DNA from: Actinopolymorpha pittospori | Lineage (GTDB): Bacteria; Actinomycetota; Actinomycetes; Propionibacteriales; Actinopolymorphaceae | DNA: 64,000 bases | Assembly (NCBI RefSeq): GCF_014873875.1 | Contig: NZ_JADBEM010000001.1 | Location: forward strand, 5,952,001 to 6,016,000 | Direction of reading: 5' to 3' | Part shown: positions 1-64,000 of the stretch, piece by piece | How positions within the stretch are numbered: position 1 is the stretch's first letter | Layout: the number at the start of each line of letters is the position of its first letter | Made by a program: the position numbers and the translations under genes | Notes under the pieces: model-generated | Told to the model about the DNA's origin: nothing | The model's input: the letters and a program-made list of their open reading frames with translations, nothing else | Databases searched by the model: none

Positions 1-2
1 AC

Positions 3-74
3 GCCCTGCGCATGGCCCACGCCCGCGGCGACTTGGAGGAGGACTGCATCTTCCACAGCGATCGCGGCAGCGAG
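3..74 (+). pseudogene. IS3-family transposase (OrfB), first surviving piece
   Basis: Frame 3 reads through the IS3 integrase-core motif HSDRGSE, which carries the second Asp of the DDE triad. The gene enters from beyond the left window edge. The reading frame is lost at position 75, where an IS30 element begins, and resumes at 4089 with YTSREF, the expected continuation of HSDRGSEYTS. The tetranucleotide CGAG is present at 71-74 and again at 4085-4088 and looks like the target duplication. The pieces at 3-74, 4089-4270 and 6678-6786 together give a continuous OrfB carboxyl half. The gene is dead. Confidence 0.88.
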
Positions 75-105
75 CTTAGGTTCAAGGGGTCGTAGCAACA
101 CCGTC

Positions 106-599
106 CTAGGAAACTAAGGATAGGTGGTCTTTGAACGCTTCGGCGGGTGTTCTCCATCCGAGTGTTTTGCGGGGACGTGTGTTGAGGGTGGAGGCTATGG
201 CGTCGAGGTCGGTGATGCTGTGCCGCGACAGGTCGGTTCCTTTGGGGAAGTACTGGCGCAGCAGGCCGTTGGTGTTCTCGTTGGTGCCGCGCTGCCAGGG
301 TGAATGGGGGTCGCAGAAGTAGATGTCCAGACCGGTTTGGAGTTTCAGCTGTAGGTGTTGAGCCATCTCGGCTCCTTGGTCCCAGGTCAACGAGCGGCGC
401 AACTGCTCGGGCAGGCCGCCGATCTGGGCCGCGATCGCGTCGCGCACCGCCAACGCGCCGTGTCCGGCTAACGGTGGGCCGTTCTTCGTCGGTAGGGTGA
501 GTCCGTAGCTCTCCATCCGCGGCAGGTGCAGCAGGACGGTGAACCGCGTGGTGCGCTCGACAAGCGTCCCGATTGCCGATTGGTTGAGTCCGATGATGA
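106..599 (-). CDS. IS30 transposase, exon 2 (carboxyl half)
   Basis: This is the downstream exon of the IS30 transposase. It starts directly after the intron 3' end with TC ATC ATC GGA, which completes the Leu codon of the conserved GDLIIG motif, and runs through TLVERTTRF to the stop TAG at 108-106. It contains the second catalytic Asp (TWDQGAEMA) and the catalytic Glu region ([13 protein letters not shown]). Joined to exon 1 (3158-4037) it gives an uninterrupted transposase of about 457 residues, so the protein could be restored if the intron splices. No frameshift is visible in either exon. Confidence 0.88.
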
Positions 600-609
600 G
601 TCGGGTAGC

Positions 610-675
610 GGGGACGCATTACTGCGTCCCCGCCCCCTCAGAACCGTGCAAGCAGCTATTCACCGCACACGGCTC
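610..675 (-). ncRNA. Group II intron domains V and VI
   Basis: Domain V lies at 641-675 on the minus strand. It begins GAGCCG, carries a GCGGTGAA-type internal segment and ends CACGGTTC, so the two ends pair (GAGCCGTG with CACGGTTC) as in the catalytic hairpin. Downstream, 610-631 forms a GC-rich stem (GGGGACGCA/TGCGTCCCC) with unpaired adenosines in the middle, fitting domain VI and its branch-point A. The splice site is 9 bases past that stem. Domain V overlaps the maturase stop codon by two bases. Confidence 0.9.
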
Positions 676-2485
676 AAGCAAGCCCGAAAGGCGCACCGGC
701 AGGAGAAGGTGCGGGACTCGTCATCACGGCGGCTCCGTTCCGCCGTTGACAATGGGTGTGGAGGAGACGGACTCGTTGATCGCCAGGCGTGCTCTCCTCC
801 GGGAATGCGATGTATTGCTTGGAGATCGCCTTCCGGATGACGACCCGCCATGCTTCCCATTCTTGTGGGCTTTGTGGCGGGTGGTCGGCGTGCAGCAGGA
901 GCCCTCCGCAGACCGAGCAGCGGCCGTGTTGAGCCTGTAGGAGGCGCACGGTCATAGCGGCGACTGGCAGAGGTGTTCCCTTGCGGCGCCGCTGAGCCCA
1001 GTATGACTCCAGGGTGGGGTCGTCCGGGGACGCCTTCCCCTTGACCAACTGGTGCCGGACTATCTTCGTCCAGGAGAACTTGAGCAGGTAGGCGCCGCTG
1101 TCGCGGTCACCGAACACCCATCGGTCCCTCCTGGTCTTGTTGAACCGGCCGAAGTACTTGTCGCAGATCCAGTGCTTCGGCTTGTTCGGGTGGCCGTGCT
1201 TGGCCCACTTGTAAGCGAGCTTCCACATGTAGCTGTCCAGCGCCGTGAAGATTTCGCTGGACACCACCGTCCGGTAATAGGCCGACCAACCCCGCACAAT
1301 CGGGTTGATCTTCTTGAGTACCGCACCAGCGTTGGCCCCTCGCAGGGCCAGCATTTCGGTGCGCAGCCGTTCCCGGATCCGTCGTTGAGCCGCTGCACTC
1401 GGTTTGATCAGCAGCTTGCCGTGATAGCGGCGGACATTGAATCCCAGGAAGTCGAACCCGCTCTCCGCGTGGACAATGCGTGTCTTGCCCTCGTGGAAGG
1501 CGAGCCCCCGGGGCGTCAGCCATACCGCCAGCCGTTCCTTGACCTGTTCGGCCTGCTCACGGCTGGTGCACATCGCGACAAAATCATCTGCGTACCGCAC
1601 CAGCACGGGGCTACCGCTCTGCGCACTCCCGGCATCTCTGCCGGAGGTGTAATAGCGGACCCCTGCGGCTTCCTCCATCCCATGCAAGGCCACGTTGAAG
1701 AGCAAAGGGCTAATAACCCCGCCCTGCGGAGTTCCCTCCTCGGTCGGGGCGAACCGACCGCGATCCACGACCCCGGACTTCAGCCACTGCCGGACCAGTC
1801 CCCGGGCTGGGAAGGTGCCGAGCGCCGCCATGAGCCGGGCATGGTCGATACGGTCGAATGCCGCCGTCAGGTCAGCGTCGAGCACCCACGCACGCTGCGG
1901 GTTCTTCCCGTTGAGCGTGGAGTAGATGGCCCCGATCGCGTCGTGACAGCCGCGGCCAGGCCGGAAGCCATACGACTTCGGCTCGAACCGCGCTTCCCAC
2001 TCGGGCTCCAGTGCACCCAATGCCACAGCTTGCAGGCATCGGTCAACAATCACTGGAATCCCGAGCCCGCGCTTCTTCTTCGTCCCCGGCTTGGGGATAA
2101 ACACCCGCTTGACGGGCCAGGGAATCCACGGTCGGGCACGGTGCTGGACCCAGTCGGCCAGAGCGGCCTTTGACTGGGAAAGCAACACCACCTTCCCGTC
2201 GACTCCCGCCGTCGCACGTCCCGCGTTGATCTCCGTCACCCGTCGCACGCTCAGGAGCGTGTTCGAGCGGGACCGAAGCATCAGCTTCTGCAAATTGCGG
2301 ACCTTCCTCAGGTCCCCTGCCTGCGATGCCGTGAAGATTCTCTGCCGCAGACGTCGTACGTCTTCCTCGACCCGCCGCCAGTCAACCGACGCCCAGTCCA
2401 AGTCTTCGCCCTCGGGTCCGTTCACCAGCGCGGAGGCGGCAGAACGACCGAGGCCGTTCCGTCCCGCGATCAACATGGTGTCCAA
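674..2485 (-). CDS. ltrA: Group II intron reverse transcriptase/maturase with HNH domain
   Basis: This roughly 600-residue multifunctional intron protein assists splicing and copies the intron into new sites. Visible parts, in order: an N-terminal RT0-like segment, the finger-palm core with IPKPGTKKKRGLGIP, FRPGRGCHDAI and TPQGGVISPLLFN, the catalytic YADD box (LVRYADDFV), and the maturase X domain (NPIVRGWSAYYR). The C-terminal Cys-Cys endonuclease motif is CSVCGG followed by HTHCQRRN. The first in-frame start is TTG at 2485; ATG at 2476 is an alternative behind GAGGGG. The stop TGA overlaps the first bases of domain V, so the ORF fills the loop right up to the ribozyme core. All key residues seen are intact, so an active intron is plausible. 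Confidence 0.95.
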   Translation of the reverse strand: MDTMLIAGRNGLGRSAASALVNGPEGEDLDWASVDWRRVEEDVRRLRQRIFTASQAGDLRKVRNLQKLMLRSRSNTLLSVRRVTEINAGRATAGVDGKVVLLSQSKAALADWVQHRARPWIPWPVKRVFIPKPGTKKKRGLGIPVIVDRCLQAVALGALEPEWEARFEPKSYGFRPGRGCHDAIGAIYSTLNGKNPQRAWVLDADLTAAFDRIDHARLMAALGTFPARGLVRQWLKSGVVDRGRFAPTEEGTPQGGVISPLLFNVALHGMEEAAGVRYYTSGRDAGSAQSGSPVLVRYADDFVAMCTSREQAEQVKERLAVWLTPRGLAFHEGKTRIVHAESGFDFLGFNVRRYHGKLLIKPSAAAQRRIRERLRTEMLALRGANAGAVLKKINPIVRGWSAYYRTVVSSEIFTALDSYMWKLAYKWAKHGHPNKPKHWICDKYFGRFNKTRRDRWVFGDRDSGAYLLKFSWTKIVRHQLVKGKASPDDPTLESYWAQRRRKGTPLPVAAMTVRLLQAQHGRCSVCGGLLLHADHPPQSPQEWEAWRVVIRKAISKQYIAFPEESTPGDQRVRLLHTHCQRRNGAAVMTSPAPSPAGAPFGLA

Positions 2486-3157
2486 CTTGCCCCTCGGTTC
2501 CGTCGTCTTTCTTCAGTGATCTCTGCACAGGCTCACCTGGCCCACGTCAGCACCCTTTCGGGCCGGGCAGCACACCCGTATCCGGACGGTTATGCGGGGC
2601 GGCCGGCGGAGAGGCCGGCCATACTGCCCCGGGTTCCCGTTTCCTTTCGGCTTCCGGCATTGGCTTCTTGGGTCATCCTGTTCCCGCTGGGGAATTTAGC
2701 CTTCCTCACAGTCGGCCGACCGGGCTCCTAACAGCCCGGACCCCAACGGGGTTTCCACGTTCCACACGAATGAGATACGACCGGGGTGGGTGCTCCCTTT
2801 ACCCCGAGGCGGCGGTGTCCACCTGGCCGGAGTGACCTCTACCAGCCAGCGCCTACCGCTTCACAACGGCTAGCCATACACCCCACTAAGAACTTCCATC
2901 GGCGAGGCTTGGGATCACGAGGCATCATCGGGAGTTCACTTTCGTTCACCCGTCCGGTCTTCCCCTTGCCTGTAACTCCCGGATGGAACGGGAGTCCTTG
3001 GGCTTTCCCCTGAGCTTCGCACCACCCCGTTACCGGCGTCGCACGTCAAGGGCGGGGACGGGCCATACGGACACAGACCCGTGACTGCACCTACGGCCTT
3101 ATCAACCGCCTCTCCAACTGGACAGTCCACTCAAATTCGTGCGGCTTCGTGTCGCAC
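2486..3157 (-). ncRNA. 5' ribozyme region of the group II intron (domains I-III)
   Basis: This 670-base stretch between the splice donor and the maturase has no convincing coding frame and is where domains I to III of the intron RNA must lie. I did not fold it, so exon-binding sites and the subdomain layout are not assigned. The strongest support is positional: it starts at the GUGCGAC donor and ends at the maturase start. Confidence 0.75.
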
Positions 3158-4037
3158 GGTCGCCTTCCCAATGCCCTGGAACGGCCCGGTCCTCAACCTC
3201 AGCAGGCCGGTTGGTGATCAGCACCTCGGGCGTGACGAACTTCTTGCCCCGTCCACGGGTGCGGGCGCGGGGAACTCGAAGGGCACGGCCAGTGCGTAGG
3301 CAGGCAGTCAACTCGCGCTTGAGGGCGCCACGCCCTTGGATGTATAGGGCCTGGTAGATCGTCTCGTGCGAGATCCGCATTGACTCATCATCACCGAAGT
3401 CGACCTGCAGCCGCTTGCTGATCTGCTCGGGACTCCACGCAACTCCCCAGCGCCGGTCCGCGCGGCGGCCGTGACGCCTTCCCTTCCACGGCACGTTCGG
3501 TCCCGGGATCGGCCGGCCCTCGGCGTCGCGGACCACTCCTGCCAGCCGCTGTTCGACATAGCGACGGAGCCGATCGTTGACGGCCAGCTTCGCGACCTTC
3601 GGGCGCTTACCGCGACTCTCGGCGTGCCACTGGGCAACGGATGCGCGGTAGTCCACACGCCCGCCGCGGGTGGCGGCGTTGCGGCGCAGCTCCCGAGAAA
3701 TCGTCGAGGGGCTGCGACCCAGCTGTGAGGCGATCTGACGAACCCCATGGCCTTCGACTCTCAGCAGCGCGATCTCCTCACGCTCAGTGAACGACAGATA
3801 CCGACCCGACGGCTCGGCAAGACTGATCGGTGGCATGCCGCCACCCTCACGGAACCAGCGCGATCCCACTGGCACCGACACGCCGCACGCGACAGACGCG
3901 TCCTCACTCGACAATCCCTTCCTGACCTCACGCCAGAACCGTCGCTGGACCTCGCGAGCGTTGCCGCCTGGCCGACCCGACGACCGCATCGCCGGCCTTC
4001 CCGTAACAGCTGTCGTCCATCCCGGCGGACGCCCCAT
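3158..4037 (-). CDS. IS30 transposase, exon 1 (amino half)
   Basis: This is the upstream exon of the IS30 transposase. The chosen ATG at 4037 follows GGGAGG at about 7 bases. It holds the IS30 helix-turn-helix (SFTEREEIALLRVEGHGVRQ, then LGRSPSTISRELRRN), the linker with WSPEQISKRLQ and ISHETIYQALY, and ends in GHWEGD, the motif with the first catalytic Asp of the DDE triad. The intron donor follows one base after that Asp codon, inside the next codon. The exon is otherwise undamaged. Unspliced, translation would run from Asp into intron RNA and stop at about 3102. Confidence 0.88.
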
Positions 4038-4088
4038 CCACACACCTCCCTCTTCGAGGTGTTGCGACGACCACTGGAATCCGCCGAG

Positions 4089-4270
4089 TACACCTCACGT
4101 GAGTTCCGCAGCGAGATACACAAGTTGACGATGCGCCAGAGCATGGGTCGAGTGGGATCGTGCTACGACAACGCTGCCGCCGAGAGCTTCTTCGCGATCT
4201 TGAAAGCAGAGATCGGGACCGAGGTCTGGCTCAGCAAACAGGCCGCCCGCGCCGACGTGTTCACCTTCAT
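4089..4270 (+). pseudogene. IS3-family transposase, second surviving piece
   Basis: The frame reads YTSREFRSEIHKL, then MRQSMGRVGSCYDNAAAESF, which includes the catalytic Glu of IS3 OrfB, and continues to DVFTFI. It joins the piece at 3-74 on the left across the IS30 insertion. On the right it is cut at TCAT (4267-4270), which is repeated at 6674-6677 on the far side of an IS21 element. Confidence 0.88.
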
Positions 4271-4406
4271 TGACGGGGCTCGTTTGAAGTTCCCCAGACC
4301 TGCTCACTGAAATTCCCCACCCGTGTGGCTCCGCTTGAAGCGGTCGGGCTCCTTCGAGACTGGCGGTCTCTGACCACGCGCCATCTCGAAGGAGCCCTCG
4401 CTTCCC

Positions 4407-5774
4407 ATGTTGACACGGGAGGACGATGTGGACGCACATGCGCTGCATCGCCGGGGCTGGACGATCTCTGCGATCGCCCGGCATCTGGGACATGACCGTA
4501 AGACCATCCGCGCCTATCTGAACGGGGACAGGGTCGCCGGGCAGCGCCGCCCGGCCGGGCCGGACCCGTTCGAGCCGTTCATCGGTTACTGCCGTGAGCG
4601 GCTGGTGGAGGACCCGCATCTGTGGGCGCAGACCCTCTTCGATGAGGTCACCAAGCTCGGTTACGCCCGTTCGTATCCGAGCTTCACCCGACAGCTGCGC
4701 ACCCAGCGGCTGCGGCCGCACTGTGAGCCGTGCTCACCGGCCAAAGGCCGCCCCGCCGCGGTGATCGAGCACCCGGCCGGTGAGGAGACCCAGTGGGACT
4801 GGGTAGAACTGCCCGACCCGCCGCAGCAGTGGGGCTGGGGTGGCAAGGCGTTCTTGCTGGTCGGGGCGCTGGCGCACTCTGGCCGCTGGCGCGGTGTCCT
4901 GGCCGCGTCGATGGATCAGCCGCATCTGGTGGACGCCCTGGACCGCACGACTCGTGCGCTCGGTGGGCTGAGCAGGGTGTGGCGGTTCGATCGGATGGCC
5001 ACCGTCTGCCACCCCGCTTCGGGAAGGATCACCTCCTCCTTCGCGGCGGTGGCCAAGCACTACGGCGTGCAGGTGGCGATCTGCCCGCCGCGGCGCGGGA
5101 ACCGCAAGGGCGTGGTGGAGAAGGCCAACCACACCGCCGCGCAACGGTGGTGGCGCACCCTGCCCGATGAGCTCACCCCCGAGCAGGCCCAGGCCAGCCT
5201 GGATGACTTCTGCCAGCTACGCGCCGATGTGCGGATCCGCGCCACCGCCGACGGCAAGGCCTCCGTGGCCGCCCTGGCCAACGCCGAGGGTGAGCGTCTG
5301 AGGCCGGTGCCTGCCAGGCCGTTCCCCGCCACGATCACCGTGCAACGCCTCGCCTCGGCACAGGCGCTGGTCGCCTACCGCGGTAACCGCTACTCGGTCC
5401 CACCCGAACTCGCCCACGCGACCGTGACCGTCTCCCACCGGCTCGGCGCCCACCACCTCGACATCGCCACCACCAACGGCACCGTGATCGCCCAACACCG
5501 GCTCGCGATCGACGGCGCCGGGGTGATGGTCCGCGACCACGGCCACGTCCACGCCCTCAACCACGCTGCCCTGACCGCGTTCACCGATGCCGCCCCGCAC
5601 CGACGCAAGCAGCGCATCCCACCCGGACCCGCCGCCCGAGCAGCCGCCGACCAGCTCCGCACCCGCCACCAAGCCGCCGACCCCGGCCGCGGCGAGGGCC
5701 CACCCGACCAGGGCGTGGTCATCGACCTGGCCCGCTACGCAACCGCAGCCAAAGGAAGGAACACCCTCACATGA
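4407..5774 (+). CDS. istA: IS21 transposase IstA (copy A)
   Basis: This 455-residue DDE transposase carries out strand transfer for the IS21 element. The N-terminal helix-turn-helix (HRRGWTISAIARHLGHDRKT) binds the terminal repeats. The integrase core shows QWDWVELP (first Asp), VWRFDRMATVC (second Asp) and NRKGVVEKAN (Glu). A C-terminal DUF/beta-barrel segment (YRGNRYSVPPELA) follows. The gene ends in an ATGA overlap with istB, so the two are translationally coupled. It differs strongly from the second IstA at 41378-42979, so these are two independent IS21 lineages. No defect was seen. Confidence 0.95.
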   Translation: MLTREDDVDAHALHRRGWTISAIARHLGHDRKTIRAYLNGDRVAGQRRPAGPDPFEPFIGYCRERLVEDPHLWAQTLFDEVTKLGYARSYPSFTRQLRTQRLRPHCEPCSPAKGRPAAVIEHPAGEETQWDWVELPDPPQQWGWGGKAFLLVGALAHSGRWRGVLAASMDQPHLVDALDRTTRALGGLSRVWRFDRMATVCHPASGRITSSFAAVAKHYGVQVAICPPRRGNRKGVVEKANHTAAQRWWRTLPDELTPEQAQASLDDFCQLRADVRIRATADGKASVAALANAEGERLRPVPARPFPATITVQRLASAQALVAYRGNRYSVPPELAHATVTVSHRLGAHHLDIATTNGTVIAQHRLAIDGAGVMVRDHGHVHALNHAALTAFTDAAPHRRKQRIPPGPAARAAADQLRTRHQAADPGRGEGPPDQGVVIDLARYATAAKGRNTLT

Positions 5775-6628
5775 CCACCACGACCACGACCATGACGCCT
5801 GCGGGGCCGAGAACACCGGCCCAGGCCAGCCTCTACCAGCAGCTGCGTGCCCACCTGGCCACGTTGAAGCTGCACGACGCCGCCGAGCACCTGCCCGCCG
5901 TGCTGGCCGCCGCCGAGACCGAGCAACTGTCGATGACCGCAACCCTGGAACGGCTCCTGGCGATCGAGGTCGACGCCAACCAAGCCCGCCGCCTGGCCGG
6001 CCGGCTCCGGTTCGCGTCCCTGCCCACCCCCGCGACCCTGGCCGACTTCGACTACGACGCCGCACCCGCCGTGGACAAAAAACTGATCGAGGAACTGGCC
6101 ACCTGCCGCTACCTCGAGTCCGCCACCAACGTCCTGCTCATCGGTCCACCCGGAGTGGGCAAGACCCATCTGGCCGTGGGACTTGGCCGCGCCGCCGCCG
6201 AAGCCGGCTACCGCACCTACTTCACCACCGCCGCCGACCTCGCCGCCCGCTGCCACCGCGCGGCCATCGAAGGCCGCTGGGCCACCACCATGCGCTTCTT
6301 CGCCGGCCCCACCCTGCTCGTCATCGACGAACTGGGCTACCTGCCCCTGCCCGGTGAAGCCGCGTCCGCCCTGTTCCAAGTCGTGTCGCAGCGCTACCTC
6401 AAAACCTCGATCGTCCTCACCACGAATCGCGGTGTCGCCTCCTGGGGTGAGGTCCTCGGCGACACCACCGTCGCCGCCGCCATGCTCGACCGACTCCTCC
6501 ACCGCAGCGTCGTCCTCAACTCGACGGAGACTCCTACCGACTCCGCAACCACCACGCCCGAGCCGACACACTCCGACAAGCCGCCACCGGCACCCGCCGA
6601 CCACTACAGTGACCGCACCACCAGGTGA
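5771..6628 (+). CDS. istB: IS21 helper ATPase IstB (copy A)
   Basis: IstB is the AAA+ ATPase that assembles on target DNA and stimulates IstA. The 285-residue product shows a Walker A motif (LLIGPPGVGKTHLAVGLG), Walker B (LLVIDELGYLPL) and sensor residues (IVLTTNRGVASWGEV), with the usual N-terminal helical segment. It starts in the ATGA overlap with istA. The last 30 residues are a Pro/Ser/Thr-rich tail running close to the right terminal repeat. The gene appears intact. Confidence 0.95.
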   Translation: MTTTTTTMTPAGPRTPAQASLYQQLRAHLATLKLHDAAEHLPAVLAAAETEQLSMTATLERLLAIEVDANQARRLAGRLRFASLPTPATLADFDYDAAPAVDKKLIEELATCRYLESATNVLLIGPPGVGKTHLAVGLGRAAAEAGYRTYFTTAADLAARCHRAAIEGRWATTMRFFAGPTLLVIDELGYLPLPGEAASALFQVVSQRYLKTSIVLTTNRGVASWGEVLGDTTVAAAMLDRLLHRSVVLNSTETPTDSATTTPEPTHSDKPPPAPADHYSDRTTR

Positions 6629-6677
6629 GGAACTTCGATAAGCAACCCTGGGGAACTACGGCGAGCGCCATCATCAT

Positions 6678-6786
6678 CGAGGTGAACTACAACCGCCGAA
6701 GGCTCCGCAAGGACCCCGAACTGGGCTACGTCACACCACTCGAAGCACGCCTCAGATACAGTCCACACACAACCCTTGCCGCGTAG
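6678..6786 (+). pseudogene. IS3-family transposase, carboxyl-terminal piece
   Basis: Right of the IS21 element the IS3 frame resumes as EVNYNRRRLRKDPELGYV and ends in TPLEARLRYS before the stop TAG at 6784-6786. This is the normal IS3 OrfB tail (YN..R.H..LGY.TP). The sequence GAGTGTCCACTCC at about 6791-6803 probably belongs to the IS3 right terminal repeat. This piece shows that the same transposase gene was hit twice. Confidence 0.85.
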
Positions 6787-6883
6787 AAGTTGAGTGTCCA
6801 CTCCGCGGGGGGAACTTCACGTTGTTCTCGATTCGAGGTTTGTCCGCGGTTCTGGACTCGGTTGACAGCGCCGCCGTCGGAAC

Positions 6884-8602
6884 CTAGCTCCGTACGCCCT
6901 TGGGAAGCAGCCAACGGTTCTTCACCGCAGTGGGCCAGACCGTCTGGACGCCCTGGGCGGTGAGCACGCTCGTGAGCTCGCTCATTCGGCTGGCCCTCAC
7001 GGTGCGCGGGTCGGTCTTGCGCGTGACGCAGAACGCAGCAACGATGCCGGCGGCCTCTCCGATGCTCCATTCGGAAGGGTGGACCCGGTAGGCGCCGTTG
7101 GTGACATGGGTGGTGCCTAGGCACTTACCACCTGCGAGGAGATTGGCGACGTTGTTCGGAATCAGCGCCATCAGCGGAATCTGGTACGGGTAGCAGCGCT
7201 GCCACAGGCCCGTAGGGTCTTTGGGGCCGCCGTGGATGTCAAGCCAGTAGTGACCGGTTCCCACCGAGTCGGTGAACTGGGCGGCTGTGCCTTGGGAATC
7301 CGGTAGCCCGGTGAGGGCGACCCGGTTGTCGACCTCGACATGCCACTCGAAGATGCGGCCGATGCTCTGGATTCGACGGCCCTCACGGATGTAGGGCGTC
7401 TTGGCGATGCCATCCAGGGTCCCGGAGACGTCCGGGCGCAGCCGCAACGCGGGATAGTCGGTGCCCCCGTCTGGCCGTGGAACCTCGTTCTGCAAGTAGT
7501 AGAGCATCGACAGCGACAGCTCCTTGGCGGCTGCGGTGTTGGCCGCCTTGGCAGCGTCGTCAACGCCAAGGAGGACTCCGGACTTGAAGTCGTTGCAGGC
7601 GAAGTTGAGCAGCGACACGTCCTCGAGGACTGATCCGGAGGTGAAGTTACTCAGTGCGGAGACGCGGCGGTACTGCCAGAAGTTGGGGCCGTCGTCCCAG
7701 GAGTATTCCTTGCTCGGATCAAAGAGGTTGTCCGCGAAGAACGTGCGGAAGCTTGGTTCGTGGGTCACGTAGCTGGCGGGCTTGCTGACCCGGTTGTCAC
7801 TACCGCCACTGCGCGGGTATCCGATTGCCATCACCATGGTGAAAGCCTGCTGGTCCATCGGATCGGCCGTGGGGTTCGGGTTGTTCAGTTCCCCTGTGCC
7901 GCCGGAGGCCTGCGCGCCCCCCTTTTCGCGGCCAACCGTGTGGTTGGCTCTGGCGAGGGGGAGGATGTCGCCCAGGTCGGTGGCGTCGATGAAGTAGGAG
8001 CCGAACGCGTAACGTTTCACTCCGTCGGGACCCTGGAGGCCGAGCGACTCGATTCGCCCGTTGATCATCGCTGCCGAGACGGTCGGTGGTTGAACAGCAC
8101 GTGAAGTTTTCCGCCGGCCATGTACGGCATCAGAAGGTTCCAGAGGCACGCACGCCACACTGCGGGGTCGGCCGCCAGCCGAGAAACCCACGCCTTGCCG
8201 GGGTTGGGCTCGCCGGCTGCCTTGAAAGCGCTGGTGACCGGGTAGTTCGACTTGTAGAAGCCGCGAACGGCGGCGCGAAGATCCTTGTACGCCTTGGTCT
8301 GCCCGTAGCCGCCGGCACTGGGCTCGATCCACAGATGCTCGTCCGGCGGAACCAGTTGTGTCGTGAACTGGCCACCGATCCAGTCGGTCTCCTCAGTCAG
8401 CAACACGGTCGCACCGGTGCGCAGAGCACCCAGAGCAGCGGCCGCTTCCGCTGCCACCACCGACGACAACCACGTCGGCACGGTAGGTGTCGATTGTGGG
8501 CGCATCACCTGCCGCAGCGGCGACCTCGGCCCTGTTCAGAACGGCGGCGCCCGTCGCCGCCGCTGTCACCCCACCCAGAAGCGCCCTACGCGAAACAGAC
8601 AC
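6884..8602 (-). pseudogene. Tat-exported FAD-dependent oxidoreductase, two frameshifts
   Basis: Three frames together spell one FAD-dependent oxidoreductase of the PF12831-like type. From the GTG at 8602 the product starts VSVSRRALLGGVTAAATGAA, a twin-arginine signal, then reaches the dinucleotide-binding glycines (ADVVVVGGGSG). Near 8455 the reading moves to a second frame (ALGALRTGATVLLTEETDWI, then GGQFTTQL). Near 8075-8100, after LHVLFNHR, it moves to a third (SAAMINGRIESLGLQ, later YFIDATDLGDILPLA) that runs to the C-terminal NLLAGGKCLGTTHVTNGAYR region. Two indels in an otherwise well-conserved gene suggest recent decay or assembly errors. The substrate is unknown. Confidence 0.8.
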
Positions 8603-9102
8603 AGCTCCCCAGCCCCCAGTCCACCCCAACGCGTCACGATCTAGGCGCGTCACCGGCGAGCAGAATGCCAGAGATCACGAGCTCTTTCCATACTGGGTTC
8701 CGTCATGCGCAACATGCCGGGATTAGTCATTTTGCGGCATTTCGCCCGCGCTCGATAACGGGACGGTAAAGATCGTCCGGTGCCCGTAACTCGACCGTCT
8801 GATCTGACGATTTCTTTGGTGCACCACCGCGTCGGCGCGAAGGCTTGTTCGTTCTGGGGCTCCGTGATCCAACCGTGATGCAACCCTCCCGGCATCCGGG
8901 AACTGATGACCTTCGCCGATCGGAAATGGGGAAGTACTCATGATCACGGTGGGGAAGTGGATGTGGCCCTGTCGCTGTCGCTTCGCGGGTCGTCGAGGTG
9001 CTGAAGATCTGATCGTTGGCGGACCAGAGCCACTGGCTTCACACGGTCGGTGGCTCTGACCTGCTCGCGACTGGCGCGAGACGGACACGGAAGGACTGGG
9101 TT
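8603..9102. other. 500-base intergenic stretch, no feature recognised
   Basis: This lies between the divergent FAD oxidoreductase pseudogene and the collagen-like gene, so it should hold both promoters. I see no convincing coding frame and no clean -35/-10 pair. The bases just before 9103 contain GGAAGGA, the ribosome binding site of the next gene. Confidence 0.5.
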
Positions 9103-9846
9103 GTGAACAAGGCGTTCATGAAGCGCGGTGCGATCGCGGGTGCAGTCGTCGCGGCTGCTACTGCCCTTATCGCCGGCTCGGCCGGTGTCGCCAGCGCGAC
9201 GCTCGACCCGAAGGACGGCTACAACTACTTCGGGACGATCTACTCCTGCTCCGGCAAGACGGCGGTCCGGATCGTCAACGCGAGCACGAAATGCAAGCCC
9301 GGCGAAGGCGCGATCAAGTGGCCGGGCAAGGCTGTTCCGGGTCCGAAGGGCGAGAAGGGCGACAAGGGTGCGACCGGCCCGAAGGGAGCCACTGGCGCCC
9401 GTGGTCCCGTGGGCCTGACTGGTCCTGCCGGCCCGAAGGGAGCCACTGGCGCGCAGGGGCCCGCTGGCCCGAAGGGCGACGCGGGCGCTGCTGGTGGCGA
9501 CGGTCAGGACGGCGTATCCGACCTGACGACCGGTGCCGGCTACACGAGCGTCTGGAAGGGTGACGGCGGCGCGGAGCTGCACGAGACCATCCAGAAGTGC
9601 CCGGAGGGCCAGTACGCGCTCAGCGGCGGTTTCTCGACCTTCGGTGGCGACTCGAAGGACCTCGGCGGCGACAACAAGAACATCCAGGTCACGGTGTCCG
9701 CGCCGTACTTCGAGGGCGAGTACGAGCCGGTGCACGGTGACTACTTCCGCGCGACGGAGTGGGTCGTGCGCGGCTACAACCACGGCGAGACCGACCAGGT
9801 GGTCCGGGCGTTCGCGATCTGCGCGGACATCGCGGACGCCGAGTAG
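9103..9846 (+). CDS. Secreted collagen-like (Gly-X-Y repeat) protein
   Basis: The GTG at 9103 follows GGAAGGA by about 8 bases and gives a Sec signal peptide ([20 protein letters not shown], cleavage near ASA). About residues 75-133 are an almost perfect run of Gly-X-Y triplets ([16 protein letters not shown] and onward, with one repeated GPKGATGA module), the signature of a bacterial collagen-like triple helix. The C-terminal roughly 110 residues form a separate globular domain with two cysteines ([24 protein letters not shown]), likely a trimerisation or binding head. A strong hairpin follows. The product is probably a surface or secreted adhesive or structural protein; the function was not identified. 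Confidence 0.88.
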
Positions 9847-9857
9847 GCGCCGTACCT

Positions 9858-9886
9858 GCCAGGGGCCGGAAGGCTCGGCCCCTGGC
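9858..9886 (+). terminator. Rho-independent-type hairpin after the collagen-like gene
   Basis: An 11-bp perfect stem (GCCAGGGGCCG pairing with CGGCCCCTGGC) with a 7-base loop starts 11 bases after the stop codon. No T-tract follows, which is common in actinobacterial terminators. Confidence 0.7.
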
Positions 9887-9928
9887 CACATCTCCACAGG
9901 CCACATCTCCACAGGCCACCTCTCCACA
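9884..9928. repeat. Three tandem 15-bp units
   Basis: GGCCACATCTCCACA occurs at 9884-9898 and 9899-9913, and with one change at 9914-9928. The array begins inside the right arm of the preceding terminator hairpin. It is intergenic, and an effect on function is not evident. Confidence 0.85.
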
Positions 9929-10188
9929 GGGCACCCTGCCAACCGACAGGCCCGACCTCACAACTCCGTGCGCTGAACTCGTTGCCGTCGGCGACGGTCC
10001 TGCACTGCGGCGGGCTACTTCGTGCGCTCGGCGTCGATCGTGAGAGCGTTGGCGTCGATGCTCGGGATGCGGCGGCGACGACAGACGTTGGCCCCTCGTC
10101 GTATTGGTGCTCTGAAAGCCGACCGAGCACCGCTGGTGTTCCTGCCACGTCCTTCGTGGCCGGGTGTGCTTGCTGAGAGGCGGGTTTC

Positions 10189-10353
10189 GTGACCGGGCGG
10201 GCAGAGGTACCGGCCGTCGGAGGCGATCGGGGCGCCGCACCTGCTGTTGCTCCGGTTGGGCGTGGCCTGTTGTTGCCGGTGCCGTTGGCGGTGTCGGTGT
10301 CGGTTCTGGGCGGCGCGTGTTCCGCGGCGCAGGCCTTGGTGAACGGTCGGCTA
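10189..10353 (+). pseudogene. DUF606/YdcZ-type DMT transporter, 5' part cut by IS630
   Basis: The GTG at 10189 (behind GAGAGGCGGG) opens a frame ending AALVNGRL-type (GGACSAAQALVNGRL), the first membrane helix of the DUF606 family of small-molecule transporters. The IS630 element enters at the TA of CTAG (10352-10353). Deleting the element and one TA joins CGG CTA G to GC GAC CAC and continues as [18 protein letters not shown] at 11495, so the transporter was intact before insertion. Confidence 0.82.
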
Positions 10354-11492
10354 GTGTTCCCCGCCGGAAATTCGTATGTTAAATCGGTATGATGGTGTCC
10401 GTGGCTCGTACTGGGCGGCCGAAGGCCGAGTTGGTGTTGTCTGCTGGTGAGCGGGAGCAGTTGGTTCGTTGGTCGCGTCGGGCGAAGTCGTCGCAGGCGT
10501 TGGCGTTGCGGTCGCGGATCGTGTTGGCGTGTGCGGTGCCGGGGGCGGTGAACAAGCAGGTGGCGGCTGACTTGGGGGTGTCGCCGAACACGGTGAACAA
10601 GTGGCGTCGGCGGTTTGTGGCCAAGCGGTTGGACGGTTTGGTCGATGAGCCGCGGCCGGGTCGTCCACCGTCGATCTTGTTGGACAAGGTGGAGGAGGTG
10701 GTGGTTGCGACGCTGGAGGAGACGCCGGTGAGTGCGACGCACTGGTCGCGGAGGTCGATGGCGGCGCGTTCGGGTTTGTCTGAGTCGACGATTGGGCGGA
10801 TCTGGGCGAAGTTCGAGTTGAGACCGCATCGCAGTGATGGGTTCAAGCTCTCCACGGATCCGTTGTTCGTGGAGAAGGTGGTCGATGTGGTCGGCCTGTA
10901 CCACAACCCGCCGGAGCGGGCGGTGGTGTTGTGTGTGGATGAGAAGTCGGGCATGCAGGCGTTGGACCGCTCCCAGCCGGTGCTGCCGGCCATGCCCGGG
11001 ATGCCGGAGCGGCGCAGCCACGATTACGTCCGCCACGGTGTGACCAGCCTGTTCGCCGCGTTCAACATTGCCGATGGCACGGTGATCTCCCAGACCCACC
11101 GACGACGCCGCGCCCTGGAGTTCAAGAAGTTCCTGATCGCGATCGACAAAGCGGTCCCTGCCCAACTCGACGTCTACCTCGTCTGCGACAACCTTTCCAC
11201 TCACAAGACCCCCGCCATCAACGACTGGCTCGCCCGCCATCCGCGCTTCCACATGCACTTCACCCCGACCGGGGCCTCCTGGCTCAACCAGGTGGAACGC
11301 TGGTTCGCCTTCCTCACCGACCAACTCCTACGCCGCGGCGTCCACAAAAGCGTCCAGGCGTTGGAGAAAGACGTCCGCGAATGGATCAAGAACTGGAACA
11401 CCGACCCGAAACCGTTCGTCTGGAAGAAGACAGCCGAAGAAATCCTCGACTCCCTCGCCCGATATATCGCACGAATTTCCGGCGGGGAACAC
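10354..11492 (+). mobile_element. IS630-family insertion sequence (1,139 bp)
   Basis: The element is flanked by TA (10352-10353 and 11493-11494). Including these and the outer C/G, the two ends form a perfect 25-bp inverted repeat (10351-10375 against 11471-11495). The target was CTAG, the preferred IS630 site. It contains one transposase gene and is complete. The lack of any mismatch between the ends suggests a recent insertion. Confidence 0.93.
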
Positions 11493-11495
11493 TAG
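10389..11495 (+). CDS. IS630-family transposase
   Basis: This 368-residue DDE transposase has an N-terminal helix-turn-helix ([18 protein letters not shown]) followed by the RPGRPPSI linker. The catalytic core shows [19 protein letters not shown] (first Asp), [13 protein letters not shown] (second Asp) and [14 protein letters not shown] (Glu). The coding frame runs to the last base of the element (GGEH), and its stop codon TAG is supplied by the duplicated target TA plus the next genomic G. The gene has intact ends and all three acidic residues, so it is likely active. Confidence 0.95.
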
Positions 11496-12325
11496 GCGAC
11501 CACGTCGGTTCGCCGGTGACGGCGGCCCTGGTGAGTAACGGCCTGGCGACGGTGGTGCTCACTGCCACGTTGGCGTTGTCGTCGGTACGCGCGGGTCTGT
11601 GGCGGGTAAAGGCCGCGCGACTACCGTGGTGGCTGTATCTCGGTGGTGTGCTGGGGGCACTGTCGGTGGCTGGTACGGCGCTGGCCGCGCCAGTGCTGGG
11701 CGTCGCGCTTTTCACCGTGGTGCAGGTGTGCGGCACCTCCGTCGGCAGTCTCGTGACTGACCGCGTTGGACTTGGGCCAATGGGTCAGGTACGCGTGACG
11801 GCGGTCCGGCTGGTCAGTGCGCTGCTCGCCGTCGCGGCGGTAGGGGTGGCTCAGGTCGGCCGTCCGATCGGCCATATCGCGGTCGGCATGCTCGGGTTCG
11901 TTGTGGTGCTCGGCGTGTGCCGGCCGGTGCAGGTGGCGTTGAACGGAAGGATCACGGCGGTGGCCTCGAACGTGGGGTCGGCGTCGCTGGTGAACGCGAT
12001 TGTCGGCACCACCGCGCTGTTGGGCGTGCTGGTGGGATTCCATCTCACTGGGCACCTGCGGTTCGCAGGCTGGCCTGGCGGATGGTGGCTCTATGCGGGT
12101 GGCCTGTTGGCGTTGGTCGTCACCGGCGCCAACATGATCACGGTGCAGTCGATCGGTGTGCTGCGCACGGCCCTGTGCGCGCTTGCCGGCCAGATCACCG
12201 GGGGCCTTGCCATCGACAGTCTCGTACCAAACGGCGCGCGGCCCACGCTTTGGGTCTTCTGTGGGGCCTCGCTCACGATGGTCGCCGCACTTGCCGCGGG
12301 GTTCGGTCGGCGCCGCCACACCTGA
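11495..12325 (+). pseudogene. DUF606/YdcZ-type DMT transporter, 3' part
   Basis: This is the remainder of the transporter cut by IS630. It encodes about eight hydrophobic helices (ATVVLTATLALSSV, LYLGGVLGALSVAGTALAA, VALFTVVQVCGTSVGSLV, and others). The internal repeat GLGPMGQVRVTAVRLVSALL resembles the family's second half with its D-x-x-G motif at the helix end. Joined to 10189-10353 the protein is about 331 residues and covers both DUF606 repeats. No other damage was seen. The substrate is unknown. Confidence 0.8.
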
Positions 12326-12419
12326 ACGGCCCGGGCCCTGCCCATGTGTTGAGCGACAGACGGTCCCGCGGCTGCGTTGCCGCCTGTGAAGCGCCTTTGA
12401 CTGTCTGACCATCATTTAG

Positions 12420-12749
12420 TCTGGTGAGCATGTCGCGCCGCTGGAAGTCAGCGCCGATCGTGACCCCGTAAGAGAAGACTCCGGCGTTCTTGTCCACACC
12501 GTTCGTGCTGAGTCCGCCGACGAGTCGCCCCTCGGCCAGCGATTCGATGCCGACGCCGAAGGCGTCATCGTCGGGGGTGCCGGCGTTGGCCTCGACCCAC
12601 CGGCGGTAGCCGGCTTTGGAGCGTGGCGGGTGCAGCCGGTCCGCGTTGCGCATGACCATCGTGTCCTGGTCGAACTCCATCGCCAGCTGCCACTCCTCCG
12701 GCTCGACTCCCCGTAGGCGCACCCGGTCACCAACCCAGATCGAGGTCAT
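12420..12749 (-). pseudogene. GNAT acetyltransferase, 3'-truncated
   Basis: From ATG 12749 the frame reads WVGDRVRLRGVEPEEWQLAM and continues to GRLVGGLSTNGVDKNAGV and VTIGADFQRR, the amino half of a RimJ/RimL-type GNAT acyl-CoA-dependent N-acetyltransferase. In the family the next residues form the acetyl-CoA loop (QRRGYA/G). Here the sequence changes to unrelated residues at about 12435, so the CoA-binding half is absent. The 3' breakpoint faces the end of the transporter gene, which suggests a deletion at this locus. Confidence 0.7.
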
Positions 12750-12948
12750 GCGCCCGGACCGTAGCAGGGCTCCCGTCCTGAAGCGACCGAGATTCGCCGT
12801 GGGGCGGAGGAGTCGGGCCGGCCTTGTCAAGCGGTCGACGAGCGAACCCGGAGACCCCGCGCAGAACCCGGGTGTGGACAAGCTGTCCGGCTGACGGGAG
12901 CGGAACCCAAAACCAGGTACGCGCGGCAGTACAGGACAGGGAACGCTT

Positions 12949-13614
12949 CTAAATGGGTTCGAGGAACTCGGAAGCGATCCATGCCTGCGTGCCTCGTCCG
13001 CCGAGGTGTTGGATGCTCGCGATGACGAGTGGATGGATCAGGTCCGCAGTGGACGCGGCCTCAGCGGTAGTTGCCTTCGCTCTCAGGCTACGCGCGGCAA
13101 GGCCTGCGAGGTCGTCGTTCAACTCCCAGCCAGTCAGTACTCGGAGGACTCCGCGAGCAAGGGAAAGCCATGGACGATCGGGATCGTCAGGCGAGAGCAC
13201 CTGGACGTCATCTCCGGACACGCAGGTGACGCCCTCGACACGCTCGCCGTTCGACCCTCGGCTGAAGCGAAGTTCCCACTCGCGGGGAGCATGGGGGTAG
13301 TTTGCCGACATCGGACTCGTCGGATCCACGGTCACGACGTCCCCTAACCACAGACCCTGGTACTGATCAGCAGTGGCGTCGACGATCGTTCCGTCTGCGA
13401 GCCGATTCCAGCAATGCACCCAGCTCACGGTGCCGTCGAGGAGTCTCAGGTAGCCGTACTGACTTTGCCATCCGAACTCAGTCTCGAGCGCGGCCGCAAC
13501 CTTCCCACATCGCCCGTCGTTCGGCCATGCGTCGCGGCGACGTACGTCGCCGCGGAGTTCGTATATACGTTGCAGTACGGCCGCGTCACTCGGATCGCTA
13601 GCAGTCGCAAGCAT
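12949..13614 (-). CDS. Unknown protein with a transglutaminase-like Cys-His-Asp pattern
   Basis: Starting at ATG 13614 this is a protein of about 221 residues. The segment NDGRCGKVAAALETEFGW, then TVSWVHCWNRL, then GTIVDATADQYQ places Cys, His and Asp in the order and spacing seen in transglutaminase-like/papain-fold proteins. I cannot name the family more precisely. The C-terminal third (GVLRVLTGWELNDDLAGLAA) is helical with no motif. An upstream ATG-like start (13728) would add a low-complexity Ala/Ser segment and is less likely. Confidence 0.55.
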   Translation of the reverse strand: MLATASDPSDAAVLQRIYELRGDVRRRDAWPNDGRCGKVAAALETEFGWQSQYGYLRLLDGTVSWVHCWNRLADGTIVDATADQYQGLWLGDVVTVDPTSPMSANYPHAPREWELRFSRGSNGERVEGVTCVSGDDVQVLSPDDPDRPWLSLARGVLRVLTGWELNDDLAGLAARSLRAKATTAEAASTADLIHPLVIASIQHLGGRGTQAWIASEFLEPI

Positions 13615-13739
13615 CACCAGTGCAGCGTTGCAGCAGGTGGCTGAGTGAGCAAGCACAATAGGACGGTGGTGGGCTCGAAGCGCGCTTGCGGGGGGACTGG
13701 CCGACGCGGTGTCGCGTGGGCCATCCACAGGCCATTAGA

Positions 13740-14573
13740 TCAACGGATGCTCGCCGGCACGTCCGCTGCGTCCGGGTCATCCGGCTCGTCGGGTTGCTGC
13801 ACTGGATGCATCCTCCGCTGTGGACGTTTCATCTGATCATCGCTGTAGTCGCCTCGGCGGAGAAGCTCGTCGAGCACAGCCCTCATGGCGGCCGGTCGCT
13901 CCAGCTCACGCATCGCACGCACCGCACGCGCATAACGGAGGTAGCCGGCCACCGCGCCATCGTGGCCCAGCGCGGCAGCCGAGATCGACGGCTGGTCGTC
14001 GTCCCAGCTGACTCGCGGCTTGGGTTCCAAGCCCAATCTCGCGAGCATCGCCCCCCACTCAGCCCCTTCCTTGAAGGTCTGCTCGAAAGCCGCGCGTCGC
14101 TCCTGCTCGCTCCGTAGCACTTCCTCTGCGGCTCGTTCGGCCTCCCTCTTCCGCTCCTCCTCGGAGGTCTCGGCCTCGACGAGACGGTGAAAGTTGAGGC
14201 TCACAGCGCTGTAGAGGTCCTTGGTGGGCCTGGCTACGAGTACCTCCGAGGGCTGCGCAACGTTGTGTGAGGCGGCCTCGCTCACTCGCTCCACCACCTC
14301 CTCTGGCCTGAACTTGAGGCCGGCCCCTGGCAGCGTCACCTCCTGCACCTCGCGAGCCTTGACTCGGAGTACGTCGCGAAGCCACCACCCAAGGGCGCCA
14401 AGCGCCACGGGCCATACCAGGACCTTGAAGTATTCGAGCAGGAGCTTCGGGTCGTGGACATAGATCACGACCATCGCCGCGGCAACGACTGCGCCGGCCA
14501 CCCATGGCCGCCAGGCCCGTCTATCGGCGGGCTCCTCCGCCTCTTGTTCCCGCCTGTTACTCACAGCGCGCAT
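13740..14573 (-). CDS. Membrane-anchored protein with cytoplasmic coiled coil, unknown function
   Basis: The ATG at 14573 gives about 277 residues. Two membrane helices ([15 protein letters not shown] and EYFKVLVWPVALGALGWWL) lie near residues 25-65, and the rest is soluble. Residues of about 135-175 are Glu/Arg-rich (SEEERKREAERAAEEVLRSE), a clear coiled coil. The tail is acidic (QQPDEPDDPDAADVP). There are no enzyme motifs. The neighbour at 12949-13614 is on the same strand about 125 bp downstream, but no clear operon link is visible. Confidence 0.6.
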   Translation of the reverse strand: MRAVSNRREQEAEEPADRRAWRPWVAGAVVAAAMVVIYVHDPKLLLEYFKVLVWPVALGALGWWLRDVLRVKAREVQEVTLPGAGLKFRPEEVVERVSEAASHNVAQPSEVLVARPTKDLYSAVSLNFHRLVEAETSEEERKREAERAAEEVLRSEQERRAAFEQTFKEGAEWGAMLARLGLEPKPRVSWDDDQPSISAAALGHDGAVAGYLRYARAVRAMRELERPAAMRAVLDELLRRGDYSDDQMKRPQRRMHPVQQPDEPDDPDAADVPASIR

Positions 14574-14922
14574 CTTCTCACGATCAAGCGCTCGACCCCG
14601 GTAAGCCGAGAGGAGGGCCGACCATGGCGCGGTCCGCGCGCGAGGTTGGGAGCCCGCCATGGCGTCAGCTCACCAAAGCGATGGATTGGCTGGAGGCACG
14701 TCGTTCAGGAACGCGCTGATCATCGGCTCGAGGACCTGTACGACCGCCACCGTTGTCGAACAAGCTCACCGGCCAGGTGGTGTGGTGGAGACCGCGCTCG
14801 TGGCGGCACCGCGACCGTCGACCGCGCGGCACGGGCCGTTCATGAGGGGTTCAGCCGCGGCATGGTCACCTGGCCTAGCGTCTGCCCGTCGACAAGCACT
14901 GTGTTCGACGGAGAGGCGCACA
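14574..14922. other. 350-base stretch upstream of the PHP-domain gene
   Basis: A short plus-strand frame (MARSAREVGSPPWRQLTK, 14624-14719) could be a small or decayed gene, but it matches nothing I recognise. The remainder up to 14905 has no clear feature. GGAGAGG at 14910-14916 is the ribosome binding site for the gene at 14923. Confidence 0.4.
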
Positions 14923-17400
14923 ATGGGAATCAGTCGGAGAAGCTTCGTGGCGGCAGCCACCGTGACCGCGGCGGCGGCCGGGTTGGCACCCAACGCGGCT
15001 CTGGCCGCGGCCCGGCCCGACGCCGCGGCGGGGGTGGGCGCGGCCCGTGGCACCGGGCGGCGCGCCGGGACATGGCTGGCCGGAGACACGCACGTACACA
15101 CCGACCACTCCTCGGACGGCAGCACGCCACGGCAGCTGTCGGACCAGAGGGATCCGGGCGACATGCCGGTGCAGGCTCAACTCAGCAAGGCCGAGGAGAA
15201 CGGCGCAGACTTCCTCCCGCTCACCGACCACCGGGTCTATGACCAGCACTGGGACCCGCAGTGGGAGTCGAAGAACATGCTGCTGATCCCCGGCGAGGAG
15301 GTCAACGGCTCGCCGCACGCCGTCGTGCTCGGCGCCGTGGACACCGTGGTGGACGGTGCCAACCCCGCCGGCTCCGCCGAGTTCCGGCACTTCCAGCAGT
15401 CGATCTGGGAGGCGCAGGCCCAGCACGCCGTCTGGCAGACGGCGCACCCGGACGACGGTGAGTACACCCGGGCTGACGGGCCGAGCGCCAACGCCAGCGC
15501 GCAGGGCGTCAACACCGTCGAGATCTGGAACGCCAGCAGTGACCCGGACGTCGAGATCGAGTACGCCGAGAACCGCTGGAACGCGGGATTCCGCTTCGCC
15601 GCCGTCGGCGCGGGCGACAGCCACCACCGCCCGCTGTGGGAGACGCAGGCCCCAGGTAACCCCACCACCTGGGTGTTCGCGGCGGATCGCTCGGTGCGGG
15701 CGATCCTCGACGCGCTGCGCGCCGGCCACACGACCGTCGGCCGGCACAAGAGCGGGCCGTTCCTCACCATCGAGGCGGACGTCAACGGCGACGGACGTTT
15801 CGAGGCGATGGGCGGTGACGAGGTGATCGTGCGGCAGCGGCACCTGCACCGGCGTGCAGCACTCCGTGTGCGCGTGCAGTCCGGCAAGGGCGCCCGTGTG
15901 CTCGTCTACGCGACGCCTGGACGTTCGGCCGGGCCGCTGGCGGAGTTCACCGCGGCCTCGGACGACGAGACCTACGACGTGCCGCTCGCCTTCCCCGCCG
16001 GCGTCGAGCGCCACGCGTGGTTCCGTGCGGAGGTGCGCCAGCCGGGCCAGCTGTCCGGACGCGAGGCTGACCCCACGCTGCCCGACCAGCTCTACGCGGC
16101 CACCACGCCTGTCTTCGTCTCCGTCGGCAGCGCCGCCGAGCCCGAGCCGGAGATCCCGCTGCCGGCGGCGGAGCGCGGCGCGGACGGCGCACAACTCGTG
16201 ATCGGCGAGCAGGGCGCCTTCGCCGGCTTCGCTGACGTCGCCGTGGCGGACGGCACCAGGCACGTGGTCGCCGAGGTGCACGACGACCACCGCACGACTG
16301 TGGTCTACCGGCGTGTCGAGGAGCGGGGTCATCCGGCCAAGGCCGTGGTGCTCTCCGGCGATTCGGGCACCGCGCGGTTCCCCCGGATCGCCGCATCGGG
16401 CAAGGACGTGTGGGTCGTGTGGCAGGACGAACGCGGCCACGAGCAGCCGCACCGGCCGACGATTCTGCTGCGCCACAGCAGCAACGGCGGCAAGACGTTC
16501 GGCAAGGCGCAGCAGCTGAGCGACGGGCGTGGCCGGGCGGAGCATCCGGCGCTCGCGGTGCTGAACGGCCGTCACCCCCTGGTGGCGTGGGCGGACAACG
16601 CCGGGGGCGGCGCGTTCGACGTGCTGGCGCAGGTCGTGGGAGTGGACCGGCGGCCCGTCAACCTCTCCGCGCAGGGCAAGGTCACCGACCCGGGTGACCC
16701 CGACGCCGACGCGCGCTCGCCGCGCTGGCCCGCGTCGCTGTTCCCCGCGGTGGCCGCCGACGGCGACGGGCGGGCGGTCGTCATCTGGCAGGACGACCGC
16801 TACGACCCCGACCCGCTGTGGACCGGCCACACCCCGCCCCCTGGTGAGGAGGCCAGCGGCGGCACCAGCCCGGACAACTGGCAGATCCTCGCCCGCACGC
16901 TGCCCTCGCCCGGCGCGGACTGGACCGAGCTGGTGAAGGTCAGCAAGGCCACGGACGCGGCCTCCGTTCACCCGGCGATCGCTGTGGACGGGGACGGCGG
17001 CTTCGTCGTGGCGTGGGAGACGAAGGCCCTGTCGCAGTCCGGGGTCAACCTCTCCCTGCGCTCGGCGCGTTCCGGTGACGCGGGGGCGACCTGGTCCGAC
17101 CCCGAGCCGGTGGCACTCGACCCTGTGGCGATGAGCCAGCGGCCGTCGCTGTCCGCCGACCCTGACGGCGCGGTGCGGGTGGTGTGGTACGACTCCCGTT
17201 CGGTGGACTGGCGGTGGAAGGTGTTCACCGCCCGACTCGACGCCGGGAGCGGCTGGTCGGCTGCCGAGCGGCTCACGGTGCCCGGCAACAACACGTGGCC
17301 GGCGATCGACGGTGGCACGGTCGTCTTCACCACCGACCGGTCGGCGACCAGGATCCAGCGCGACAGCACACACGAGATCCACCTGATCCAGGCGGGCTGA
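14923..17400 (+). CDS. Tat-exported PHP-domain protein fused to a beta-propeller
   Basis: ATG 14923, behind GGAGAGG, opens with SRRSFVAAATVTAAAAG, a twin-arginine export signal, so the protein is extracytoplasmic. Residues of about 45-260 form a PHP metal-dependent phosphoesterase-like domain with GDTHVHTDHSSDGS (HxH metal pair), ENGADFLPLTDH, LLIPGEEVNG with a following HAVVLG, and VGAGDSHH. The C-terminal roughly 450 residues repeat Asp-box-like units typical of sialidase/BNR propellers (SSNGGKTFGKA, WQDDRYD, SGDAGATWSDPE). The pairing suggests a secreted esterase or phosphodiesterase acting on a polymer bound by the propeller; the substrate is unknown. A strong hairpin follows at 17429-17470. 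Confidence 0.85.
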   Translation: MGISRRSFVAAATVTAAAAGLAPNAALAAARPDAAAGVGAARGTGRRAGTWLAGDTHVHTDHSSDGSTPRQLSDQRDPGDMPVQAQLSKAEENGADFLPLTDHRVYDQHWDPQWESKNMLLIPGEEVNGSPHAVVLGAVDTVVDGANPAGSAEFRHFQQSIWEAQAQHAVWQTAHPDDGEYTRADGPSANASAQGVNTVEIWNASSDPDVEIEYAENRWNAGFRFAAVGAGDSHHRPLWETQAPGNPTTWVFAADRSVRAILDALRAGHTTVGRHKSGPFLTIEADVNGDGRFEAMGGDEVIVRQRHLHRRAALRVRVQSGKGARVLVYATPGRSAGPLAEFTAASDDETYDVPLAFPAGVERHAWFRAEVRQPGQLSGREADPTLPDQLYAATTPVFVSVGSAAEPEPEIPLPAAERGADGAQLVIGEQGAFAGFADVAVADGTRHVVAEVHDDHRTTVVYRRVEERGHPAKAVVLSGDSGTARFPRIAASGKDVWVVWQDERGHEQPHRPTILLRHSSNGGKTFGKAQQLSDGRGRAEHPALAVLNGRHPLVAWADNAGGGAFDVLAQVVGVDRRPVNLSAQGKVTDPGDPDADARSPRWPASLFPAVAADGDGRAVVIWQDDRYDPDPLWTGHTPPPGEEASGGTSPDNWQILARTLPSPGADWTELVKVSKATDAASVHPAIAVDGDGGFVVAWETKALSQSGVNLSLRSARSGDAGATWSDPEPVALDPVAMSQRPSLSADPDGAVRVVWYDSRSVDWRWKVFTARLDAGSGWSAAERLTVPGNNTWPAIDGGTVVFTTDRSATRIQRDSTHEIHLIQAG

Positions 17401-17428
17401 CACCCCACCCGCCGGGGGACACCCTGAG

Positions 17429-17470
17429 GCGGCCACGAGCGCGCCCACGCGAGCGCGCGTTCGTGGCCGC
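17429..17470 (+). terminator. Hairpin after the PHP/propeller gene
   Basis: GCGGCCACGA at the 5' side pairs with TCGTGGCCGC at the 3' side, extended inward by GC-rich partly paired bases. It lies 29 bases after the stop codon, with no T-tract. Confidence 0.6.
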
Positions 17471-17546
17471 CGCAGCCGCGCGTCGCTCTGCGCTCCTCGC
17501 CGCGGATCCGTCAGTTGGCGAGGGTGGTCGTGCGTACCATCCGTGG

Positions 17547-18410
17547 ATGCGTTTCTCGATCAACATCCCCAACTTCGGCGACTTCGCCGATCCGCGTACG
17601 GTCGCCTCGCTGGCCGCCACGGCGGAGGAGGCCGGCTGGGACGGGTTCTTCGTGTGGGACCACGTGGCCCACACCAAGCGCGCCCGTCGTCCGCACGGTG
17701 ACCCGTGGATGCTGCTGACCGCCGCCGCCTTGGCCACCACACGGATCAGGCTCGGGACCCTCGTCACGCCGGTGCCCCGTCGTCGCCCGCACCAACTTGC
17801 CCGCCAGGTGGCCACGCTCGACAACCTCAGCGGCGGGCGGGTGATCTTTGGGGCCGGCCTGGGCGGGCCGATCGCCGACGAGTACGCCAGCTTCGGCGAG
17901 CCCACCGATCCGGTCGTCCTCGCTGAGCGGCTCGACGAGGGCCTCGACCTGCTGGAGCTCTACTGGTCCGGCGACGCGATCACCCACCTCGGCCGGCACT
18001 ACGAAGCGAACGACGTCGCGCTGTTGCCGACGCCGGTGCAGCGGCCGCGACCGCCGATCTGGATCGGAGGGTTCTGGCCGGCCCGCCGACCGATGCGACG
18101 GGCGGCCCGGTGGGACGGCGCGGCACCGCTGTTCACGTCTGCGCGACACGGTGAGGCCCCACCGCCCGCCGAGGTACGCGAGGTCACCGACTACATCCGC
18201 CGCCACCGCACGCACCAGCCGGACGCCCCCTTCGAGGTCGTCGTCGGGGGAGTCAGCCCGACCGAGCCCGCTCAGGCACGCGACCTGCTCGGTCCGTTGG
18301 TCGACGCGGGTGCCACCTGGTGGGACGAACGCCGCCGCCAGGACGACCGGGTCGACCAGCTGGAACCGGTACGACGGCGCGTCGAGCAGGGTCCGCCGCG
18401 CGTGGACTGA
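17547..18410 (+). CDS. LLM-class flavin-dependent oxidoreductase (luciferase-like)
   Basis: A 287-residue bacterial luciferase-like monooxygenase using reduced FMN or F420. It shows the family opening (MRFSINIPNFGDFADP), EEAGWDGFFVWDHV, TTRIRLGTLVTPVPRRRP, LARQVATLDNLSGGRVIFG and PRPPIWIGGFW. It is the usual size for the short LLM subfamily. The start at 17547 is chosen because it gives the conserved N-terminus. The stop codon lies inside the first unit of a 16-bp tandem repeat (18402-18465). The substrate is not predictable, and no operon partner is present. Confidence 0.88.
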   Translation: MRFSINIPNFGDFADPRTVASLAATAEEAGWDGFFVWDHVAHTKRARRPHGDPWMLLTAAALATTRIRLGTLVTPVPRRRPHQLARQVATLDNLSGGRVIFGAGLGGPIADEYASFGEPTDPVVLAERLDEGLDLLELYWSGDAITHLGRHYEANDVALLPTPVQRPRPPIWIGGFWPARRPMRRAARWDGAAPLFTSARHGEAPPPAEVREVTDYIRRHRTHQPDAPFEVVVGGVSPTEPAQARDLLGPLVDAGATWWDERRRQDDRVDQLEPVRRRVEQGPPRVD

Positions 18411-18465
18411 CGGCCGGGTGGACTGACGGCCGGGTGGACCGACGGCCGGGTGGACCGACGGCCGG
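18402..18465. repeat. Four tandem 16-bp units at the end of the LLM gene
   Basis: GTGGACTGACGGCCGG is repeated at 18402, 18418, 18434 and 18450, the last two with T to C. A partial unit follows. The first unit contains the stop codon of the upstream gene (GTG GAC TGA). Copy number could vary by slippage without changing the protein, because the stop is in unit one. Confidence 0.9.
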
Positions 18466-18564
18466 GTGACGGTCGAGATGTGAGGTGGATCGCCCTCAGG
18501 CGCGCCGATCAGAGGTCACATTCCAGCCGCGGATCTCGTCGTAAGGGGGACGACGTCGATCACG

Positions 18565-20139
18565 ATGGGAGGCCTACCGGTGCGCCACGTTCGGAACATC
18601 AGGTCTCGATCTCGCCTGGCGGAACTGTTCGCCACAATGCGGACAAAAACGTTTCCAGACCACTGGTCCGTCATGCTTGCGCAGATCAGCGTCTACAGCT
18701 TCATCGTCGTGGCGATCAGTGGCGTCGTGTTGATGTTCTTCTACGACCCGTCGATGGAGCAGGTGACGTACGCCGGGTCGTACGCTCCGCTCACCGGTAC
18801 GGAGATGTCGCGTGCGTTCGCATCCACGTTGGACATCTCGTTCGAGGTACGCGGCGGACTGTTGCTGCGTCAGGTCCATCACTGGAGCTCGCTGGTGATG
18901 ACGGCCGCGATCGTGCTTCATCTGCTGTGGTTGTTCTTCGCCGGTGCGTTCCGCAAGCCCCGGCAGCGGACCTGGCTGATCGTCGTCGCGCTTCTCGCCG
19001 TCACGATGGCCGCCGGCATGACGGGATCGGCCCTGCCTGACGACCTGCTGTCGGGCAGCAGCATGACCGTCCTCGACGGCGTGCTCAGGGCAACACCCGT
19101 TGTCGGTACGTGGCTGTCGGGTTTGCTGTTCGGCGGCCCGTTCCCGGGCGACATCAACGCGGTCTTCTATCCGTTGCACGTCGTGGTCCTGCCCGTGGCG
19201 CTGGTGATCGGGTTCGTGGCAATGGCAATCCTCGGTCTCCGCCACGGGCCCGCCCAACCCGCTGGAGGAGGACGAGCGAAGGCCACAGTCGTGGGCGCCA
19301 ACCTCCGGACGTTCACGGCCAGGAGCGTGGGCCTCTTCTTCCTCGTGAGCGGTGTGATCACGCTGATGGCCGCGACGCTCACCGTCAACCCGACCGGACA
19401 GTACGGCCCCGCGGACCCCGCAGCCGCTACGGCCGGATCGAGCCCGAGCTGGTATCTGGCCTTCCTCGACGGCGCGCTCCGCCTCACACCTGGGTGGGAG
19501 TTCGTCTGGCTGGGCCGAACCTGGTCCGTTGCCCTCCTGCTTCCGGTGCTTGTCTGCACGCTGTTCCTCCTGGCCTTGGCGGCCTATCCCTACCTCGAGC
19601 AGTGGGTGACCGGCGACAGCGACGACCACCATCTGCTGGAACGCCCGCGCAACAACCCCACTCGTACCGGCATCGGTGTGGCGGGCATGGTCTTCTACGG
19701 CGTGCTGTGGGCGGCCGCAGGCTCCAACACCATCGCCCTGGAGTTCGACATCTCCGTCGAAGGGTTCATGTACGCCCTGCAGGCACTGCTCGTTGTCGGC
19801 CCTGTGGCAGGGTTTGCCATCGCCAGGCGGATCTGCATCGGACTGCAGCGAAGGGACCGAGCGATCGTGCTTCACGGGCGCGAGACCGGTCGGGTCGTCC
19901 GGACGCGCAGCGGCGGGTACGTCGAGGTGCACCTCGCCGTCGACGCGGGTGAGCGTCGCCGTCTGGCTGGCTACGAGGAGCATCCGCCGGTTTCCCTCCA
20001 CCGCGATGTGCACGGGAAGACCAGGTTGGCGCAACGGCTGCAGGTACGTCTGTCGCAGCTCTTCTATCGGGACCGGATCGCCCCGCTCGCCATGGCCGAG
20101 CTGAGCCGTGATCGGCACGATACGAGCTCTACGCAGTGA
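18565..20139 (+). CDS. Cytochrome b (QcrB-like) paralogue, orphan, non-canonical active site
   Basis: This 524-residue membrane protein resembles the QcrB subunit of the actinobacterial bc1 complex. Around residue 106 the motif RQVHHWSSLVMTAAIVLHLL keeps both helix-B heme ligands (His spaced 14). In helix D the first His is kept (FYPLHVVVLPVALV, about 206), but the residue 15 positions later, His in the actinobacterial family, reads Met (GFVAMAIL). The Qo-site motif, PEWY or PDWY in the family, reads PSWY (SSPSWYLAF, about 295). No qcrA, qcrC or cytochrome oxidase gene is nearby. The C-terminal about 100 residues are soluble and basic. It is probably a specialised b-type cytochrome rather than a working Q-cycle subunit. 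Confidence 0.85.
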   Translation: MGGLPVRHVRNIRSRSRLAELFATMRTKTFPDHWSVMLAQISVYSFIVVAISGVVLMFFYDPSMEQVTYAGSYAPLTGTEMSRAFASTLDISFEVRGGLLLRQVHHWSSLVMTAAIVLHLLWLFFAGAFRKPRQRTWLIVVALLAVTMAAGMTGSALPDDLLSGSSMTVLDGVLRATPVVGTWLSGLLFGGPFPGDINAVFYPLHVVVLPVALVIGFVAMAILGLRHGPAQPAGGGRAKATVVGANLRTFTARSVGLFFLVSGVITLMAATLTVNPTGQYGPADPAAATAGSSPSWYLAFLDGALRLTPGWEFVWLGRTWSVALLLPVLVCTLFLLALAAYPYLEQWVTGDSDDHHLLERPRNNPTRTGIGVAGMVFYGVLWAAAGSNTIALEFDISVEGFMYALQALLVVGPVAGFAIARRICIGLQRRDRAIVLHGRETGRVVRTRSGGYVEVHLAVDAGERRRLAGYEEHPPVSLHRDVHGKTRLAQRLQVRLSQLFYRDRIAPLAMAELSRDRHDTSSTQ

Positions 20140-20240
20140 GTTCGTTGCGGAGCGACAGACGTTCTCATACCGGCCGAACGGTCAAGCGACACCCGGTGGG
20201 GCGGCGGCTCGCGGCGAACCCGATGGGATGCGGACGCGCG

Positions 20241-21175
20241 TCAGCCCGTCGTCCAGGGCCGAAGTTTCTCGGGGTTGCGTACGACCCAGATGTGCCTGAT
20301 CCGGTCGCCCACGACCTCGAACGCGAACACCGTCACGGTGACGCCGTCCAGCTGCGCCACGAGGCCGGGCTGGCCGTTGACGGTGCGTTCGAGGAACGTC
20401 ATGTTCCTGGGCGCCCGGTTGGCGATATCGACCCAGGCGCGCGCGATCGGCTCACCGCCTTCGATGGGGTGCAGGAACGCGACGGCGAGGCCGCCGCCGT
20501 CGGCGATCGCCGTCGCGTCGGGGTCGAGGAGGCCGAGGAGGGCGTCGATGTCCTTGGCTGCCCATGCCGTCTTGAAGGCCCTGACCACGCCGGCCTGCTG
20601 GGACGTCGGCGTCGCGGGAGCCTGCGCGGCGCGGATGCGGCGGCGGGCTGAGGAGGCCAGCTGGCGACACGCCGCCGGGCTACGACCGGCGATCTCACCT
20701 ACTTCGGCGAAGGAGTAGCGGAAGACGTCGTGCAGGATGAACGCGACGCGTTCGGCCGGATCGACTCGAGCAGGACGAGGAAGGCCATGTTGACGGACTC
20801 GTCCAGGGTGACCCGGTCGGCGGGGTCGATCGTGGAGTCGCTCGGCCGCCCGGCGATCCACTCGGACCGTTCGGGCAGCGGCTCGGGGATCCACTCCCCG
20901 ACGTAGGTCTCTCGCCTGGCCCGTGCCGAGCCGAGCAGGGTGAGGCAGATGCGGCTGGTGACCGTCGTCAGCCAGGCGCCCGGGGATGTGATGGCGTCCT
21001 GCTGCTGCCGGGACTGGGCGTACCAGCGGGTGTAGGTCTCCTGGACGACATCCTCTGCCTCGGCCAGGGATCCGAGGAGCCGGTAGGCGAGGTTGAGCAG
21101 CAGACGCCGCTCGCTCATGATCGCGTCAAGGCCCTGATCGGGCCGCCCGGGTTCTGGCTCGGGTCGAGTGGTCAT
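20241..21175 (-). pseudogene. SigJ-type ECF sigma factor with C-terminal SnoaL-like domain, frameshifted
   Basis: From ATG 21175 the first frame encodes sigma region 2 (MSERRLLLNLAYRLLGSLAE, DVVQETYTRWYAQ). It runs to SVNMAFLVLLE, where the frame breaks near 20765-20770. The second frame continues at once as RVDPAERVAFILHDVFRYSF, sigma region 4 (IAGRSPAACRQLASSARRRI), and a SnoaL/NTF2-like domain (RAFKTAWAAKDIDALLGLLD to VVRNPEKLRPW). A one-base indel separates two otherwise perfect halves. SigJ-type (ECF41-like) sigma factors use the C-terminal domain instead of a separate anti-sigma factor. The frameshift may be real or a sequencing error; coding quality is otherwise high. Confidence 0.82.
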
Positions 21176-21213
21176 GGTGCCGACGGCTCCCTGGGTCGCA
21201 TCTGGCTTCACCT

Positions 21214-21284
21214 GTTCGACAAGACAGGGCACCGGAATGTGAGGCCGGCGTCGCCTCACATTCCGGTGCCCTGTCTTGTCGAAC
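21214..21284. promoter_or_regulatory. Perfect 32-bp inverted repeat between divergent sigma-factor and LUD genes
   Basis: The arms 21214-21245 and 21253-21284 are exact reverse complements (32 of 32) around a 7-base centre. The left arm starts GTTCGACAAGACAGGG. The repeat lies 38 bases upstream of the sigma factor start and 113 bases upstream of the LUD start, so it covers the sigma-factor leader or promoter. It could be a large operator, a transcribed hairpin, or the trace of a small mobile element. No T-tract or coding frame is attached. Confidence 0.9.
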
Positions 21285-21397
21285 CTGCTGGGAGGAGAAC
21301 ACGCGCCACCCCGCGAGGCCGCTGGTGGTGCTGACAGCCGAAGCCACCCGCCTCGCGCCCTCCGACCCACCAGACCACGAGCAGCCCAGGAGAAAGC

Positions 21398-22027
21398 ATG
21401 ACCACCCCGATTCCGGCAACTCTGTTCACCGACCCGGCGGCCGCGCAGCGCCTGGAGCGGGCGGCGGCTGCGCTGACGGCGCGAAACTTCGCCGTCGAGA
21501 TCCTCGATGACGCCGCCGCCGCGCGTACCCGTATCAAGGACCTGATTCCCGAGGGCGCCAGCGTGTTCACCGGGGCCAGCGAGACCCTCCGCCTGTCCGG
21601 CATCGAGGAGGACATCAACGCCAGCGGGCGGTACGAGGCCATCAAGCCACGCACCCTGGCCATGGACCGCGCCACCCAGATGGACGAGATCCGGCGGCTG
21701 CTCGCCAGCCCCGACGTCATCGTGGGCAGCGTCGCCGCGGTCACCGAGACGGGCTCCCTTGTGATCGCCTCGGGCAGCGGAAGCCAGCTACCTGGCTACG
21801 CCGGCGGCGCCGCCCGCGCGATCTGGGTCGTCGGGGCGCAGAAGGTGGTATCCGACCTGGACACCGCGCTGCGCCGCGTCGAGGACCACTGCCTCCCGCT
21901 GGAGAACGACCGCGCCATGAAGGCCTACGGGTGGCCCAGCGCCGTCAACCGCCTTCTCGTCCTCAACGCCGAATTTCACCCCGGGCGTGGAACCGTCCTG
22001 CTACTCCGGGAAGCCATCGGATTCTGA
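21398..22027 (+). CDS. LUD-domain (LutC/YkgG-type) protein
   Basis: This 209-residue protein of the LUD family takes in LutC, part of L-lactate utilisation complexes. It shows the family layout: PEGASVFTGASETLRLSGIE, DEIRRLLASPDVIVGSVAAV, ETGSLVIASGSGSQLPGYAG, and a C-terminal VVGAQKVVSDLDTALRRVED. LutA and LutB are absent, so it stands alone and its role is open. It is divergent from the SigJ-type sigma factor. In this class the sigma factor often controls an adjacent enzyme gene, so LUD is a candidate target. Confidence 0.82.
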   Translation: MTTPIPATLFTDPAAAQRLERAAAALTARNFAVEILDDAAAARTRIKDLIPEGASVFTGASETLRLSGIEEDINASGRYEAIKPRTLAMDRATQMDEIRRLLASPDVIVGSVAAVTETGSLVIASGSGSQLPGYAGGAARAIWVVGAQKVVSDLDTALRRVEDHCLPLENDRAMKAYGWPSAVNRLLVLNAEFHPGRGTVLLLREAIGF

Positions 22028-22108
22028 ACCTCGTGGTCTTGGGGATCAACCTGGGGCCGCGGTTCGAGCCGTGCCGCCTGGAGGGAGGCGGAGTGACCTG
22101 CGCTCGAA

Positions 22109-23155
22109 TCACTCGTCCGACCAATGGACCGTGGCCCCCATGACGCTCCCGAGCCCTCGCTCGAGAATTCGACTGTAGAAGCCTGGCGTGTCAGCGGCTT
22201 CCACATGATCGGTCATCGTCAGCTCCCATTTGAGCCAGCCGTGCTTCATCGATGTCATGACACTCTGGCGGGCAGGGCGATAGCCGTCATCGCACGGAAA
22301 CACCATGCGGATCCGACGGCCATGAGCTGCGAGGAAGTCGAAGGAGACGGGCCCCTCCCCATAGTTTCCCTGCCAGACGAAACAGCCGAACTCGCGGAGC
22401 AGGCTGATTCCCAGGTCTATCGAGTCGTGCCGGCCCGTTGACTCGAAGACGAAGTCGACTCCATCCTGCCCGAGCTTCACCCGGACGTGCTCCGCGACGT
22501 TGGCCTCCTGCGCGTTGACCACCTCGTGTGCACCGAGCCTCATGGCCACGTCCAGCGTTTCTGGGCGCAGGTCGACGGCCAGTACACGTGCCCCCCGGGC
22601 GACGGCGGCAGCTACCACCGCAAGGCCGATGGGGCCAACGCCAATCACCACGACCGTGTCTCCTACCCCGACCCCAGCTTGGTTCACCCCGGTCAGGCCG
22701 ACGGCAGGAAGCACGAACATGCTCGCAAGGTCATCGGGTACGCCGTCGGGAATGTGGTCGGCGCCGTGCGTCCCCGTCGGATCGAGCACTGCCACCGAGG
22801 AGTGCAGGCCGGAGGCGCAGTTGACCGACTCTCCGTCGGGAGTGACAAGTTGCTGGTTCCTTCGGCAGTAGACGCGGTCGCCGATCGAGAATCCGGTGAC
22901 GTCCGAACCGATGTGGGTGACGACTCCGGCGGCCATGTAACCGGTAGTGAGCGGGAACGGTCCCCAGTCCAGCTTCTTGGACAAGACGGCGAACTCGGTG
23001 CCGAAGCTTATCCCGGACCAGCGTGTCCGAACACCGATGGTGTTCGAGGTCATTGGCGCCGTGAGTACATCTTCGATCGCGAACCTGCCGTTGTCCCGAG
23101 CGACGAGTGCCTTGCCCACCAACTGTCGCGCATCTTCGGACTCCTGAAGTGTCAC
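22109..23155 (-). CDS. Zinc-binding-type (MDR) dehydrogenase, last gene of the catabolic cluster
   Basis: GTG 23155 follows GGAAAG and gives about 348 residues of the medium-chain dehydrogenase/reductase fold. The NAD(P) site is VVVIGVGPIGLAVVAAAVA followed by an acidic beta-2 end (VLAVDLRPETL). The N-terminal catalytic domain (SGISFGTEFAVLSKKL, TTGYMAAGVVTHIGSDVTGF) lacks the usual Cys-x-x-Cys structural zinc lobe and the GHE motif, as in the 2-deoxy-scyllo-inosamine dehydrogenase-like or BchC-like branch. It lies 37 bp after the preceding dehydrogenase stop, in the same orientation as the transport and kinase genes. It probably oxidises a polyol or sugar derivative. Confidence 0.8.
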   Translation of the reverse strand: MTLQESEDARQLVGKALVARDNGRFAIEDVLTAPMTSNTIGVRTRWSGISFGTEFAVLSKKLDWGPFPLTTGYMAAGVVTHIGSDVTGFSIGDRVYCRRNQQLVTPDGESVNCASGLHSSVAVLDPTGTHGADHIPDGVPDDLASMFVLPAVGLTGVNQAGVGVGDTVVVIGVGPIGLAVVAAAVARGARVLAVDLRPETLDVAMRLGAHEVVNAQEANVAEHVRVKLGQDGVDFVFESTGRHDSIDLGISLLREFGCFVWQGNYGEGPVSFDFLAAHGRRIRMVFPCDDGYRPARQSVMTSMKHGWLKWELTMTDHVEAADTPGFYSRILERGLGSVMGATVHWSDE

Positions 23156-23192
23156 GGCTCTTTCCTTTCTGGACAAGGGGCCAGCTACTTCG

Positions 23193-24197
23193 TCACTGAG
23201 AGAAGGTGATGACTGCCTTGACAACCTCACCGCGCTCGATCGCTTCGAAGGCAGCGGCGATCTCCGAGAACGGGTATCGGTGTGTAACAAGCTCGTCCGG
23301 GTTGATGACACCGCCGTCAAGCATCCGAACGACGCCGGGCAGAACCGCCGCCTCGCGGGTGCTCGCCACGGTGAGGGTGGCATCACGGGGGCTCTTGAAC
23401 AGGTCCATCTGGGTGGGGCTGTCCGGTGCGCTGTAGACAACGGCGTGACCACCCGGCTTGAGCCAGCGGTATGCGTGGGCGATCATCTTGGCCTGCCCCG
23501 AGGCCTCGAACACGAAGTCCGCGCCGCCCGATTCGGCTATGGCTGACGCCGCGTCGTCGGCGAGGACTCCGCGGTCCGCGCCAAGACGCTCCGCGAGCTC
23601 GAGTCGAGGGGCGCGCCGACCGACGGCGATGACCTGCGCGGCGCCCAGCATCTTGGCGTACGCGCCGAAGGACAGGCCCGCTACTCCAGTCCCGACGACG
23701 GCTACCGTCTTGCCCAGGATGTCGTGGCGAACGATCACGCTGAAGGTCTCGCTGAGACTGATGCTGAGCGCGGCCCGAACGGCATCCGTCGATCCCGGTA
23801 GGCGAACCTGGTCCGATCGAGGGCGGAGTTCGCACGTCTGACGGTCTTCGGACAGGGCCGCCCAGTCCGTCACGACGCCCTGCTCGGCAAAGCCTCCCCA
23901 GTACATGTCCATCGGGGCGCGATCAGGCCGGTACGCGCTGGGCCGCGTGAGCAGGTCACCGACCTGATAGGACCGAACACGATCTCCCACCCGAACAACT
24001 CGGCCCACGGACTCGTGCCCCAGGATGCTTGGATAGGTCACACCGAGGCTGAAGGTTCCAAGGCGAAGCATCTTGTCGGTACTGGAGCAGACACCGCAGG
24101 CAAGCATCCGGACCGCGACGTCGTAGTCCCCGATGGTGGGATCCGGAAGCTCCTCGAGGCCACCGCGGCCCGGCCCATCCATGACGTAGGCGAGCAC
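23193..24197 (-). CDS. Zinc-dependent alcohol/polyol dehydrogenase (MDR)
   Basis: The GTG at 24197, 11 bases after GGGGAGG, gives about 334 residues beginning VLAYVMDGPGRGGLEELPDP. Catalytic-zinc residues are visible as MLACGVCSSTDKM and SILGHESVGRVV. The nucleotide site is VAVVGTGVAGLSFGAYAKML with IAVGRRAPRLELAERLGAD. This is the sorbitol/threonine dehydrogenase type of fold. It sits between the binding-protein gene and the second dehydrogenase, and probably converts an imported polyol to a ketose. A longer reading frame upstream is not supported by a ribosome binding site. Confidence 0.82.
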   Translation of the reverse strand: MLAYVMDGPGRGGLEELPDPTIGDYDVAVRMLACGVCSSTDKMLRLGTFSLGVTYPSILGHESVGRVVRVGDRVRSYQVGDLLTRPSAYRPDRAPMDMYWGGFAEQGVVTDWAALSEDRQTCELRPRSDQVRLPGSTDAVRAALSISLSETFSVIVRHDILGKTVAVVGTGVAGLSFGAYAKMLGAAQVIAVGRRAPRLELAERLGADRGVLADDAASAIAESGGADFVFEASGQAKMIAHAYRWLKPGGHAVVYSAPDSPTQMDLFKSPRDATLTVASTREAAVLPGVVRMLDGGVINPDELVTHRYPFSEIAAAFEAIERGEVVKAVITFSQ

Positions 24198-24294
24198 GTG
24201 CTTATGCACCTCCCCATGCTGATGGCGATCTTCTTGGTCATGTGACGGCTCAGTGTGGACCCGCACGGATCGGTGGCGTCCGGGGGCGGGCGAG

Positions 24295-25938
24295 TCAGCT
24301 GTTCTGGATCTGGTCCTCGAACTCGCCACGGATGGTGTCGCCGCCCGACGTCTTCCAGGTGTTGATGAGGTCGTTGAGCCCGTTGAAGGGCTTGCGGCCC
24401 TGGATGATGTCGTTGAGTCCGTCGTTGAACGCCTTGTCGATGGTCCCGTTCTTGGTCGCGAAGGTGTTGGAGAACAGGCCCACAGTCGGGTCGGCGATCC
24501 CGGTGGGGATCTCGAGCGTCTGATAGGCGTGCTGGACGTCGGCGTCGTTGGGGCGACCCGGCTCGAACACGACGGGCGGGGCGTCGGCGAGGTACCGGAT
24601 CGGCACCACCGTGTTGGTCTTTCCCTGGGCGGTGAGGATCGGGTTGCCGTCCTTGTCGAGTGTGTGGTCGCGTCCCTCCTGCCCGTACAGGCGGTAGAAG
24701 TACTCCTCGGTTCCGAACGGTGCCGCGAGATAGTCGCAGATCCGGAGCAGCAACTTGATCTTCTCCGGATCGTCCTGCTTCTTGAACGCGTTGACAGAGA
24801 AGAAGCCGTTTCCCAGCCACCAGTGGGCGAGCTTCCCGGAGCTCCGCTCGTAGCTCGGCATCAGCCCCAGCTTGAAGTCGGGGTTGGCGCGGTTGTCCAG
24901 GACATACTGGGTCCAGCCTGCGTATCCGTCCGCGTTGACCGCTACGGTGCCGGCGCTGAACAGCGCCTTGAAGGGCTGGGTCGGGGAGAACGCGTCCGGG
25001 TGCATGACGCCGCTCTTCCACATGGCGATGAGATCGGTGACCGTCTGCTTGAACTCCTCGGTCTCATACGAACGGGTGAGCCGGCCGCCGTCCTCCCGCC
25101 AGGCGTTGGGCATACCGTTCATCTGCCCGAGCAGCCGGTAGGGCTGGTTGAGCTGGCTGAAGCACCACCGCCGCTGGCTCGGGTCGGTCAGTGCCTTCGT
25201 CGTCTCCACGAGCTCGTCGTAGCTCTTCGGCTCCGTACTCGCACCGTGCTTCTCGAACAGGTCCTGCCGCATGTACACGTAGTTGCCGATCGCACCCCGT
25301 GGGACGGGGATGCCGTAGATTCCGCCGTTGTAGACCGCTGTCTTCCACGTGGCGCTGGGGATGTTGGCGAGGTTGGGATAGTCGAGGATCGCGTTCCCGG
25401 ACAGGTGCTTGGAGAGATCTGTGAAGCGGGCCTTGAGTAGCTGCGGAAGGTTCGGGATGGCTGAGTTGGGCAGCTGCAGCATCAGCATGTCAGGCAGGTC
25501 GTTGCCGGCGACGGTCGTGGCGAACTTCGTCGCGTAGTCGGCGTCGGGCACCATCTGCATGCTGAGGTTGACGCCGAGCCGCTCATTGAGCCCAGCCCAC
25601 CAGGGATTTCGGTCCGGGCCCGGTGGCACCGCGTAGTAGATGTTGGCCATGCCAGAGACCGACTGCCCGGTGCCCGGCTTGTCCTGCGCGGTCCGGGGCC
25701 GGTCCTTGGGAATGTTGCGGAAGGCGGGTAGGACGCCCTGCTTGGTGCCGGGCAGGTCCGGGGTGACGCCTTCGTACGCCCGGTAGGTGGGCAGCGCGAC
25801 ACCCTGGTTGTCCTTGACCGTGTTGGTCGCCTTCTGCCCTGAACTACAGCCGGTCAGCGATCCGCCCGCTGCGGCCAGCAGACCGAGGCCGGCGGCACCC
25901 AGTAGGCGTCTGCGGTCGAATGTCCTGGTGAAGGGCAT
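24295..25938 (-). CDS. ABC transporter substrate-binding lipoprotein (LplA-type)
   Basis: ATG 25938 lies behind AAAGGAG. The 547-residue product starts FDRRRLLGAAGLGLLAA and reaches the lipobox LTGC, so it is a Tat-compatible lipoprotein anchored outside the membrane. The long mature part (NIYYAVPPGPDRNPWWAGLN; FEKHGASTEPKSYDELVETT; AGWTQYVLDNRANPDFKLGL) resembles the large family 1 solute-binding proteins that pair with LplB/YtcP permeases and bind oligosaccharides. The two permeases follow upstream in the same operon. The ligand is unknown but should match the adjacent GH2 enzyme. Confidence 0.88.
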   Translation of the reverse strand: MPFTRTFDRRRLLGAAGLGLLAAAGGSLTGCSSGQKATNTVKDNQGVALPTYRAYEGVTPDLPGTKQGVLPAFRNIPKDRPRTAQDKPGTGQSVSGMANIYYAVPPGPDRNPWWAGLNERLGVNLSMQMVPDADYATKFATTVAGNDLPDMLMLQLPNSAIPNLPQLLKARFTDLSKHLSGNAILDYPNLANIPSATWKTAVYNGGIYGIPVPRGAIGNYVYMRQDLFEKHGASTEPKSYDELVETTKALTDPSQRRWCFSQLNQPYRLLGQMNGMPNAWREDGGRLTRSYETEEFKQTVTDLIAMWKSGVMHPDAFSPTQPFKALFSAGTVAVNADGYAGWTQYVLDNRANPDFKLGLMPSYERSSGKLAHWWLGNGFFSVNAFKKQDDPEKIKLLLRICDYLAAPFGTEEYFYRLYGQEGRDHTLDKDGNPILTAQGKTNTVVPIRYLADAPPVVFEPGRPNDADVQHAYQTLEIPTGIADPTVGLFSNTFATKNGTIDKAFNDGLNDIIQGRKPFNGLNDLINTWKTSGGDTIRGEFEDQIQNS

Positions 25939-25966
25939 CTCCTGATCTCCTTTGACCCGTGGGCGG

Positions 25967-26914
25967 TCAGCCCTTGACGGCGCCGATCATGACTCCCTTG
26001 GCGAAGTGCTTCTGGAGGAAGGGGTAGACGATGAGAATGGGGACGGTCGCGAGGACGAGGATCGCCATTTGCAGGGGAAGTTGGGGTGGGATCGCCTCTG
26101 CCTGGGCGACCTGGTCGCCGCCGATCGCCGCCTGGTTGACGACATAGGTGCGAAGCACCAGCGCCATCGGCCACTTGTCGGCGGTTTGGATGTAGAGCAG
26201 TGCGTTGAAGAACGCGTTCCAGTACGCGACGGCGTAGAAGAGACCGATCACGGCGAGCACCGCCTTGGAGAGTGGCAGCACGATCCGGACCAGCACGGTG
26301 GCCGACGAGGCGCCGTCGATCGCCGCTGACTCGAACAGTTCGGTGGGCAGCTGTTGGAAGAACGCCCGCATGACGATGACGTTGAACGCGTTGACCATGA
26401 CAGGCAGGATCAGCGACAAGTAGCTGTTCAGGAGGCCGAGCTGTTTGACCACGAGGTAGGTCGGGATCAGCCCGGGGGAGAAGAGCACCGCCCCAAGCAC
26501 CAGCAGGAGTACCGGTTTGGCCAGGAAGGCCCGCGGCCGGGACAGCCAGTACGCCAGTCCCGCGGTGGTGATCAGGGAGAGCAGGGTCCCGACAACTGTC
26601 ACCAGTACGGAGATGGCGAGGGCCCTGGTGACCATGCCGCCGCCAAGCAGCGCTTGATAGGCGGCCGTGCTGAAGCCGGTCGGCCAGAGCACCATCCCAC
26701 CGCCTGACTCGTTGATGGTCTGCTGGTCGGCGAACGAGGTGGCGAGCACGGTCCAGAACGGGATGATCACCAGGACCACCGACACCAACAGCGCGATGAA
26801 CTTGATCACCTGCGCTACCGGGTTGGGCCGCTCCATCCACACCGGGCGCTTCCGGTTCCGGGGGCGCCGAGTTACGTCCTGACCGATCGTCGCGGCCGAA
26901 TCGATGGTGGTCAT
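25967..26914 (-). CDS. ABC sugar permease, YtcP type
   Basis: This 315-residue inner-membrane permease is the second of a pair. It has six hydrophobic helices, starting with VIKFIALLVSVVLVIIPFWT, and the cytoplasmic EAA loop (LFESAAIDGASSATVLVRIV) that contacts the ATPase. ATG 26914 overlaps the stop of the other permease gene by 4 bp (ATGA), so the two are translationally coupled. No ATPase gene is present, and a shared MsiK-type ATPase elsewhere in the genome is expected, as in other actinobacterial sugar importers. Confidence 0.9.
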   Translation of the reverse strand: MTTIDSAATIGQDVTRRPRNRKRPVWMERPNPVAQVIKFIALLVSVVLVIIPFWTVLATSFADQQTINESGGGMVLWPTGFSTAAYQALLGGGMVTRALAISVLVTVVGTLLSLITTAGLAYWLSRPRAFLAKPVLLLVLGAVLFSPGLIPTYLVVKQLGLLNSYLSLILPVMVNAFNVIVMRAFFQQLPTELFESAAIDGASSATVLVRIVLPLSKAVLAVIGLFYAVAYWNAFFNALLYIQTADKWPMALVLRTYVVNQAAIGGDQVAQAEAIPPQLPLQMAILVLATVPILIVYPFLQKHFAKGVMIGAVKG

Positions 26915-27882
26915 TTCTCGTACACCCCGCGCTCTCCGAAGAGGTGTGCCAGCTTGTTCGCCAGCACGACCAGGACGATTCCGACCAGCATCTTGAACAA
27001 CCCTGCCGCGGATGCCATCCCCCAGTTCCCGCCGATGATCCCGTAGTTGTAGACCCAGGTGTCCAGAACCTCGCTGGCTCCCAGACCGACCGGGCCCTGT
27101 TGCAGGATGATCTGCTCGAACCCGACCGAGAGGCTGTTTCCCAACCGGAGGATGAGCAGCAGGATGAACAGCCCCTTCAACGACGGCAACGTGATCGACC
27201 ACAGCCGCCGCCACGGACCGGCACCGTCGACCGCCGATGCCTCGTACTGCTCCTGGTCGATCTGTGAGATCGCCGCGAGGAAGATGATCGTCCCCCACCC
27301 GGCGTCCTTCCAGATGATCTGCGACGTCAGCAACGCCTTGAACAGCTCGGGCACCCCGATGATCTCGACGATATGGAAACCGTTCTGCAGCAGGAAGGTG
27401 TTCAGCATCCCCCCGTTGCCGAGCATCTGCTGGAACAACGCCACCACGATCACCCATGACATGAAGTGCGGCAGGTACAGGATCGACTGCAGGAGCCGCT
27501 TCAAGCGGTCACCGGCCAACGAGTTCAGCATCAACGCGATCACCAACGGGATCGGGAACACCAACACGGTCTGGATCACCGTCAGGATCAGCGTGTTCCG
27601 CAACGCGTTCAGGAACGCGGGGTTCCCGTCCCACAGGAACGAGAAGTTCTGCAGTCCGCTCCACGATGATCCGGCGATCCCGAGGTAGGGCTGGTAGTCC
27701 TTGAATGCGATCACGTTGTACGCCAACGGCGCGTACTGGAAGAGGATCAGCGCGACGGCGCCCGGCACCCCCAGTCCGAACAGGAGCCAGTCGCGCTTGA
27801 TACGACGCGGACCGTCCGCGCCCCCCGTCCCACGTCGAGGCGTGGAAGTCCGCGTGTCAGCGGTCGTCGTGTGTGACGCCAT
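26911..27882 (-). CDS. ABC sugar permease, LplB type
   Basis: First permease of the importer, about 323 residues, with a basic N-terminus (RRIKRDWLLFGLGVPGAVAL) leading into helix one. It has the EAA loop QEQYEASAVDGAGPWRRLWS and several more hydrophobic helices. ATG 27882 is preferred over a GTG two codons earlier. It lies 77 bp downstream of the GH2 gene and couples to the next permease by a 4-bp overlap. Confidence 0.9.
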   Translation of the reverse strand: MASHTTTADTRTSTPRRGTGGADGPRRIKRDWLLFGLGVPGAVALILFQYAPLAYNVIAFKDYQPYLGIAGSSWSGLQNFSFLWDGNPAFLNALRNTLILTVIQTVLVFPIPLVIALMLNSLAGDRLKRLLQSILYLPHFMSWVIVVALFQQMLGNGGMLNTFLLQNGFHIVEIIGVPELFKALLTSQIIWKDAGWGTIIFLAAISQIDQEQYEASAVDGAGPWRRLWSITLPSLKGLFILLLILRLGNSLSVGFEQIILQQGPVGLGASEVLDTWVYNYGIIGGNWGMASAAGLFKMLVGIVLVVLANKLAHLFGERGVYEK

Positions 27883-27964
27883 GATCACCTGCCTGAGGGT
27901 CGTACTGCGCAGTCGTCTGGTGTGGTCGACGGCCGGTCCAGGACCGCGACACGGAAGGAAACGC

Positions 27965-30448
27965 CTAGCGAACCGACGGCGTGACGGCGTTGGCGTTGAG
28001 CGCCGAGACCGACACCACTCCGGTCGTTCGCGGCAGGTCGACGAGCCTGATCCGACGCTTCTGCCCGGGCATCAGGTCGAAGTAGTTGTCCTCGACCCGA
28101 ACGCCGTCGGACGCCGCGTCCCAGTCGAGGACGACCTGGCGCGCGAAGACGTCGGTGCTGATCACCAGTTCGGAGTCGACCATCCGAGCGGTCAGTTCTG
28201 CGGGAGGAAGTTCCAGGTAGCGCTCACCGACCAACAGATGCGTCGCGACGCGTCCGCCCAGCTCCGCGGAGAGGAACTCGTTGCGGAGGACGACTGGTCC
28301 CAGCGGCGCCGTGTCGACCAACCGGGTCGATTCGCCGGGGGCCACGGCTACCGCTTGACGCAGCTCGCCGATCACGCGTCCGTCGAAGCGGACCCGGCGG
28401 ACGGTGAGGTCTCCCACGACAGGATCGGGCGTGTCATTGGTCACCCAGACGACGAGTGCGTCGGCGGTCTGCTCGAACGAGACGAGCACGGGGGAGTAGG
28501 CCCGGCGGAGGTAGTAGTACGCGATCTTCGGCTCGAGGTACGCATCCACGACGCTCCAGTAGAGGATGGGCCAGGGGTCGTTGAGGCGCCAGACGATGTC
28601 TCCGCCGTTCCGCCGCCGCCCGGACTCGGCGCCGTCCGGCACACCGCGCCGGTGCCGCTCGACGCTGGTCTGGAGGTACTCACCGTGCGCCGTGCCGAGG
28701 GCGCGGACCAGTCCGGCGGCGTCTCGGGGTTCGAGGTACTTCTCGATCGGGCCGATCTTCGCCCAGGCTCCGTCCGGCGCCCGGTACCCCCACATCGGCG
28801 GCCAGGACGGCTGCCCGGGCCGCGTCACCGTCGCGTCGTGGTCGGCCGGCCACAGGTCCTCCGGCGCGAGGAAGCGCTGCATGGACCGCATGGACGGAGT
28901 ACTGACCCGGCCCATCTCGGAGACGAACGCCGGGACGCTCAAGCGGTGGCAGTAGGTGACGGTGGTGTAGTCGTGCCAGTCTCCGGTACGCGGCCAGTTG
29001 GCGACCGGGCCGCCGAACGGCGAGCTCGGATGGTAGGACCGGGTTCCGTCGTGGTCGCGGCAGACGCGCGGCATCACGGCCTCGAAGAGTTCCGTGCCGA
29101 ACTCAGGTGGAGTGTGGAACTGGAAGTCCCAACCCATGTGGTTCTCGTTCCCACCACACCAGAGGGCGATGCAGGCATGGTTACGCAGCCGCTTCACCAC
29201 GTCGATCAGCTCGCGCTCGACGGTGGCCAGGTATCCCGGCAGATCGGTCGGGTACATGCCGTACTCGAACATGAAGTCCTGCCACACCAGCAGGCCCCGC
29301 CGGTCGCACTCCGCGTAGAACTCCGGCTCGGGGATCAACCCGCCACCCCAGACGCGGAGGAGGTTCATGTTGGCGTGCTCGGCCAGGTCGAGCAGTCGCA
29401 GCGCACGCTCGCTGTCCCAGACGTTGGTCATTCCCTCGACCTGGGCCCAGTTCGCACCGCGGACGAACACCTGCCGACCGTTCACGACGAACTCGAAGAC
29501 TGGCTCGTCGGTTCCCGGGCGCGTGGTGCGAACCTCGATCTCACGCAGCCCGACCTCGACCTCGGAGGTGTCGAGACGACGACCGTCGTCGCCGTGGAGA
29601 TCGACCACGAGGCGGTACAGCGCCTGCTCGCCGTGGCCTCGGGGCCACCACAGTTGCGGATTCGGTACTCCGATGACCCAGGACGGCCCGGCCGCGGATC
29701 GCTCCCCGTCGGACACCACGTCCCCGTCGGGTCCGCGAAGGCTCCACCGTAGTGTTCCGGCCGCGATGCCACCAGCGGTGACGTCGACCTCGACGTGCGC
29801 GGTACCTTGGCCCAGCGTGGTACGGACCTGCACGTCGTCGAGCCAACTCTCCTCGGTCAACGACAGGACCACATCGCGGTAGATGCCGGTCTTGACCAGT
29901 CGAGGGCGCGCGCCCAGGTAGTTGCCGAAGTCACCGCCCCCCTTTCGCAGGTGATAGCGCGCGGGGATGTGGCCGCGGTGATGCTCGGGCACCGTGACCG
30001 AGTCGACGAAGCGGGACGCGGACCGGACCGCGACGACCAGCGCGTTGCCCTGACCGACCGGGTTGAGCCCGTCGGTCACGTCGAGCACGTGCTCACAGAA
30101 CATGTCGTCGAGGTCGGCGATGTGAGCCCCGTTGAGGTACACCTCCGCTAGCGTGTCGACGCCGCGCAAGACCAACCTGACGGGCCCCTCGGGGTGCTGC
30201 GGCGTGTCGAACACCTTCCGGAACACCCAGTCCCGGTCGCCGACCCAGTCGGCGTCGGCCGCGTTTCGACCGACGTGCGGATCACGAATCCGCCCCTCCC
30301 GAAGCATGATCTCGTGCACTCCGGATGGCAGTGTCGTGTCGAACCAGGTTCCCCCGGCCGTCTCGCCGGCCAGGACCGGTTTGGGATCCGCCCAGTCTCC
30401 GAGGTCTGCCACCTGCCAACCGTCGGCCATCACCACGTCGCTGCGCAC
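27965..30448 (-). CDS. Glycoside hydrolase family 2 enzyme, beta-mannosidase-like, cytoplasmic
   Basis: An 827-residue retaining glycosidase. The order is the GH2 sugar-binding domain (WVFRKVFDTPQHPEGPVRLV, DTLAEVYLNGAHIADLDDMF), Ig-like domain, TIM barrel and C-terminal beta domains. RNHACIALWCGGNENH (about residue 435) holds the acid/base Glu, and VPAFVSEMGR (about 510) is the nucleophile Glu. The motif VFVRGANWAQVEGMT and WCGGNEN favour beta-mannosidase over beta-galactosidase. There is no signal peptide, so it acts on sugar brought in by the adjacent importer. The start is GTG 30448, downstream of AAAGGAAG. Exo-beta-mannosidase is my best guess; other GH2 specificities are possible. Confidence 0.86.
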   Translation of the reverse strand: MRSDVVMADGWQVADLGDWADPKPVLAGETAGGTWFDTTLPSGVHEIMLREGRIRDPHVGRNAADADWVGDRDWVFRKVFDTPQHPEGPVRLVLRGVDTLAEVYLNGAHIADLDDMFCEHVLDVTDGLNPVGQGNALVVAVRSASRFVDSVTVPEHHRGHIPARYHLRKGGGDFGNYLGARPRLVKTGIYRDVVLSLTEESWLDDVQVRTTLGQGTAHVEVDVTAGGIAAGTLRWSLRGPDGDVVSDGERSAAGPSWVIGVPNPQLWWPRGHGEQALYRLVVDLHGDDGRRLDTSEVEVGLREIEVRTTRPGTDEPVFEFVVNGRQVFVRGANWAQVEGMTNVWDSERALRLLDLAEHANMNLLRVWGGGLIPEPEFYAECDRRGLLVWQDFMFEYGMYPTDLPGYLATVERELIDVVKRLRNHACIALWCGGNENHMGWDFQFHTPPEFGTELFEAVMPRVCRDHDGTRSYHPSSPFGGPVANWPRTGDWHDYTTVTYCHRLSVPAFVSEMGRVSTPSMRSMQRFLAPEDLWPADHDATVTRPGQPSWPPMWGYRAPDGAWAKIGPIEKYLEPRDAAGLVRALGTAHGEYLQTSVERHRRGVPDGAESGRRRNGGDIVWRLNDPWPILYWSVVDAYLEPKIAYYYLRRAYSPVLVSFEQTADALVVWVTNDTPDPVVGDLTVRRVRFDGRVIGELRQAVAVAPGESTRLVDTAPLGPVVLRNEFLSAELGGRVATHLLVGERYLELPPAELTARMVDSELVISTDVFARQVVLDWDAASDGVRVEDNYFDLMPGQKRRIRLVDLPRTTGVVSVSALNANAVTPSVR

Positions 30449-30550
30449 AGCGATCCCACTTCCTTTCTCGTCGTTGTCGTCCCGCTCCGCTGTTCACGGC
30501 GGGGTGGTGAGCTTCAGGTGACCGATGGGTTGGGTACGGCACCGAGCGAG

Positions 30551-31546
30551 TCAGAAGATCCGCAGTCCGGTGTCGGCCGGTGCGGCCAGCAGTTGTTCGA
30601 TCTCGTCGTCGAGCCGGACGAGGGTCACCGACGCTCCAGCCATGTCGAGTGAGGTGCAGTACTCGCCGACGTAGCTGCGACCGACGTCGATTCCGGACTC
30701 GCGAAGGCGTTCGTGGGCGCGCCGGTACAGTACGTAGAGTTCGCCGATCGGTGTTCCACCCAGGCCGTTGATCATCAGTGCGACCCGGTCTCCCGCCTGG
30801 TACGGCAGGTCGGCGAGCACAGGCTCGAGCATCTCGTCCACCAGGTCGTCGGCCGGCAGGAGCTTGCCGCGACGCCGACCGGGCTCACCGTGAATGCCGA
30901 CGCCGATCTCGATCTCGTCGGGGCCCAGCTCGAACAGCGGGGATCCCTTGGCGGGCGGGGTGCACGGGGTGAGCGCGATGCCCATGGTTCTGGTTGCCGA
31001 GTTCACTCGTTCACCGATGCGGACCAACTCGTCCAGGTCAGCGCCGTCCTCTGCCGCCGCACCGACCGCCTTGATCACGAAGAAGTTGCCCGCGACCCCT
31101 CGGCGACCGACGGTGTAGGTCGAGTCCTGGACCGAGACGTCGTCGTCGATGAACAGGGTACGAACGTCGATGCCCTCGGCGGCCAACAACTCGGCCGCCA
31201 TCTCGAACGCCATCCGGTCGCCGGTGTAGTTGTTCACCAGGAGCAACACCCCGCGATCCGACCGCAGGAGCCGAGCCGTCTCATAGACGCTGTTCATCGG
31301 TGGCGCGGCGAACACGTCGCCCGGACACGCGCCGTCCAACATGCCGCGACCGACCGCGAGCACGTGCGCCGGCTCGTGACCTGAACCCGAGCCTTGGATG
31401 ATCGTGACCTTGTCGGCGCTTGGCGCGTCTGCTCTCGCGATCAGGTTGAGCTCCGGGACGTATCGCAGTCGGTCCTCGTTCGCCCACGCGATTCCCTGCA
31501 GCATCTCGGCTACGAAAGCCTTCGGGTCATTGACGAACTTCTTCAT
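30551..31546 (-). CDS. dhaK: Dihydroxyacetone-kinase-type subunit DhaK (possible tetrulose or ketose kinase)
   Basis: The 331-residue substrate-binding subunit covalently holds the ketose through a His. It has the family N-terminus (MKKFVNDPKAFVAEMLQGIA), TIIQGSGSGHEPAH, CPGDVFAAPPMNSVYE, LLLVNNYTGDRMAFEMAAEL and EIGVGIHGEPGRRRG, where His of about residue 219 is the covalent ligand. The start overlaps the dhaL stop by 4 bp. No dhaM/PTS gene is present, so the split pair is probably ATP-dependent. Similar split pairs in actinobacteria phosphorylate tetruloses rather than dihydroxyacetone; this is inference. Confidence 0.9.
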   Translation of the reverse strand: MKKFVNDPKAFVAEMLQGIAWANEDRLRYVPELNLIARADAPSADKVTIIQGSGSGHEPAHVLAVGRGMLDGACPGDVFAAPPMNSVYETARLLRSDRGVLLLVNNYTGDRMAFEMAAELLAAEGIDVRTLFIDDDVSVQDSTYTVGRRGVAGNFFVIKAVGAAAEDGADLDELVRIGERVNSATRTMGIALTPCTPPAKGSPLFELGPDEIEIGVGIHGEPGRRRGKLLPADDLVDEMLEPVLADLPYQAGDRVALMINGLGGTPIGELYVLYRRAHERLRESGIDVGRSYVGEYCTSLDMAGASVTLVRLDDEIEQLLAAPADTGLRIF

Positions 31547-32205
31547 CGCTCACTCCCGCCTTCTGCCGTCGACGCGGCCTCGCTGTGTTGTCTCCAGTCC
31601 TCGGTCAGCCTCTCGACGATCACCGCGACCGCGATCGCGCCCGCATCGGGTACGCCGATGCTCCGCTCACCGCTGTAGCTGGCCCTGCCACGCCGCGCCT
31701 GCAGCGCTGACGCTGCCTCGGCCGCTGAACGCGCGGTGGTGGCAGCCAGCGAGAGCAGCGGTCCCGACGTGGCTGCCTCGACGGCGTCGGTCATCGGTAC
31801 GAGTGCGTCCAGGAGGGTCTTGTCGCCGACCTCCGCCTTGCCTCGGGCCTTGATGCCCTCGATCGCGGCCCGCAGCATCGCCACGGTTTCGTCCACTCCA
31901 AGCTCGGTGAGTCCCTTGGCGACCACCGCGGCTCGAAGGAACGCCGTTCCCCAGATCGGACCTGAGGTCCCGCCGATTCGACGTGAGATGGTCAGCGCCA
32001 CACCCTGGAGGAAACTGCCGATGTCGTCGCGCGAGTAGTCGTCCCAGCCCTCCAACACCGCTTCGAACCCCCGGGCCAGGGAGAATCCGAAGTCGCCGTC
32101 GCCGACGACCGAGTCGAGTTCGCCGAAGTACTTCTCGTTCGTGGTCACCGTGTTCGCGATGGACCGTACGCCGAACTCCACGTCGGACAGAGTTGTCGCC
32201 GTCAT
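31543..32205 (-). CDS. dhaL: Dihydroxyacetone-kinase-type subunit DhaL (nucleotide-binding)
   Basis: The 220-residue phosphoryl-donor subunit. The Mg/nucleotide site is ELDSVVGDGDFGFSLARGFE, with Asp residues in the DhaL positions. Note Phe in place of the common His of GDGDHG. It continues with SRRIGGTSGPIWGTAFLRAA, AEVGDKTLLDALVPMTDAV and RASYSGERSIGVPDAGAIAV, all conserved in DhaL. It overlaps dhaK (ATGA) and the upstream HAD gene by 4 bp each, so the three are tightly coupled. Nothing is missing. Confidence 0.9.
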   Translation of the reverse strand: MTATTLSDVEFGVRSIANTVTTNEKYFGELDSVVGDGDFGFSLARGFEAVLEGWDDYSRDDIGSFLQGVALTISRRIGGTSGPIWGTAFLRAAVVAKGLTELGVDETVAMLRAAIEGIKARGKAEVGDKTLLDALVPMTDAVEAATSGPLLSLAATTARSAAEAASALQARRGRASYSGERSIGVPDAGAIAVAVIVERLTEDWRQHSEAASTAEGGSER

Positions 32206-32993
32206 GCCGGCTCCTCTCGATCGGCGGGTGCGAGTTCCATGACGGCCCTGAGGTCGTCCAGATGGATGCGCGAGCCCGGGTCGATCCCCAGCGGATCGGC
32301 GATCACCCGGGCCGGCTCGTCGTCACCGCCCAGCGAGGTCAGCACCAACGACGCGTCGGTGAAGTCCTCCTCCGCGGTGTAGCCGCTGACGGTGACGACC
32401 GTGCTTAGACCCGCACCGCGGGCCGCCGTCAGGCCCTGGTGACTGTCCTCGATGACAACCGCCTCCCTGGCCTCGACACCGAGGCGATCCAGGGCGAGGC
32501 GGTAGATGTCCGGCGCGGGCTTCTTTCGGGCGACCGCGTCGCCGGCGAAGATCGAGAACCTGTCGGCCATCGCGCCGACCGCGTGCTCCAGAACGGCGCG
32601 GACCGAGGAGGCGGCCGAGGTCGACGCGACCGCCACCTGCCACCCGGCCGCAAGGGCCTCGCTCGCGACCCGTGCGACGCCGGGCCGGGCCGGGATCCTG
32701 CCGTCCCGGATCAGCTCGGTGTAGCGAGCCGTCTTCCGCTGATGCCAGTCCTGCAACAGTTCGCGCTGGCCGGCGGTGTCGATCGGCAAGCCCCAACGCT
32801 CAACGAAGTCGGGCGTCAGGAGCGTTGCCATGCGTTCCTTCCCGCCGCCGACCCGTAGCTTCTCCGCGTAGGCCTCCACCGACCAGCACACCGGGATCCC
32901 GACCTCGGCGAAGGTCGCGTTGAACGCCGGCCGGTGACCGTCACGTTCGGTGTCGGCGAGGACGCCGTCGCAGTCGAAGATGAGCGCAGGCAT
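32202..32993 (-). CDS. HAD-superfamily phosphatase (CbbY/phosphoglycolate-phosphatase-like)
   Basis: From ATG 32993 the 263-residue product opens with PALIFDCDGVLADTERDGHR, the nucleophile Asp and acid/base Asp of HAD subfamily I. It has a cap domain, then VAVASTSAASSVRAVLEH (motif II), ARKKPAPDIYRLALDRLG (Lys) and VVIEDSHQGLTAARGAG (motif III acidic pair). It sits between the aldolase and dhaL and overlaps dhaL by 4 bp. It probably hydrolyses a phosphorylated sugar intermediate of the pathway, or removes a dead-end ester. A GTG at 33002 is an alternative start. Confidence 0.87.
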   Translation of the reverse strand: MPALIFDCDGVLADTERDGHRPAFNATFAEVGIPVCWSVEAYAEKLRVGGGKERMATLLTPDFVERWGLPIDTAGQRELLQDWHQRKTARYTELIRDGRIPARPGVARVASEALAAGWQVAVASTSAASSVRAVLEHAVGAMADRFSIFAGDAVARKKPAPDIYRLALDRLGVEAREAVVIEDSHQGLTAARGAGLSTVVTVSGYTAEEDFTDASLVLTSLGGDDEPARVIADPLGIDPGSRIHLDDLRAVMELAPADREEPA

Positions 32994-32995
32994 GC

Positions 32996-33856
32996 TCACC
33001 ACGCCTTACCAGCGCTGCCGAAGGTGTGCGCCAGATCGACCGTCAGGCCGATGACCTTCTCGCGCACGTTGGCGAACAGCGACGGTGGATCCCAGGTCGA
33101 GTTCTTCTCGGCATCGCGCAGAAAGGTCAGGCTGCTCTTCATGAACTCCACCTTGAGCGCCGTCGAGATGTTCACCTTGGCGCAACCACGGGCGATCAGG
33201 TCGCTGAACTGGTCACGGCTGAGGCCGGTACCGCCGTGCAGGGCGATGGGCACGGAGCAGGCCTTGACCAGGTCCGACACCCGCTGGCCGTCGAGTTCTG
33301 GCTCAGTGGTGTAGACGCCGTGTGCGTTGCCGATGGCAGGTGCGAACACGTCCACGCCCGTGGTGCGCACGAAGTCGATCAGCGTCTGCAGGTTCTCTCG
33401 CCGACCCTCTTCGTCGGCGCCGAGATCATCCTCCACTCCGGTGATGGCTTCGATCTCGCCTTCGACGTGAGCCCCGTGACGATGAGCCTCGGCGACGACT
33501 TCGACGGTCTGCCGCTGGTTCTCCGCCACAGACAGGTGCGACCCGTCGAAGAGCACGGAGTTCCAGCCCAGGCGCAGGCACTCGGAGATGACCGAGCGGT
33601 CTGGACAGTGGTCCAGATGCAGCGCCACAGGCACCTCGATGCCGGCTGTCATCGTTCGCCACATGGCGACCAGGACCTCCGCACCGATCGATCGCACGGT
33701 CTTGACCGAGGTCTGCACGATGAGCGGTGATCGTGCCGAGACCGCACCGGCCAGGACGGCTTCGAGGGTGAGATCATTGACGATGTTGATTGCCGGGACT
33801 CCATAGCGCGCGTCGAGCGCGTGGTCGACAATCGATTTGGTCGATGCCACAGACAC
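32996..33856 (-). CDS. Class II (zinc) ketose-bisphosphate aldolase
   Basis: GTG 33856, behind GGAGGAG, opens a product of about 286 residues, starting VASTKSIVDHALDARYGVPA. It has the class II aldolase zinc ligands: VALHLDHCPDR (about residue 80), HGAHVEGEIEAITG, PAIGNAHGVYTTEPELDG and IALHGGTGLSRDQF, then the phosphate-binding segment GCAKVNISTALKVEFMK. This places it in the fructose/tagatose-bisphosphate aldolase family. As the first gene of the metabolic operon it presumably cleaves the phosphorylated ketose made by DhaKL into two short-chain products. Specificity is not readable from sequence. Confidence 0.87.
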   Translation of the reverse strand: MSVASTKSIVDHALDARYGVPAINIVNDLTLEAVLAGAVSARSPLIVQTSVKTVRSIGAEVLVAMWRTMTAGIEVPVALHLDHCPDRSVISECLRLGWNSVLFDGSHLSVAENQRQTVEVVAEAHRHGAHVEGEIEAITGVEDDLGADEEGRRENLQTLIDFVRTTGVDVFAPAIGNAHGVYTTEPELDGQRVSDLVKACSVPIALHGGTGLSRDQFSDLIARGCAKVNISTALKVEFMKSSLTFLRDAEKNSTWDPPSLFANVREKVIGLTVDLAHTFGSAGKAW

Positions 33857-33945
33857 GAGTCCTCCTCCCGTGGCCACCGACGCTAGGGCCGAAGCTCGGT
33901 GGCGGGATATGAGGAGTTCCCCTGCCACTCAGTAGGGTTGACTGA

Positions 33946-35781
33946 TCAGTCGCGGCGCCGAGAAGATTCGCGGGCGAGAGTGGTGCGGTTGGCTGCGCCG
34001 GTCTTGCGCAGGATGGAGCCGACGTGCTTCTCCACGGTTTTGATCGAGATACTCAGCTCGCGGGCGATCTGTTTGTCCTGTAGGCCTTGCTCGACCAGCC
34101 GCCTCACCTCACGTTCACGTGGGGTCAGTCTGGGCCGACTGTTGTCATCGTGTGGGTCCGTCACGGTTGGCAACGTGGTCATGAAGGCGTCCCGGCGAGC
34201 CGCGGCAACGACCGCGCGCGTCAACTCGGTTGCTTCGGCGTCCCGGCTCACGAAGGCCGCGGCGCCGTTGCGAGCAGCGTCTTGGACATCGACATCATCG
34301 AAGGATCCGACGAGGAGAACGACCGCGACGTCCGGCGACGAGGACCGGATGTAGGAACTGAGCCTCACCCCGTCGATCGCGGATCCGTCAAGGTCGGCCA
34401 GCAGTACGTTCGGGCGGAGCAGGGCACACGCGTCCACGGCCTCGTCCGGACGGGTGATCTCCCCGACGACCTGGATCTCGGGCTCTGCCGTTGCCAGCAT
34501 CCGGACCAGGCCTGCTCGTACGATCGGTCGCTCGTGAGCCACGAGCACCCGCCAACGGTCACCACCTTGACGAATGCTCTGCGGGTTCTCGGCGAGCGGC
34601 ATCTCGACCCGAAGGTGAGTGCCCCAACCCGGCGTCGACTCGATGTGGACCTCGCCACCGACATGATGCGCCCGGGCGACCAGTCCCTGTAGCCCCAGAC
34701 CCCGAAAGCTCGGTCCGCCCGGCTGCGGCTGGACCGCCTGCAGATCGAACCCACAGCCGTCGTCCTCGATCAGCATCGTGATCTTGGCTTGGCTGTAGAC
34801 GATCCCCACCCGCATGCGGCTGGCCCTCGCATGCTCGACGACGTTGGTCAGCGCTTCCTTGACGATCCGGAAGAGCTGGTATCCGACCGTCGCCGGCATG
34901 GGCTGCCGAACGCCGACGATCGTGAGGTCCGCCTTGAGGCCGGCTGCCGACTCCGCCCAGGTCAGCTCGAGTCTGATGGCGTCGATCAACGCATCGGTGT
35001 CCAGACCACTGGGTGCGAGCCCCAGAACCGTGCGCCGCGTCTCGGTCAACGCGTCACGCGCCGCACGCTTGGCCCGGATGATGTCGTGGGAACGTTCCGC
35101 CCCGGAGCGCTCCACCGCGTCCAGGCGGAGCAGCACGTCTCCCAGAGCCCGAGCCACGGTGTCGTGCACGTCACGGTAGACGCGTTCCCGTTCGGCCATC
35201 ACGGCGGCTTCGCGCGCACGTTCGGTGGCGGTCATGTGAAGCGTCGCGTTCATGATCGCGATGGCGGCGTGCGAAGCGAACAGCTCCAACAGCCGAACGT
35301 CGCTGTCGGTGAAAAGCCGCTCGGGATCTTCACTGAAGACCACACAGCTGCCGATGATGTCGCCTTTCCACATGATCGGTACGCCGACGACCGCATGTAT
35401 TCGCTCGTGCTCGCGCCCGGCCAGATGCCCTTTCGGGACCTCCGAATAGCTGCGGAAGACGACCGGCCCCCGAGCGACCACGATCTGCCCGGTCACCCCT
35501 TCACTCAGCGGGAACGTCTGGCCGGAGTGGCACCCGACACCAAGGTCGACCTCCTTGCGGTAGGTCGCCGCCGCCTCGTCGACGGTGCAGATGGAACCAC
35601 TCTCGCAGCGCAGCAGATGGAGGGCGTGCAGCAGGATTCGGTGGAGGAGCGGGTCAAGTGTGAATTGACCGGCGAGATCTCTCGCAAGGCCGATGACGGT
35701 TTCCAGCTGTGTCCGGATGTCCGGCCCGGTGGGCCCGACAGCAGTGCTGCGTATCGGATGCGCGACTGTCTCAGCAGACAT
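33946..35781 (-). CDS. Histidine kinase and LuxR-type response regulator fused in one protein
   Basis: The order is GAF sensor (PLLHRILLHALHLLRCESGS to VVGVPIMWKGDIIGSCVVF), HisKA_3 dimerisation helix with the phospho-His (VYRDVHDTVARALGDVLLRL), HATPase (FRIVKEALTNVVEHARA; DDGCGFDL; GLGLQGLVARAHHVGG), a receiver-like domain, and a LuxR helix-turn-helix (LTPREREVRRLVEQGLQDKQ; SISIKTVEKHVGSILRKTGA). The receiver keeps the central Asp (LLADLDGSAIDG), but the acidic pair reads VLVAHERP and the Lys region AFVSRDA. ATG 35781 follows AGGGG; ATG 35898 is an alternative. It is the likely regulator of the adjacent catabolic operon. Confidence 0.85.
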   Translation of the reverse strand: MSAETVAHPIRSTAVGPTGPDIRTQLETVIGLARDLAGQFTLDPLLHRILLHALHLLRCESGSICTVDEAAATYRKEVDLGVGCHSGQTFPLSEGVTGQIVVARGPVVFRSYSEVPKGHLAGREHERIHAVVGVPIMWKGDIIGSCVVFSEDPERLFTDSDVRLLELFASHAAIAIMNATLHMTATERAREAAVMAERERVYRDVHDTVARALGDVLLRLDAVERSGAERSHDIIRAKRAARDALTETRRTVLGLAPSGLDTDALIDAIRLELTWAESAAGLKADLTIVGVRQPMPATVGYQLFRIVKEALTNVVEHARASRMRVGIVYSQAKITMLIEDDGCGFDLQAVQPQPGGPSFRGLGLQGLVARAHHVGGEVHIESTPGWGTHLRVEMPLAENPQSIRQGGDRWRVLVAHERPIVRAGLVRMLATAEPEIQVVGEITRPDEAVDACALLRPNVLLADLDGSAIDGVRLSSYIRSSSPDVAVVLLVGSFDDVDVQDAARNGAAAFVSRDAEATELTRAVVAAARRDAFMTTLPTVTDPHDDNSRPRLTPREREVRRLVEQGLQDKQIARELSISIKTVEKHVGSILRKTGAANRTTLARESSRRRD

Positions 35782-36225
35782 GGCAAGCCCCTGTGTCCTG
35801 CCATCCCGGCCGAGCGCTGCAAGGGCACGGTCGTCCCATTGATGCTCTCCGCTCGAGCTGAAGTTCGGAAGCGCCCCAACTTCATCTACGCCGGGCATGG
35901 CCATGGACCGGACTGATCGCCGACGTGTCTGATCAGGCACCGCCGCCGATGTCCCGGCAGGTGGCGTGAGCGCAATCGTTGAACGGGGCACTGCCAGCCA
36001 GTATCTCGATGGGTACGTTGGGCTGAGGTAGCGATGCCGTCAAGGTCAACGTCCTAGCATGGCCAGGTTGACGCGAGGCACTCCGACGCTTGGCTGGCTA
36101 CGGACTGCTGACGTGCGCGTACCGCGTCGCCGCGGCGGACCAGGCGTACGCTCTGGTCGACGCTGTCGACCCCGGTCCAGTGCGTGCTGAGGTGTGACCG
36201 CGAACCACGACGGAGGAGTGAGGAC

Positions 36226-37014
36226 ATGATGCGGCTCTCGACCTGCCTGGAGTGGCTCTACACCGAGGCGGGCGACGATATCGGTGACCGCGTGCGCGCG
36301 GCCGCCGCCGACGGGACCGACGCCGTGGAGATCTGGAGTTGGCGCACCAAGGACCTCGACAGTCTCGGATCCGCACTCGCCGAGACCGGCAGCCGGCTGG
36401 TGTCGATGATCGTCGACCCGCAGTCCCGGCTGGTCGACCCGGCGACGCGCGAGGAGTTCGTTGCGGCTGTCGCCGACTCGGTGGAAGTCGCCCGTCGGCT
36501 TGACGTGCCGTTCCTTGTCGCGGTCGCTGGCCAGGTGCGCGACGACGTGCCGCGGCCGGTCCAGCACGCGGCGCTCGTCGAGGCGCTGCGTGGGGCCGCC
36601 GAGGTCCTGGAGGGCACGGATGTCACGGTTCTGCTCGAGCCGCTGAACTCCCGTGTCGACCACATCGGCACCTACCTCGACACCACGAGTGAGGGTCTGG
36701 ACGTGATCCGCGAGGTGGGCTCGCCGCGGGTCCGGCTGCTCTACGACGCGTATCACTCGATCGTCATGGGCGAGGACCCGCGAACCGAACTTGGCGGCGC
36801 GATCGACCTGGTTGGGCACGTTCAGATCGCCGATGCGCCCGGCCGGCAGGAGCCGGGGACCGCAGACGTCGACTGGGCCGCGCTACTCGGGACACTGGCC
36901 GACCTCGGCTACACCGGGGGCATCGGGCTGGAGTGCCGCCCCTCCGTGTCGACCTCGCAGGCCATGGGCTACATCCGCGAGGTCGCAGGCCAGGTGGAGC
37001 GCTCGCCTCGCTGA
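36226..37014 (+). CDS. Sugar phosphate isomerase/epimerase (hydroxypyruvate-isomerase-like)
   Basis: ATG 36226 behind GGAGGAG gives 262 residues with a xylose-isomerase-like TIM barrel: RLSTCLEWLYTEAGDDIGDR, GTDAVEIWSW, TVLLEPLNSRVDHIGTYLD, VRLLYDAYHSIVMGED, LVGHVQIADAPGRQEPGTAD and GGIGLECRPS. The Glu, Asp-x-x-His and Glu metal ligands of hydroxypyruvate isomerase/OtnI-type enzymes are in place. It is divergent from the kinase/regulator fusion, so it could belong to the same sugar regulon. The substrate was not determined. Confidence 0.85.
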   Translation: MMRLSTCLEWLYTEAGDDIGDRVRAAAADGTDAVEIWSWRTKDLDSLGSALAETGSRLVSMIVDPQSRLVDPATREEFVAAVADSVEVARRLDVPFLVAVAGQVRDDVPRPVQHAALVEALRGAAEVLEGTDVTVLLEPLNSRVDHIGTYLDTTSEGLDVIREVGSPRVRLLYDAYHSIVMGEDPRTELGGAIDLVGHVQIADAPGRQEPGTADVDWAALLGTLADLGYTGGIGLECRPSVSTSQAMGYIREVAGQVERSPR

Positions 37015-37076
37015 AGGCCGTCGCCAGCGCGGCGAACTCGGCCGTCAGCTGAGTCCGCACCCGCCCGAGGGAACCC

Positions 37077-37955
37077 ATGAGCCTGCAGATGCGCGCGGTC
37101 GCGGCCTACGTGCGCCTGACCTACAAGGAGCGCCACGCCACCACCGCCGGCGCTCGTCGCCTGCTGGCGGCTGCGAAGGGGGAGTCGGCCCCACCGGCGC
37201 GGCTGCGCTCTCGGCACCAGGTCCGCTGCCGGCAGGTCGCCGGCTTCGACTGCTGGACTGTCGCCCCGACCGGCCGGGCCGCCGAGCGCGTCGTCGTGTA
37301 CGTCCATGGTGGTGCCTACGTCAGCGAGATTGTCGTCCAGCACTGGGGGTTGATCTCCCGTCTGGCCGACGCCGGGGTGCGGGTTGAGGTTCCGCTCTAC
37401 GGGCTGGCACCGCAGTACACCTATCGGGAGGCCTACCAGCTGCTGGAGGCCGTCTACCGGGACCTGCTCGTCGACGTCGACCCCTCCGCGGTCACCCTCG
37501 CCGGTGACTCGGCCGGCGGCGGGCTGATCCTGGGGTTCGCGCAGACCCTCGCCGCGGCGGGGCTGCCGCAGGCGCGCCGACTGGTGCTCATCGCCCCGTG
37601 GCTGGACATCACCATGTCCAACCCCGCCATCCCCGCTGTCGAGGCTCGCGATCCGATGCTGGGGTGGGTTGGCGCGGTCGAGATCGGGCGGGCGTGGGCC
37701 GGCGGCGACGACCCGGGCGACCCACGGCTGAGCCCGATCAACGGGTCGCTGACCGGCCTGCCGCCCCTCGACGTCTACGCCGGCACCCGCGACCTGCTCC
37801 TGCCCGACATGGTCCGTCTCCGGGAGCGCGCCGCCGCCGAGGACGTGACGATGCGACTCACGGTCTGCGACGGCGCCGTGCACGTCTACCCGCTTACTCC
37901 TACCCCCGAAGGCCGCGCCGCCGCGGCCGCGATCGTGAGGGAGATCGCCGGATGA
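37077..37955 (+). CDS. Alpha/beta hydrolase of the HSL/esterase type
   Basis: A 292-residue hormone-sensitive-lipase-like esterase. The oxyanion-hole motif VVVYVHGGAYVSE (about residue 75), the nucleophile elbow VTLAGDSAGGGLILG (about 145), Asp in AGTRDLLLPDMV (about 240) and His in DGAVHVYPLTP (about 270) form the catalytic set. There is no signal peptide. It starts 62 bp after the isomerase gene on the same strand and may be co-transcribed. Natural esters are unknown. Confidence 0.88.
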   Translation: MSLQMRAVAAYVRLTYKERHATTAGARRLLAAAKGESAPPARLRSRHQVRCRQVAGFDCWTVAPTGRAAERVVVYVHGGAYVSEIVVQHWGLISRLADAGVRVEVPLYGLAPQYTYREAYQLLEAVYRDLLVDVDPSAVTLAGDSAGGGLILGFAQTLAAAGLPQARRLVLIAPWLDITMSNPAIPAVEARDPMLGWVGAVEIGRAWAGGDDPGDPRLSPINGSLTGLPPLDVYAGTRDLLLPDMVRLRERAAAEDVTMRLTVCDGAVHVYPLTPTPEGRAAAAAIVREIAG

Positions 37956-38002
37956 CTGCCGTCGCGCGCACTGGCCGGCCCCGCATGCGGTAGGTGTAGG
38001 GC

Positions 38003-38524
38003 ATGCGGGCAGTCCACGTCCTGAGGTCGCAGTGGCAGCAGTCGGCGGAGCGTCTGGAGCGGCGCCTGGATGGGCTGAGTGACGACGAGTACTTCTGGGA
38101 GCCAGCTCCCGGCGGGTGGAACGTCTACCTCGACCCGGAGCGGGGCGGTTGGAGCTATCCATACGAGTTCGCGCCCGATCCTGCGCCGGTCACCACGATC
38201 GCCTGGAGGCTTGTCCATATCGCTGCCGACAACCGGATCTACTGGGAGCACGCTTTCGGTCCTGGCGAACGCAACTTCGCCGACCTGACTGTGCCGTCCA
38301 CGGCGGGGGCAGCCATCGACAGCTGGACGCGGAGCCGAGAATCGGTCACCGAATGGATCGAGCACGCGACTGACGGAGACCTTGACGAGCAACGGCCGAG
38401 TCACCTGGGCGGCACACGGTCGGCGGGCGCGGTGCTGCAGATTCTGATCGACGAACAGATCCACCATGGCGCCGAGATCGCACTACTGCGTGACCTCCAT
38501 CGCTGGACGAGGACCAGTCAGTAG
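38003..38524 (+). CDS. DinB-family protein
   Basis: A 173-residue four-helix-bundle protein of the DinB/YfiT metalloenzyme group. Putative metal ligands are the His in WRLVHIAADNRIYWEH and the His pair in IDEQIHHGAEIALLRD. The conserved DEYFWEPAPGGWNVY lies near the N-terminus. Such proteins often act in thiol-dependent (mycothiol) transferase chemistry in actinobacteria. The specific role is not known. It is followed by a strong hairpin. Confidence 0.82.
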   Translation: MRAVHVLRSQWQQSAERLERRLDGLSDDEYFWEPAPGGWNVYLDPERGGWSYPYEFAPDPAPVTTIAWRLVHIAADNRIYWEHAFGPGERNFADLTVPSTAGAAIDSWTRSRESVTEWIEHATDGDLDEQRPSHLGGTRSAGAVLQILIDEQIHHGAEIALLRDLHRWTRTSQ

Positions 38525-38536
38525 ACGGTGTCGGAG

Positions 38537-38578
38537 CACGGCCCCCAGGGCGCCGCAAGGGCGGCCCTGGGGGCCGTG
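38537..38578. terminator. Bidirectional hairpin between dinB-like and Gfo/Idh/MocA genes
   Basis: A perfect 15-bp stem (CACGGCCCCCAGGGC pairing with GCCCTGGGGGCCGTG) with a 12-base loop lies 12 bases after the dinB-like stop and 60 bases before the stop of the convergent oxidoreductase gene, so it can end both transcripts. Confidence 0.8.
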
Positions 38579-38637
38579 TCAGTGGCCATGACCTCCGAAC
38601 AGGCGAATCCGGCTCCGTCCGGCGGCTGCTGGGTGGT

Positions 38638-39855
38638 TTACCAGGCAGGGTTCTCGGGGCCGTCTCCGAAGTCCGGGATCGGCAACCGGGCGCCGCCCTG
38701 GCGGGCCGACTCGAGCGCGATCACACCCGGCAGCGTGAACCGGGCCGCCTTCCAGGCGTTCACCGGCGGCTGCGTCTTGGTCGTCACCGCTCGGACGAAG
38801 TCGTCGGCCAGGAAGTGGTGGGAGCCCTCATGCCCGTTGTGCGCACCCTCGAACTCCTTGGGCAGCCGGCTGCGGTCCTGCACCTTGGCGGTGCCGGAGG
38901 CGAAGCTCTGCATCAGTGCCGGGTCGACATCGCCGAAGCCCTCCGGCACCTGGGCGTTGCGGGTGTAGAAGAGGTCGCTGATGTCGAGGGTGTCGCCCTT
39001 GCGGTAGTCCTCGCCCTCGGTCTTGATGCTCCAGGTGGCGCCCTGACCGGTCTGCTCCATCACCGAGTCGGTGCCGTAGAACCGGAACCGGGACTCATGC
39101 CCTCGCCAGTAACCGACCCGGCGGAACTCGTTGGTGCGCATCGCGCCGCCGTCGGCGAGACCGAACAGCGCACTCATGTTGGAGAAGTCGTTGCCCCACA
39201 GCGACACGTCCTTGTCGAAGACGCCGTCGCCGCGGTCATCGTGGATGCCGATGCAGCTGACGCTGGTGGCGTAGGTCGGCAGCGCGCCGAGGACACCACC
39301 GATCGCGTGCGTCGGGTAGAGCATGGGCGGGTAGCTGGCGGTCTTCTTCCAGTCGTCGCCGCCGCTGTACCGGTAGGCGGCGTAGAAACCGTTGTCCATG
39401 TCGTGGACGTAGTCGCCCTCGGCGTAGAACACCCGCCCGAACGCGCCCTCGGCGACCTTGCCGCGGGCCCAGACCACGGCCGGGTTGTAGTAGCTGGTCT
39501 CGCCCATCATGTAGATCAGCCCGGTCTCGGTGACCTTGTCGATGATGGCCTTGATCTCGTCGACGGTGATTGCCATCGGCACCGCGGAGTAGACGTTCTT
39601 GCCGGCCTCCAGCGCCTGCAGCACCAGCGAGCCGTGCGTCCAGCGCTGGGTCATCACCGCCACCGAGTCCACGTCGGAGGCCAGCATCTCCTCGACGTCG
39701 GCGAACGTACCGGCCAGGTCGTACTTCTCCTGGTGCTCCTTGGCCCGTTCGGGAACGAGGTCGCAGGCGTAGATCGCCTCGACGTCGGGATGCTTCTGCC
39801 ACAACGAGATGAAACTGCGGGCGAACTGCCCGGTACCGATGACGCCGATCTTCAT
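38638..39855 (-). CDS. Gfo/Idh/MocA-family NAD(P)-dependent oxidoreductase
   Basis: From ATG 39855 (AAGGA about 8 bases upstream; another ATG at 39864) the 405-residue protein begins MKIGVIGTGQFARSFISLWQ, the Rossmann glycine motif, and has AIYACDLVPERAKEHQEKYD. In place of the usual EKP it reads VYSAVPMAITVDEIKAIIDK. The barrel half includes TSYYNPAVVWARGKVAEGAF and YPPMLYPTHAIGGVLGALPT with the conserved His. This is the long subfamily that acts on sugars or glycosides. The missing EKP Lys is notable. It has no operon partners. Confidence 0.85.
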   Translation of the reverse strand: MKIGVIGTGQFARSFISLWQKHPDVEAIYACDLVPERAKEHQEKYDLAGTFADVEEMLASDVDSVAVMTQRWTHGSLVLQALEAGKNVYSAVPMAITVDEIKAIIDKVTETGLIYMMGETSYYNPAVVWARGKVAEGAFGRVFYAEGDYVHDMDNGFYAAYRYSGGDDWKKTASYPPMLYPTHAIGGVLGALPTYATSVSCIGIHDDRGDGVFDKDVSLWGNDFSNMSALFGLADGGAMRTNEFRRVGYWRGHESRFRFYGTDSVMEQTGQGATWSIKTEGEDYRKGDTLDISDLFYTRNAQVPEGFGDVDPALMQSFASGTAKVQDRSRLPKEFEGAHNGHEGSHHFLADDFVRAVTTKTQPPVNAWKAARFTLPGVIALESARQGGARLPIPDFGDGPENPAW

Positions 39856-40536
39856 GTCGATCATCCTTACCGCTGGTCTTGATCGTGTACGAGCGGGGAT
39901 CGCCCTGCCGGTTTGCACCGACGCGTTTCGTGGATTCTGCCAATTCTGTCCAATGTGTCCAGGTCCGCGCCCCGCGGCCCCCTCGATCGCTGGGCGCTGA
40001 CGGCCGCAGGGCGCACAGCACGGTCGGTGGCATGACTCAGCGGGGTGATGGTGCGCCGTACGGACGTCCGCGATGGCCACCAGGCCAACTACGAGGAGTC
40101 GTGAGCCCGGTCGACATCCTCTGGCTGGTGGCAGAGCACGTGGTCGCAACTGGCCGCAAGTGGTCGCGGAGTTCGCCCACTCCTGGGTGAGCCTACGAGG
40201 GGCTCCGTCCCTCGCCGCGCTCGATCGGGTACGGGCGGTCAGCCTCCGCGGGGCCGCGGGTCCGAGGCCGGGCCAGCGGCGGTGGGCTGCGGCAGTCGCC
40301 ACCGGGCGGACCTAGAACGAAGGCGGCTCGTCGTGCGCCCAACGGCGGATGTCCTCGGCAACTGAGGGGTCCAGTTCGGCCAGCGCTGCGTAGATGCGTC
40401 CATCAGAGGATGGGCCCATGCAGGATCGCGTGCATCTTTCGCAGCCCGGCCCTACCCGGCCTGCGAAGGGGCCGCCTGTCCGGAGCGACTGCTCCGATGA
40501 CCTCGAAGGCAGTTTCCAGAAGGAAATGATTCAGGT
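39856..40536. other. 680-base region between oxidoreductase and IS21 copy B
   Basis: The first part should contain the promoter of the oxidoreductase gene, and no clear consensus was seen. A short minus-strand frame at 40312-40419 encodes GRIYAALAELDPSVAEDIRR in a protein-like composition (35 residues from ATG 40419, ending WAHDEPPSF) and may be a real small gene or the end of a larger broken one. Another minus-strand stretch next to the IS21 (LNHFLLETAFEVIGAVAPD) also looks coding but has no start; it may be the tail of the gene cut by the IS. Confidence 0.4.
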
Positions 40537-40619
40537 TGTCAATGGCCAAGTGCGTGTCCCCGCTGGTGGCCATCTAAAAGTCCCCGTTCCTCGGGTTTGA
40601 TCAGCTTGTGGTGAGGCGT

Positions 40620-41381
40620 TCACCTCCTGGTGTGTCGGGCTTGTCGCATGCGGTAGCTCTCGCCGTCGGTGACCACGGTGTTGCAGTGGTGGAGGAGTCG
40701 GTCGAGGAGACTGACCGCCGTGGTCTGTTCGGGTAGGAACCGGCCCCATTGCTCGAAGGGCCAGTGCGAGGCCACGCCGAGGGATCGGCGTTCGTAGGCG
40801 GCGGCGACGAACCGGAACAGCAGTTGGGTGCCGGTGGCGTCCAGGGGTGCGAACCCGAGCTCGTCGATGATGATCAGGTCGTTGCGCAGGAGGGTGTCGA
40901 TGACACGGCCGACGGAGTTGTCGGCGAGGCCTCGGTAGAGGGTTTCGACCAGTTCGGCCGCGGTGAGGTAGCGGACTTTGTGGCCTTGTTCGACGGCGGC
41001 GACGCCAAGCGCGACGAGTAGGTGCGACTTGCCGGTGCCGGCCGGTCCGATCAGGCAGGTGTTCTCTTTCGCACGGATCCATTCCAGGTTGGCGAGGTAG
41101 TCGAATGTTCCTTTGGGTACGGAGGAAACGGTCAGGTCGTACTCCTCGAGGGTCTTGACGAGGGGGAAGGCCGCGGCCTTGAGCCGGTTGCGGGCGTTGG
41201 AGGCCTCGCGGGCGGTGATCTCGGCCTCGATCAGCGTCCGGAGTAGCTCTTCTGGTGTCCAGCGCTGGGTCTTGGCCGTTTGGAGCAGCTCGGGAGCGAG
41301 TTTGCGGATCGCGGCTAGTTTGAGGCGGCGCAGTCCCTCGGTCAGGTCAGCGGCCAAGGTAGGCGGGCTGGACGCGGTCAT
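40620..41381 (-). CDS. istB: IS21 helper ATPase IstB (copy B)
   Basis: This 253-residue AAA+ helper has Walker A TCLIGPAGTGKSHLLVALGV, Walker B LIIIDELGFAPLDATGTQLL and SLGVASHWPFEQWGRFLPEQ, and a C-terminal VSLLDRLLHHCNTVVTDGES as in the IstB/IS1415 branch. It overlaps istA by 4 bp. It is intact and distinct from copy A. Confidence 0.95.
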   Translation of the reverse strand: MTASSPPTLAADLTEGLRRLKLAAIRKLAPELLQTAKTQRWTPEELLRTLIEAEITAREASNARNRLKAAAFPLVKTLEEYDLTVSSVPKGTFDYLANLEWIRAKENTCLIGPAGTGKSHLLVALGVAAVEQGHKVRYLTAAELVETLYRGLADNSVGRVIDTLLRNDLIIIDELGFAPLDATGTQLLFRFVAAAYERRSLGVASHWPFEQWGRFLPEQTTAVSLLDRLLHHCNTVVTDGESYRMRQARHTRR

Positions 41382-42979
41382 GAGATGATCTCCCTTGCGG
41401 GGTTGGTGTTGCGGGGCTCGGCCGGAGTGCTGTGCTCGGCATCTGTGGTGAGGGCGTAGTCGGCCAGGGACCGGACCGGGACAGCGGGTAATGGCAGGAT
41501 CAAGACATCACCGGGCTCGGCCGGTTCGGGCGCACCGGCGCCGGTGGCCAGGATGGAGCGGACGTCGGCGGCCTTGAACCGGCCGAACGCCACCGCCCGG
41601 TTCAGCGCGGCCAGCAGTGCCTGACGGCCGTGTGCTGCTTCGAGCGTGGTGATGTCGGCGAGCTCGGCGGCTAGGCGGGAGTTCCCGGCCGCGGCTGCGC
41701 CCTTGATGAACTCTTCGGCGACGTCCCCGAGCGCGCAGAAGTCTTTCTCCGCTTGGGTTTTGGCCCGCACCGCCCGCGCGGGCAGCTCGGGGCGAGGGCC
41801 GCCGTAGTGTTCGTCGAGTATGCTCGCCTCCCCCGGTGCGACCAGCCGATGTTCTGCCAGCACCTGCCCCGTGCCCGGTTCCAGGACCAGCAACCGGCCA
41901 CCGACTCCGCCCGGCGCCGAGCCGGCGTGACAGATGATCTGCACGCTCGCGCCGATCGAAGAAGTCGGGACGGAGTAGCGGGCCGAGCCGTATCGCACAC
42001 ACGAGAGCCGGTCGACCTTCCGGAGGGTCGCCCTCCCCAGGCTCGGACGTAGCGAGGGCAGCTCGCCTAGCAGCCCTCGCTCGGCTGGCAGCCGCTCGGC
42101 CGGAACCGCGCAGATCTCGGCATGCCTTACCTGGTTGACCTCCCGGCACCACTGGGCTGCGGCCGTGTTGGCCGCAGGAAGGTCGGCGAACGGCGCCTGC
42201 GGGATGAGCAGGTCGCGCTTGGCGTAGCCGACCAGGTTCTCCACCATGCCCTTGGACTGCGGATCGGCGGCCTCGCAGAAGTCCGGGCGGAACCGGTAGT
42301 GCGCGGCGAACCGCACATACCCACCCGTGGGGACCACGGCATTCGCCACGACACCGGCCTTCAGACAGCCCATCCGGTCCGCGAGCACCACCTTTGGGAC
42401 TCCGCCGAGGGATTCGAAGCACTCGGCCAGCAGCCGCAGCGTCGTCTCGGCCCGCTCATCGTGAGCGAACCGGACGAACCGGTACCGCGACCAGGCCAGT
42501 ACCGCGCAGAACACGTGCACCCCGAGCTCGACACCCCAGTCGATCAGCAGATGCTGCCCCGGCGCCCACACCCCGGGCCGTCTGCCGCGGTGATTGTCCT
42601 TACGCCATTGGCCTTTCGCGTCCGCCACCAGACGCCGGAAGTTCCGCGCCGACCCGGCATAGCCTGCTGCGGCCGCCACTGGCAACAGCCGCTTGGCCGA
42701 GATCCTCCCGCTCGTGGCCTCCACCCGTCTGGCCACCAGGTCGCCGACCTCGTCATAGTTGTGCCCGCGCGGCTCCCGCTCCGAGGCCACGTCCCCGCCG
42801 GCCTCCTGCCGCTCGATCACCCGTTTCACGGTCTTGTGAGACACGCCGCACATCGCGGCCGCGCCCCGATACGTGCCTACCTCGCGGTAAGCAGCGATGA
42901 TGTCCATACGTTCCCTCGCAGATAACAATGGGGAGCTCCCTGAGCGGTGCGGTGACTGGCTAGACACCGCCACCGTCAC
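41378..42979 (-). CDS. istA: IS21 transposase IstA (copy B)
   Basis: This 533-residue DDE transposase has an N-terminal helix-turn-helix (YRGAAAMCGVSHKTVKRVIE), LLIDWGVELGVHVFCAVLAW (first Asp), GGVPKVVLADRMGCLK (second Asp) and DPQSKGMVENLVGYAKRDLL (Glu). The C-terminal beta segment is RYGSARYSVPTSSIG. The stop overlaps the istB start. The initiation codon is near 42979; a start further inside is possible. It appears functional. Confidence 0.93.
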   Translation of the reverse strand: MTVAVSSQSPHRSGSSPLLSARERMDIIAAYREVGTYRGAAAMCGVSHKTVKRVIERQEAGGDVASEREPRGHNYDEVGDLVARRVEATSGRISAKRLLPVAAAAGYAGSARNFRRLVADAKGQWRKDNHRGRRPGVWAPGQHLLIDWGVELGVHVFCAVLAWSRYRFVRFAHDERAETTLRLLAECFESLGGVPKVVLADRMGCLKAGVVANAVVPTGGYVRFAAHYRFRPDFCEAADPQSKGMVENLVGYAKRDLLIPQAPFADLPAANTAAAQWCREVNQVRHAEICAVPAERLPAERGLLGELPSLRPSLGRATLRKVDRLSCVRYGSARYSVPTSSIGASVQIICHAGSAPGGVGGRLLVLEPGTGQVLAEHRLVAPGEASILDEHYGGPRPELPARAVRAKTQAEKDFCALGDVAEEFIKGAAAAGNSRLAAELADITTLEAAHGRQALLAALNRAVAFGRFKAADVRSILATGAGAPEPAEPGDVLILPLPAVPVRSLADYALTTDAEHSTPAEPRNTNPAREIIS

Positions 42980-43103
42980 CGCTCAGGGCCACAACCCCCG
43001 GCCGACACGCGGGACCAGCAGCGAGGAAACGGGGACTTCTACCTGGCCACCAGTGGGGACCTAAAACTGGCCACCACTGGGGACTTTCTCATGGCCATGG
43101 ACA

Positions 43104-43488
43104 CAGGTTCCCGTTCTGCGATGTAGCCGTGCGGGCCGAGGTTGGCGAAGAGTTCCGTGAACCACAAGAGCCGGGGTTCGACAGCGCTCCAGCTTCGCTG
43201 GTCCTCGGACGTCGAGCCAGGAAGGGCGATCGGCCAGGTGGGTTATCTCGTGTGCGATGACCAGGTCGGAGAAGGGACCGAGATCGGGCGGCTCGTCGTA
43301 CACGCTCCGCAGGCGTGCCATGTCGGAGCGGGAGAGATGTGGAGGTGCGTTCTGTCCCGCTCGGCGATGGGGGTGACGCGGTCCCTGTCTCCGCTGCTCG
43401 CATACACAGGCATATGTCCAGCACGTACACGTTTCGGAGAGCGTCTCCAGCAGATCCCCGGGCGAGAGACCCCACGCCGAGCCGCATG
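43104..43488 (-). pseudogene. Metallopeptidase-like gene, frameshifted and abutting IS21
   Basis: Minus-strand frames spell pieces of one protein: PVYASSGDRDRVTPIAERDR, then in another frame SDLVIAHEITHLADRPSWLD with an HExxH zinc-peptidase motif, then in a third SAVEPRLLWFTELFANLG followed by PHGYIAEREP, which runs to the IS21 target site at 43108. At least two frame changes are needed, so the gene was decayed in addition to being next to or cut by the IS. The far part may be the coding-like stretch just left of 40536. No family could be named. Confidence 0.55.
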
Positions 43489-43586
43489 ATGACCTCGATC
43501 CTGGAGGCCTGATCTGGCCACGATGGGACCACGATGGAAGAAGTGCTCGACACGGGGGCACGGATCTGTGGCGGAAGGAGCTGACC

Positions 43587-43814
43587 ATGGCCAGTGATCG
43601 AACGGTCTACCGCGTCCAGCCGGAGCGGGGGCAGTGGAAGCTCAGCCGGGACGAGGCGAAGGTCCAGCACTTCGAGAACAAGGCTGACGCCGTAGCGGAG
43701 GGCCGCAAGCGGGCGCGTGCCGAGCAGCCCAGTCAGCTGGTCGTTCACGATCACCACGGCAAGATCGAAGGTGAGTCGACCTACCTGAACGACCCCTTCC
43801 CTCCGCGCGGGTAG
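43587..43814 (+). CDS. DUF2188-type small protein
   Basis: The 75-residue protein starts at ATG 43587 behind GGAAGGAG. Its fold signature is YRVQPERGQWKLSRDEAK, then FENKADAVAEGRKRARAEQP, then SQLVVHDHHGKIEGESTYLN, matching DUF2188, a family of small beta-rich proteins of unknown function often beside stress genes. It is complete at normal length. Confidence 0.85.
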   Translation: MASDRTVYRVQPERGQWKLSRDEAKVQHFENKADAVAEGRKRARAEQPSQLVVHDHHGKIEGESTYLNDPFPPRG

Positions 43815-43983
43815 CGCGTGTCGAGGCCGAATGCGTGGCAACCCTCGCACCGCTTCTGGACGACCTGACCGACCGCCGCGATCCTCAGCGCGACAATCGT
43901 CGTGAACGGGACATAAGGACCCTGTCGACCGCCGGCCGCGCGTAGCGTCGGAAGTGGACACTCGCCCCTCAGGGAGCACGTCA

Positions 43984-44370
43984 ATGCAGGAGGACACGGG
44001 GGAGGCGACGCTGATGAGCGCTGCGGCCAATGTCGGAGACTGGCGAGGGCATGATGTCTGTCTCAGTGGTGGGAACAAGCTGGGCAAGCTCGAGGACGTC
44101 TACTACGACGGCGAGACCAACGAACCGCTGGTGCTGTGCGTGCGGACCGGCACACTCTCACGCACACAGGTACTCGTCGCGGTCCGCGACGCGGTGGCTG
44201 TCCCCGATCGGCTGACGGTTGCTTGGTCTGCCGAGGACGTTGAGGGCGCACCCACCACCGAGCCAGGCGAGGAACTGTCGGCGGAGGACGAACAACGGGT
44301 GTTCCGGCACTACGGCATGGACTACAAGTCGCCCACGACTCCCGGCAGCCGTCGCCTTGTGCGCCGATGA
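43984..44370 (+). CDS. PRC-barrel domain protein
   Basis: About 128 residues from ATG 43984 (ATG 44014, behind GGGGGAGG, is an alternative). The region GHDVCLSGGNKLGKLEDVYY, then DGETNEPLVLCVRTGTLSRT, then LVAVRDAVAVPDRLTVAW is a PRC-barrel, a small beta barrel used in ribosome maturation and general stress proteins. The C-terminal EEELSAEDEQRVFRHYGMDY-like segment (actual start GEELSAEDEQRVFRHYG) is common in actinobacterial stand-alone PRC proteins. Confidence 0.82.
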   Translation: MQEDTGEATLMSAAANVGDWRGHDVCLSGGNKLGKLEDVYYDGETNEPLVLCVRTGTLSRTQVLVAVRDAVAVPDRLTVAWSAEDVEGAPTTEPGEELSAEDEQRVFRHYGMDYKSPTTPGSRRLVRR

Positions 44371-44411
44371 GGGTCGGCTGCCGCTTCGGACGGCGGACCC
44401 CGTTCCCTTCG

Positions 44412-44429
44412 GGGGACGCACGCGTCCCC
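44412..44429. promoter_or_regulatory. 18-bp inverted repeat upstream of a small HTH gene
   Basis: GGGGACGC and GCGTCCCC flank a 2-base centre, a perfect 8-bp inverted repeat ending 52 bases before the HTH gene at 44482. The 15-mer GGGGGACGCACGCGT (44411-44425) recurs at 44871-44885, 33 bases before the next gene start. It is a candidate binding site for the HTH protein; this is inference. Confidence 0.55.
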
Positions 44430-44481
44430 AGTGGGATACTGAACGATCCCCGCGGTTGACAGTGTGGTCTACTGTGGCGAC

Positions 44482-44727
44482 ATGCCAGAACCACGCACGG
44501 CTGACGAGCTCGCCACGATCTCGGCGAAGCTTCGTGACATCAAGTCAGCCGGCGACAGGGCAGACGCAGCGCAGCGCGCGGCCGCACAGCGCCAGGCCGA
44601 CCTCGCCGAAGCCGTACGCCAGGCACGTCTCGCGGGTTCCTCCTGGAGCGAAGTCGGGCTCGCGCTCGGCATGACCAGGCAAGCCGCATTCAAACGCTGG
44701 CGGGAGATCGAGGGGAGTGACGCGTGA
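44482..44727 (+). CDS. Small helix-turn-helix protein
   Basis: An 81-residue protein from ATG 44482. The N-terminal half is an Ala-rich helix (RADAAQRAAAQRQADLAEAV) and the C-terminal half carries a helix-turn-helix (LAGSSWSEVGLALGMTRQAA, FKRWREIEG) of the kind found in actinobacterial AsnC/sigma-70 region 4-like small regulators. It is probably DNA-binding, and a perfect inverted repeat lies just upstream. It overlaps the next short frame by 11 bp. Confidence 0.75.
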   Translation: MPEPRTADELATISAKLRDIKSAGDRADAAQRAAAQRQADLAEAVRQARLAGSSWSEVGLALGMTRQAAFKRWREIEGSDA

Positions 44728-44887
44728 GCGCCTGGCCGACGCTGGGCTGCTCCGCGGCTTCGACCGGGCCGACGTGCAGGGCCGGCTCGCCTCCACCTAC
44801 CTGAACGCAGCCCGGGCCACCACCTCGCGCGATGCCGGGCACGTCGTCGCGTACCCACTCACCCATCGTTGGGGGACGCACGCGTGA
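44717..44887 (+). CDS. Possible 56-residue protein following the HTH gene
   Basis: GTG 44717 lies immediately after AGGGGA and overlaps the HTH gene end by 11 bp. The product includes TRERLADAGLLRGFDRADVQ and ATTSRDAGHVVAYPLTHRWG. Composition is protein-like, but no family is recognised, and it could be a chance frame. Its last codons lie in the repeated GGGGGACGCACGCGT 15-mer. Confidence 0.35.
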   Translation: MTRERLADAGLLRGFDRADVQGRLASTYLNAARATTSRDAGHVVAYPLTHRWGTHA

Positions 44888-44918
44888 GCCAGCAGACTGA
44901 CCGGGAAGGGACGTACCA

Positions 44919-45767
44919 GTGACTGACAGCTCATCGGACCGGGAGGCCCGAGTTGCCGAGTACAGGCGCCAGGTCACCGCGGCTGCCGACGCACTCGCCG
45001 CCGCGATTCGCACCGAAGTGGCCGACGGTGGCGAGGTGATCAGCCACATGCTCGCCACTGTCGCCGCGAACCTCGGAGGGATGCACAAGCTCACCGAGAA
45101 GCGCCCTGGGTCCTGGGAAGCCGACTACGTGGATCGGTTCCTGGGGTCCACGGTGGGGCCGCAGGGCAAGTACCTGTTGGAGTACCGGACCGAACCGATC
45201 GAAGTCGTCGCCTGCGTGCCGGCGATGCTCGCCGACCTCGACATCGACGGCTTGTACGACGACTCCGTGCTCCTGATCGGCCAGGCCGAAGCCGCGGTGC
45301 TCGGACCGGATCCAGACGATGCCGCCAAGGCTGCCCTGGCAGAACGCTTGGAGCACATCGAGCGTCTGATCCTGCGGCTCCGCGAGGCCGACTACGCGGC
45401 GTACCGTGCGGCGTTCGAGGAGCAGTTGCGGGTCGCGGGTCGGCATCTGTTCGACCAAGAACACCTTTCCGAGGACGTCTCGGTGTCGATTCGGTTCGTC
45501 GACGGGCCGCGGTCTGAGGAGGCGACCGGAGCCGGCGAGGACGTCGGCTCGATCGAGTACCGGCTGTGGGAGACCGCTCGCGCCAACACTGCCCCGCCAG
45601 GGTTCACCGAGCCACTCTCGCAGCTACGGGGCCAGTTGGACGATCTGCTGCGCCAGTCCGGACGCCTTCCACACCAGCGCGTTCCCGAGCTCGCGCAGCT
45701 ACTGCGCGGCATGCCAGAACCGGAAGAGCGACCAGCAGGGAACCCGCAGTTATCCGAGGCGCCGTAG
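44919..45767 (+). CDS. Hypothetical protein, mostly helical
   Basis: GTG 44919 behind GGGAAGGGA gives 282 residues. It includes AEYRRQVTAAADALAAAIRT, an ordered middle (YVDRFLGSTVGPQGKYLLEY, VVACVPAMLADLDIDGLYDD) and a C-terminal helix (FTEPLSQLRGQLDDLLRQSG). No motif is recognised. Its 3' end overlaps the convergent phosphotransferase gene by 18 bp. It may be part of a group with the upstream HTH gene. Confidence 0.65.
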   Translation: MTDSSSDREARVAEYRRQVTAAADALAAAIRTEVADGGEVISHMLATVAANLGGMHKLTEKRPGSWEADYVDRFLGSTVGPQGKYLLEYRTEPIEVVACVPAMLADLDIDGLYDDSVLLIGQAEAAVLGPDPDDAAKAALAERLEHIERLILRLREADYAAYRAAFEEQLRVAGRHLFDQEHLSEDVSVSIRFVDGPRSEEATGAGEDVGSIEYRLWETARANTAPPGFTEPLSQLRGQLDDLLRQSGRLPHQRVPELAQLLRGMPEPEERPAGNPQLSEAP

Positions 45768-46694
45768 CGCTGTCTCGATAGCGACCTCGACCCGGGAAGT
45801 CATGCCGGGCACATCGACGGGACGGCGCCCGGCGACCTGACTACGGATCCACTTCGGCCCGCTATCGTCATAGTGCAGCAGGGCATACAGGTCCCACCAC
45901 GGATCGAGAGTCACCCCAGCGATCGACTCATAGAGCGACCGAAGCTGCTCCGACCACTCGGGCGAGTAGAGCGCCGCCAAGTATCGCCGACAGTGCCCGA
46001 CGTCAATCGCGCGCGCCCCCCGATGGATGGAGTTCCAGTCGGTCAGTCCAGTAATCCTCCCGCGCGACCACAGCATGTTGACAGGCAGGAGATCGCAGTG
46101 CAGAAAGACGGCAGTGTCCTTTGGCGGCGGCGCCGCCATGACACCAAACGCCGCCTTCCACACAGCCGGCTTCTGTGCGTCGACCGGCACCTGAAACCCG
46201 TCTAGAGGAGCGATCCAAGAATCCGTCCAAGGTCTGAACATCTTCGCGGGGAGATCGAGGGAATGCAGCAATACAGCAATCTCCGCGATCCTCGTCATCC
46301 ACGACCGAGGTTCCGCCGGATTGAGGTGAACATGCCCCTGCAACCGTGTCATCAGCAACGATGGCGCGCCCCCCGTCGAAGCACCAGCAACATCAGCAGC
46401 CAGGATGCTCGGAACCGGGAGCCCGCTTCCCGCCACCACACCAAGGTTGGCGATCTCCTTCTCCAAGCTCCCCTGCAGGCCAAGCCCGCCCGGGTACTGC
46501 CGCAGTACGACGAACGTTCGCATTCCACGTCGCTCGACAGTCAGCCGATTCACGGCGGAGCAGACGCCACCGGTCAATCGGCGATAGCCAACGACGCGAC
46601 TGCCCCGACCCATCGACGCCGCAACCCAGGCGAGAGTCTCCACGGAGGGCCGACGCTGCCTGAACCCGCCATCCCTCCAGTCGCCGTCGGTCAT
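45750..46694 (-). CDS. Aminoglycoside-phosphotransferase-family kinase
   Basis: From ATG 46694 the 314-residue protein shows the APH/choline-kinase fold: RRLTGGVCSAVNRLTVERRG (nucleotide loop), FVVLRQYPGGLGLQGSLEKE, the catalytic loop AVFLHCDLLPVNMLWSRGRI and the metal site ITGLTDWNSIHRGARAIDVG (in place of DFG, DWN). It probably phosphorylates a small molecule; resistance to a drug is possible but unproven. An upstream extension to 46784 has no supported start. Confidence 0.85.
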   Translation of the reverse strand: MTDGDWRDGGFRQRRPSVETLAWVAASMGRGSRVVGYRRLTGGVCSAVNRLTVERRGMRTFVVLRQYPGGLGLQGSLEKEIANLGVVAGSGLPVPSILAADVAGASTGGAPSLLMTRLQGHVHLNPAEPRSWMTRIAEIAVLLHSLDLPAKMFRPWTDSWIAPLDGFQVPVDAQKPAVWKAAFGVMAAPPPKDTAVFLHCDLLPVNMLWSRGRITGLTDWNSIHRGARAIDVGHCRRYLAALYSPEWSEQLRSLYESIAGVTLDPWWDLYALLHYDDSGPKWIRSQVAGRRPVDVPGMTSRVEVAIETALRRLG

Positions 46695-47217
46695 GCGCGC
46701 GAGCCTATTCGTCAGGGGCCTGCGGCGATAGGGGTTTTCTAACCGCCAGAGGCAGTGACCCGGCTGCTGGATGGCCGTCACCATCTGGAACGGTTCGCGA
46801 TGGAGCAGGCGGGTGAGGTCGACTACCTGATCACCTGGAGGGACAACGAGTTCGTCGGACGGGTGAGCCTCACACCGTGTCGACGTGCGGGTGCGAATCG
46901 ACGGTGCTTCGCATTCCCGAAGTCGCCTTCGTGCCTTCGGCTGTGCTTACACCTCCCCGCCCTCATGAAGTAGGCGATCCAGCATGCGTGCGGCGCCCCC
47001 CACAGACTCACGAGCGAATTACTGACCTCGTAGTACCCAACGAGGCCCATGGCCTGTTCAAATGCCCATGCCATGCCATGCCATGCCATGCCGCGCCGCC
47101 ACTGCACCTCACCGGGGTTCAATCTTGCGCGCACGACGTTGCGCTGGGTCGCGTCCAGGGGATGCCAGACTGAAACCAGGTCGAGTGCCGGGTCGGCCGC
47201 GCGGAACCCTCCGGTAT
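46695..47217. other. 520-base region without a recognised gene
   Basis: It holds the promoter side of the phosphotransferase gene and a microsatellite at 47066-47090. Short frames here (for example 46755-46973) lack start signals or recognisable domains. The stretch next to 47218 is the flank of the IS630 remnant. Confidence 0.4.
47066..47090. repeat. Five tandem CCATG units
   Basis: CCATG repeated five times without error. It is non-coding as far as can be seen. A 5-bp unit would shift frame if transcribed and translated, the pattern of slippage-prone tracts. Confidence 0.9.
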
Positions 47218-47220
47218 CTA

Positions 47221-48170
47221 GTGTGGTGTCTCGTTATTAGCCGGGATTGATGCGAGTGCGACCCGGCCTCGGCTGACTTTCTCGAGGATCTCCTCTGCCG
47301 TGGCGGTCCATACGAACGGCTTGGGATCGTTGTTGTTGGCTTGGAGGTATGCCTCGATCGCAGCGATCAGGTCGGGCACCGACTTGAAGACACCGCGGCG
47401 GATGGCTTTCTCGGTGAGCTCGCGGAACCAGCGTTCGACCATGTTCAGCCATGAGCTCGACGTCGGGATGAAATGCAGGTGGAACCGGGGATGCTTGTCC
47501 AGCCAGGCCACGACGTTGTCGTGGGTGTGGGTGCCGTAGTTGTCGAGGATCATGTGGACCTGGAGTCCCTTGGGGACCTGGCGGTCAATGGTGCGCAAGA
47601 ACTTCAAGAACTCGCCGTTGCGGTGCCTGGGAAGACATTGGCCCATCACCACTCCGGTCAGCACGTTCAGCGCGGCGAACAGGGTCGTTGTCCCGTTGCG
47701 CTTGTAGTCGTGGGTCATGGTTCCGGCCCGGCCTTTCTTCCAAGGCAGCGACGGCTGCGTCCGGTCGAGCGCCTTGATCTGGCTCTTCTCGTCCATGCAC
47801 AGCACCACCGCCTTGTCGGGCGGGTTCAGATAGACGCCGACCACATCGATCAGCTTCTCATCGAAACGGCGGTCATTGGAGAGCTTGAAGGTGCGCACCA
47901 GACGCGGCTTGAGCCCACGAGCAGACCACACACGCTGCACCGTCGCTGGGCTCACCCCGGCCGCCTTGGCCATCGACCGGCAGCTCCAGTGCGCCTCGCC
48001 TTCCGGCTTGGACTCCTGGGTCAACCGGACGAACCACCACCTCGAGGTCGGCGACACGGGTTTGCGCCGGCCACGCAAGGGAATCGGCGCTCTGAGGGCC
48101 ACCACCCCGGGGCGCGTATCTGTCACCACCCGCAACGCGTGCTCAGTAGCCGCCGGCATCGTCGGCCTCA
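47221..48170 (-). pseudogene. IS630-family transposase remnant, 5' end missing
   Basis: The minus-strand frame (47218-48234) encodes the IS630 catalytic domain: AHWSCRSMAKAAGVSPATVQ, VVLCMDEKSQIKALDRTQPS (first Asp), VHMILDNYGTHTHDNVVAWL (second Asp) and SSSWLNMVERWFRELTEKAI (Glu). The N-terminal helix-turn-helix seen in the other IS630 (10389-11495) is missing, and the upstream sequence is unrelated. The 3' terminus reads CACTAG, again using the target TA plus G as the stop codon. The outer end near 48170 abuts the dehalogenase gene. It is immobile without the other end. Confidence 0.8.
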
Positions 48171-48221
48171 GCGCCTGGGAGGCAGTCCAGTCTGTCTGGT
48201 CGAGGAGCCGAGGAGATCGAC

Positions 48222-48905
48222 ATGGCTGCCACACCGCTGATCGTTTTCGACGTCAATGAAACTCTCCTGGATCTCGAAACGCTGACGCCGGCCTTCGAAC
48301 GCATATTCCACGAACGCTCCGCGATGCGGATGTGGTTTGCCAATCTGATCCTGTACTCCGAGGCGCTCACGCTCGCGCAGGTGTACGTACCTTTTACCGA
48401 GATCGGAGAAGCGGTCTTGCAGATGCTGGCCGACGCGCATGGCATCCGCATCTCGGCGCAGGACAAGAGCGATCTGACCGACCGGTTCGCGACGATGCCG
48501 CCGCATCCTGAAGTTCCCCAGGCGCTGACGAAACTGAACGCCGCGGGATTCCGTCTTTTCACGCTCACTGACAATCTCCTGGAGATACAGGGACGACAGC
48601 TCGAGCAGGGCGGAATCATCGATCGATTCGAAAGGCGCTTCAGTGTGGACGCGCCTGAAGTCCGCCACCACAAGCCCTCGCGCGGGGCTTACGAATACGT
48701 GGAGACGCAGTTGCGGGTCCCGCCTGAGGATCTCTTTCTCGTGGCATCTCACACCTGGGACACGCTGGGAGCCGTCGCGGCCGGGTGGGGCGCGGCGCTC
48801 ATCAAGAGGCCCGGGAATGACCTGCTGCACGTCGGACCCCAGCCGACGCTCACCGGGGATGATCTTGGGGACGTGGCCGACCAGATCATCCAGCGGTTCG
48901 GTTGA
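48222..48905 (+). CDS. Haloacid dehalogenase, type II (HAD superfamily)
   Basis: A 227-residue enzyme of the L-2-haloacid dehalogenase branch. TPLIVFDVNETLLDLETLTP carries the nucleophile Asp, RLFTLTDNLLEIQGRQLEQG the Thr of motif II, and EVRHHKPSRGAYEYVETQLR the Lys. The motif ASHTWDTLGAVAAGWGAALI is the type II signature (AAHxWD). The typical length is 220-235. It starts next to the IS630 remnant, so its original promoter may be disturbed. Confidence 0.88.
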   Translation: MAATPLIVFDVNETLLDLETLTPAFERIFHERSAMRMWFANLILYSEALTLAQVYVPFTEIGEAVLQMLADAHGIRISAQDKSDLTDRFATMPPHPEVPQALTKLNAAGFRLFTLTDNLLEIQGRQLEQGGIIDRFERRFSVDAPEVRHHKPSRGAYEYVETQLRVPPEDLFLVASHTWDTLGAVAAGWGAALIKRPGNDLLHVGPQPTLTGDDLGDVADQIIQRFG

Positions 48906-48987
48906 CGTCATCCGTCAGACGTCGGTCGCCGCTGGGTGGCGCCAGCCAGGCTCTGGGACTGGACCGGCTGTACGCGCCTGCGCTGGG

Positions 48988-49578
48988 TCAGACGGGCTTG
49001 TGTTGGCGAGCCTTCCAGGCGGCCCGGTCGGTCTGCCACAGGGTGATCTCGTCGCGGGACCACATGGGGGTGCGGCCGACGTACTCGACGGGCTGGGGCG
49101 CTTCGTTGCGGGCGACGTATCCGGACCAGGTTGCGGTCGTGATCTGCCGGCCGTGGTGGGCCAGCAACTCGACTGTCTGGTCGCGGGTGAGCAGCTTCTC
49201 CTCACTCGCGGCCTGGGTCTTGGGCATGGAGTCGAGGAAGTCGGCGCCGACCGGGTGGTATCCGATGGGCAGGCGACGGGCTAGCTCCTCGAGGTAGGCC
49301 ACAGCGGTCTGGGTGGAGTCGGTGGGGTATTCGGTCCAGTCCGACCAGGGGATGCGGTGGGGCTCGTCGAGGTTCTCGCCGGGCCAGAAGTGGATCTCGT
49401 CGGCGGGGATGAGGTCGCCGGTGGGGTGGATGGTCTGGAGCCAGATCGTGGCGAGGTTGCGCAGGGGACGCTGCTCAAGGCACTCGGCGAGCGCGCGGGC
49501 CAGGGGAGTCAGTTCGTCGAGCTCGATGGTGTCGCGGTGATCGGAGTCGAAGCGGAGTTCCACGCTGACGGCCGGCAT
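48988..49578 (-). CDS. Unknown protein with C-terminal excisionase-like DNA-binding segment
   Basis: ATG 49578 gives about 196 residues. The first 120 residues (RFDSDHRDTIELDELTPLAR, NLATIWLQTIHPTGDLIPAD) match nothing I know. The C-terminal 55 residues (LLTRDQTVELLAHHGRQITT, WSGYVARNEAPQPVEYVGRT, MWSRDEITLWQ) have the layout of a winged-helix AlpA/excisionase-like reader. It probably binds DNA. Its promoter contains a palindrome, so autoregulation is possible. It may be a leftover of an integrated element. Confidence 0.6.
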   Translation of the reverse strand: MPAVSVELRFDSDHRDTIELDELTPLARALAECLEQRPLRNLATIWLQTIHPTGDLIPADEIHFWPGENLDEPHRIPWSDWTEYPTDSTQTAVAYLEELARRLPIGYHPVGADFLDSMPKTQAASEEKLLTRDQTVELLAHHGRQITTATWSGYVARNEAPQPVEYVGRTPMWSRDEITLWQTDRAAWKARQHKPV

Positions 49579-49585
49579 GATCCAC

Positions 49586-49615
49586 ACAGTACAAACTGAA
49601 TTTGTGCAGCGTCAA
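49586..49615 (-). promoter_or_regulatory. Promoter with central palindrome for the gene at 48988-49578
   Basis: On the minus strand TTGACG (49610-49615) and TACTGT (49586-49591) form a -35/-10 pair with an 18-bp spacer. ATG follows 7 bases after the -10, which implies a leaderless or nearly leaderless transcript. The spacer contains ACAAA-n5-TTTGT (49591-49605), an inverted repeat placed where a repressor would block polymerase. Confidence 0.6.
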
Positions 49616-49646
49616 GCTGTAGATCGATACGGCCTACGTCGCGACA

Positions 49647-50081
49647 TCACCAGGGCGCGACCGTGACTCCGCCCCACTCCTCGGGCGCGGTGTCACGAAG
49701 AGTTTGGGTGAGCTCCCAGCGGTGACCGGCCAGATCCTCCAGGACGCAGGAGCGTTCGCCGTACTCCCAGGTTGTCGGCTTCTCGACGACGCGCGCGCCG
49801 AAGTCGCGCGCTCGGGCGAACGCGGCGTCGACGTCGGCCACGCGCACCTTGACGATCTGCGTGACCACGCCGCCGCTCGGTGCGACCTGATCGTGGTGTG
49901 CGTCGGCGACCACGACGGCCCCATCCGAACCGACGCGTAGCTGGGCGCGGTGGGAGTCGTCGATCCGAACCCGCTCGCCGAACCCGAACGCGGCCTCCAG
50001 CCACGCCACTGCCGCCCGTACGTCGGGGTAGACCAGGACCGGGGTGACGGTGGCAGGCGGCGCGGAACGATTCGTCTGCAT
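49647..50081 (-). CDS. VOC-superfamily (glyoxalase/bleomycin-resistance-type) protein
   Basis: A 144-residue protein from ATG 50081 with two beta-alpha-beta-beta-beta repeats: VTPVLVYPDVRAAVAWLEAA with FGFGERVRIDD, and IVKVRVADVDAAFARARDFG with CVLEDLAGHRWELTQTL. His and Glu in HRWELTQ fit the C-terminal metal ligand. It resembles the PhnB/YkcA-like subgroup. It is divergent from the PEP-mutase-like gene. The substrate is unknown. Confidence 0.82.
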   Translation of the reverse strand: MQTNRSAPPATVTPVLVYPDVRAAVAWLEAAFGFGERVRIDDSHRAQLRVGSDGAVVVADAHHDQVAPSGGVVTQIVKVRVADVDAAFARARDFGARVVEKPTTWEYGERSCVLEDLAGHRWELTQTLRDTAPEEWGGVTVAPW

Positions 50082-50258
50082 GGCGAAGACACTAACGTCG
50101 GACGCCGAAGAGTCGATGGCAAACCAGAATGAGGCCGACGATTCCTCGCCCATCCCGAGACCGCGGCGCGGGTCGAGCAGCGGGGGAAGATCATCCGCCG
50201 GTTGCGCGCTCTCGGGCGGCTCGCCGGGGGTTAGCGTGGACTGGAGGGTCTCCCTGCC

Positions 50259-51132
50259 GTGTTTGCCGTAAAACGCACCACCCGACTCCGGCAGCTGTTG
50301 AGTGACCCGAAGATCCTGGTGGCCCCAGGTGTCTACGACGGCGCTGGAGCTCGCCTCGTCCAGGCGCTCGGATTCCAGGCCGGCTACCTCAGCGGCTATC
50401 AGACCTCGGCGAGCGTGCTCGGCCAACCAGACGTCGGCTATCTGACGATGACGCGGATGGTGGCCCGGGTCGCCGCGATGTCTGAGGTGGTCGACCTGCC
50501 ACTCATCGCCGACGGGGACACGGGTTACGGCAACCCGCTCAACGTTCGCCTCGCGGTTCGCGAGTACGAGAGGGCCGGCGCCGCGGCGATCCATGTCGAA
50601 GACCAGACCTTCCCCAAGCGGTGCGGACACATGCTCGGGCAGGACGTCATCGACCGGGAGGAGATGGTCCAGAAGATCAGGGCCGCGGTCGACGCGCGGC
50701 GCGACCCCGACTTCGTGCACCGACGCGCGGACGACGCGCGGCCTGGCCGAGGCGATGGAGCGCGGCACCGCTTACCACGGCGCGGGCGCCGACGTGCTGT
50801 TCATCGAGTCCCCGGAGAGTGAGGAGGAGATGCGGCGTACGTGCGAGCGGTTCCGCGGCGTCGTACCGCTCCTCAGCAACCAGATCGAGGGCGGGCGTAC
50901 GCCGATGCCGGGGGTCGGGAAGCTCGAGGAGATGGGCTACGCGATGGCGATCTTCTCCCTTGGCGTGGGATTCGCCGCCGCCAAGGGGATGAAGGACTTT
51001 CTCGAGACGCTCGCGGCCAAGGGTGACACCAGCGCCATGGCGGAGGACATGGTCGCCTTCGAGGACTTCAACCGGTTGGTCGGCCTCGACAAGCATGCCG
51101 AACTCGAGCGTCATTACGAGCGGTCGGGCTGA
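50259..51132 (+). pseudogene. Isocitrate lyase/PEP mutase-family enzyme, frameshifted
   Basis: GTG 50259, after GGAGGGT, opens VAPGVYDGAGARLVQALGFQ, LPLIADGDTGYGNPLNVRLA and GAAAIHVEDQTFPKRCGHML, the metal-binding core of the PEP mutase/oxaloacetate decarboxylase group. Near 50715-50725 the frame breaks after DPDFV. A second frame continues as RGLAEAMERGTAYHGAGADV, LFIESPESEEEMRRTCERFR and SNQIEGGRTPMPGVGKLEEM to the end. The lost stretch is where the family reads I-ARTDA, so residues there are altered as well as out of frame. It may be a young pseudogene or an assembly error. Confidence 0.82.
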
Positions 51133-51204
51133 GGCATGGCCCACCCCCACCGCTGAGGGCTGTGGTCACAGCCCCATCGGTGAGGGGTTGTCGGCCGCCC
51201 CGAC

Positions 51205-51675
51205 TCAACCCTGCGCCGCCTGGCGCTCCATGACGGTGGGGAGGATGCGGGGAGCGGGTATGGCGTTCGCACCGTCGGCGGCCAGAAGCATCGCCGCCTC
51301 CGCGAGCTCGGCATCCGTTGCCGGGGGAACGACCAGCAGCGCGACGTGGTAGCGGTCGGCGCAGCTGGCGGTGAGGAGGCCGTCCGGCTGAGTAGTGAAC
51401 CAGCCGAGCCGGATCGACCGACCCGCGACGCGCAGCCGATTAGGCCGGCCATCCCAACCCGTGAGGCCGAGCATGATGCACGTGACGGGGGCACCGCGTT
51501 GCTCGTCGACAGCGAGGATCAGCGCGGGCAACTCCGCGAGCGGATCAGTTGATCGTGGCCACCAGGCACCGTGGAGGGTGGCGCTGCGCGACAGGCTCGG
51601 ACCCCATCGCAGGCGGGGTTCCAGCGGTGCCGGTGACGAAGTCCCGGACCTACGGTCGCCAGCGGTGAAAGTCAC
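51205..51675 (-). CDS. DUF5994-type protein
   Basis: GTG 51675 gives 156 residues: PRLRWGPSLSRSATLHGAWW, PRSTDPLAELPALILAVDEQ, LTGWDGRPNRLRVAGRSIRL, then GWFTTQPDGLLTASCADRYH and VALLVVPPATDAELAEAAM. The DGAWWPRS-like core and the LLVVPP segment match DUF5994, an actinobacterial family of unknown function. The length is usual. It is convergent with the PEP-mutase-like gene. Confidence 0.8.
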   Translation of the reverse strand: MTFTAGDRRSGTSSPAPLEPRLRWGPSLSRSATLHGAWWPRSTDPLAELPALILAVDEQRGAPVTCIMLGLTGWDGRPNRLRVAGRSIRLGWFTTQPDGLLTASCADRYHVALLVVPPATDAELAEAAMLLAADGANAIPAPRILPTVMERQAAQG

Positions 51676-52275
51676 GGATGCTCCTTCGCCATGGCCGCGC
51701 GGCGGCGACCGGTGTCGCCCCCCAGCGGGGCGGGTTGTGGAACCAACGCATCTGCACGGATGCCCTGGGCCCTGCCTGTTGCTGTGACGCCGCCAGGGGC
51801 GCCCTCGTGCCAGCGTGAGGCGTGGGTCGTACCTGAACCGAGGTTGTGCAGTCTGGGTCGGGGGTGGGGCCGACAAACCTGTGGCCGTCCTGACGCGGAA
51901 CGCCAGGGCGGTGTGGCTGGGTAGCCTGAGAGTTCGATGTCGTTGTTCCGGATACTGTGACCCTACGCCGTAACTTGGTTTGGTGGCGTGCCCCGCGGTC
52001 GTGACCTCGGCACCCAACCGTCCGCGGCGGGCCTCATCACCCCCCGGTCGGAGCTCGAGTCCGCCCGCCCAACCACCTCTGACCTGCGGCGATAGCGCCT
52101 CGTGCAGCACCCGGGTGTCCGTTGGTCCTCTCTCATGATGCGAGTTGGTCCCTACTCGTCTGCGTGAGGATCGGCGCCGCGACTCCGACCACCCATCGGA
52201 GGCGGGTGGCCGAGTCCGGCCGTATCACCTGGATCCCGCGTAGGCGGGTTGACCCGGCGCGGGCGAGCTGCCTTA
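51676..52275. other. 600-base intergenic region upstream of the ROK regulator
   Basis: No coding frame with a plausible start or known domain was found on either strand. It should contain the DUF5994 promoter (minus strand) and that of the ROK operon (plus strand). The only clear element is the palindrome immediately downstream at 52280-52308. Confidence 0.45.
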
Positions 52276-53589
52276 ATGACCAATTACATAACCGGGTTTC
52301 ATAATTGGCATGGAGTTCCCCTGTCCATACAGGATCCGGCCGGGGCGGCCGTGCGACGGGCCAACGCGGCCGCCTGCCTGGCGGTGCTGCGGGACCAGGA
52401 ACGCCCGCTGACCATTGCCGAACTCGCGGTCGCGACCCGGCTCGCGCGACCGACCGTCGACGCGGTGATCGGTGATCTGCTCGAGACGGGTCCGGTTCGG
52501 CCGGCTCGACCGCAGCGCAGCCCGGGAGCTGGTCGTCCGGCACGGGCGTACACGTTCACCGCCGGCGCCGGACGGGTCGCCGGGATCGACATCGGCAGCG
52601 GCAGCGTCCGGGTCCGGATCGCCGACCTGGCCGGCGAGATCGTCGGTCGGGCGGAGGCGATCGTGCCCGCCGGAATCGACGGCTCCGGTCGGCTCCGGGT
52701 CGTTCGCGGCGCTGTCCGTCAGGCGATCCGAGCCTCGGGGGCAGACCCCGCCGACCTGCGCGCCGCCGGCATCGGCGTACCCGGCATCCTCGATCACGAC
52801 GGCCGGATCACCCAGAGCCTGGCCGTGCCGGACTGGATCGGTGTCGACCCGGCCGAGCGTCTCTCGGCGTCCTGGGGTTGCCCGGTGCTGGTCGAGAACG
52901 ACATCAAGCTGGCCGCCCTGGCCGAGCAACGGCTCCGGGCCGAGCCGGCCACGGGCGCCAGACCCGGATCCGACGCGACTTCGGACGACGACCTGATCTT
53001 CCTTCAGATCGGCCACCGGATCTCGGCGGCGTTGATCATGAACGGCGCGATCCTGCAGGGCCAGCACCGGTTGGCCGGCGAGCTGGGAAGCCTGCGCGGG
53101 ATGCGCTGGACCGAGTCCTCCAAGCGCGGCCGGCTGCACTGGCGCGCCGGACGCACCGGGCAGCAAGTGTTCGCCCGGGCCCGGGAGGGTGATCGGCGGG
53201 CCGCGGCTGAGATCACCGAATTCTGCGCCGAGATCGCGCCGCAGATCGCCATCATCGCGTTGACCGTGGACCCGGCGTTGATCGTCATCGGTGGCGGACT
53301 CTCCCGGGCCGGCGACGACCTGGTCGCCCCGTTGACCGAAGCCGTTCATCACATGTTGATGGCCGACGGCAAGCCGGTGATCACCACCTCGCTGCTGAAG
53401 TCCAACGGCACCCTCTGCGGCGCCCTCGGTTCCACCTTCGAGACTCACTCGGCCCAGATTCTGGGCGTTCCCCGCGTTCCCCCTCGTTGGCATCGCTGGC
53501 CCGGCACCTTCGACGGCCCGCTGCCCGACGCACTCGTATCCGACGCACCGGCTGTACCCGACCGATCGACGAAAAGGATGTCCAGATGA
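52276..53589 (+). CDS. ROK-family transcriptional regulator
   Basis: About 437 residues: a winged helix-turn-helix (LTIAELAVATRLARPTVDAV, IGDLLETG) followed by an ATPase-fold sugar-sensing ROK domain (GRVAGIDIGSGSVRVRIADL, RAAGIGVPGILDHDGRITQS, CPVLVENDIKLAALAEQRLR, ALIVIGGGLSRAGDDLVAPL). The ROK zinc-binding Cys cluster (CGxxGCxE) is absent: the corresponding region reads ELGSLRGMRWTESSKRGRLH, common in actinobacterial ROK repressors. The start is uncertain: ATG 52276 would place a palindrome inside the gene, and GTG 52351 is the alternative. The stop overlaps the next gene by 4 bp, so it is probably the local repressor of the sugar operon. Confidence 0.83.
   Translation: MTNYITGFHNWHGVPLSIQDPAGAAVRRANAAACLAVLRDQERPLTIAELAVATRLARPTVDAVIGDLLETGPVRPARPQRSPGAGRPARAYTFTAGAGRVAGIDIGSGSVRVRIADLAGEIVGRAEAIVPAGIDGSGRLRVVRGAVRQAIRASGADPADLRAAGIGVPGILDHDGRITQSLAVPDWIGVDPAERLSASWGCPVLVENDIKLAALAEQRLRAEPATGARPGSDATSDDDLIFLQIGHRISAALIMNGAILQGQHRLAGELGSLRGMRWTESSKRGRLHWRAGRTGQQVFARAREGDRRAAAEITEFCAEIAPQIAIIALTVDPALIVIGGGLSRAGDDLVAPLTEAVHHMLMADGKPVITTSLLKSNGTLCGALGSTFETHSAQILGVPRVPPRWHRWPGTFDGPLPDALVSDAPAVPDRSTKRMSR
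52280..52308. promoter_or_regulatory. 29-bp palindrome, probable operator of the ROK operon
   Basis: CCAATTA-n3-AACC-G-GGTT-n3-TAATTGG is symmetric over 29 bases, AT-rich at its ends in a GC-rich background. It lies at the 5' end of the ROK gene. ROK repressors bind palindromes of this size, so autoregulation is likely. Its position argues that the true start codon is downstream of it. Confidence 0.7.
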
Positions 53590-54470
53590 AGTTCGGATTC
53601 AGCTCCTACAGCTTCAATCAGCGGCTCAGCACAGGGGCGATGACCCTGTTCGACGTGATCGACTGGATCGCTGACAGCGAGGGCGAGCACCTCGAACTCG
53701 CTTCGATCTATCCGGGCGCGGACAGCCCGGTACCCAATGTCGACTCCGACCCGGCGTTCGTCGACAAGGTCGTCGAACACGCGGGCAACCGCGGGGTCAC
53801 GCTGTCCAACATCGCGATCGGCGCGAGTTTCCTTGGCGACGACGCCGAGAACGCGGCCGAGGTGGAGCGGGTCAAGGCCCATGTCGATCTTGCCGAACGG
53901 CTGGGCATCCACTTGATGCGGCACGACGTGGTCCGGCACGGCGGCATCGAAGGTGACGACACGCCGGTGTTCGAGGCGGCGCTCCCGAAGATCGTCAAGG
54001 CCAGCAAGGAGATCGCGCAGTACGCGGCGACCAAGGGCATCACCACCAGCCTGGAGAACCACGGCTTCTTCGTCCAGAGCAGCGACCGGGTACGCCGGAT
54101 CGTGCATGCCGTCGACGAGCCCAACTTCAAGACCACGCTGGACATCGGGAACTTCCTCTGCGTCGACGAGGACCCGACGGCCGCGGTTCCGGCCAACCTG
54201 CCGTACGCCATGATCGTCCACTTCAAGGACTTCTACGTCCGGCCGGCGGGCCGCAACCCGGGTGAGGGCTGGTTCCGCAGCCGGGGCGGCAAGTTCCTGC
54301 GTGGCGCGATCGTCGGCAACGGCGACCTGGACACCTGGAGCGTCGCGAAGTCGATCAAGGAATCCGGCTACGACGGTTTCGCCTCGATCGAGTTCGAGGG
54401 TCACGAGGACTGCCTGATCGGCTGCAGCCGCGGTATCGCCAACGCCAAGCGCATCTACAACGAAGCCTGA
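53586..54470 (+). CDS. Sugar phosphate isomerase/epimerase (xylose-isomerase-like)
   Basis: ATG 53586 overlaps the ROK stop (ATGA), with AAGGA upstream. The 294-residue TIM-barrel protein contains KFGFSSYSFNQRLSTGAMTL, GEHLELASIYPGADSP, ITTSLENHGFFVQSSDRVRR, PNFKTTLDIGNFLCVDEDPT, AMIVHFKDFYVRPAGR and DGFASIEFEGHEDCLIG, with Glu, Asp, His and Glu in metal positions. Its neighbours (ROK, Gfo/Idh/MocA) indicate a role in catabolism of a sugar or inositol-like compound. Confidence 0.86.
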   Translation: MKFGFSSYSFNQRLSTGAMTLFDVIDWIADSEGEHLELASIYPGADSPVPNVDSDPAFVDKVVEHAGNRGVTLSNIAIGASFLGDDAENAAEVERVKAHVDLAERLGIHLMRHDVVRHGGIEGDDTPVFEAALPKIVKASKEIAQYAATKGITTSLENHGFFVQSSDRVRRIVHAVDEPNFKTTLDIGNFLCVDEDPTAAVPANLPYAMIVHFKDFYVRPAGRNPGEGWFRSRGGKFLRGAIVGNGDLDTWSVAKSIKESGYDGFASIEFEGHEDCLIGCSRGIANAKRIYNEA

Positions 54471-54496
54471 AACAGAACAATCACCCGAGGAGATTC

Positions 54497-55555
54497 ATGC
54501 AGCAGGTCAAGATCGGCGTTGTGGGTACCGGAGGCATCGCCGGTTGTCATCTCAAGGCCTACCAGGGCAACCCGCGCGCCGAACTGGTCGCGGTCTGCGA
54601 CATCAACGCCGACCGCGCCACCGCGACGGCCCAGCAGTGGGGAGCCAGCCGGTCCTACAGCGACCCGGCGGAACTGTTCGCCGACCCCGACGTCGACGCG
54701 GTGAGCATCTGCACCTGGAACAACACCCACGCCGAACTGGCAATCGCCGCGGTCGAGGCTGGCAAACACGTCCTGGTGGAGAAGCCGATGAGCCGCACCT
54801 ACGCTGAGGCGCAGCGGCTCGAGGATGTGGTGAACGCGCACGACCGGGTCGTCCAGGTCGGTTTCGTCCGACGGCACTCCGCCAACTGCCGCGTACTGAA
54901 GTCGTTCATCGACGGCGGAGATCTTGGTGAGATCTACTACGCCAAGGCCAGCTGCATTCGACGGATGGGCAACCCGGGTGGCTGGTTCGCCAACAAGGCG
55001 ATCTCCGGCGGCGGGCCGTTGATCGACATCGGCGTGCACGTGATCGACCTGTGCTGGTACCTGATGGGGACCCCCCGGGTCACCTCGGTCAGCGCCAACA
55101 CCTACGAGAAGCTGGGCAACCGGTCCAACATCACCACCCTGCCGCGGTACAAGGTGGCCGACTACGACCCGACGAAGAACGACGTCGAGGACATGGCCAA
55201 TGCCTTGATCAGGTTCGACAACGGGGCGTCGTTGATCATGGACACGTCCTTCTCGCTGCACGCGCCGGACGACTCGCTCGTGGTTTCGGTCTACGGGGAC
55301 AAGGGCGGGGCGGACCTCGAGCCGAAACTGCAGATCGCGTCTGAGAGGCACGAGACGCTCCTGAAGGTGACGCCGCAGATCGGGTTCGAGGGGTTCGACC
55401 TCGACGACGGCTTCAGCCACGAGATCGAGAACTTCGTTGCAGCCTGTCTGGGTGAGGCCGAGAGCATCGCACCGGCCTGGCAGGGCGCGGAGATGATGAA
55501 GATCCTGGACGGCGTCTACACCTCCGCCGCCCAGGGCAAGGAGGTCCAGATCTAG
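54497..55555 (+). CDS. Gfo/Idh/MocA-family oxidoreductase
   Basis: ATG 54497, after GAGGAG, 26 bp downstream of the isomerase. The 352-residue protein has VKIGVVGTGGIAGCHLKAYQ (Rossmann), VAVCDINADRATATAQQW, the catalytic Lys motif HVLVEKPMSRTYAEAQRLED and ISGGGPLIDIGVHVIDLCWY, with Asp and His of the active site. It probably oxidises a sugar or cyclitol that the coupled isomerase then rearranges. It is the last gene of the three-gene operon. Confidence 0.9.
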   Translation: MQQVKIGVVGTGGIAGCHLKAYQGNPRAELVAVCDINADRATATAQQWGASRSYSDPAELFADPDVDAVSICTWNNTHAELAIAAVEAGKHVLVEKPMSRTYAEAQRLEDVVNAHDRVVQVGFVRRHSANCRVLKSFIDGGDLGEIYYAKASCIRRMGNPGGWFANKAISGGGPLIDIGVHVIDLCWYLMGTPRVTSVSANTYEKLGNRSNITTLPRYKVADYDPTKNDVEDMANALIRFDNGASLIMDTSFSLHAPDDSLVVSVYGDKGGADLEPKLQIASERHETLLKVTPQIGFEGFDLDDGFSHEIENFVAACLGEAESIAPAWQGAEMMKILDGVYTSAAQGKEVQI

Positions 55556-55664
55556 CGCGGGACCGACCCTCTCGATGCTGGTGCGTTCACGTCCATGTCC
55601 GTGACCTGACCGTCGACCGGGGCTCGTCTCAGGAGCCAGCCATAACGCACAGGGGAGTCCAGGG

Positions 55665-56132
55665 ATGATCGCAGCGAGGATTCGTGAGAGCGTCGGCGCG
55701 GGGAAGACCCGCCTGGTCGTCGCGGTGGCCGCGGCCGCCTTCGTGGCGGCGGCGTCACCGGCATCCGCGTCGACCGACGACGGATTCGCAGCGGTGACAA
55801 CACCCGCATCCGCTGACGGGGTCAACTGCGGAGCGGCTTTCTTCATCGATTATGGTCCGGGCGCCGAGGGCGGTGGAGACAACGATGATTACGTCTACAT
55901 CGTTGATGCCTGCGGCGACTCTCATGGCGTCAAGGCGTGGGCATGGAACGGCAGCAAGTTGCTTGGTTCGAAGTATCTCGGCACCGGCGCGTCGACGCAC
56001 ACAGTCTGGGACCCGTTCCCCAACGTCGTCCCGGGTGAACTGGTGGGCCTGAAAGTCTGTCTCGTCGACGGCAGCAACGATCAGACTCCCTTCCAGTGCG
56101 GAACGGCCTCGCACAGAAGCGTCGACGGATGA
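55665..56132 (+). CDS. Small secreted protein of unknown function
   Basis: A 155-residue protein with a Sec signal peptide (RLVVAVAAAAFVAAASPASA, cleavage after ASA) and a mature part with four Cys (VNCGAAFF, VDACGDSHG, VGLKVCLVDGS, PFQCGTAS), likely two disulfides. The DGSNDQTPFQCG tail is typical of small actinobacterial secreted beta-sandwich proteins. The function is not known. A bidirectional hairpin follows at 56212-56240. Confidence 0.75.
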   Translation: MIAARIRESVGAGKTRLVVAVAAAAFVAAASPASASTDDGFAAVTTPASADGVNCGAAFFIDYGPGAEGGGDNDDYVYIVDACGDSHGVKAWAWNGSKLLGSKYLGTGASTHTVWDPFPNVVPGELVGLKVCLVDGSNDQTPFQCGTASHRSVDG

Positions 56133-56211
56133 TCCAAGCCGCCCCTGCGGCAGCCAGCGTAGGGGCGGGTTAGACCGGCGGCGCGGGAGGGACCAGTCGA
56201 CGACCGGCGGA

Positions 56212-56240
56212 CGAGGGTGGCGGTCAGCCCGCCACCCTCG
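56212..56240. terminator. Bidirectional hairpin between convergent secreted-protein genes
   Basis: A perfect 12-bp stem (CGAGGGTGGCGG pairing with CCGCCACCCTCG), a 5-base loop, then TTT on the plus strand. It ends the genes at 55665-56132 (plus) and 56256-56924 (minus). Confidence 0.82.
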
Positions 56241-56255
56241 TTTGCCGAGGCGCCG

Positions 56256-56924
56256 TCAGCAGTACGGCGGCGCCGAGCCGACGTTCGACACGTACCGCGC
56301 GGCGACCCACTGACCACCGCTGTCGCCGGTGAGTTGGTACCAGCGGGAGTTGCCGTCGATCACCTGGCTGTCGACCTTGCAGACCAGGGGCAGGAGTGTG
56401 CCCTGCGGTGCCGACGACACTGTCGCGTTGGCTGTGTTCGGGCCGCTGCGGATATTCAGGAACGACAGGGCCCGTCCTTCGTACTCCCGTCCGTCGCCGC
56501 AGAACCGCGGCGCCGGCCCGATGTTGGCGACGTAACGCGCCGTCACCCACCTCCCGGTGGACAGCTTGTACCAGCGTGTGTTGCCGTCCACGGACGGCCC
56601 GAACACCTTGCACTGAATGTTGACCGTCGCCCCAGAGCGGAGCGTGCCCACGTCGGCAGCGGCCGACGTCGGCGCACTCCGGACGTTGAGCGTCGCGGTG
56701 ACCCTGCCCTGGTAGGTCGTCGCTGCGTGAGCCTGCGGCGCGACGGCCAACATGCCCGCCGACAGCACGATCGTCGACGCGGCCGCGACGACGACCCCAC
56801 CGACGCGGCGGTTCGTCACTTGGAGGTGGGCTCGCCCGCGTAGGGCTGCCACGCGCTCGCGGATGTGGACACCAAGCCGCCTGCGGCGGGCGCTGGCGGT
56901 GATACCGATGCGATGACTCAACAT
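56256..56924 (-). CDS. Secreted protein with two bacterial SH3 domains
   Basis: ATG 56924 behind GGGGAGAGG gives 222 residues. An extended basic N-terminus precedes a signal peptide (VVVAAASTIVLSAGMLAVAP, cleavage after AHA). Two SH3_3-like repeats follow: TATLNVRSAPTSAAADVGTL to GRWVTARYVANIG, and SFLNIRSGPNTANATVSSAP to QWVAARYVSNVG. Each has the LNVRSGP motif and ends with Cys (FCGDG, PPYC). Such domains bind cell-wall peptides or glycans. No catalytic domain is present. Confidence 0.85.
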   Translation of the reverse strand: MLSHRIGITASARRRRLGVHIRERVAALRGRAHLQVTNRRVGGVVVAAASTIVLSAGMLAVAPQAHAATTYQGRVTATLNVRSAPTSAAADVGTLRSGATVNIQCKVFGPSVDGNTRWYKLSTGRWVTARYVANIGPAPRFCGDGREYEGRALSFLNIRSGPNTANATVSSAPQGTLLPLVCKVDSQVIDGNSRWYQLTGDSGGQWVAARYVSNVGSAPPYC

Positions 56925-57213
56925 GCGCCTCTCCCCGAATGATCGCCGTACTTCGGCTCTGTGCAGACGCCTGAAAGTGCAAGAGCCCCCGTGGCTGGGT
57001 GGGAATGTCGCACTGAGTGTAGTTCGGATGACGTATCGCCTAACCATATTTTGGTCATAGATACAGTCGATCTGAGTTATTGGCCGCCGGATGCCTGCCG
57101 AGCAGATCAACGAAGGTGTGGCGACCAGTCGGCTCCTGCATGAATGGAGATCTTGTTCGCGTGCAGGTGGTGTGTCGCGGATCGAACCGACCAGGCTTCC
57201 GACTCGTCCACCT

Positions 57214-57530
57214 TCACGTCGCCGGCCTGTGTCGTGAGCCGCTCCGACGAATGCGCTGCGAGATAACGCCCCAGGCCGCCGCGACCGGGCGCGTCCATGT
57301 CCACCAGTAGGCGATTCCGGTCGCCAGGGACCCGACGAACGCCGCGACCGGGTGACCCCACAGCAGTTCGAGTGCCTGCCAGTGGATGACGTAGATGTAC
57401 AGCGACGCCGCCGCGAGCACCTGGACGATCGGCACGAGAGCGGCCGGGAGGCGGGTCACCGGTCGCCAGAGCATGAGCAGGACGAACGCGATCGTGAGGC
57501 CGTCGCGGGTGAGGTGCTCATCCGGCCCGA
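57214..57530 (-). pseudogene. Remnant of a membrane acyltransferase (C-terminal end)
   Basis: The minus-strand frame reads LTRDGLTIAFVLLMLW, PIVQVLAAASLYIYVIHWQA and GHPVAAFVGSLATGIAYWWT, the last two or three membrane helices of an acyltransferase-3-like protein, with its typical YIYVIHW. Only about 100 residues remain. Upstream, near 57505-57530, the sequence changes into a remnant of a different gene on the opposite strand, so a deletion or rearrangement joined the two. Confidence 0.65.
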
Positions 57531-57753
57531 GCAGCTACGCCTCGGCGATCCGGCCGCGTCCGCGTGCGTCGCCGAGGTGACGCGTACCGCGTTCGACGGC
57601 CACGACGCACTCGTCGAGCTGCGCCTCGAGGCCCACGCGGGCGGCGACGCCAACGTCTGCGCCCGCACCCTGGGTGGTGAGACCCCGCCGGTCGGGTCGC
57701 GTGTCGTTGGCGAGCCGCACGTCATCGGCATCCACGATGCCCCTGCTCGGTGA
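57508..57753 (+). pseudogene. Remnant of an ABC ATPase (TOBE domain)
   Basis: VLIRPEQLRLGDPAASACVA, EVTRTAFDGHDALVELRLEA and GSRVVGEPHVIGIHDAP are the C-terminal TOBE domain of an iron or polyamine-type ABC ATP-binding subunit. Walker motifs and the whole nucleotide domain are absent. The 5' break is at the same place where the acyltransferase remnant is cut. Confidence 0.7.
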
Positions 57754-57789
57754 GCCAGCAAGAATCGGACGCACACAAGGTGACATTCG

Positions 57790-58293
57790 TCATCGCGCCG
57801 ACCACATCGCGGCCAGTTCCTCCACCAGCCGTCGAAGCGGGAGGCAGGTGGCGTCGAGCTCCGTGTCGACGTCGAGGCCTGCGGCCGCGTCCTCGGCGTG
57901 CAGCCGCTCGAACTCCGCGGCTGTCAGGTGTACCGGCCGGGTCGCTGCCCGCCGCCGGGCTTCCTCCGGACTGACCCGCAGGCGTACGACCAGGCATCCG
58001 GGCAGCAACTCCCGGTAGACCGCGAGCGTCCGCGCCGTCACGACGTCGGCGACCACGGTCGAGAAACCCGCCGCGCCCAACTGTCGCGCCAGCAGGCAGG
58101 CGTTGCGGACGCCGAGCAGTTGCTGGCGGATTCCTTCCGGACCGTGCCAGGGAGCCGCGTGCCCGGCGACGACGAGGTGCCGGATGTCGTCCACGTCGAC
58201 GTACGCCCCCTGCCGCAGCGACGCGGCCAACGCGCGGCCGGCCGTCGTCTTGCCCACAGCCGGCGGCCCGGTCAGCACCAACGGAACCCGCAC
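57790..58293 (-). CDS. P-loop kinase-like protein
   Basis: GTG 58293 gives about 167 residues: VRVPLVLTGPPAVGKTTAGR (Walker A), GAYVDVDDIRHLVVAGHAAP, STVVADVVTARTLAVYRELL and VVRLRVSPEEARRRAATRPV (lid Arg). This resembles the gluconate-kinase/chloramphenicol-phosphotransferase-like small kinases with an AAA_33 fold. It starts about 70 bases after the MFS gene stop on the same strand and may be co-transcribed. The substrate is unknown. Confidence 0.78.
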   Translation of the reverse strand: MRVPLVLTGPPAVGKTTAGRALAASLRQGAYVDVDDIRHLVVAGHAAPWHGPEGIRQQLLGVRNACLLARQLGAAGFSTVVADVVTARTLAVYRELLPGCLVVRLRVSPEEARRRAATRPVHLTAAEFERLHAEDAAAGLDVDTELDATCLPLRRLVEELAAMWSAR

Positions 58294-58361
58294 CCGGTCG
58301 ACTGTGCCAGAAACCGACCGACCGACCGACAGCCTGCGGCGAGCGAGCTCGCGAGCGGCGC

Positions 58362-59633
58362 CTACGCGGCGGGACGCGTACGCGAACCGGAGGTCGAGCG
58401 TCTGCTCTGGGTGGTCTGGGTCAGCTGTCGCCGGATGGTGGGTTGGAGGAGGGCGAGTGTCGCCGCGGTCAGTGCGCACGCGGTCCAGAGGGTGGCGGGG
58501 CCCGAAGCGGCGAGGAGCTGGATTCCGACGAGTGGTGCGATGGTGCCGGCAACGCCCCAGCTGACGCCGTAGGCGGCGAGGTAACGAGCACGGAGATGCT
58601 CGGGGGCCACGGAGGCGACGATGGCTTGAGTGTGGCCGAGCAGGATGAGTTGGCCCAGGCTCCAGAGCGCGGCGGCCCCCACGAAGGTCGACAGGCTCCT
58701 GGCGAAGCCGTTGGCGAGCAGTCCGGCGCCGAGGAGGGCATAACCGAGCGTCATCACGCGGAAGGTGTCGAGTCCGCGCAGCATGCGGGCGCGTAGGAGT
58801 CGCTGCCCGACCACCAGGGTGATCGCGGAGGCGCTGAGCACGATCCCGGCGGACGAGGCCGGTAGGTCGCGTTGGAGCAGCGTGAGGGGGAGTGTCGTTG
58901 TCAGCTGCAGATAGAGGACGGCGAACGCCGTTCCGGTGGCCAGCAGGATCAGGAGCCGCTGATCGCGCCAGGGGGACCCTCCGACTTCGGGGACTCGTTC
59001 GGGTTCGGTCTTCGGGGTCCGGGTGTGACGCGGGAGAGCCGCGGCGATGAGTGCGGCGCAGGCGAGACAGGTGGCTGCGTCGATCGCGAAGAGCCAGCGC
59101 AGGTTCCAGTGGCTGACGAGGGAGGCGAGCAGGCCCGCGGCCACGGCCGCGGTCCCCATCACGGCGCCGAAGAGGATGTACGCGGCGGGGCGGTTGGCCG
59201 GCTGGGTGAGGTCGGCGACGACGGCCTGGCTGGGTGGCTCGTAGATCTCGAACATCAGTCCCAGGAGGGCGACCGCCGCGACCGCCGACCAGAGGTCCTG
59301 CGCGAGCGCGATCAGGATCTGTGCGATGGCGCATCCGACCAGCCCGATCACGATCGTGCGCTTCCGTCCGAGGCGGTCCGCGAGCTGGCCGCCGACCAGT
59401 CGGGAGGGGATCGTGGCCACCCCGAACAGCGCGAGCACGAGGCTGGCGACGGGGAGGCTCGCGCCGAGCTCGACGGTCAGCACCACAGCGAGGAAGGGGA
59501 GGGTGAACGCACCGAGCTGGTTCACCGCGCGGGCGATCGCGAGCAGGCGAACGGCGGGCGGCAATCCAAGCCACGAGGTCGGTGGGTGGGACCTCCTCCC
59601 GGCGTGACTGGTCAACGGTCTATGGTTGGTCAC
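58362..59633 (-). CDS. MFS efflux transporter
   Basis: A 423-residue protein with 12 predicted membrane helices. Helix 1 region: VRLLAIARAVNQLGAFTLPF. The MFS loop motif is VGGQLADRLGRKRTIVIGLV. Others include MFEIYEPPSQAVVADLTQPA and LFGAVMGTAAVAAGLLASLV. The split with a long central loop (RHTRTPKTEPERVPEVGG) is typical of drug-efflux MFS. The nominal GTG start (59633) coincides with a repeated GTGACCAA motif; a start 20-odd codons later is possible. It is divergent from a CGNR regulator-like gene, a common arrangement for self-resistance pumps. Confidence 0.87.
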   Translation of the reverse strand: MTNHRPLTSHAGRRSHPPTSWLGLPPAVRLLAIARAVNQLGAFTLPFLAVVLTVELGASLPVASLVLALFGVATIPSRLVGGQLADRLGRKRTIVIGLVGCAIAQILIALAQDLWSAVAAVALLGLMFEIYEPPSQAVVADLTQPANRPAAYILFGAVMGTAAVAAGLLASLVSHWNLRWLFAIDAATCLACAALIAAALPRHTRTPKTEPERVPEVGGSPWRDQRLLILLATGTAFAVLYLQLTTTLPLTLLQRDLPASSAGIVLSASAITLVVGQRLLRARMLRGLDTFRVMTLGYALLGAGLLANGFARSLSTFVGAAALWSLGQLILLGHTQAIVASVAPEHLRARYLAAYGVSWGVAGTIAPLVGIQLLAASGPATLWTACALTAATLALLQPTIRRQLTQTTQSRRSTSGSRTRPAA

Positions 59634-59671
59634 GACGAGGGAGCCTAACGAGTGAGGGAGTGACTGGTCAA
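59604..59671. promoter_or_regulatory. Repeated GTGACTGGTCAA motif between MFS and CGNR genes
   Basis: GTGACTGGTCAA occurs at 59604-59615 and 59660-59671, and the related TTGGTCAC (inverted) at 59625-59632. The last coincides with the MFS start, and the second with the proposed CGNR GTG start. The spacing and the divergent genes suggest operators for one regulator controlling both genes. Confidence 0.55.
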
Positions 59672-60253
59672 TTGAAGTTCGATAGTCATATCCTCGTGGT
59701 GCTGACCGCCGCCGCCCAGCTCGTCAACCGCCTGACGCCTGGTCACTGCGGCGGTGCGGAGGTGGCCGCTCCCCGAGGTGCCGCACAGGTGAACGCCGTC
59801 GCCACCGCCCTCGCCGATGCGCTCGGCGAGGAGAGACCGCCGGACGTGACCGCCTCGGACGCTCGTGGCCTCGCCGACGTCGCGGCGAGGATGCGAGTGG
59901 TGTTCGAGGCGGCGAGCTCAGGTGCCACGGACCTGGCGGCCACGACGGTCAACGCGTTGCTGCTCGAGACCAGGGCGCGTCCGCAGCTCGATCGCACCGA
60001 CCTCGGTTGGAACCTGCACTTCCACGGCGCCAAGGACACCCTCGCCACCGGATGGGCGGCCGGGTGCGCGGCGGGCCTCGCCGTCGCGCTCGGCAGCGAC
60101 CTGGCCGGCAGACTCGGCGTGTGTGCCGCGGCGGCCTGCGACCGGGTCTTCGTCGACACCTCACGCAACGGCACCCGCAGGTTCTGCTCGCCCCAGTGCC
60201 AGAGCCGCGTCAAGGCGGCAGCGCACCGAGCCCGGCAGGCTGACCGGGTCTGA
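59660..60253 (+). CDS. CGNR zinc-finger protein (ABATE-type regulator)
   Basis: About 197 residues (GTG 59660; TTG 59672 with GGGAG upstream is equally plausible). The N-terminal ABATE-like domain (HILVVLTAAAQLVNRLTPG, NALLLETRARPQLDRTDLGW, NLHFHGAKDT) is followed by the CGNR zinc finger GRLGVCAAAACDRVFVDTSR and RRFCSPQCQSRVKAAAHR. The usual C-G-N-R reads C-A-A-A, and the CSPQC half and the helix are intact. CGNR proteins are DNA-binding regulators next to transporter or stress genes. It probably controls the divergent MFS pump. Confidence 0.84.
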   Translation: MTGQLKFDSHILVVLTAAAQLVNRLTPGHCGGAEVAAPRGAAQVNAVATALADALGEERPPDVTASDARGLADVAARMRVVFEAASSGATDLAATTVNALLLETRARPQLDRTDLGWNLHFHGAKDTLATGWAAGCAAGLAVALGSDLAGRLGVCAAAACDRVFVDTSRNGTRRFCSPQCQSRVKAAAHRARQADRV

Positions 60254-60422
60254 TCGTTCACCACGGGCCCGGCTACTCGTCCGGTGCTGGCCTGCTCCTG
60301 CCGTGGCCGACTCTTTCACCTGTCTTTACACGCGTTCGACCCCGCACCACACTCGTGCGGGGCGCGCGGAGAGGCTTCCATGTGCCGGCTGCTGACGGAG
60401 TTTCGAGGGGGCGGGTCGAGTC

Positions 60423-62324
60423 ATGTCCACGGTGCCTACACGTCGTCGACTCATAACCGTCCTGGTCGGACTCGTCGCCGTGATCATCGGCTTGGCGCCG
60501 GCCGCTGCCGCGCACGCCGAACGGGCCGACACCAAAGCGGCCGACGGTCCGACCGCGGTGGCGCGAGCACGCGTCGCGGCCGACGTGTTGATGTCCTCCT
60601 ACGATCCGGTGAAGGCGTGGTTCCCTTCCAGCTGGTGGAACTCGGCCGTCGCGCTTCAGACCATCGGCGACTACATGCAGCGGACGGGCGACCGGCGCTA
60701 CCTGCCGCAGTTGGACAACACGTTCGAGAAGGACAAGGGCGAGTTCCCGGCGGGGGAGTTGTCCGGCGATGAGCTGTGGGGCAACTTCACCAGTCGCGCC
60801 ATCGACGACTCCGAATGGTGGGGCCTGACCTGGATCCAGGCCTACGACCTCACCGGTGATCACAAGTACCTCGACATGGCGGTGAAGATCGCCGAGTTCG
60901 CCCACGACTACTGGGATCCGAGCACCTGCGGTGGCGGCGTCTGGTGGAGCGCGGAGAAGACGTACAAGAACGCGGTGACCAACGGACTGTTCATCCGGCT
61001 GACCGCCGAACTGCACAACCGCATCCCCGGTGACGAGCGCTGGCTGGCCCGGTCGCAGTCCGCGTGGGACTGGTTCGTCGCCAGCGGCATGATCAACTCC
61101 TCGGGGCTGGTCAACGACGGCTTGAACGACGACTGTCAGAGCAACGGGCAGACCGTGTGGACCTACAACCAGGGGCTGGCCATCGGCTCGGCGCTCGAGT
61201 TGTGGCGGGCGACCGGCGACCCGCAACTGCTGAGCACGGCGCGTCGGCTCGCCGATGCGGCGATCGATGGGGGACTGACCACCGACGGCGTACTGACCGA
61301 GGCCTGTGACGCGCTTGATCGGACCTGCGACGACAACGCCAAGCAGTTCAAGGGGATCTTCCTGCGCTACCTGATGGATCTGGCCGACGTCACCCATGCT
61401 GACCATTACCAGGCGTTCGTGATCGGGCAGGCCGCGACCATCTGGGAGCAGGATCACGACGCCGCCGATCGTCTCGGTACGCGCTGGGCCGGCGGCACCA
61501 GCACCGAGCACCCCAACGTGTTCGACTGGCGTACCCAGGCCAGTGCACTGAGCGCCTTGCTCGCCGTGGTTCCGGTGCCGGCGCCGATGCGCTCGTTGGC
61601 GGCGACCACCTCACCGGCCCAGCCGGTCGTCATGCCCGCAAAGAGCGGCGCCACCAAGGTCAGGATCACCATCGGGGTGTCGGCCACCGGTCCGGCTTCG
61701 CGGCCGGTGACTGCCCGGGTGAGAGTCAAGGCGCCGGACGGTTGGACCGTCTCGCCCAGCACCGGGAAGGTCATCCTGCGCCCGCGGGGCAGCGAGCCGG
61801 TCAACGGCACGTTCCCGGTGGAGGTGACGGTCCCGGCGACTGCCGAGGACGGTCACCACGACGTGTCGGCAATGGTCGTCGCCGACCCGGGGGTGTCCTT
61901 CAGTACACGGTCCGACGTGCTCGTCTCGCACAAGATCGACTTCGACACCGGCACGTCCGAGGAGACGCCGTGGCTGTGGGACGCCGACGGCTCCCAGAGC
62001 AACGGCATCCAGAACCGCTTCGCCGACGGCAACCACTACTTCGTCTACAGGTTCCCGTTCCCGGCTGAGACCGTCACGGCCCGGTCCACCCTCACCATCG
62101 ACAACGAGTACGTCGTCGAGGCCAGCCCCGACGGTGAGCACTGGACCATCGTCTCGAAGGAGGACCAGCGCGTCACCGACGGCAGCAACAAGGCCGACCA
62201 GGCGATCGACCTGACTCCCTACCTCGGTCAGGACAAGGCGGTCTATCTGCGGGTGTCGGACGCCTTCCCCGAAGACGGCTGGGGCGGCCGCGTCTACCAC
62301 GTCACCGCCGACACCACCGAGTAG
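60423..62324 (+). CDS. Secreted GH76-type alpha-mannanase with C-terminal accessory domains
   Basis: The 633-residue protein has a Sec/Tat-like signal (TRRRLITVLVGLVAVIIGLA, cleavage near AHA). Residues of about 45-375 form an (alpha/alpha)6 barrel of GH76 type: WFPSSWWNSAVALQTIGDYM, then the catalytic Asp pair in SRAIDDSEWWGLTWIQAYDL, GGGVWWSAEKTYKNAVTNGL, WTYNQGLAIGSALELWRATG and AKQFKGIFLRYLMDLADV. A NEW3-like domain (APDGWTVSPSTGKVILRPRG) and a discoidin-like C-terminal domain follow. It would cut alpha-1,6-mannan outside the cell, perhaps complementing the cytoplasmic GH2 enzyme at 27965-30448. The genes are 30 kb apart, so the link is a guess. Confidence 0.87.
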   Translation: MSTVPTRRRLITVLVGLVAVIIGLAPAAAAHAERADTKAADGPTAVARARVAADVLMSSYDPVKAWFPSSWWNSAVALQTIGDYMQRTGDRRYLPQLDNTFEKDKGEFPAGELSGDELWGNFTSRAIDDSEWWGLTWIQAYDLTGDHKYLDMAVKIAEFAHDYWDPSTCGGGVWWSAEKTYKNAVTNGLFIRLTAELHNRIPGDERWLARSQSAWDWFVASGMINSSGLVNDGLNDDCQSNGQTVWTYNQGLAIGSALELWRATGDPQLLSTARRLADAAIDGGLTTDGVLTEACDALDRTCDDNAKQFKGIFLRYLMDLADVTHADHYQAFVIGQAATIWEQDHDAADRLGTRWAGGTSTEHPNVFDWRTQASALSALLAVVPVPAPMRSLAATTSPAQPVVMPAKSGATKVRITIGVSATGPASRPVTARVRVKAPDGWTVSPSTGKVILRPRGSEPVNGTFPVEVTVPATAEDGHHDVSAMVVADPGVSFSTRSDVLVSHKIDFDTGTSEETPWLWDADGSQSNGIQNRFADGNHYFVYRFPFPAETVTARSTLTIDNEYVVEASPDGEHWTIVSKEDQRVTDGSNKADQAIDLTPYLGQDKAVYLRVSDAFPEDGWGGRVYHVTADTTE

Positions 62325-62357
62325 GCCGAGGCCCCCCGGGCGGCCGCACCGGCCCTG

Positions 62358-62873
62358 TCAGGGGAGGAAGACCGTGCCGCTTCTTCTGAAGGACTCCATC
62401 ACTGCCTCGTTGAATCGTTCCTCTCCCCAAGGCTCCTGATGGACGCCCCGTTGAGGTTCGTCGCCGTGCTCCAGGAACACTTCCTCACTTCCTCCAGCCG
62501 GGGTGTAGAAGAAGAGGAGCTTCGCGGGTTCGAGCACCGTGTTGACGAAACGGTGGCGGGTGTTCGGAGGTACGAAGAAGATGTCGCCGGCATGACCGGC
62601 AAAGGTGGTGTCACCGTCCAGAAACTCAAGCTCGCCGGACACCAGGTAGAACGTCTCGCTCTGCTTGTCGTGCGTGTGGGCTACGGAGCCACCGCCCGGA
62701 GGTACCCATGCCTCCACGAAACCGATGGCGCCGTTCGTCTGGTTGGCCCTCAGCTTCATGGTGTAGAGGTCGGCTCCGAACCATCTGGCAGGCCCTTCGC
62801 CCGTGGGTACGTACACACCGCCTCGGTGGGTGTATCGAGGGTCGTCGTGTCCGACGTTGTCGAAGAGAGTCAC
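62358..62873 (-). CDS. Cupin-domain protein (quercetin-dioxygenase-like)
   Basis: GTG 62873 gives about 171 residues. The metal-binding cupin motifs are VAHTHDKQSETFYLVSGELE (His-x-His, Glu) and DIFFVPPNTRHRFVNTVLEP (His). The N-terminal RYTHRGGVYVPTGEGPARWF and AWVPPGGGSVAHTH fit single-cupin proteins of the quercetinase/phosphomannose-isomerase-like group. Next to it on the same strand is an alpha/beta hydrolase. The substrate is unknown. Confidence 0.83.
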   Translation of the reverse strand: MTLFDNVGHDDPRYTHRGGVYVPTGEGPARWFGADLYTMKLRANQTNGAIGFVEAWVPPGGGSVAHTHDKQSETFYLVSGELEFLDGDTTFAGHAGDIFFVPPNTRHRFVNTVLEPAKLLFFYTPAGGSEEVFLEHGDEPQRGVHQEPWGEERFNEAVMESFRRSGTVFLP

Positions 62874-62929
62874 GAGACTGCGCCTTCTGTTCGAATGGAT
62901 TCTGTGAGCGGCGGCGCCTGCCGCCACCG

Positions 62930-63769
62930 TCATTCAAAGAACGAGGTCAGTTCACGTACGAGATCATCCGGCCGCTCCTCCGCCAGATAGTGACCAGCGC
63001 CCTGGAACTCGACGAAACGGGGATCCTTCACTCTGCCTTTGAGTGCGGCGGTCATGAAGTCGTAGTACATCCCACCGAGCACGAGGAACGGAATGTCGAG
63101 TTCGGGGTATTCGGCAGCGTCCTCGATGTCTTGCTGGATCGTCTTGTACCATCCGTTTCCCGCCCGAATGGCGGCCGGTGAATCGTAGGCCGTCGCGTAC
63201 AGGGAGCGGGTCTCCTCGCTGAAAGCGCTCGGGTCGGACTCGTACTCGATCAGCCAGTCCAGGAGGACCCGGAAGCGTCCAGCGAGTAGGTCCTCGGGGA
63301 GTTGGTCGACGTGGTTGAAGGGGAACCACCACATGTTCGGCACGCCTTCTCGCGGCATGAGGCGCATGTCGTTGAAGAGTTCAGTGGGATGGAACCCCTC
63401 CCAGAGGGCGACTTTGCGGGTCACCTCGGGATGGTTGGCGGCAAGGCTGTAGGCGACCATCGCGCCGATGTCCTCGCCTGCAAGGTTGACCGAACCAAGG
63501 TCCAGAGAACGGACAAGTCCGTGAATGTCGGCAGCCATGGTCTTCTTGTCGTATCCCGAATCGGGTTTGTCGGAATCACCCATACCGCGAAGATCCACGG
63601 CGATGACCCGGTGTCGTTCAGAAAGTGCCGGCATCATCTTGTGGAACTGCCACCACGTTCGTGGCCAGCCAGGCAACAGCACCAACGGGTCGCCTTGGCC
63701 GCCAACCACATAGTGCAGACGTATTCCGTTCACATCAGCGAAATGATCTGTGAATCCGTCGATCCGCAT
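62930..63769 (-). CDS. Alpha/beta hydrolase, epoxide hydrolase/haloalkane dehalogenase type
   Basis: A 279-residue protein. The loop LVLLPGWPRTWWQFHKMMPA (PGWP in place of HGWP) forms the oxyanion hole. The nucleophile is Asp, in VNLAGEDIGAMVAYSLAA (about residue 105), not Ser, which defines the epoxide hydrolase/dehalogenase branch. The base His lies in QGAGHYLAEERPDDLVRELT (about 260). The cap Tyr region (ATAYDSPAAIRAGNGWYKTI) fits epoxide hydrolases. The downstream cupin gene starts 57 bases after its stop, and the two may be an operon. Confidence 0.87.
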   Translation of the reverse strand: MRIDGFTDHFADVNGIRLHYVVGGQGDPLVLLPGWPRTWWQFHKMMPALSERHRVIAVDLRGMGDSDKPDSGYDKKTMAADIHGLVRSLDLGSVNLAGEDIGAMVAYSLAANHPEVTRKVALWEGFHPTELFNDMRLMPREGVPNMWWFPFNHVDQLPEDLLAGRFRVLLDWLIEYESDPSAFSEETRSLYATAYDSPAAIRAGNGWYKTIQQDIEDAAEYPELDIPFLVLGGMYYDFMTAALKGRVKDPRFVEFQGAGHYLAEERPDDLVRELTSFFE

Positions 63770-63789
63770 CCAAAGGCCCCGATCGATGC

Positions 63790-64000
63790 ATGACAGAACG
63801 TGGCGCTCACAGCTTGCCCTTGCACGGCGCCATCGCGGACCTGATCAGCGCAGGGCTTGGCATCGGTCTCGTCCCCGCCGCCGGGTGCGCCACGGCGCGC
63901 GGCGACAGTCCGGCGAACCCCAAGAGTAACGCCGATGACCGGCCCGCGGGGTGGGCGCGACACGCCTCGGGTCCTGGCCACCCTCGTAGGGCGGCCTGGG
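63790..64000 (+). pseudogene. Possible LysR-type regulator fragment at the window edge
   Basis: From ATG 63790 a frame stays open to the window end. It reads SLPLHGAIADLISAGLGIGL and VPAAG, resembling the effector-domain C-terminus of LysR-type regulators (AAGLGVGLVP), then turns into low-complexity sequence. No DNA-binding domain precedes it. It is either a remnant or a chance match. Confidence 0.3.

Follow-up and report, generated by a model that had tools for sequence, protein, structure and literature searches.

A group II intron that probably homes into one dedicated site in IS30 transposase genes of actinobacteria

We analysed a stretch of 64,000 nucleotides of Actinopolymorpha pittospori DNA (the window) and identified an insertion sequence of the IS30 family, IS30-A, whose transposase gene is divided into two exons by a group II intron that encodes its own protein (Table 1). 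Besides an IS30 transposase, the element has the 28-bp imperfect repeats and 3-bp target duplications by which we assign it to the IS30 family, both read by eye in three copies. The target duplication of E. coli IS30 is given as 2 bp (PMC9333248). The region beside IS30-A (window 4407-6628) appears to hold an IS21-type istA/istB pair, judged by eye from the list of open reading frames.

Table 1. Features of the intron and its host element. Positions are those of the window.
Feature	Position	Strand	Remarks
IS30-A element including intron	75..4085	-	4011 bp; 1453 bp without intron; limits by eye, three copies, different flanks
3-bp target duplication GAG, left copy	72..74	+	
3-bp target duplication GAG, right copy	4086..4088	+	
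Terminal inverted repeat	75..102	+	20/28 positions match other end, by eye
Terminal inverted repeat, transposase 5' side	4058..4085	-	
Exon 1 of IS30-A transposase	3158..4037	-	MGRPPGW... to GHWEGD plus one base
Exon 2 of IS30-A transposase with stop codon	106..599	-	
Group II intron	600..3157	-	2558 nt; 5' end 3157, 3' end 600; same boundaries in four genome copies; RF00029
Intron domains 5 and 6	600..677	-	RF00029
Intron-encoded protein: RT, maturase, C-terminal Cys/His-containing tail	674..2485	-	TTG start uncertain
EBS1 (GGTCACT, intron nt 321-327)	2831..2837	-	Predicted hairpin loop; scan gave nt 322-327, nt 321 added by eye
EBS2 (TCCCAA, intron nt 244-249)	2909..2914	-	Predicted loop
EBS3 (A, intron nt 359)	2799..2799	-	Pairs with first base of exon 2
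IBS1 (GGCGACC), last 7 nt of exon 1	3158..3164	-	Gly-Asp codons plus first base of Leu
IBS2 (TTGGGA)	3166..3171	-	Inside His-Trp-Glu codons
IBS3 (T), exon 2 first base	599..599	-	

The intron is confirmed as a complete group II intron with a reverse transcriptase (RT)/maturase frame, and the coordinates proposed for it in a first-pass annotation, made from the letters alone, proved exact. It begins with GTGCGAC and ends with CCCGAC, and its last 78 nt match the Rfam model for domains 5 and 6 (51.6 bits, where the gathering score is 40). By eye, we recognized an AGC near the start of domain 5 and, 7 nt short of the intron's 3' end, an A that may be the branch point. The encoded protein matches RVT_1, RVT_N and GIIM of Pfam as well as TIGR04416 (312.9 bits, cut-off 300). 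Its tail shows CSVCGG...LHTHC, and a Pfam search of the protein gave no HNH endonuclease match at E<=0.001. The closest solved RT is 6me0 (340 bits), which we take to be TeI4h. EBS3-type recognition of the 3' exon and 6me0 as the nearest solved RT would suit a subclass IIB intron with a CL-type RT, a candidate assignment.

The joint lies one nucleotide into the Leu codon that follows the Asp of GHWEGD, presumably the first catalytic residue of the IS30 transposase. The first-pass annotation had correctly placed the intron in the codon after this Asp. Joining the exons in silico gives 457 aa in which GHWEGD-LIIG is read without a stop, and the product matches the IS30 transposase model NF033563 (252 bits, cut-off 80), as expected from the earlier view that the exons are undamaged and that about 457 residues would be restored. 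The unspliced frame ends 18 codons past GHWEGD (ORF end GDRATRSRTNLSGLSSWRGG).

All three IS30-A copies interrupt a frame with an HSDRG motif, which we take to be an IS3-type transposase. Intron-bearing IS30 elements lie in an HSDRGxQ/Y(TS) motif (here and below, a slash marks the joint) at 8 of the 21 loci looked at, an arrangement of an intron in an IS30 in what is presumably an IS3. The eight loci are L005, L006, L007, L040, L041, L043, L085 and L114, and in the window the arrangement is seen at 72-74 and 4086-4088; L006 and L007 occupy the same motif in opposite orientations.

Target recognition was examined by a covariation scan, in which the first 720 nt of 54 introns from any site were aligned and every column was compared with each intron's own exon 1 end. 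The scan peaks at intron nt 322–327 with exon positions −7 to −2 (EBS1) and at nt 244–249 with −14 to −9 (EBS2). With wobbles counted, a mean of 5.05 and 4.91 of the 6 positions pair among 22 representatives, versus at most 3.86 at any place in 60 shuffles of the exons. For the base that opens exon 2, a single column, nt 359 (EBS3), gives a pair in 21 of the 22 representatives, with all four bases in use; the next best column reaches 59%. In the window, EBS1, EBS2 and EBS3 fit the target TGGGARGGNGAYY followed, across the joint, by T. Exon-binding sites that do not pair with the end of exon 1 had been named as an outcome that would count against the proposed homing site; the covariation of EBS1 and EBS2 points the other way.

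EBS1 fits GGNGAYY with wobbles, and EBS2 reads the TGGGA of the Trp-Glu codons. The one position of EBS1 that is left without a partner faces the third, synonymous base of the Gly codon (GGN), except where that base is T. Introns at the IS30 codon have EBS1 GGTCACT and EBS2 TCCCAA in all rows aligned, with two exceptions: the EBS region is deleted in L038, and one EBS1 base differs in L054. When folded in silico, the 181-nt segment that holds the EBS does not outperform its shuffles (z 0.42).

The 10.56-Mb genome from which the window comes (G000) contains four intron copies, three in IS30-A and one (L004) at the same codon of a different IS30. The L004 intron has two mismatches in 2558 nt relative to that of the window (99.9% identical), in a host transposase that is 61% identical to that of IS30-A around the joint and 58% identical over the last 100 exon 1 residues. 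This pair by itself shows that the intron has passed from one IS30 host to another.

To look further afield, we ran a pattern consisting of HWEGD and the first bases of the intron over a collection of 84,980 species. It returned 29 stretches: in 22, an IS30 gene is joined at the codon to the first bases of the intron, and the other 7 are unrelated. The IS30 matches come from 15 genomes or MAGs, mostly of Streptomyces and otherwise of other actinobacteria; 18 are 88–93% identical to the window intron over the part present, L054 is 70% identical, and three are too short or cut for an alignment. Viral contigs scanned with a pattern gave no match.

Because this pattern presupposes the site, we also searched with the whole intron, irrespective of site. 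In sets of 394 genomes (a sample of the class) and 392 genomes (one genus, apparently Streptomyces), the best two candidates per genome were scored, and further copies in a genome are missed. Among these candidates, the class sample gave no match above 76% over at least 300 nt outside G000. The single-genus set gave at least eight full-length copies at 89–91% identity in six genomes, and 8 of the 8 listed lie at the IS30 codon. Six plasmid records have copies above 90% identity over at least 99% of the intron, all in IS30. Both joints were read in four, and both outer joints in a fifth, which is a tandem pair; the last, which lacks the first 31 nt, was read at the 3' joint only. Plasmid copies L190–L192 share their flanks and represent a single insertion; the host joints of L189 are those of L087. 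In total, 18 of the 18 copies at least 89% identical that were examined without regard to site lie in IS30 (17 at the codon, one placed by its 3' joint only); they comprise 4 from the own genome, 8 from one genus and 6 from plasmids, and independent insertions are fewer. The count does not take in the incomplete hits H15-H20 on plasmids, the second places of H2 and H6, or most of the plasmid relatives with 60-80% identity. Also outside the count are the short fragments L116-L120, of which L117 and L118 adjoin IS30 exon 2 (by eye) and the other three do not.

The tandem pair (L188, NZ_CP109405.1, 1-5054, with L197) consists of two introns in direct orientation in one IS30 gene of a Streptomyces plasmid. 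The 5' end of the second directly abuts the 3' end of the first, and the 2500 nt compared are identical.

Empty sites were sought with a pattern that covers only Leu codons followed by RTN codons, and the occupancy counts come largely from genomes picked for carrying the intron. Among the 392 genomes, six have the first bases of the intron at cognate sites, 13 in all. Another 103 genomes contain 211 cognate sites that are empty, in keeping with the earlier suggestion that a site in IS30 would offer many potential targets. No genome in this set has both occupied and empty cognate sites. Only two of the six carriers have several sites (7/7 and 2/2 occupied); in G000, 4/5 are occupied. The seven motif sites of G000 comprise the four occupied ones, one empty cognate site in a broken IS30, and two empty sites with a Cys codon, at which the IBS3 base is G. 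We considered saturation of sites as a general law and set it aside as weak; among the genomes examined for both occupied and empty sites, three carriers have more than one cognate site. In G705, an intron remnant lies beside IS30 exon 2, and three sites are empty.

From these comparisons of sequence, we consider it very probable that a mobile intron encoding an RT/maturase spreads by homing and that its single dedicated site is the IS30 DNA for Trp-Glu-Gly-Asp/Leu around the presumed first catalytic Asp. A dedicated site is what the first-pass annotation had proposed, along with a search for the same intron in other IS30 genes. That search gave repeated finds at the same codon in many IS30 hosts, rather than the absence of any second copy that would have spoken against the idea. 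The target would be chosen by pairing of EBS2 with TGGGA, of EBS1 with GGNGAYY and of EBS3 with the T after the joint. Because the paired positions are nearly invariant, and the unpaired EBS1 base falls on the synonymous third base of Gly, one intron could enter widely differing IS30 genes. The anatomy of the intron, the EBS/IBS covariation, the insertion in different hosts and the spread beyond host descent are established at the sequence level. The intron would splice in vivo and move by target-primed reverse transcription, and a full transposase would require splicing. Points against homing into a dedicated site are that empty cognate sites are common in intron-free genomes, that one cognate site in G000 is empty, that some copies may have moved with their IS30, that Pfam recognized no endonuclease domain in the intron protein, and that many of the hosts look decayed.

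Host integrity was judged by thresholds of 240 aa or more for exon 1, 140 aa or more for exon 2 and 600 aa or more for the intron frame. Among 20 IS30 loci with both ends, 14 pass both exon thresholds and 6 have a short transposase frame. The intron frame is kept in 19 of the 20 (it is broken in L034), and in L090 it has no YADD string. By eye, L028 appears shifted in exon 2, and the Asp of TWDxG is lost in L033, L034, L036 and L090. Thus, many hosts seem to have decayed. Long frames together with both the Asp and the Glu motif (by eye) are preserved in 11 of the 20. These hosts, among them IS30-B and every IS30-A copy, look able to give a full transposase if the intron is spliced out.

It is possible, if somewhat less than probable, that the intron homes but hardly splices, which would make each interrupted IS30 copy a dead target. 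Roughly half of the hosts look decayed (the six short ones, one more that is shifted and two more without the TWDxG Asp), and RmInt1 ligates <1% of its exons in vivo (PMC4238363); the 11 hosts with long frames and both motifs argue against this reading. We find it doubtful that poor splicing is accompanied by retention of the intron for limiting IS30 transposition. Unspliced RNA would yield a truncated transposase, and there is a precedent: restraint of an IS by its intron, an idea that the first-pass annotation also raised, was proposed for RmInt1 in ISRm2011-2 (PMC4238363). A homing intron, however, requires no benefit to its host, and three IS30-A copies exist, though the intron may have entered each separately.

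Conservation of the target was measured on IS30 genes gathered from 98 genomes by protein family, regardless of the intron; of 30 loci, a filter for frame and motif let 16 through, and 14 distinct genes were kept. When 814 windows of these genes are ordered by DNA conservation, the 14-nt target has rank 7, a place favoured by the filter, which itself demanded a GHWEGD-like motif. The earlier description of the site as the most conserved DNA of IS30 genes is therefore nearly right, with the same bias; a patch encoding NENTNG comes first, and the target is the second patch. All 16 filtered loci have Leu after the Asp and T at the IBS3 position. Such conservation would also suit an intron of low specificity that lands in any conserved DNA and for which the IS30 codon is no more than a frequent hit. 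We regard this as very unlikely, given that every site-blind copy examined lies in IS30, that all three exon-binding sites fit the IS30 target, and that the Cys codon at two empty sites of the own genome removes the IBS3 base.

Homing can be separated from transport with IS30 by comparing introns with their hosts. One genome (NBC_01549) has seven IS30 loci whose introns show no substitutions in the pairs compared (100.0%; 0–2 gap positions), while host similarity falls to 46% over the final 100 residues of exon 1. Near-identical introns in IS30 hosts less than 50% alike indicate that the intron homes rather than only riding. We discarded a value of 39% host identity, as it involves L028 with its frame-shifted exon 2; the exon 1 minimum in that genome is 46%. 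Host and intron distances are not significantly correlated (r=0.158, p=0.19, n=14; for exon 1 alone, r=0.062, p=0.33, n=14). Eight pairs of close IS copies, both members from one genome, show more divergence in their exons than in their introns (e.g., 8 of 885 nt vs 0 of 2558). Among the three IS30-A copies, exon 1 differs at 4-8 of 885 nt, the intron at 0-1 of 2558 and exon 2 at 0 of 490, and 7 of the 8 variable exon 1 sites are third codon positions. Given this difference between exon 1 and the intron, separate homing into three existing IS30-A copies is as likely as their joint multiplication, and we dropped the carriage of the intron by IS30-A as a sign of splicing. That a single insertion into one IS30 spread solely by IS30 transposition, as the three near-identical IS30-A copies with different flanks, IS ends and 3-bp duplications might suggest, has next to no likelihood in the face of near-identical introns in such dissimilar hosts, introns less diverged than the surrounding exons and the lack of host-intron congruence. 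On this comparison, L004 and the NBC_01549 hosts refute riding as the sole route, and riding may occur alongside homing.

Homing of group II introns into the transposase genes of IS elements has been described before. Work by Han in 2004, cited in PMC3522654, reportedly concerned the conserved regions of IS3 elements. E.c.I4 of Escherichia and Shigella, with which IntA is apparently identical, judging from a citation in PMC3522654, lies in IS3-like transposases, for which occupancy tables are given (PMC3522654). It resembles the IS30 intron in retrohoming to specific transposase positions of one IS family in various IS hosts, with sites that are sometimes saturated, and differs in its IS3-family target and enterobacterial distribution. 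The intron described here does not have the IS3-family host of E.c.I4-like introns, since its joined exons match the IS30 model. The clade to which it belongs is similar to the TeI4 introns of Thermosynechococcus elongatus in its closest solved RT (6me0, which we take to be TeI4h), in its diverging target specificity and in inserting into other introns. The TeI4 introns diverged within one genome, whereas among the relatives of the IS30 intron different lineages go with different transposase families within an actinobacterial class. TeI4 introns proliferated by divergence of target specificity and by insertion into other introns (PMC2882425). RmInt1 of Sinorhizobium also homes into a transposase gene, that of ISRm2011-2, which is of a different family, IS630 (PMC5894124, PMC4238363); its protein is described as having no endonuclease domain (PMC8914252). 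In the literature covered, mostly openly available papers, we found neither an IS30-dedicated group II intron nor an actinobacterial clade ranging across transposase families.

Relatives with 66–75% identity occupy motifs that are conserved in transposases of other families, and their EBS fit their own targets. The sites are IS1380-like (LLRPGNAGS/NTADDH and, once, GNFKG/GYGHH in L056), IS4-type (LYHERW/EHES), IS5-type (VERCFNRLK/QWRG), IS630-type, IS21-type (QWDW/LG and QVDWG/DEG), ISAzo13-type (VDAKKKE/KVG) and DDE_5-type (IEECF/QQAK); one relative lies at a methyltransferase-like LEIGTG motif. A Pfam transposase or integrase domain was identified in 7 of 8 such hosts, and L064 has only helix-turn-helix and terminase-like matches. 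Apart from names carried by Pfam, the IS families of these hosts and their catalytic residues are our own assignments, and the nearness of the sites to these residues is provisional. The 5' ends of some relatives (e.g., L094, L096–L098, L102–L110) were placed at the nearest GTGCGAC and not by alignment; in L106, L108 and L110 only the 5' joint was read, and relatives read at one end (e.g., L065-L073) were left unclassed. In a tree, 45 introns group largely by target, with 13 label changes (minimum 11) against an average of 27.1 in shuffles.

L054 (848-3358; 70% identity) also lies at the IS30 codon, and it shares EBS2 and, but for one base, EBS1 with the other introns there. A single clade of L054 and the main IS30 lineage is rejected for the RT region (p-AU 7.6e-67) and not for the domain I region (0.357). 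We rejected clean convergence for this intron, as domain I is compatible with the main IS30 lineage. The differing affinities suggest a mosaic or convergence, and thus a second arrival at the codon by convergence or by exchange of domain I.

Taking the relatives together, we favour, with some reserve, the view that an actinobacterial clade radiated over transposases through changes in EBS1, EBS2 and EBS3. Its lineages would each be dedicated to a conserved, mostly catalytic motif of one family (IS30, IS1380, IS4-type, IS630, IS5, IS21, ISAzo13-type or DDE_5/IS701-type) or to the RTs of other introns, and the IS30 codon would have been reached at least twice, by convergence or domain I exchange. 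Such a clade supplies a set of naturally retargeted introns whose EBS/IBS solutions can be read, which would help in studying target switching and perhaps in gene targeting in actinobacteria. If the IS30 intron works as we infer, it is a selfish RNA that secures lasting targets by reading bases that can hardly change without loss of catalysis, and it leaves unpaired the single base that varies freely. Matched intron-free and intron-bearing IS30 copies make it testable whether such an intron restrains or exploits its host.

Four further relatives (L062, L104, L105 and L107) have no clear host frame; their EBS fit to the flanks varies, and their targets are perhaps intergenic. Three others (L097, L098 and L106) lie inside RT genes of other group II introns, at FDFLG/F and TPQGG/V.
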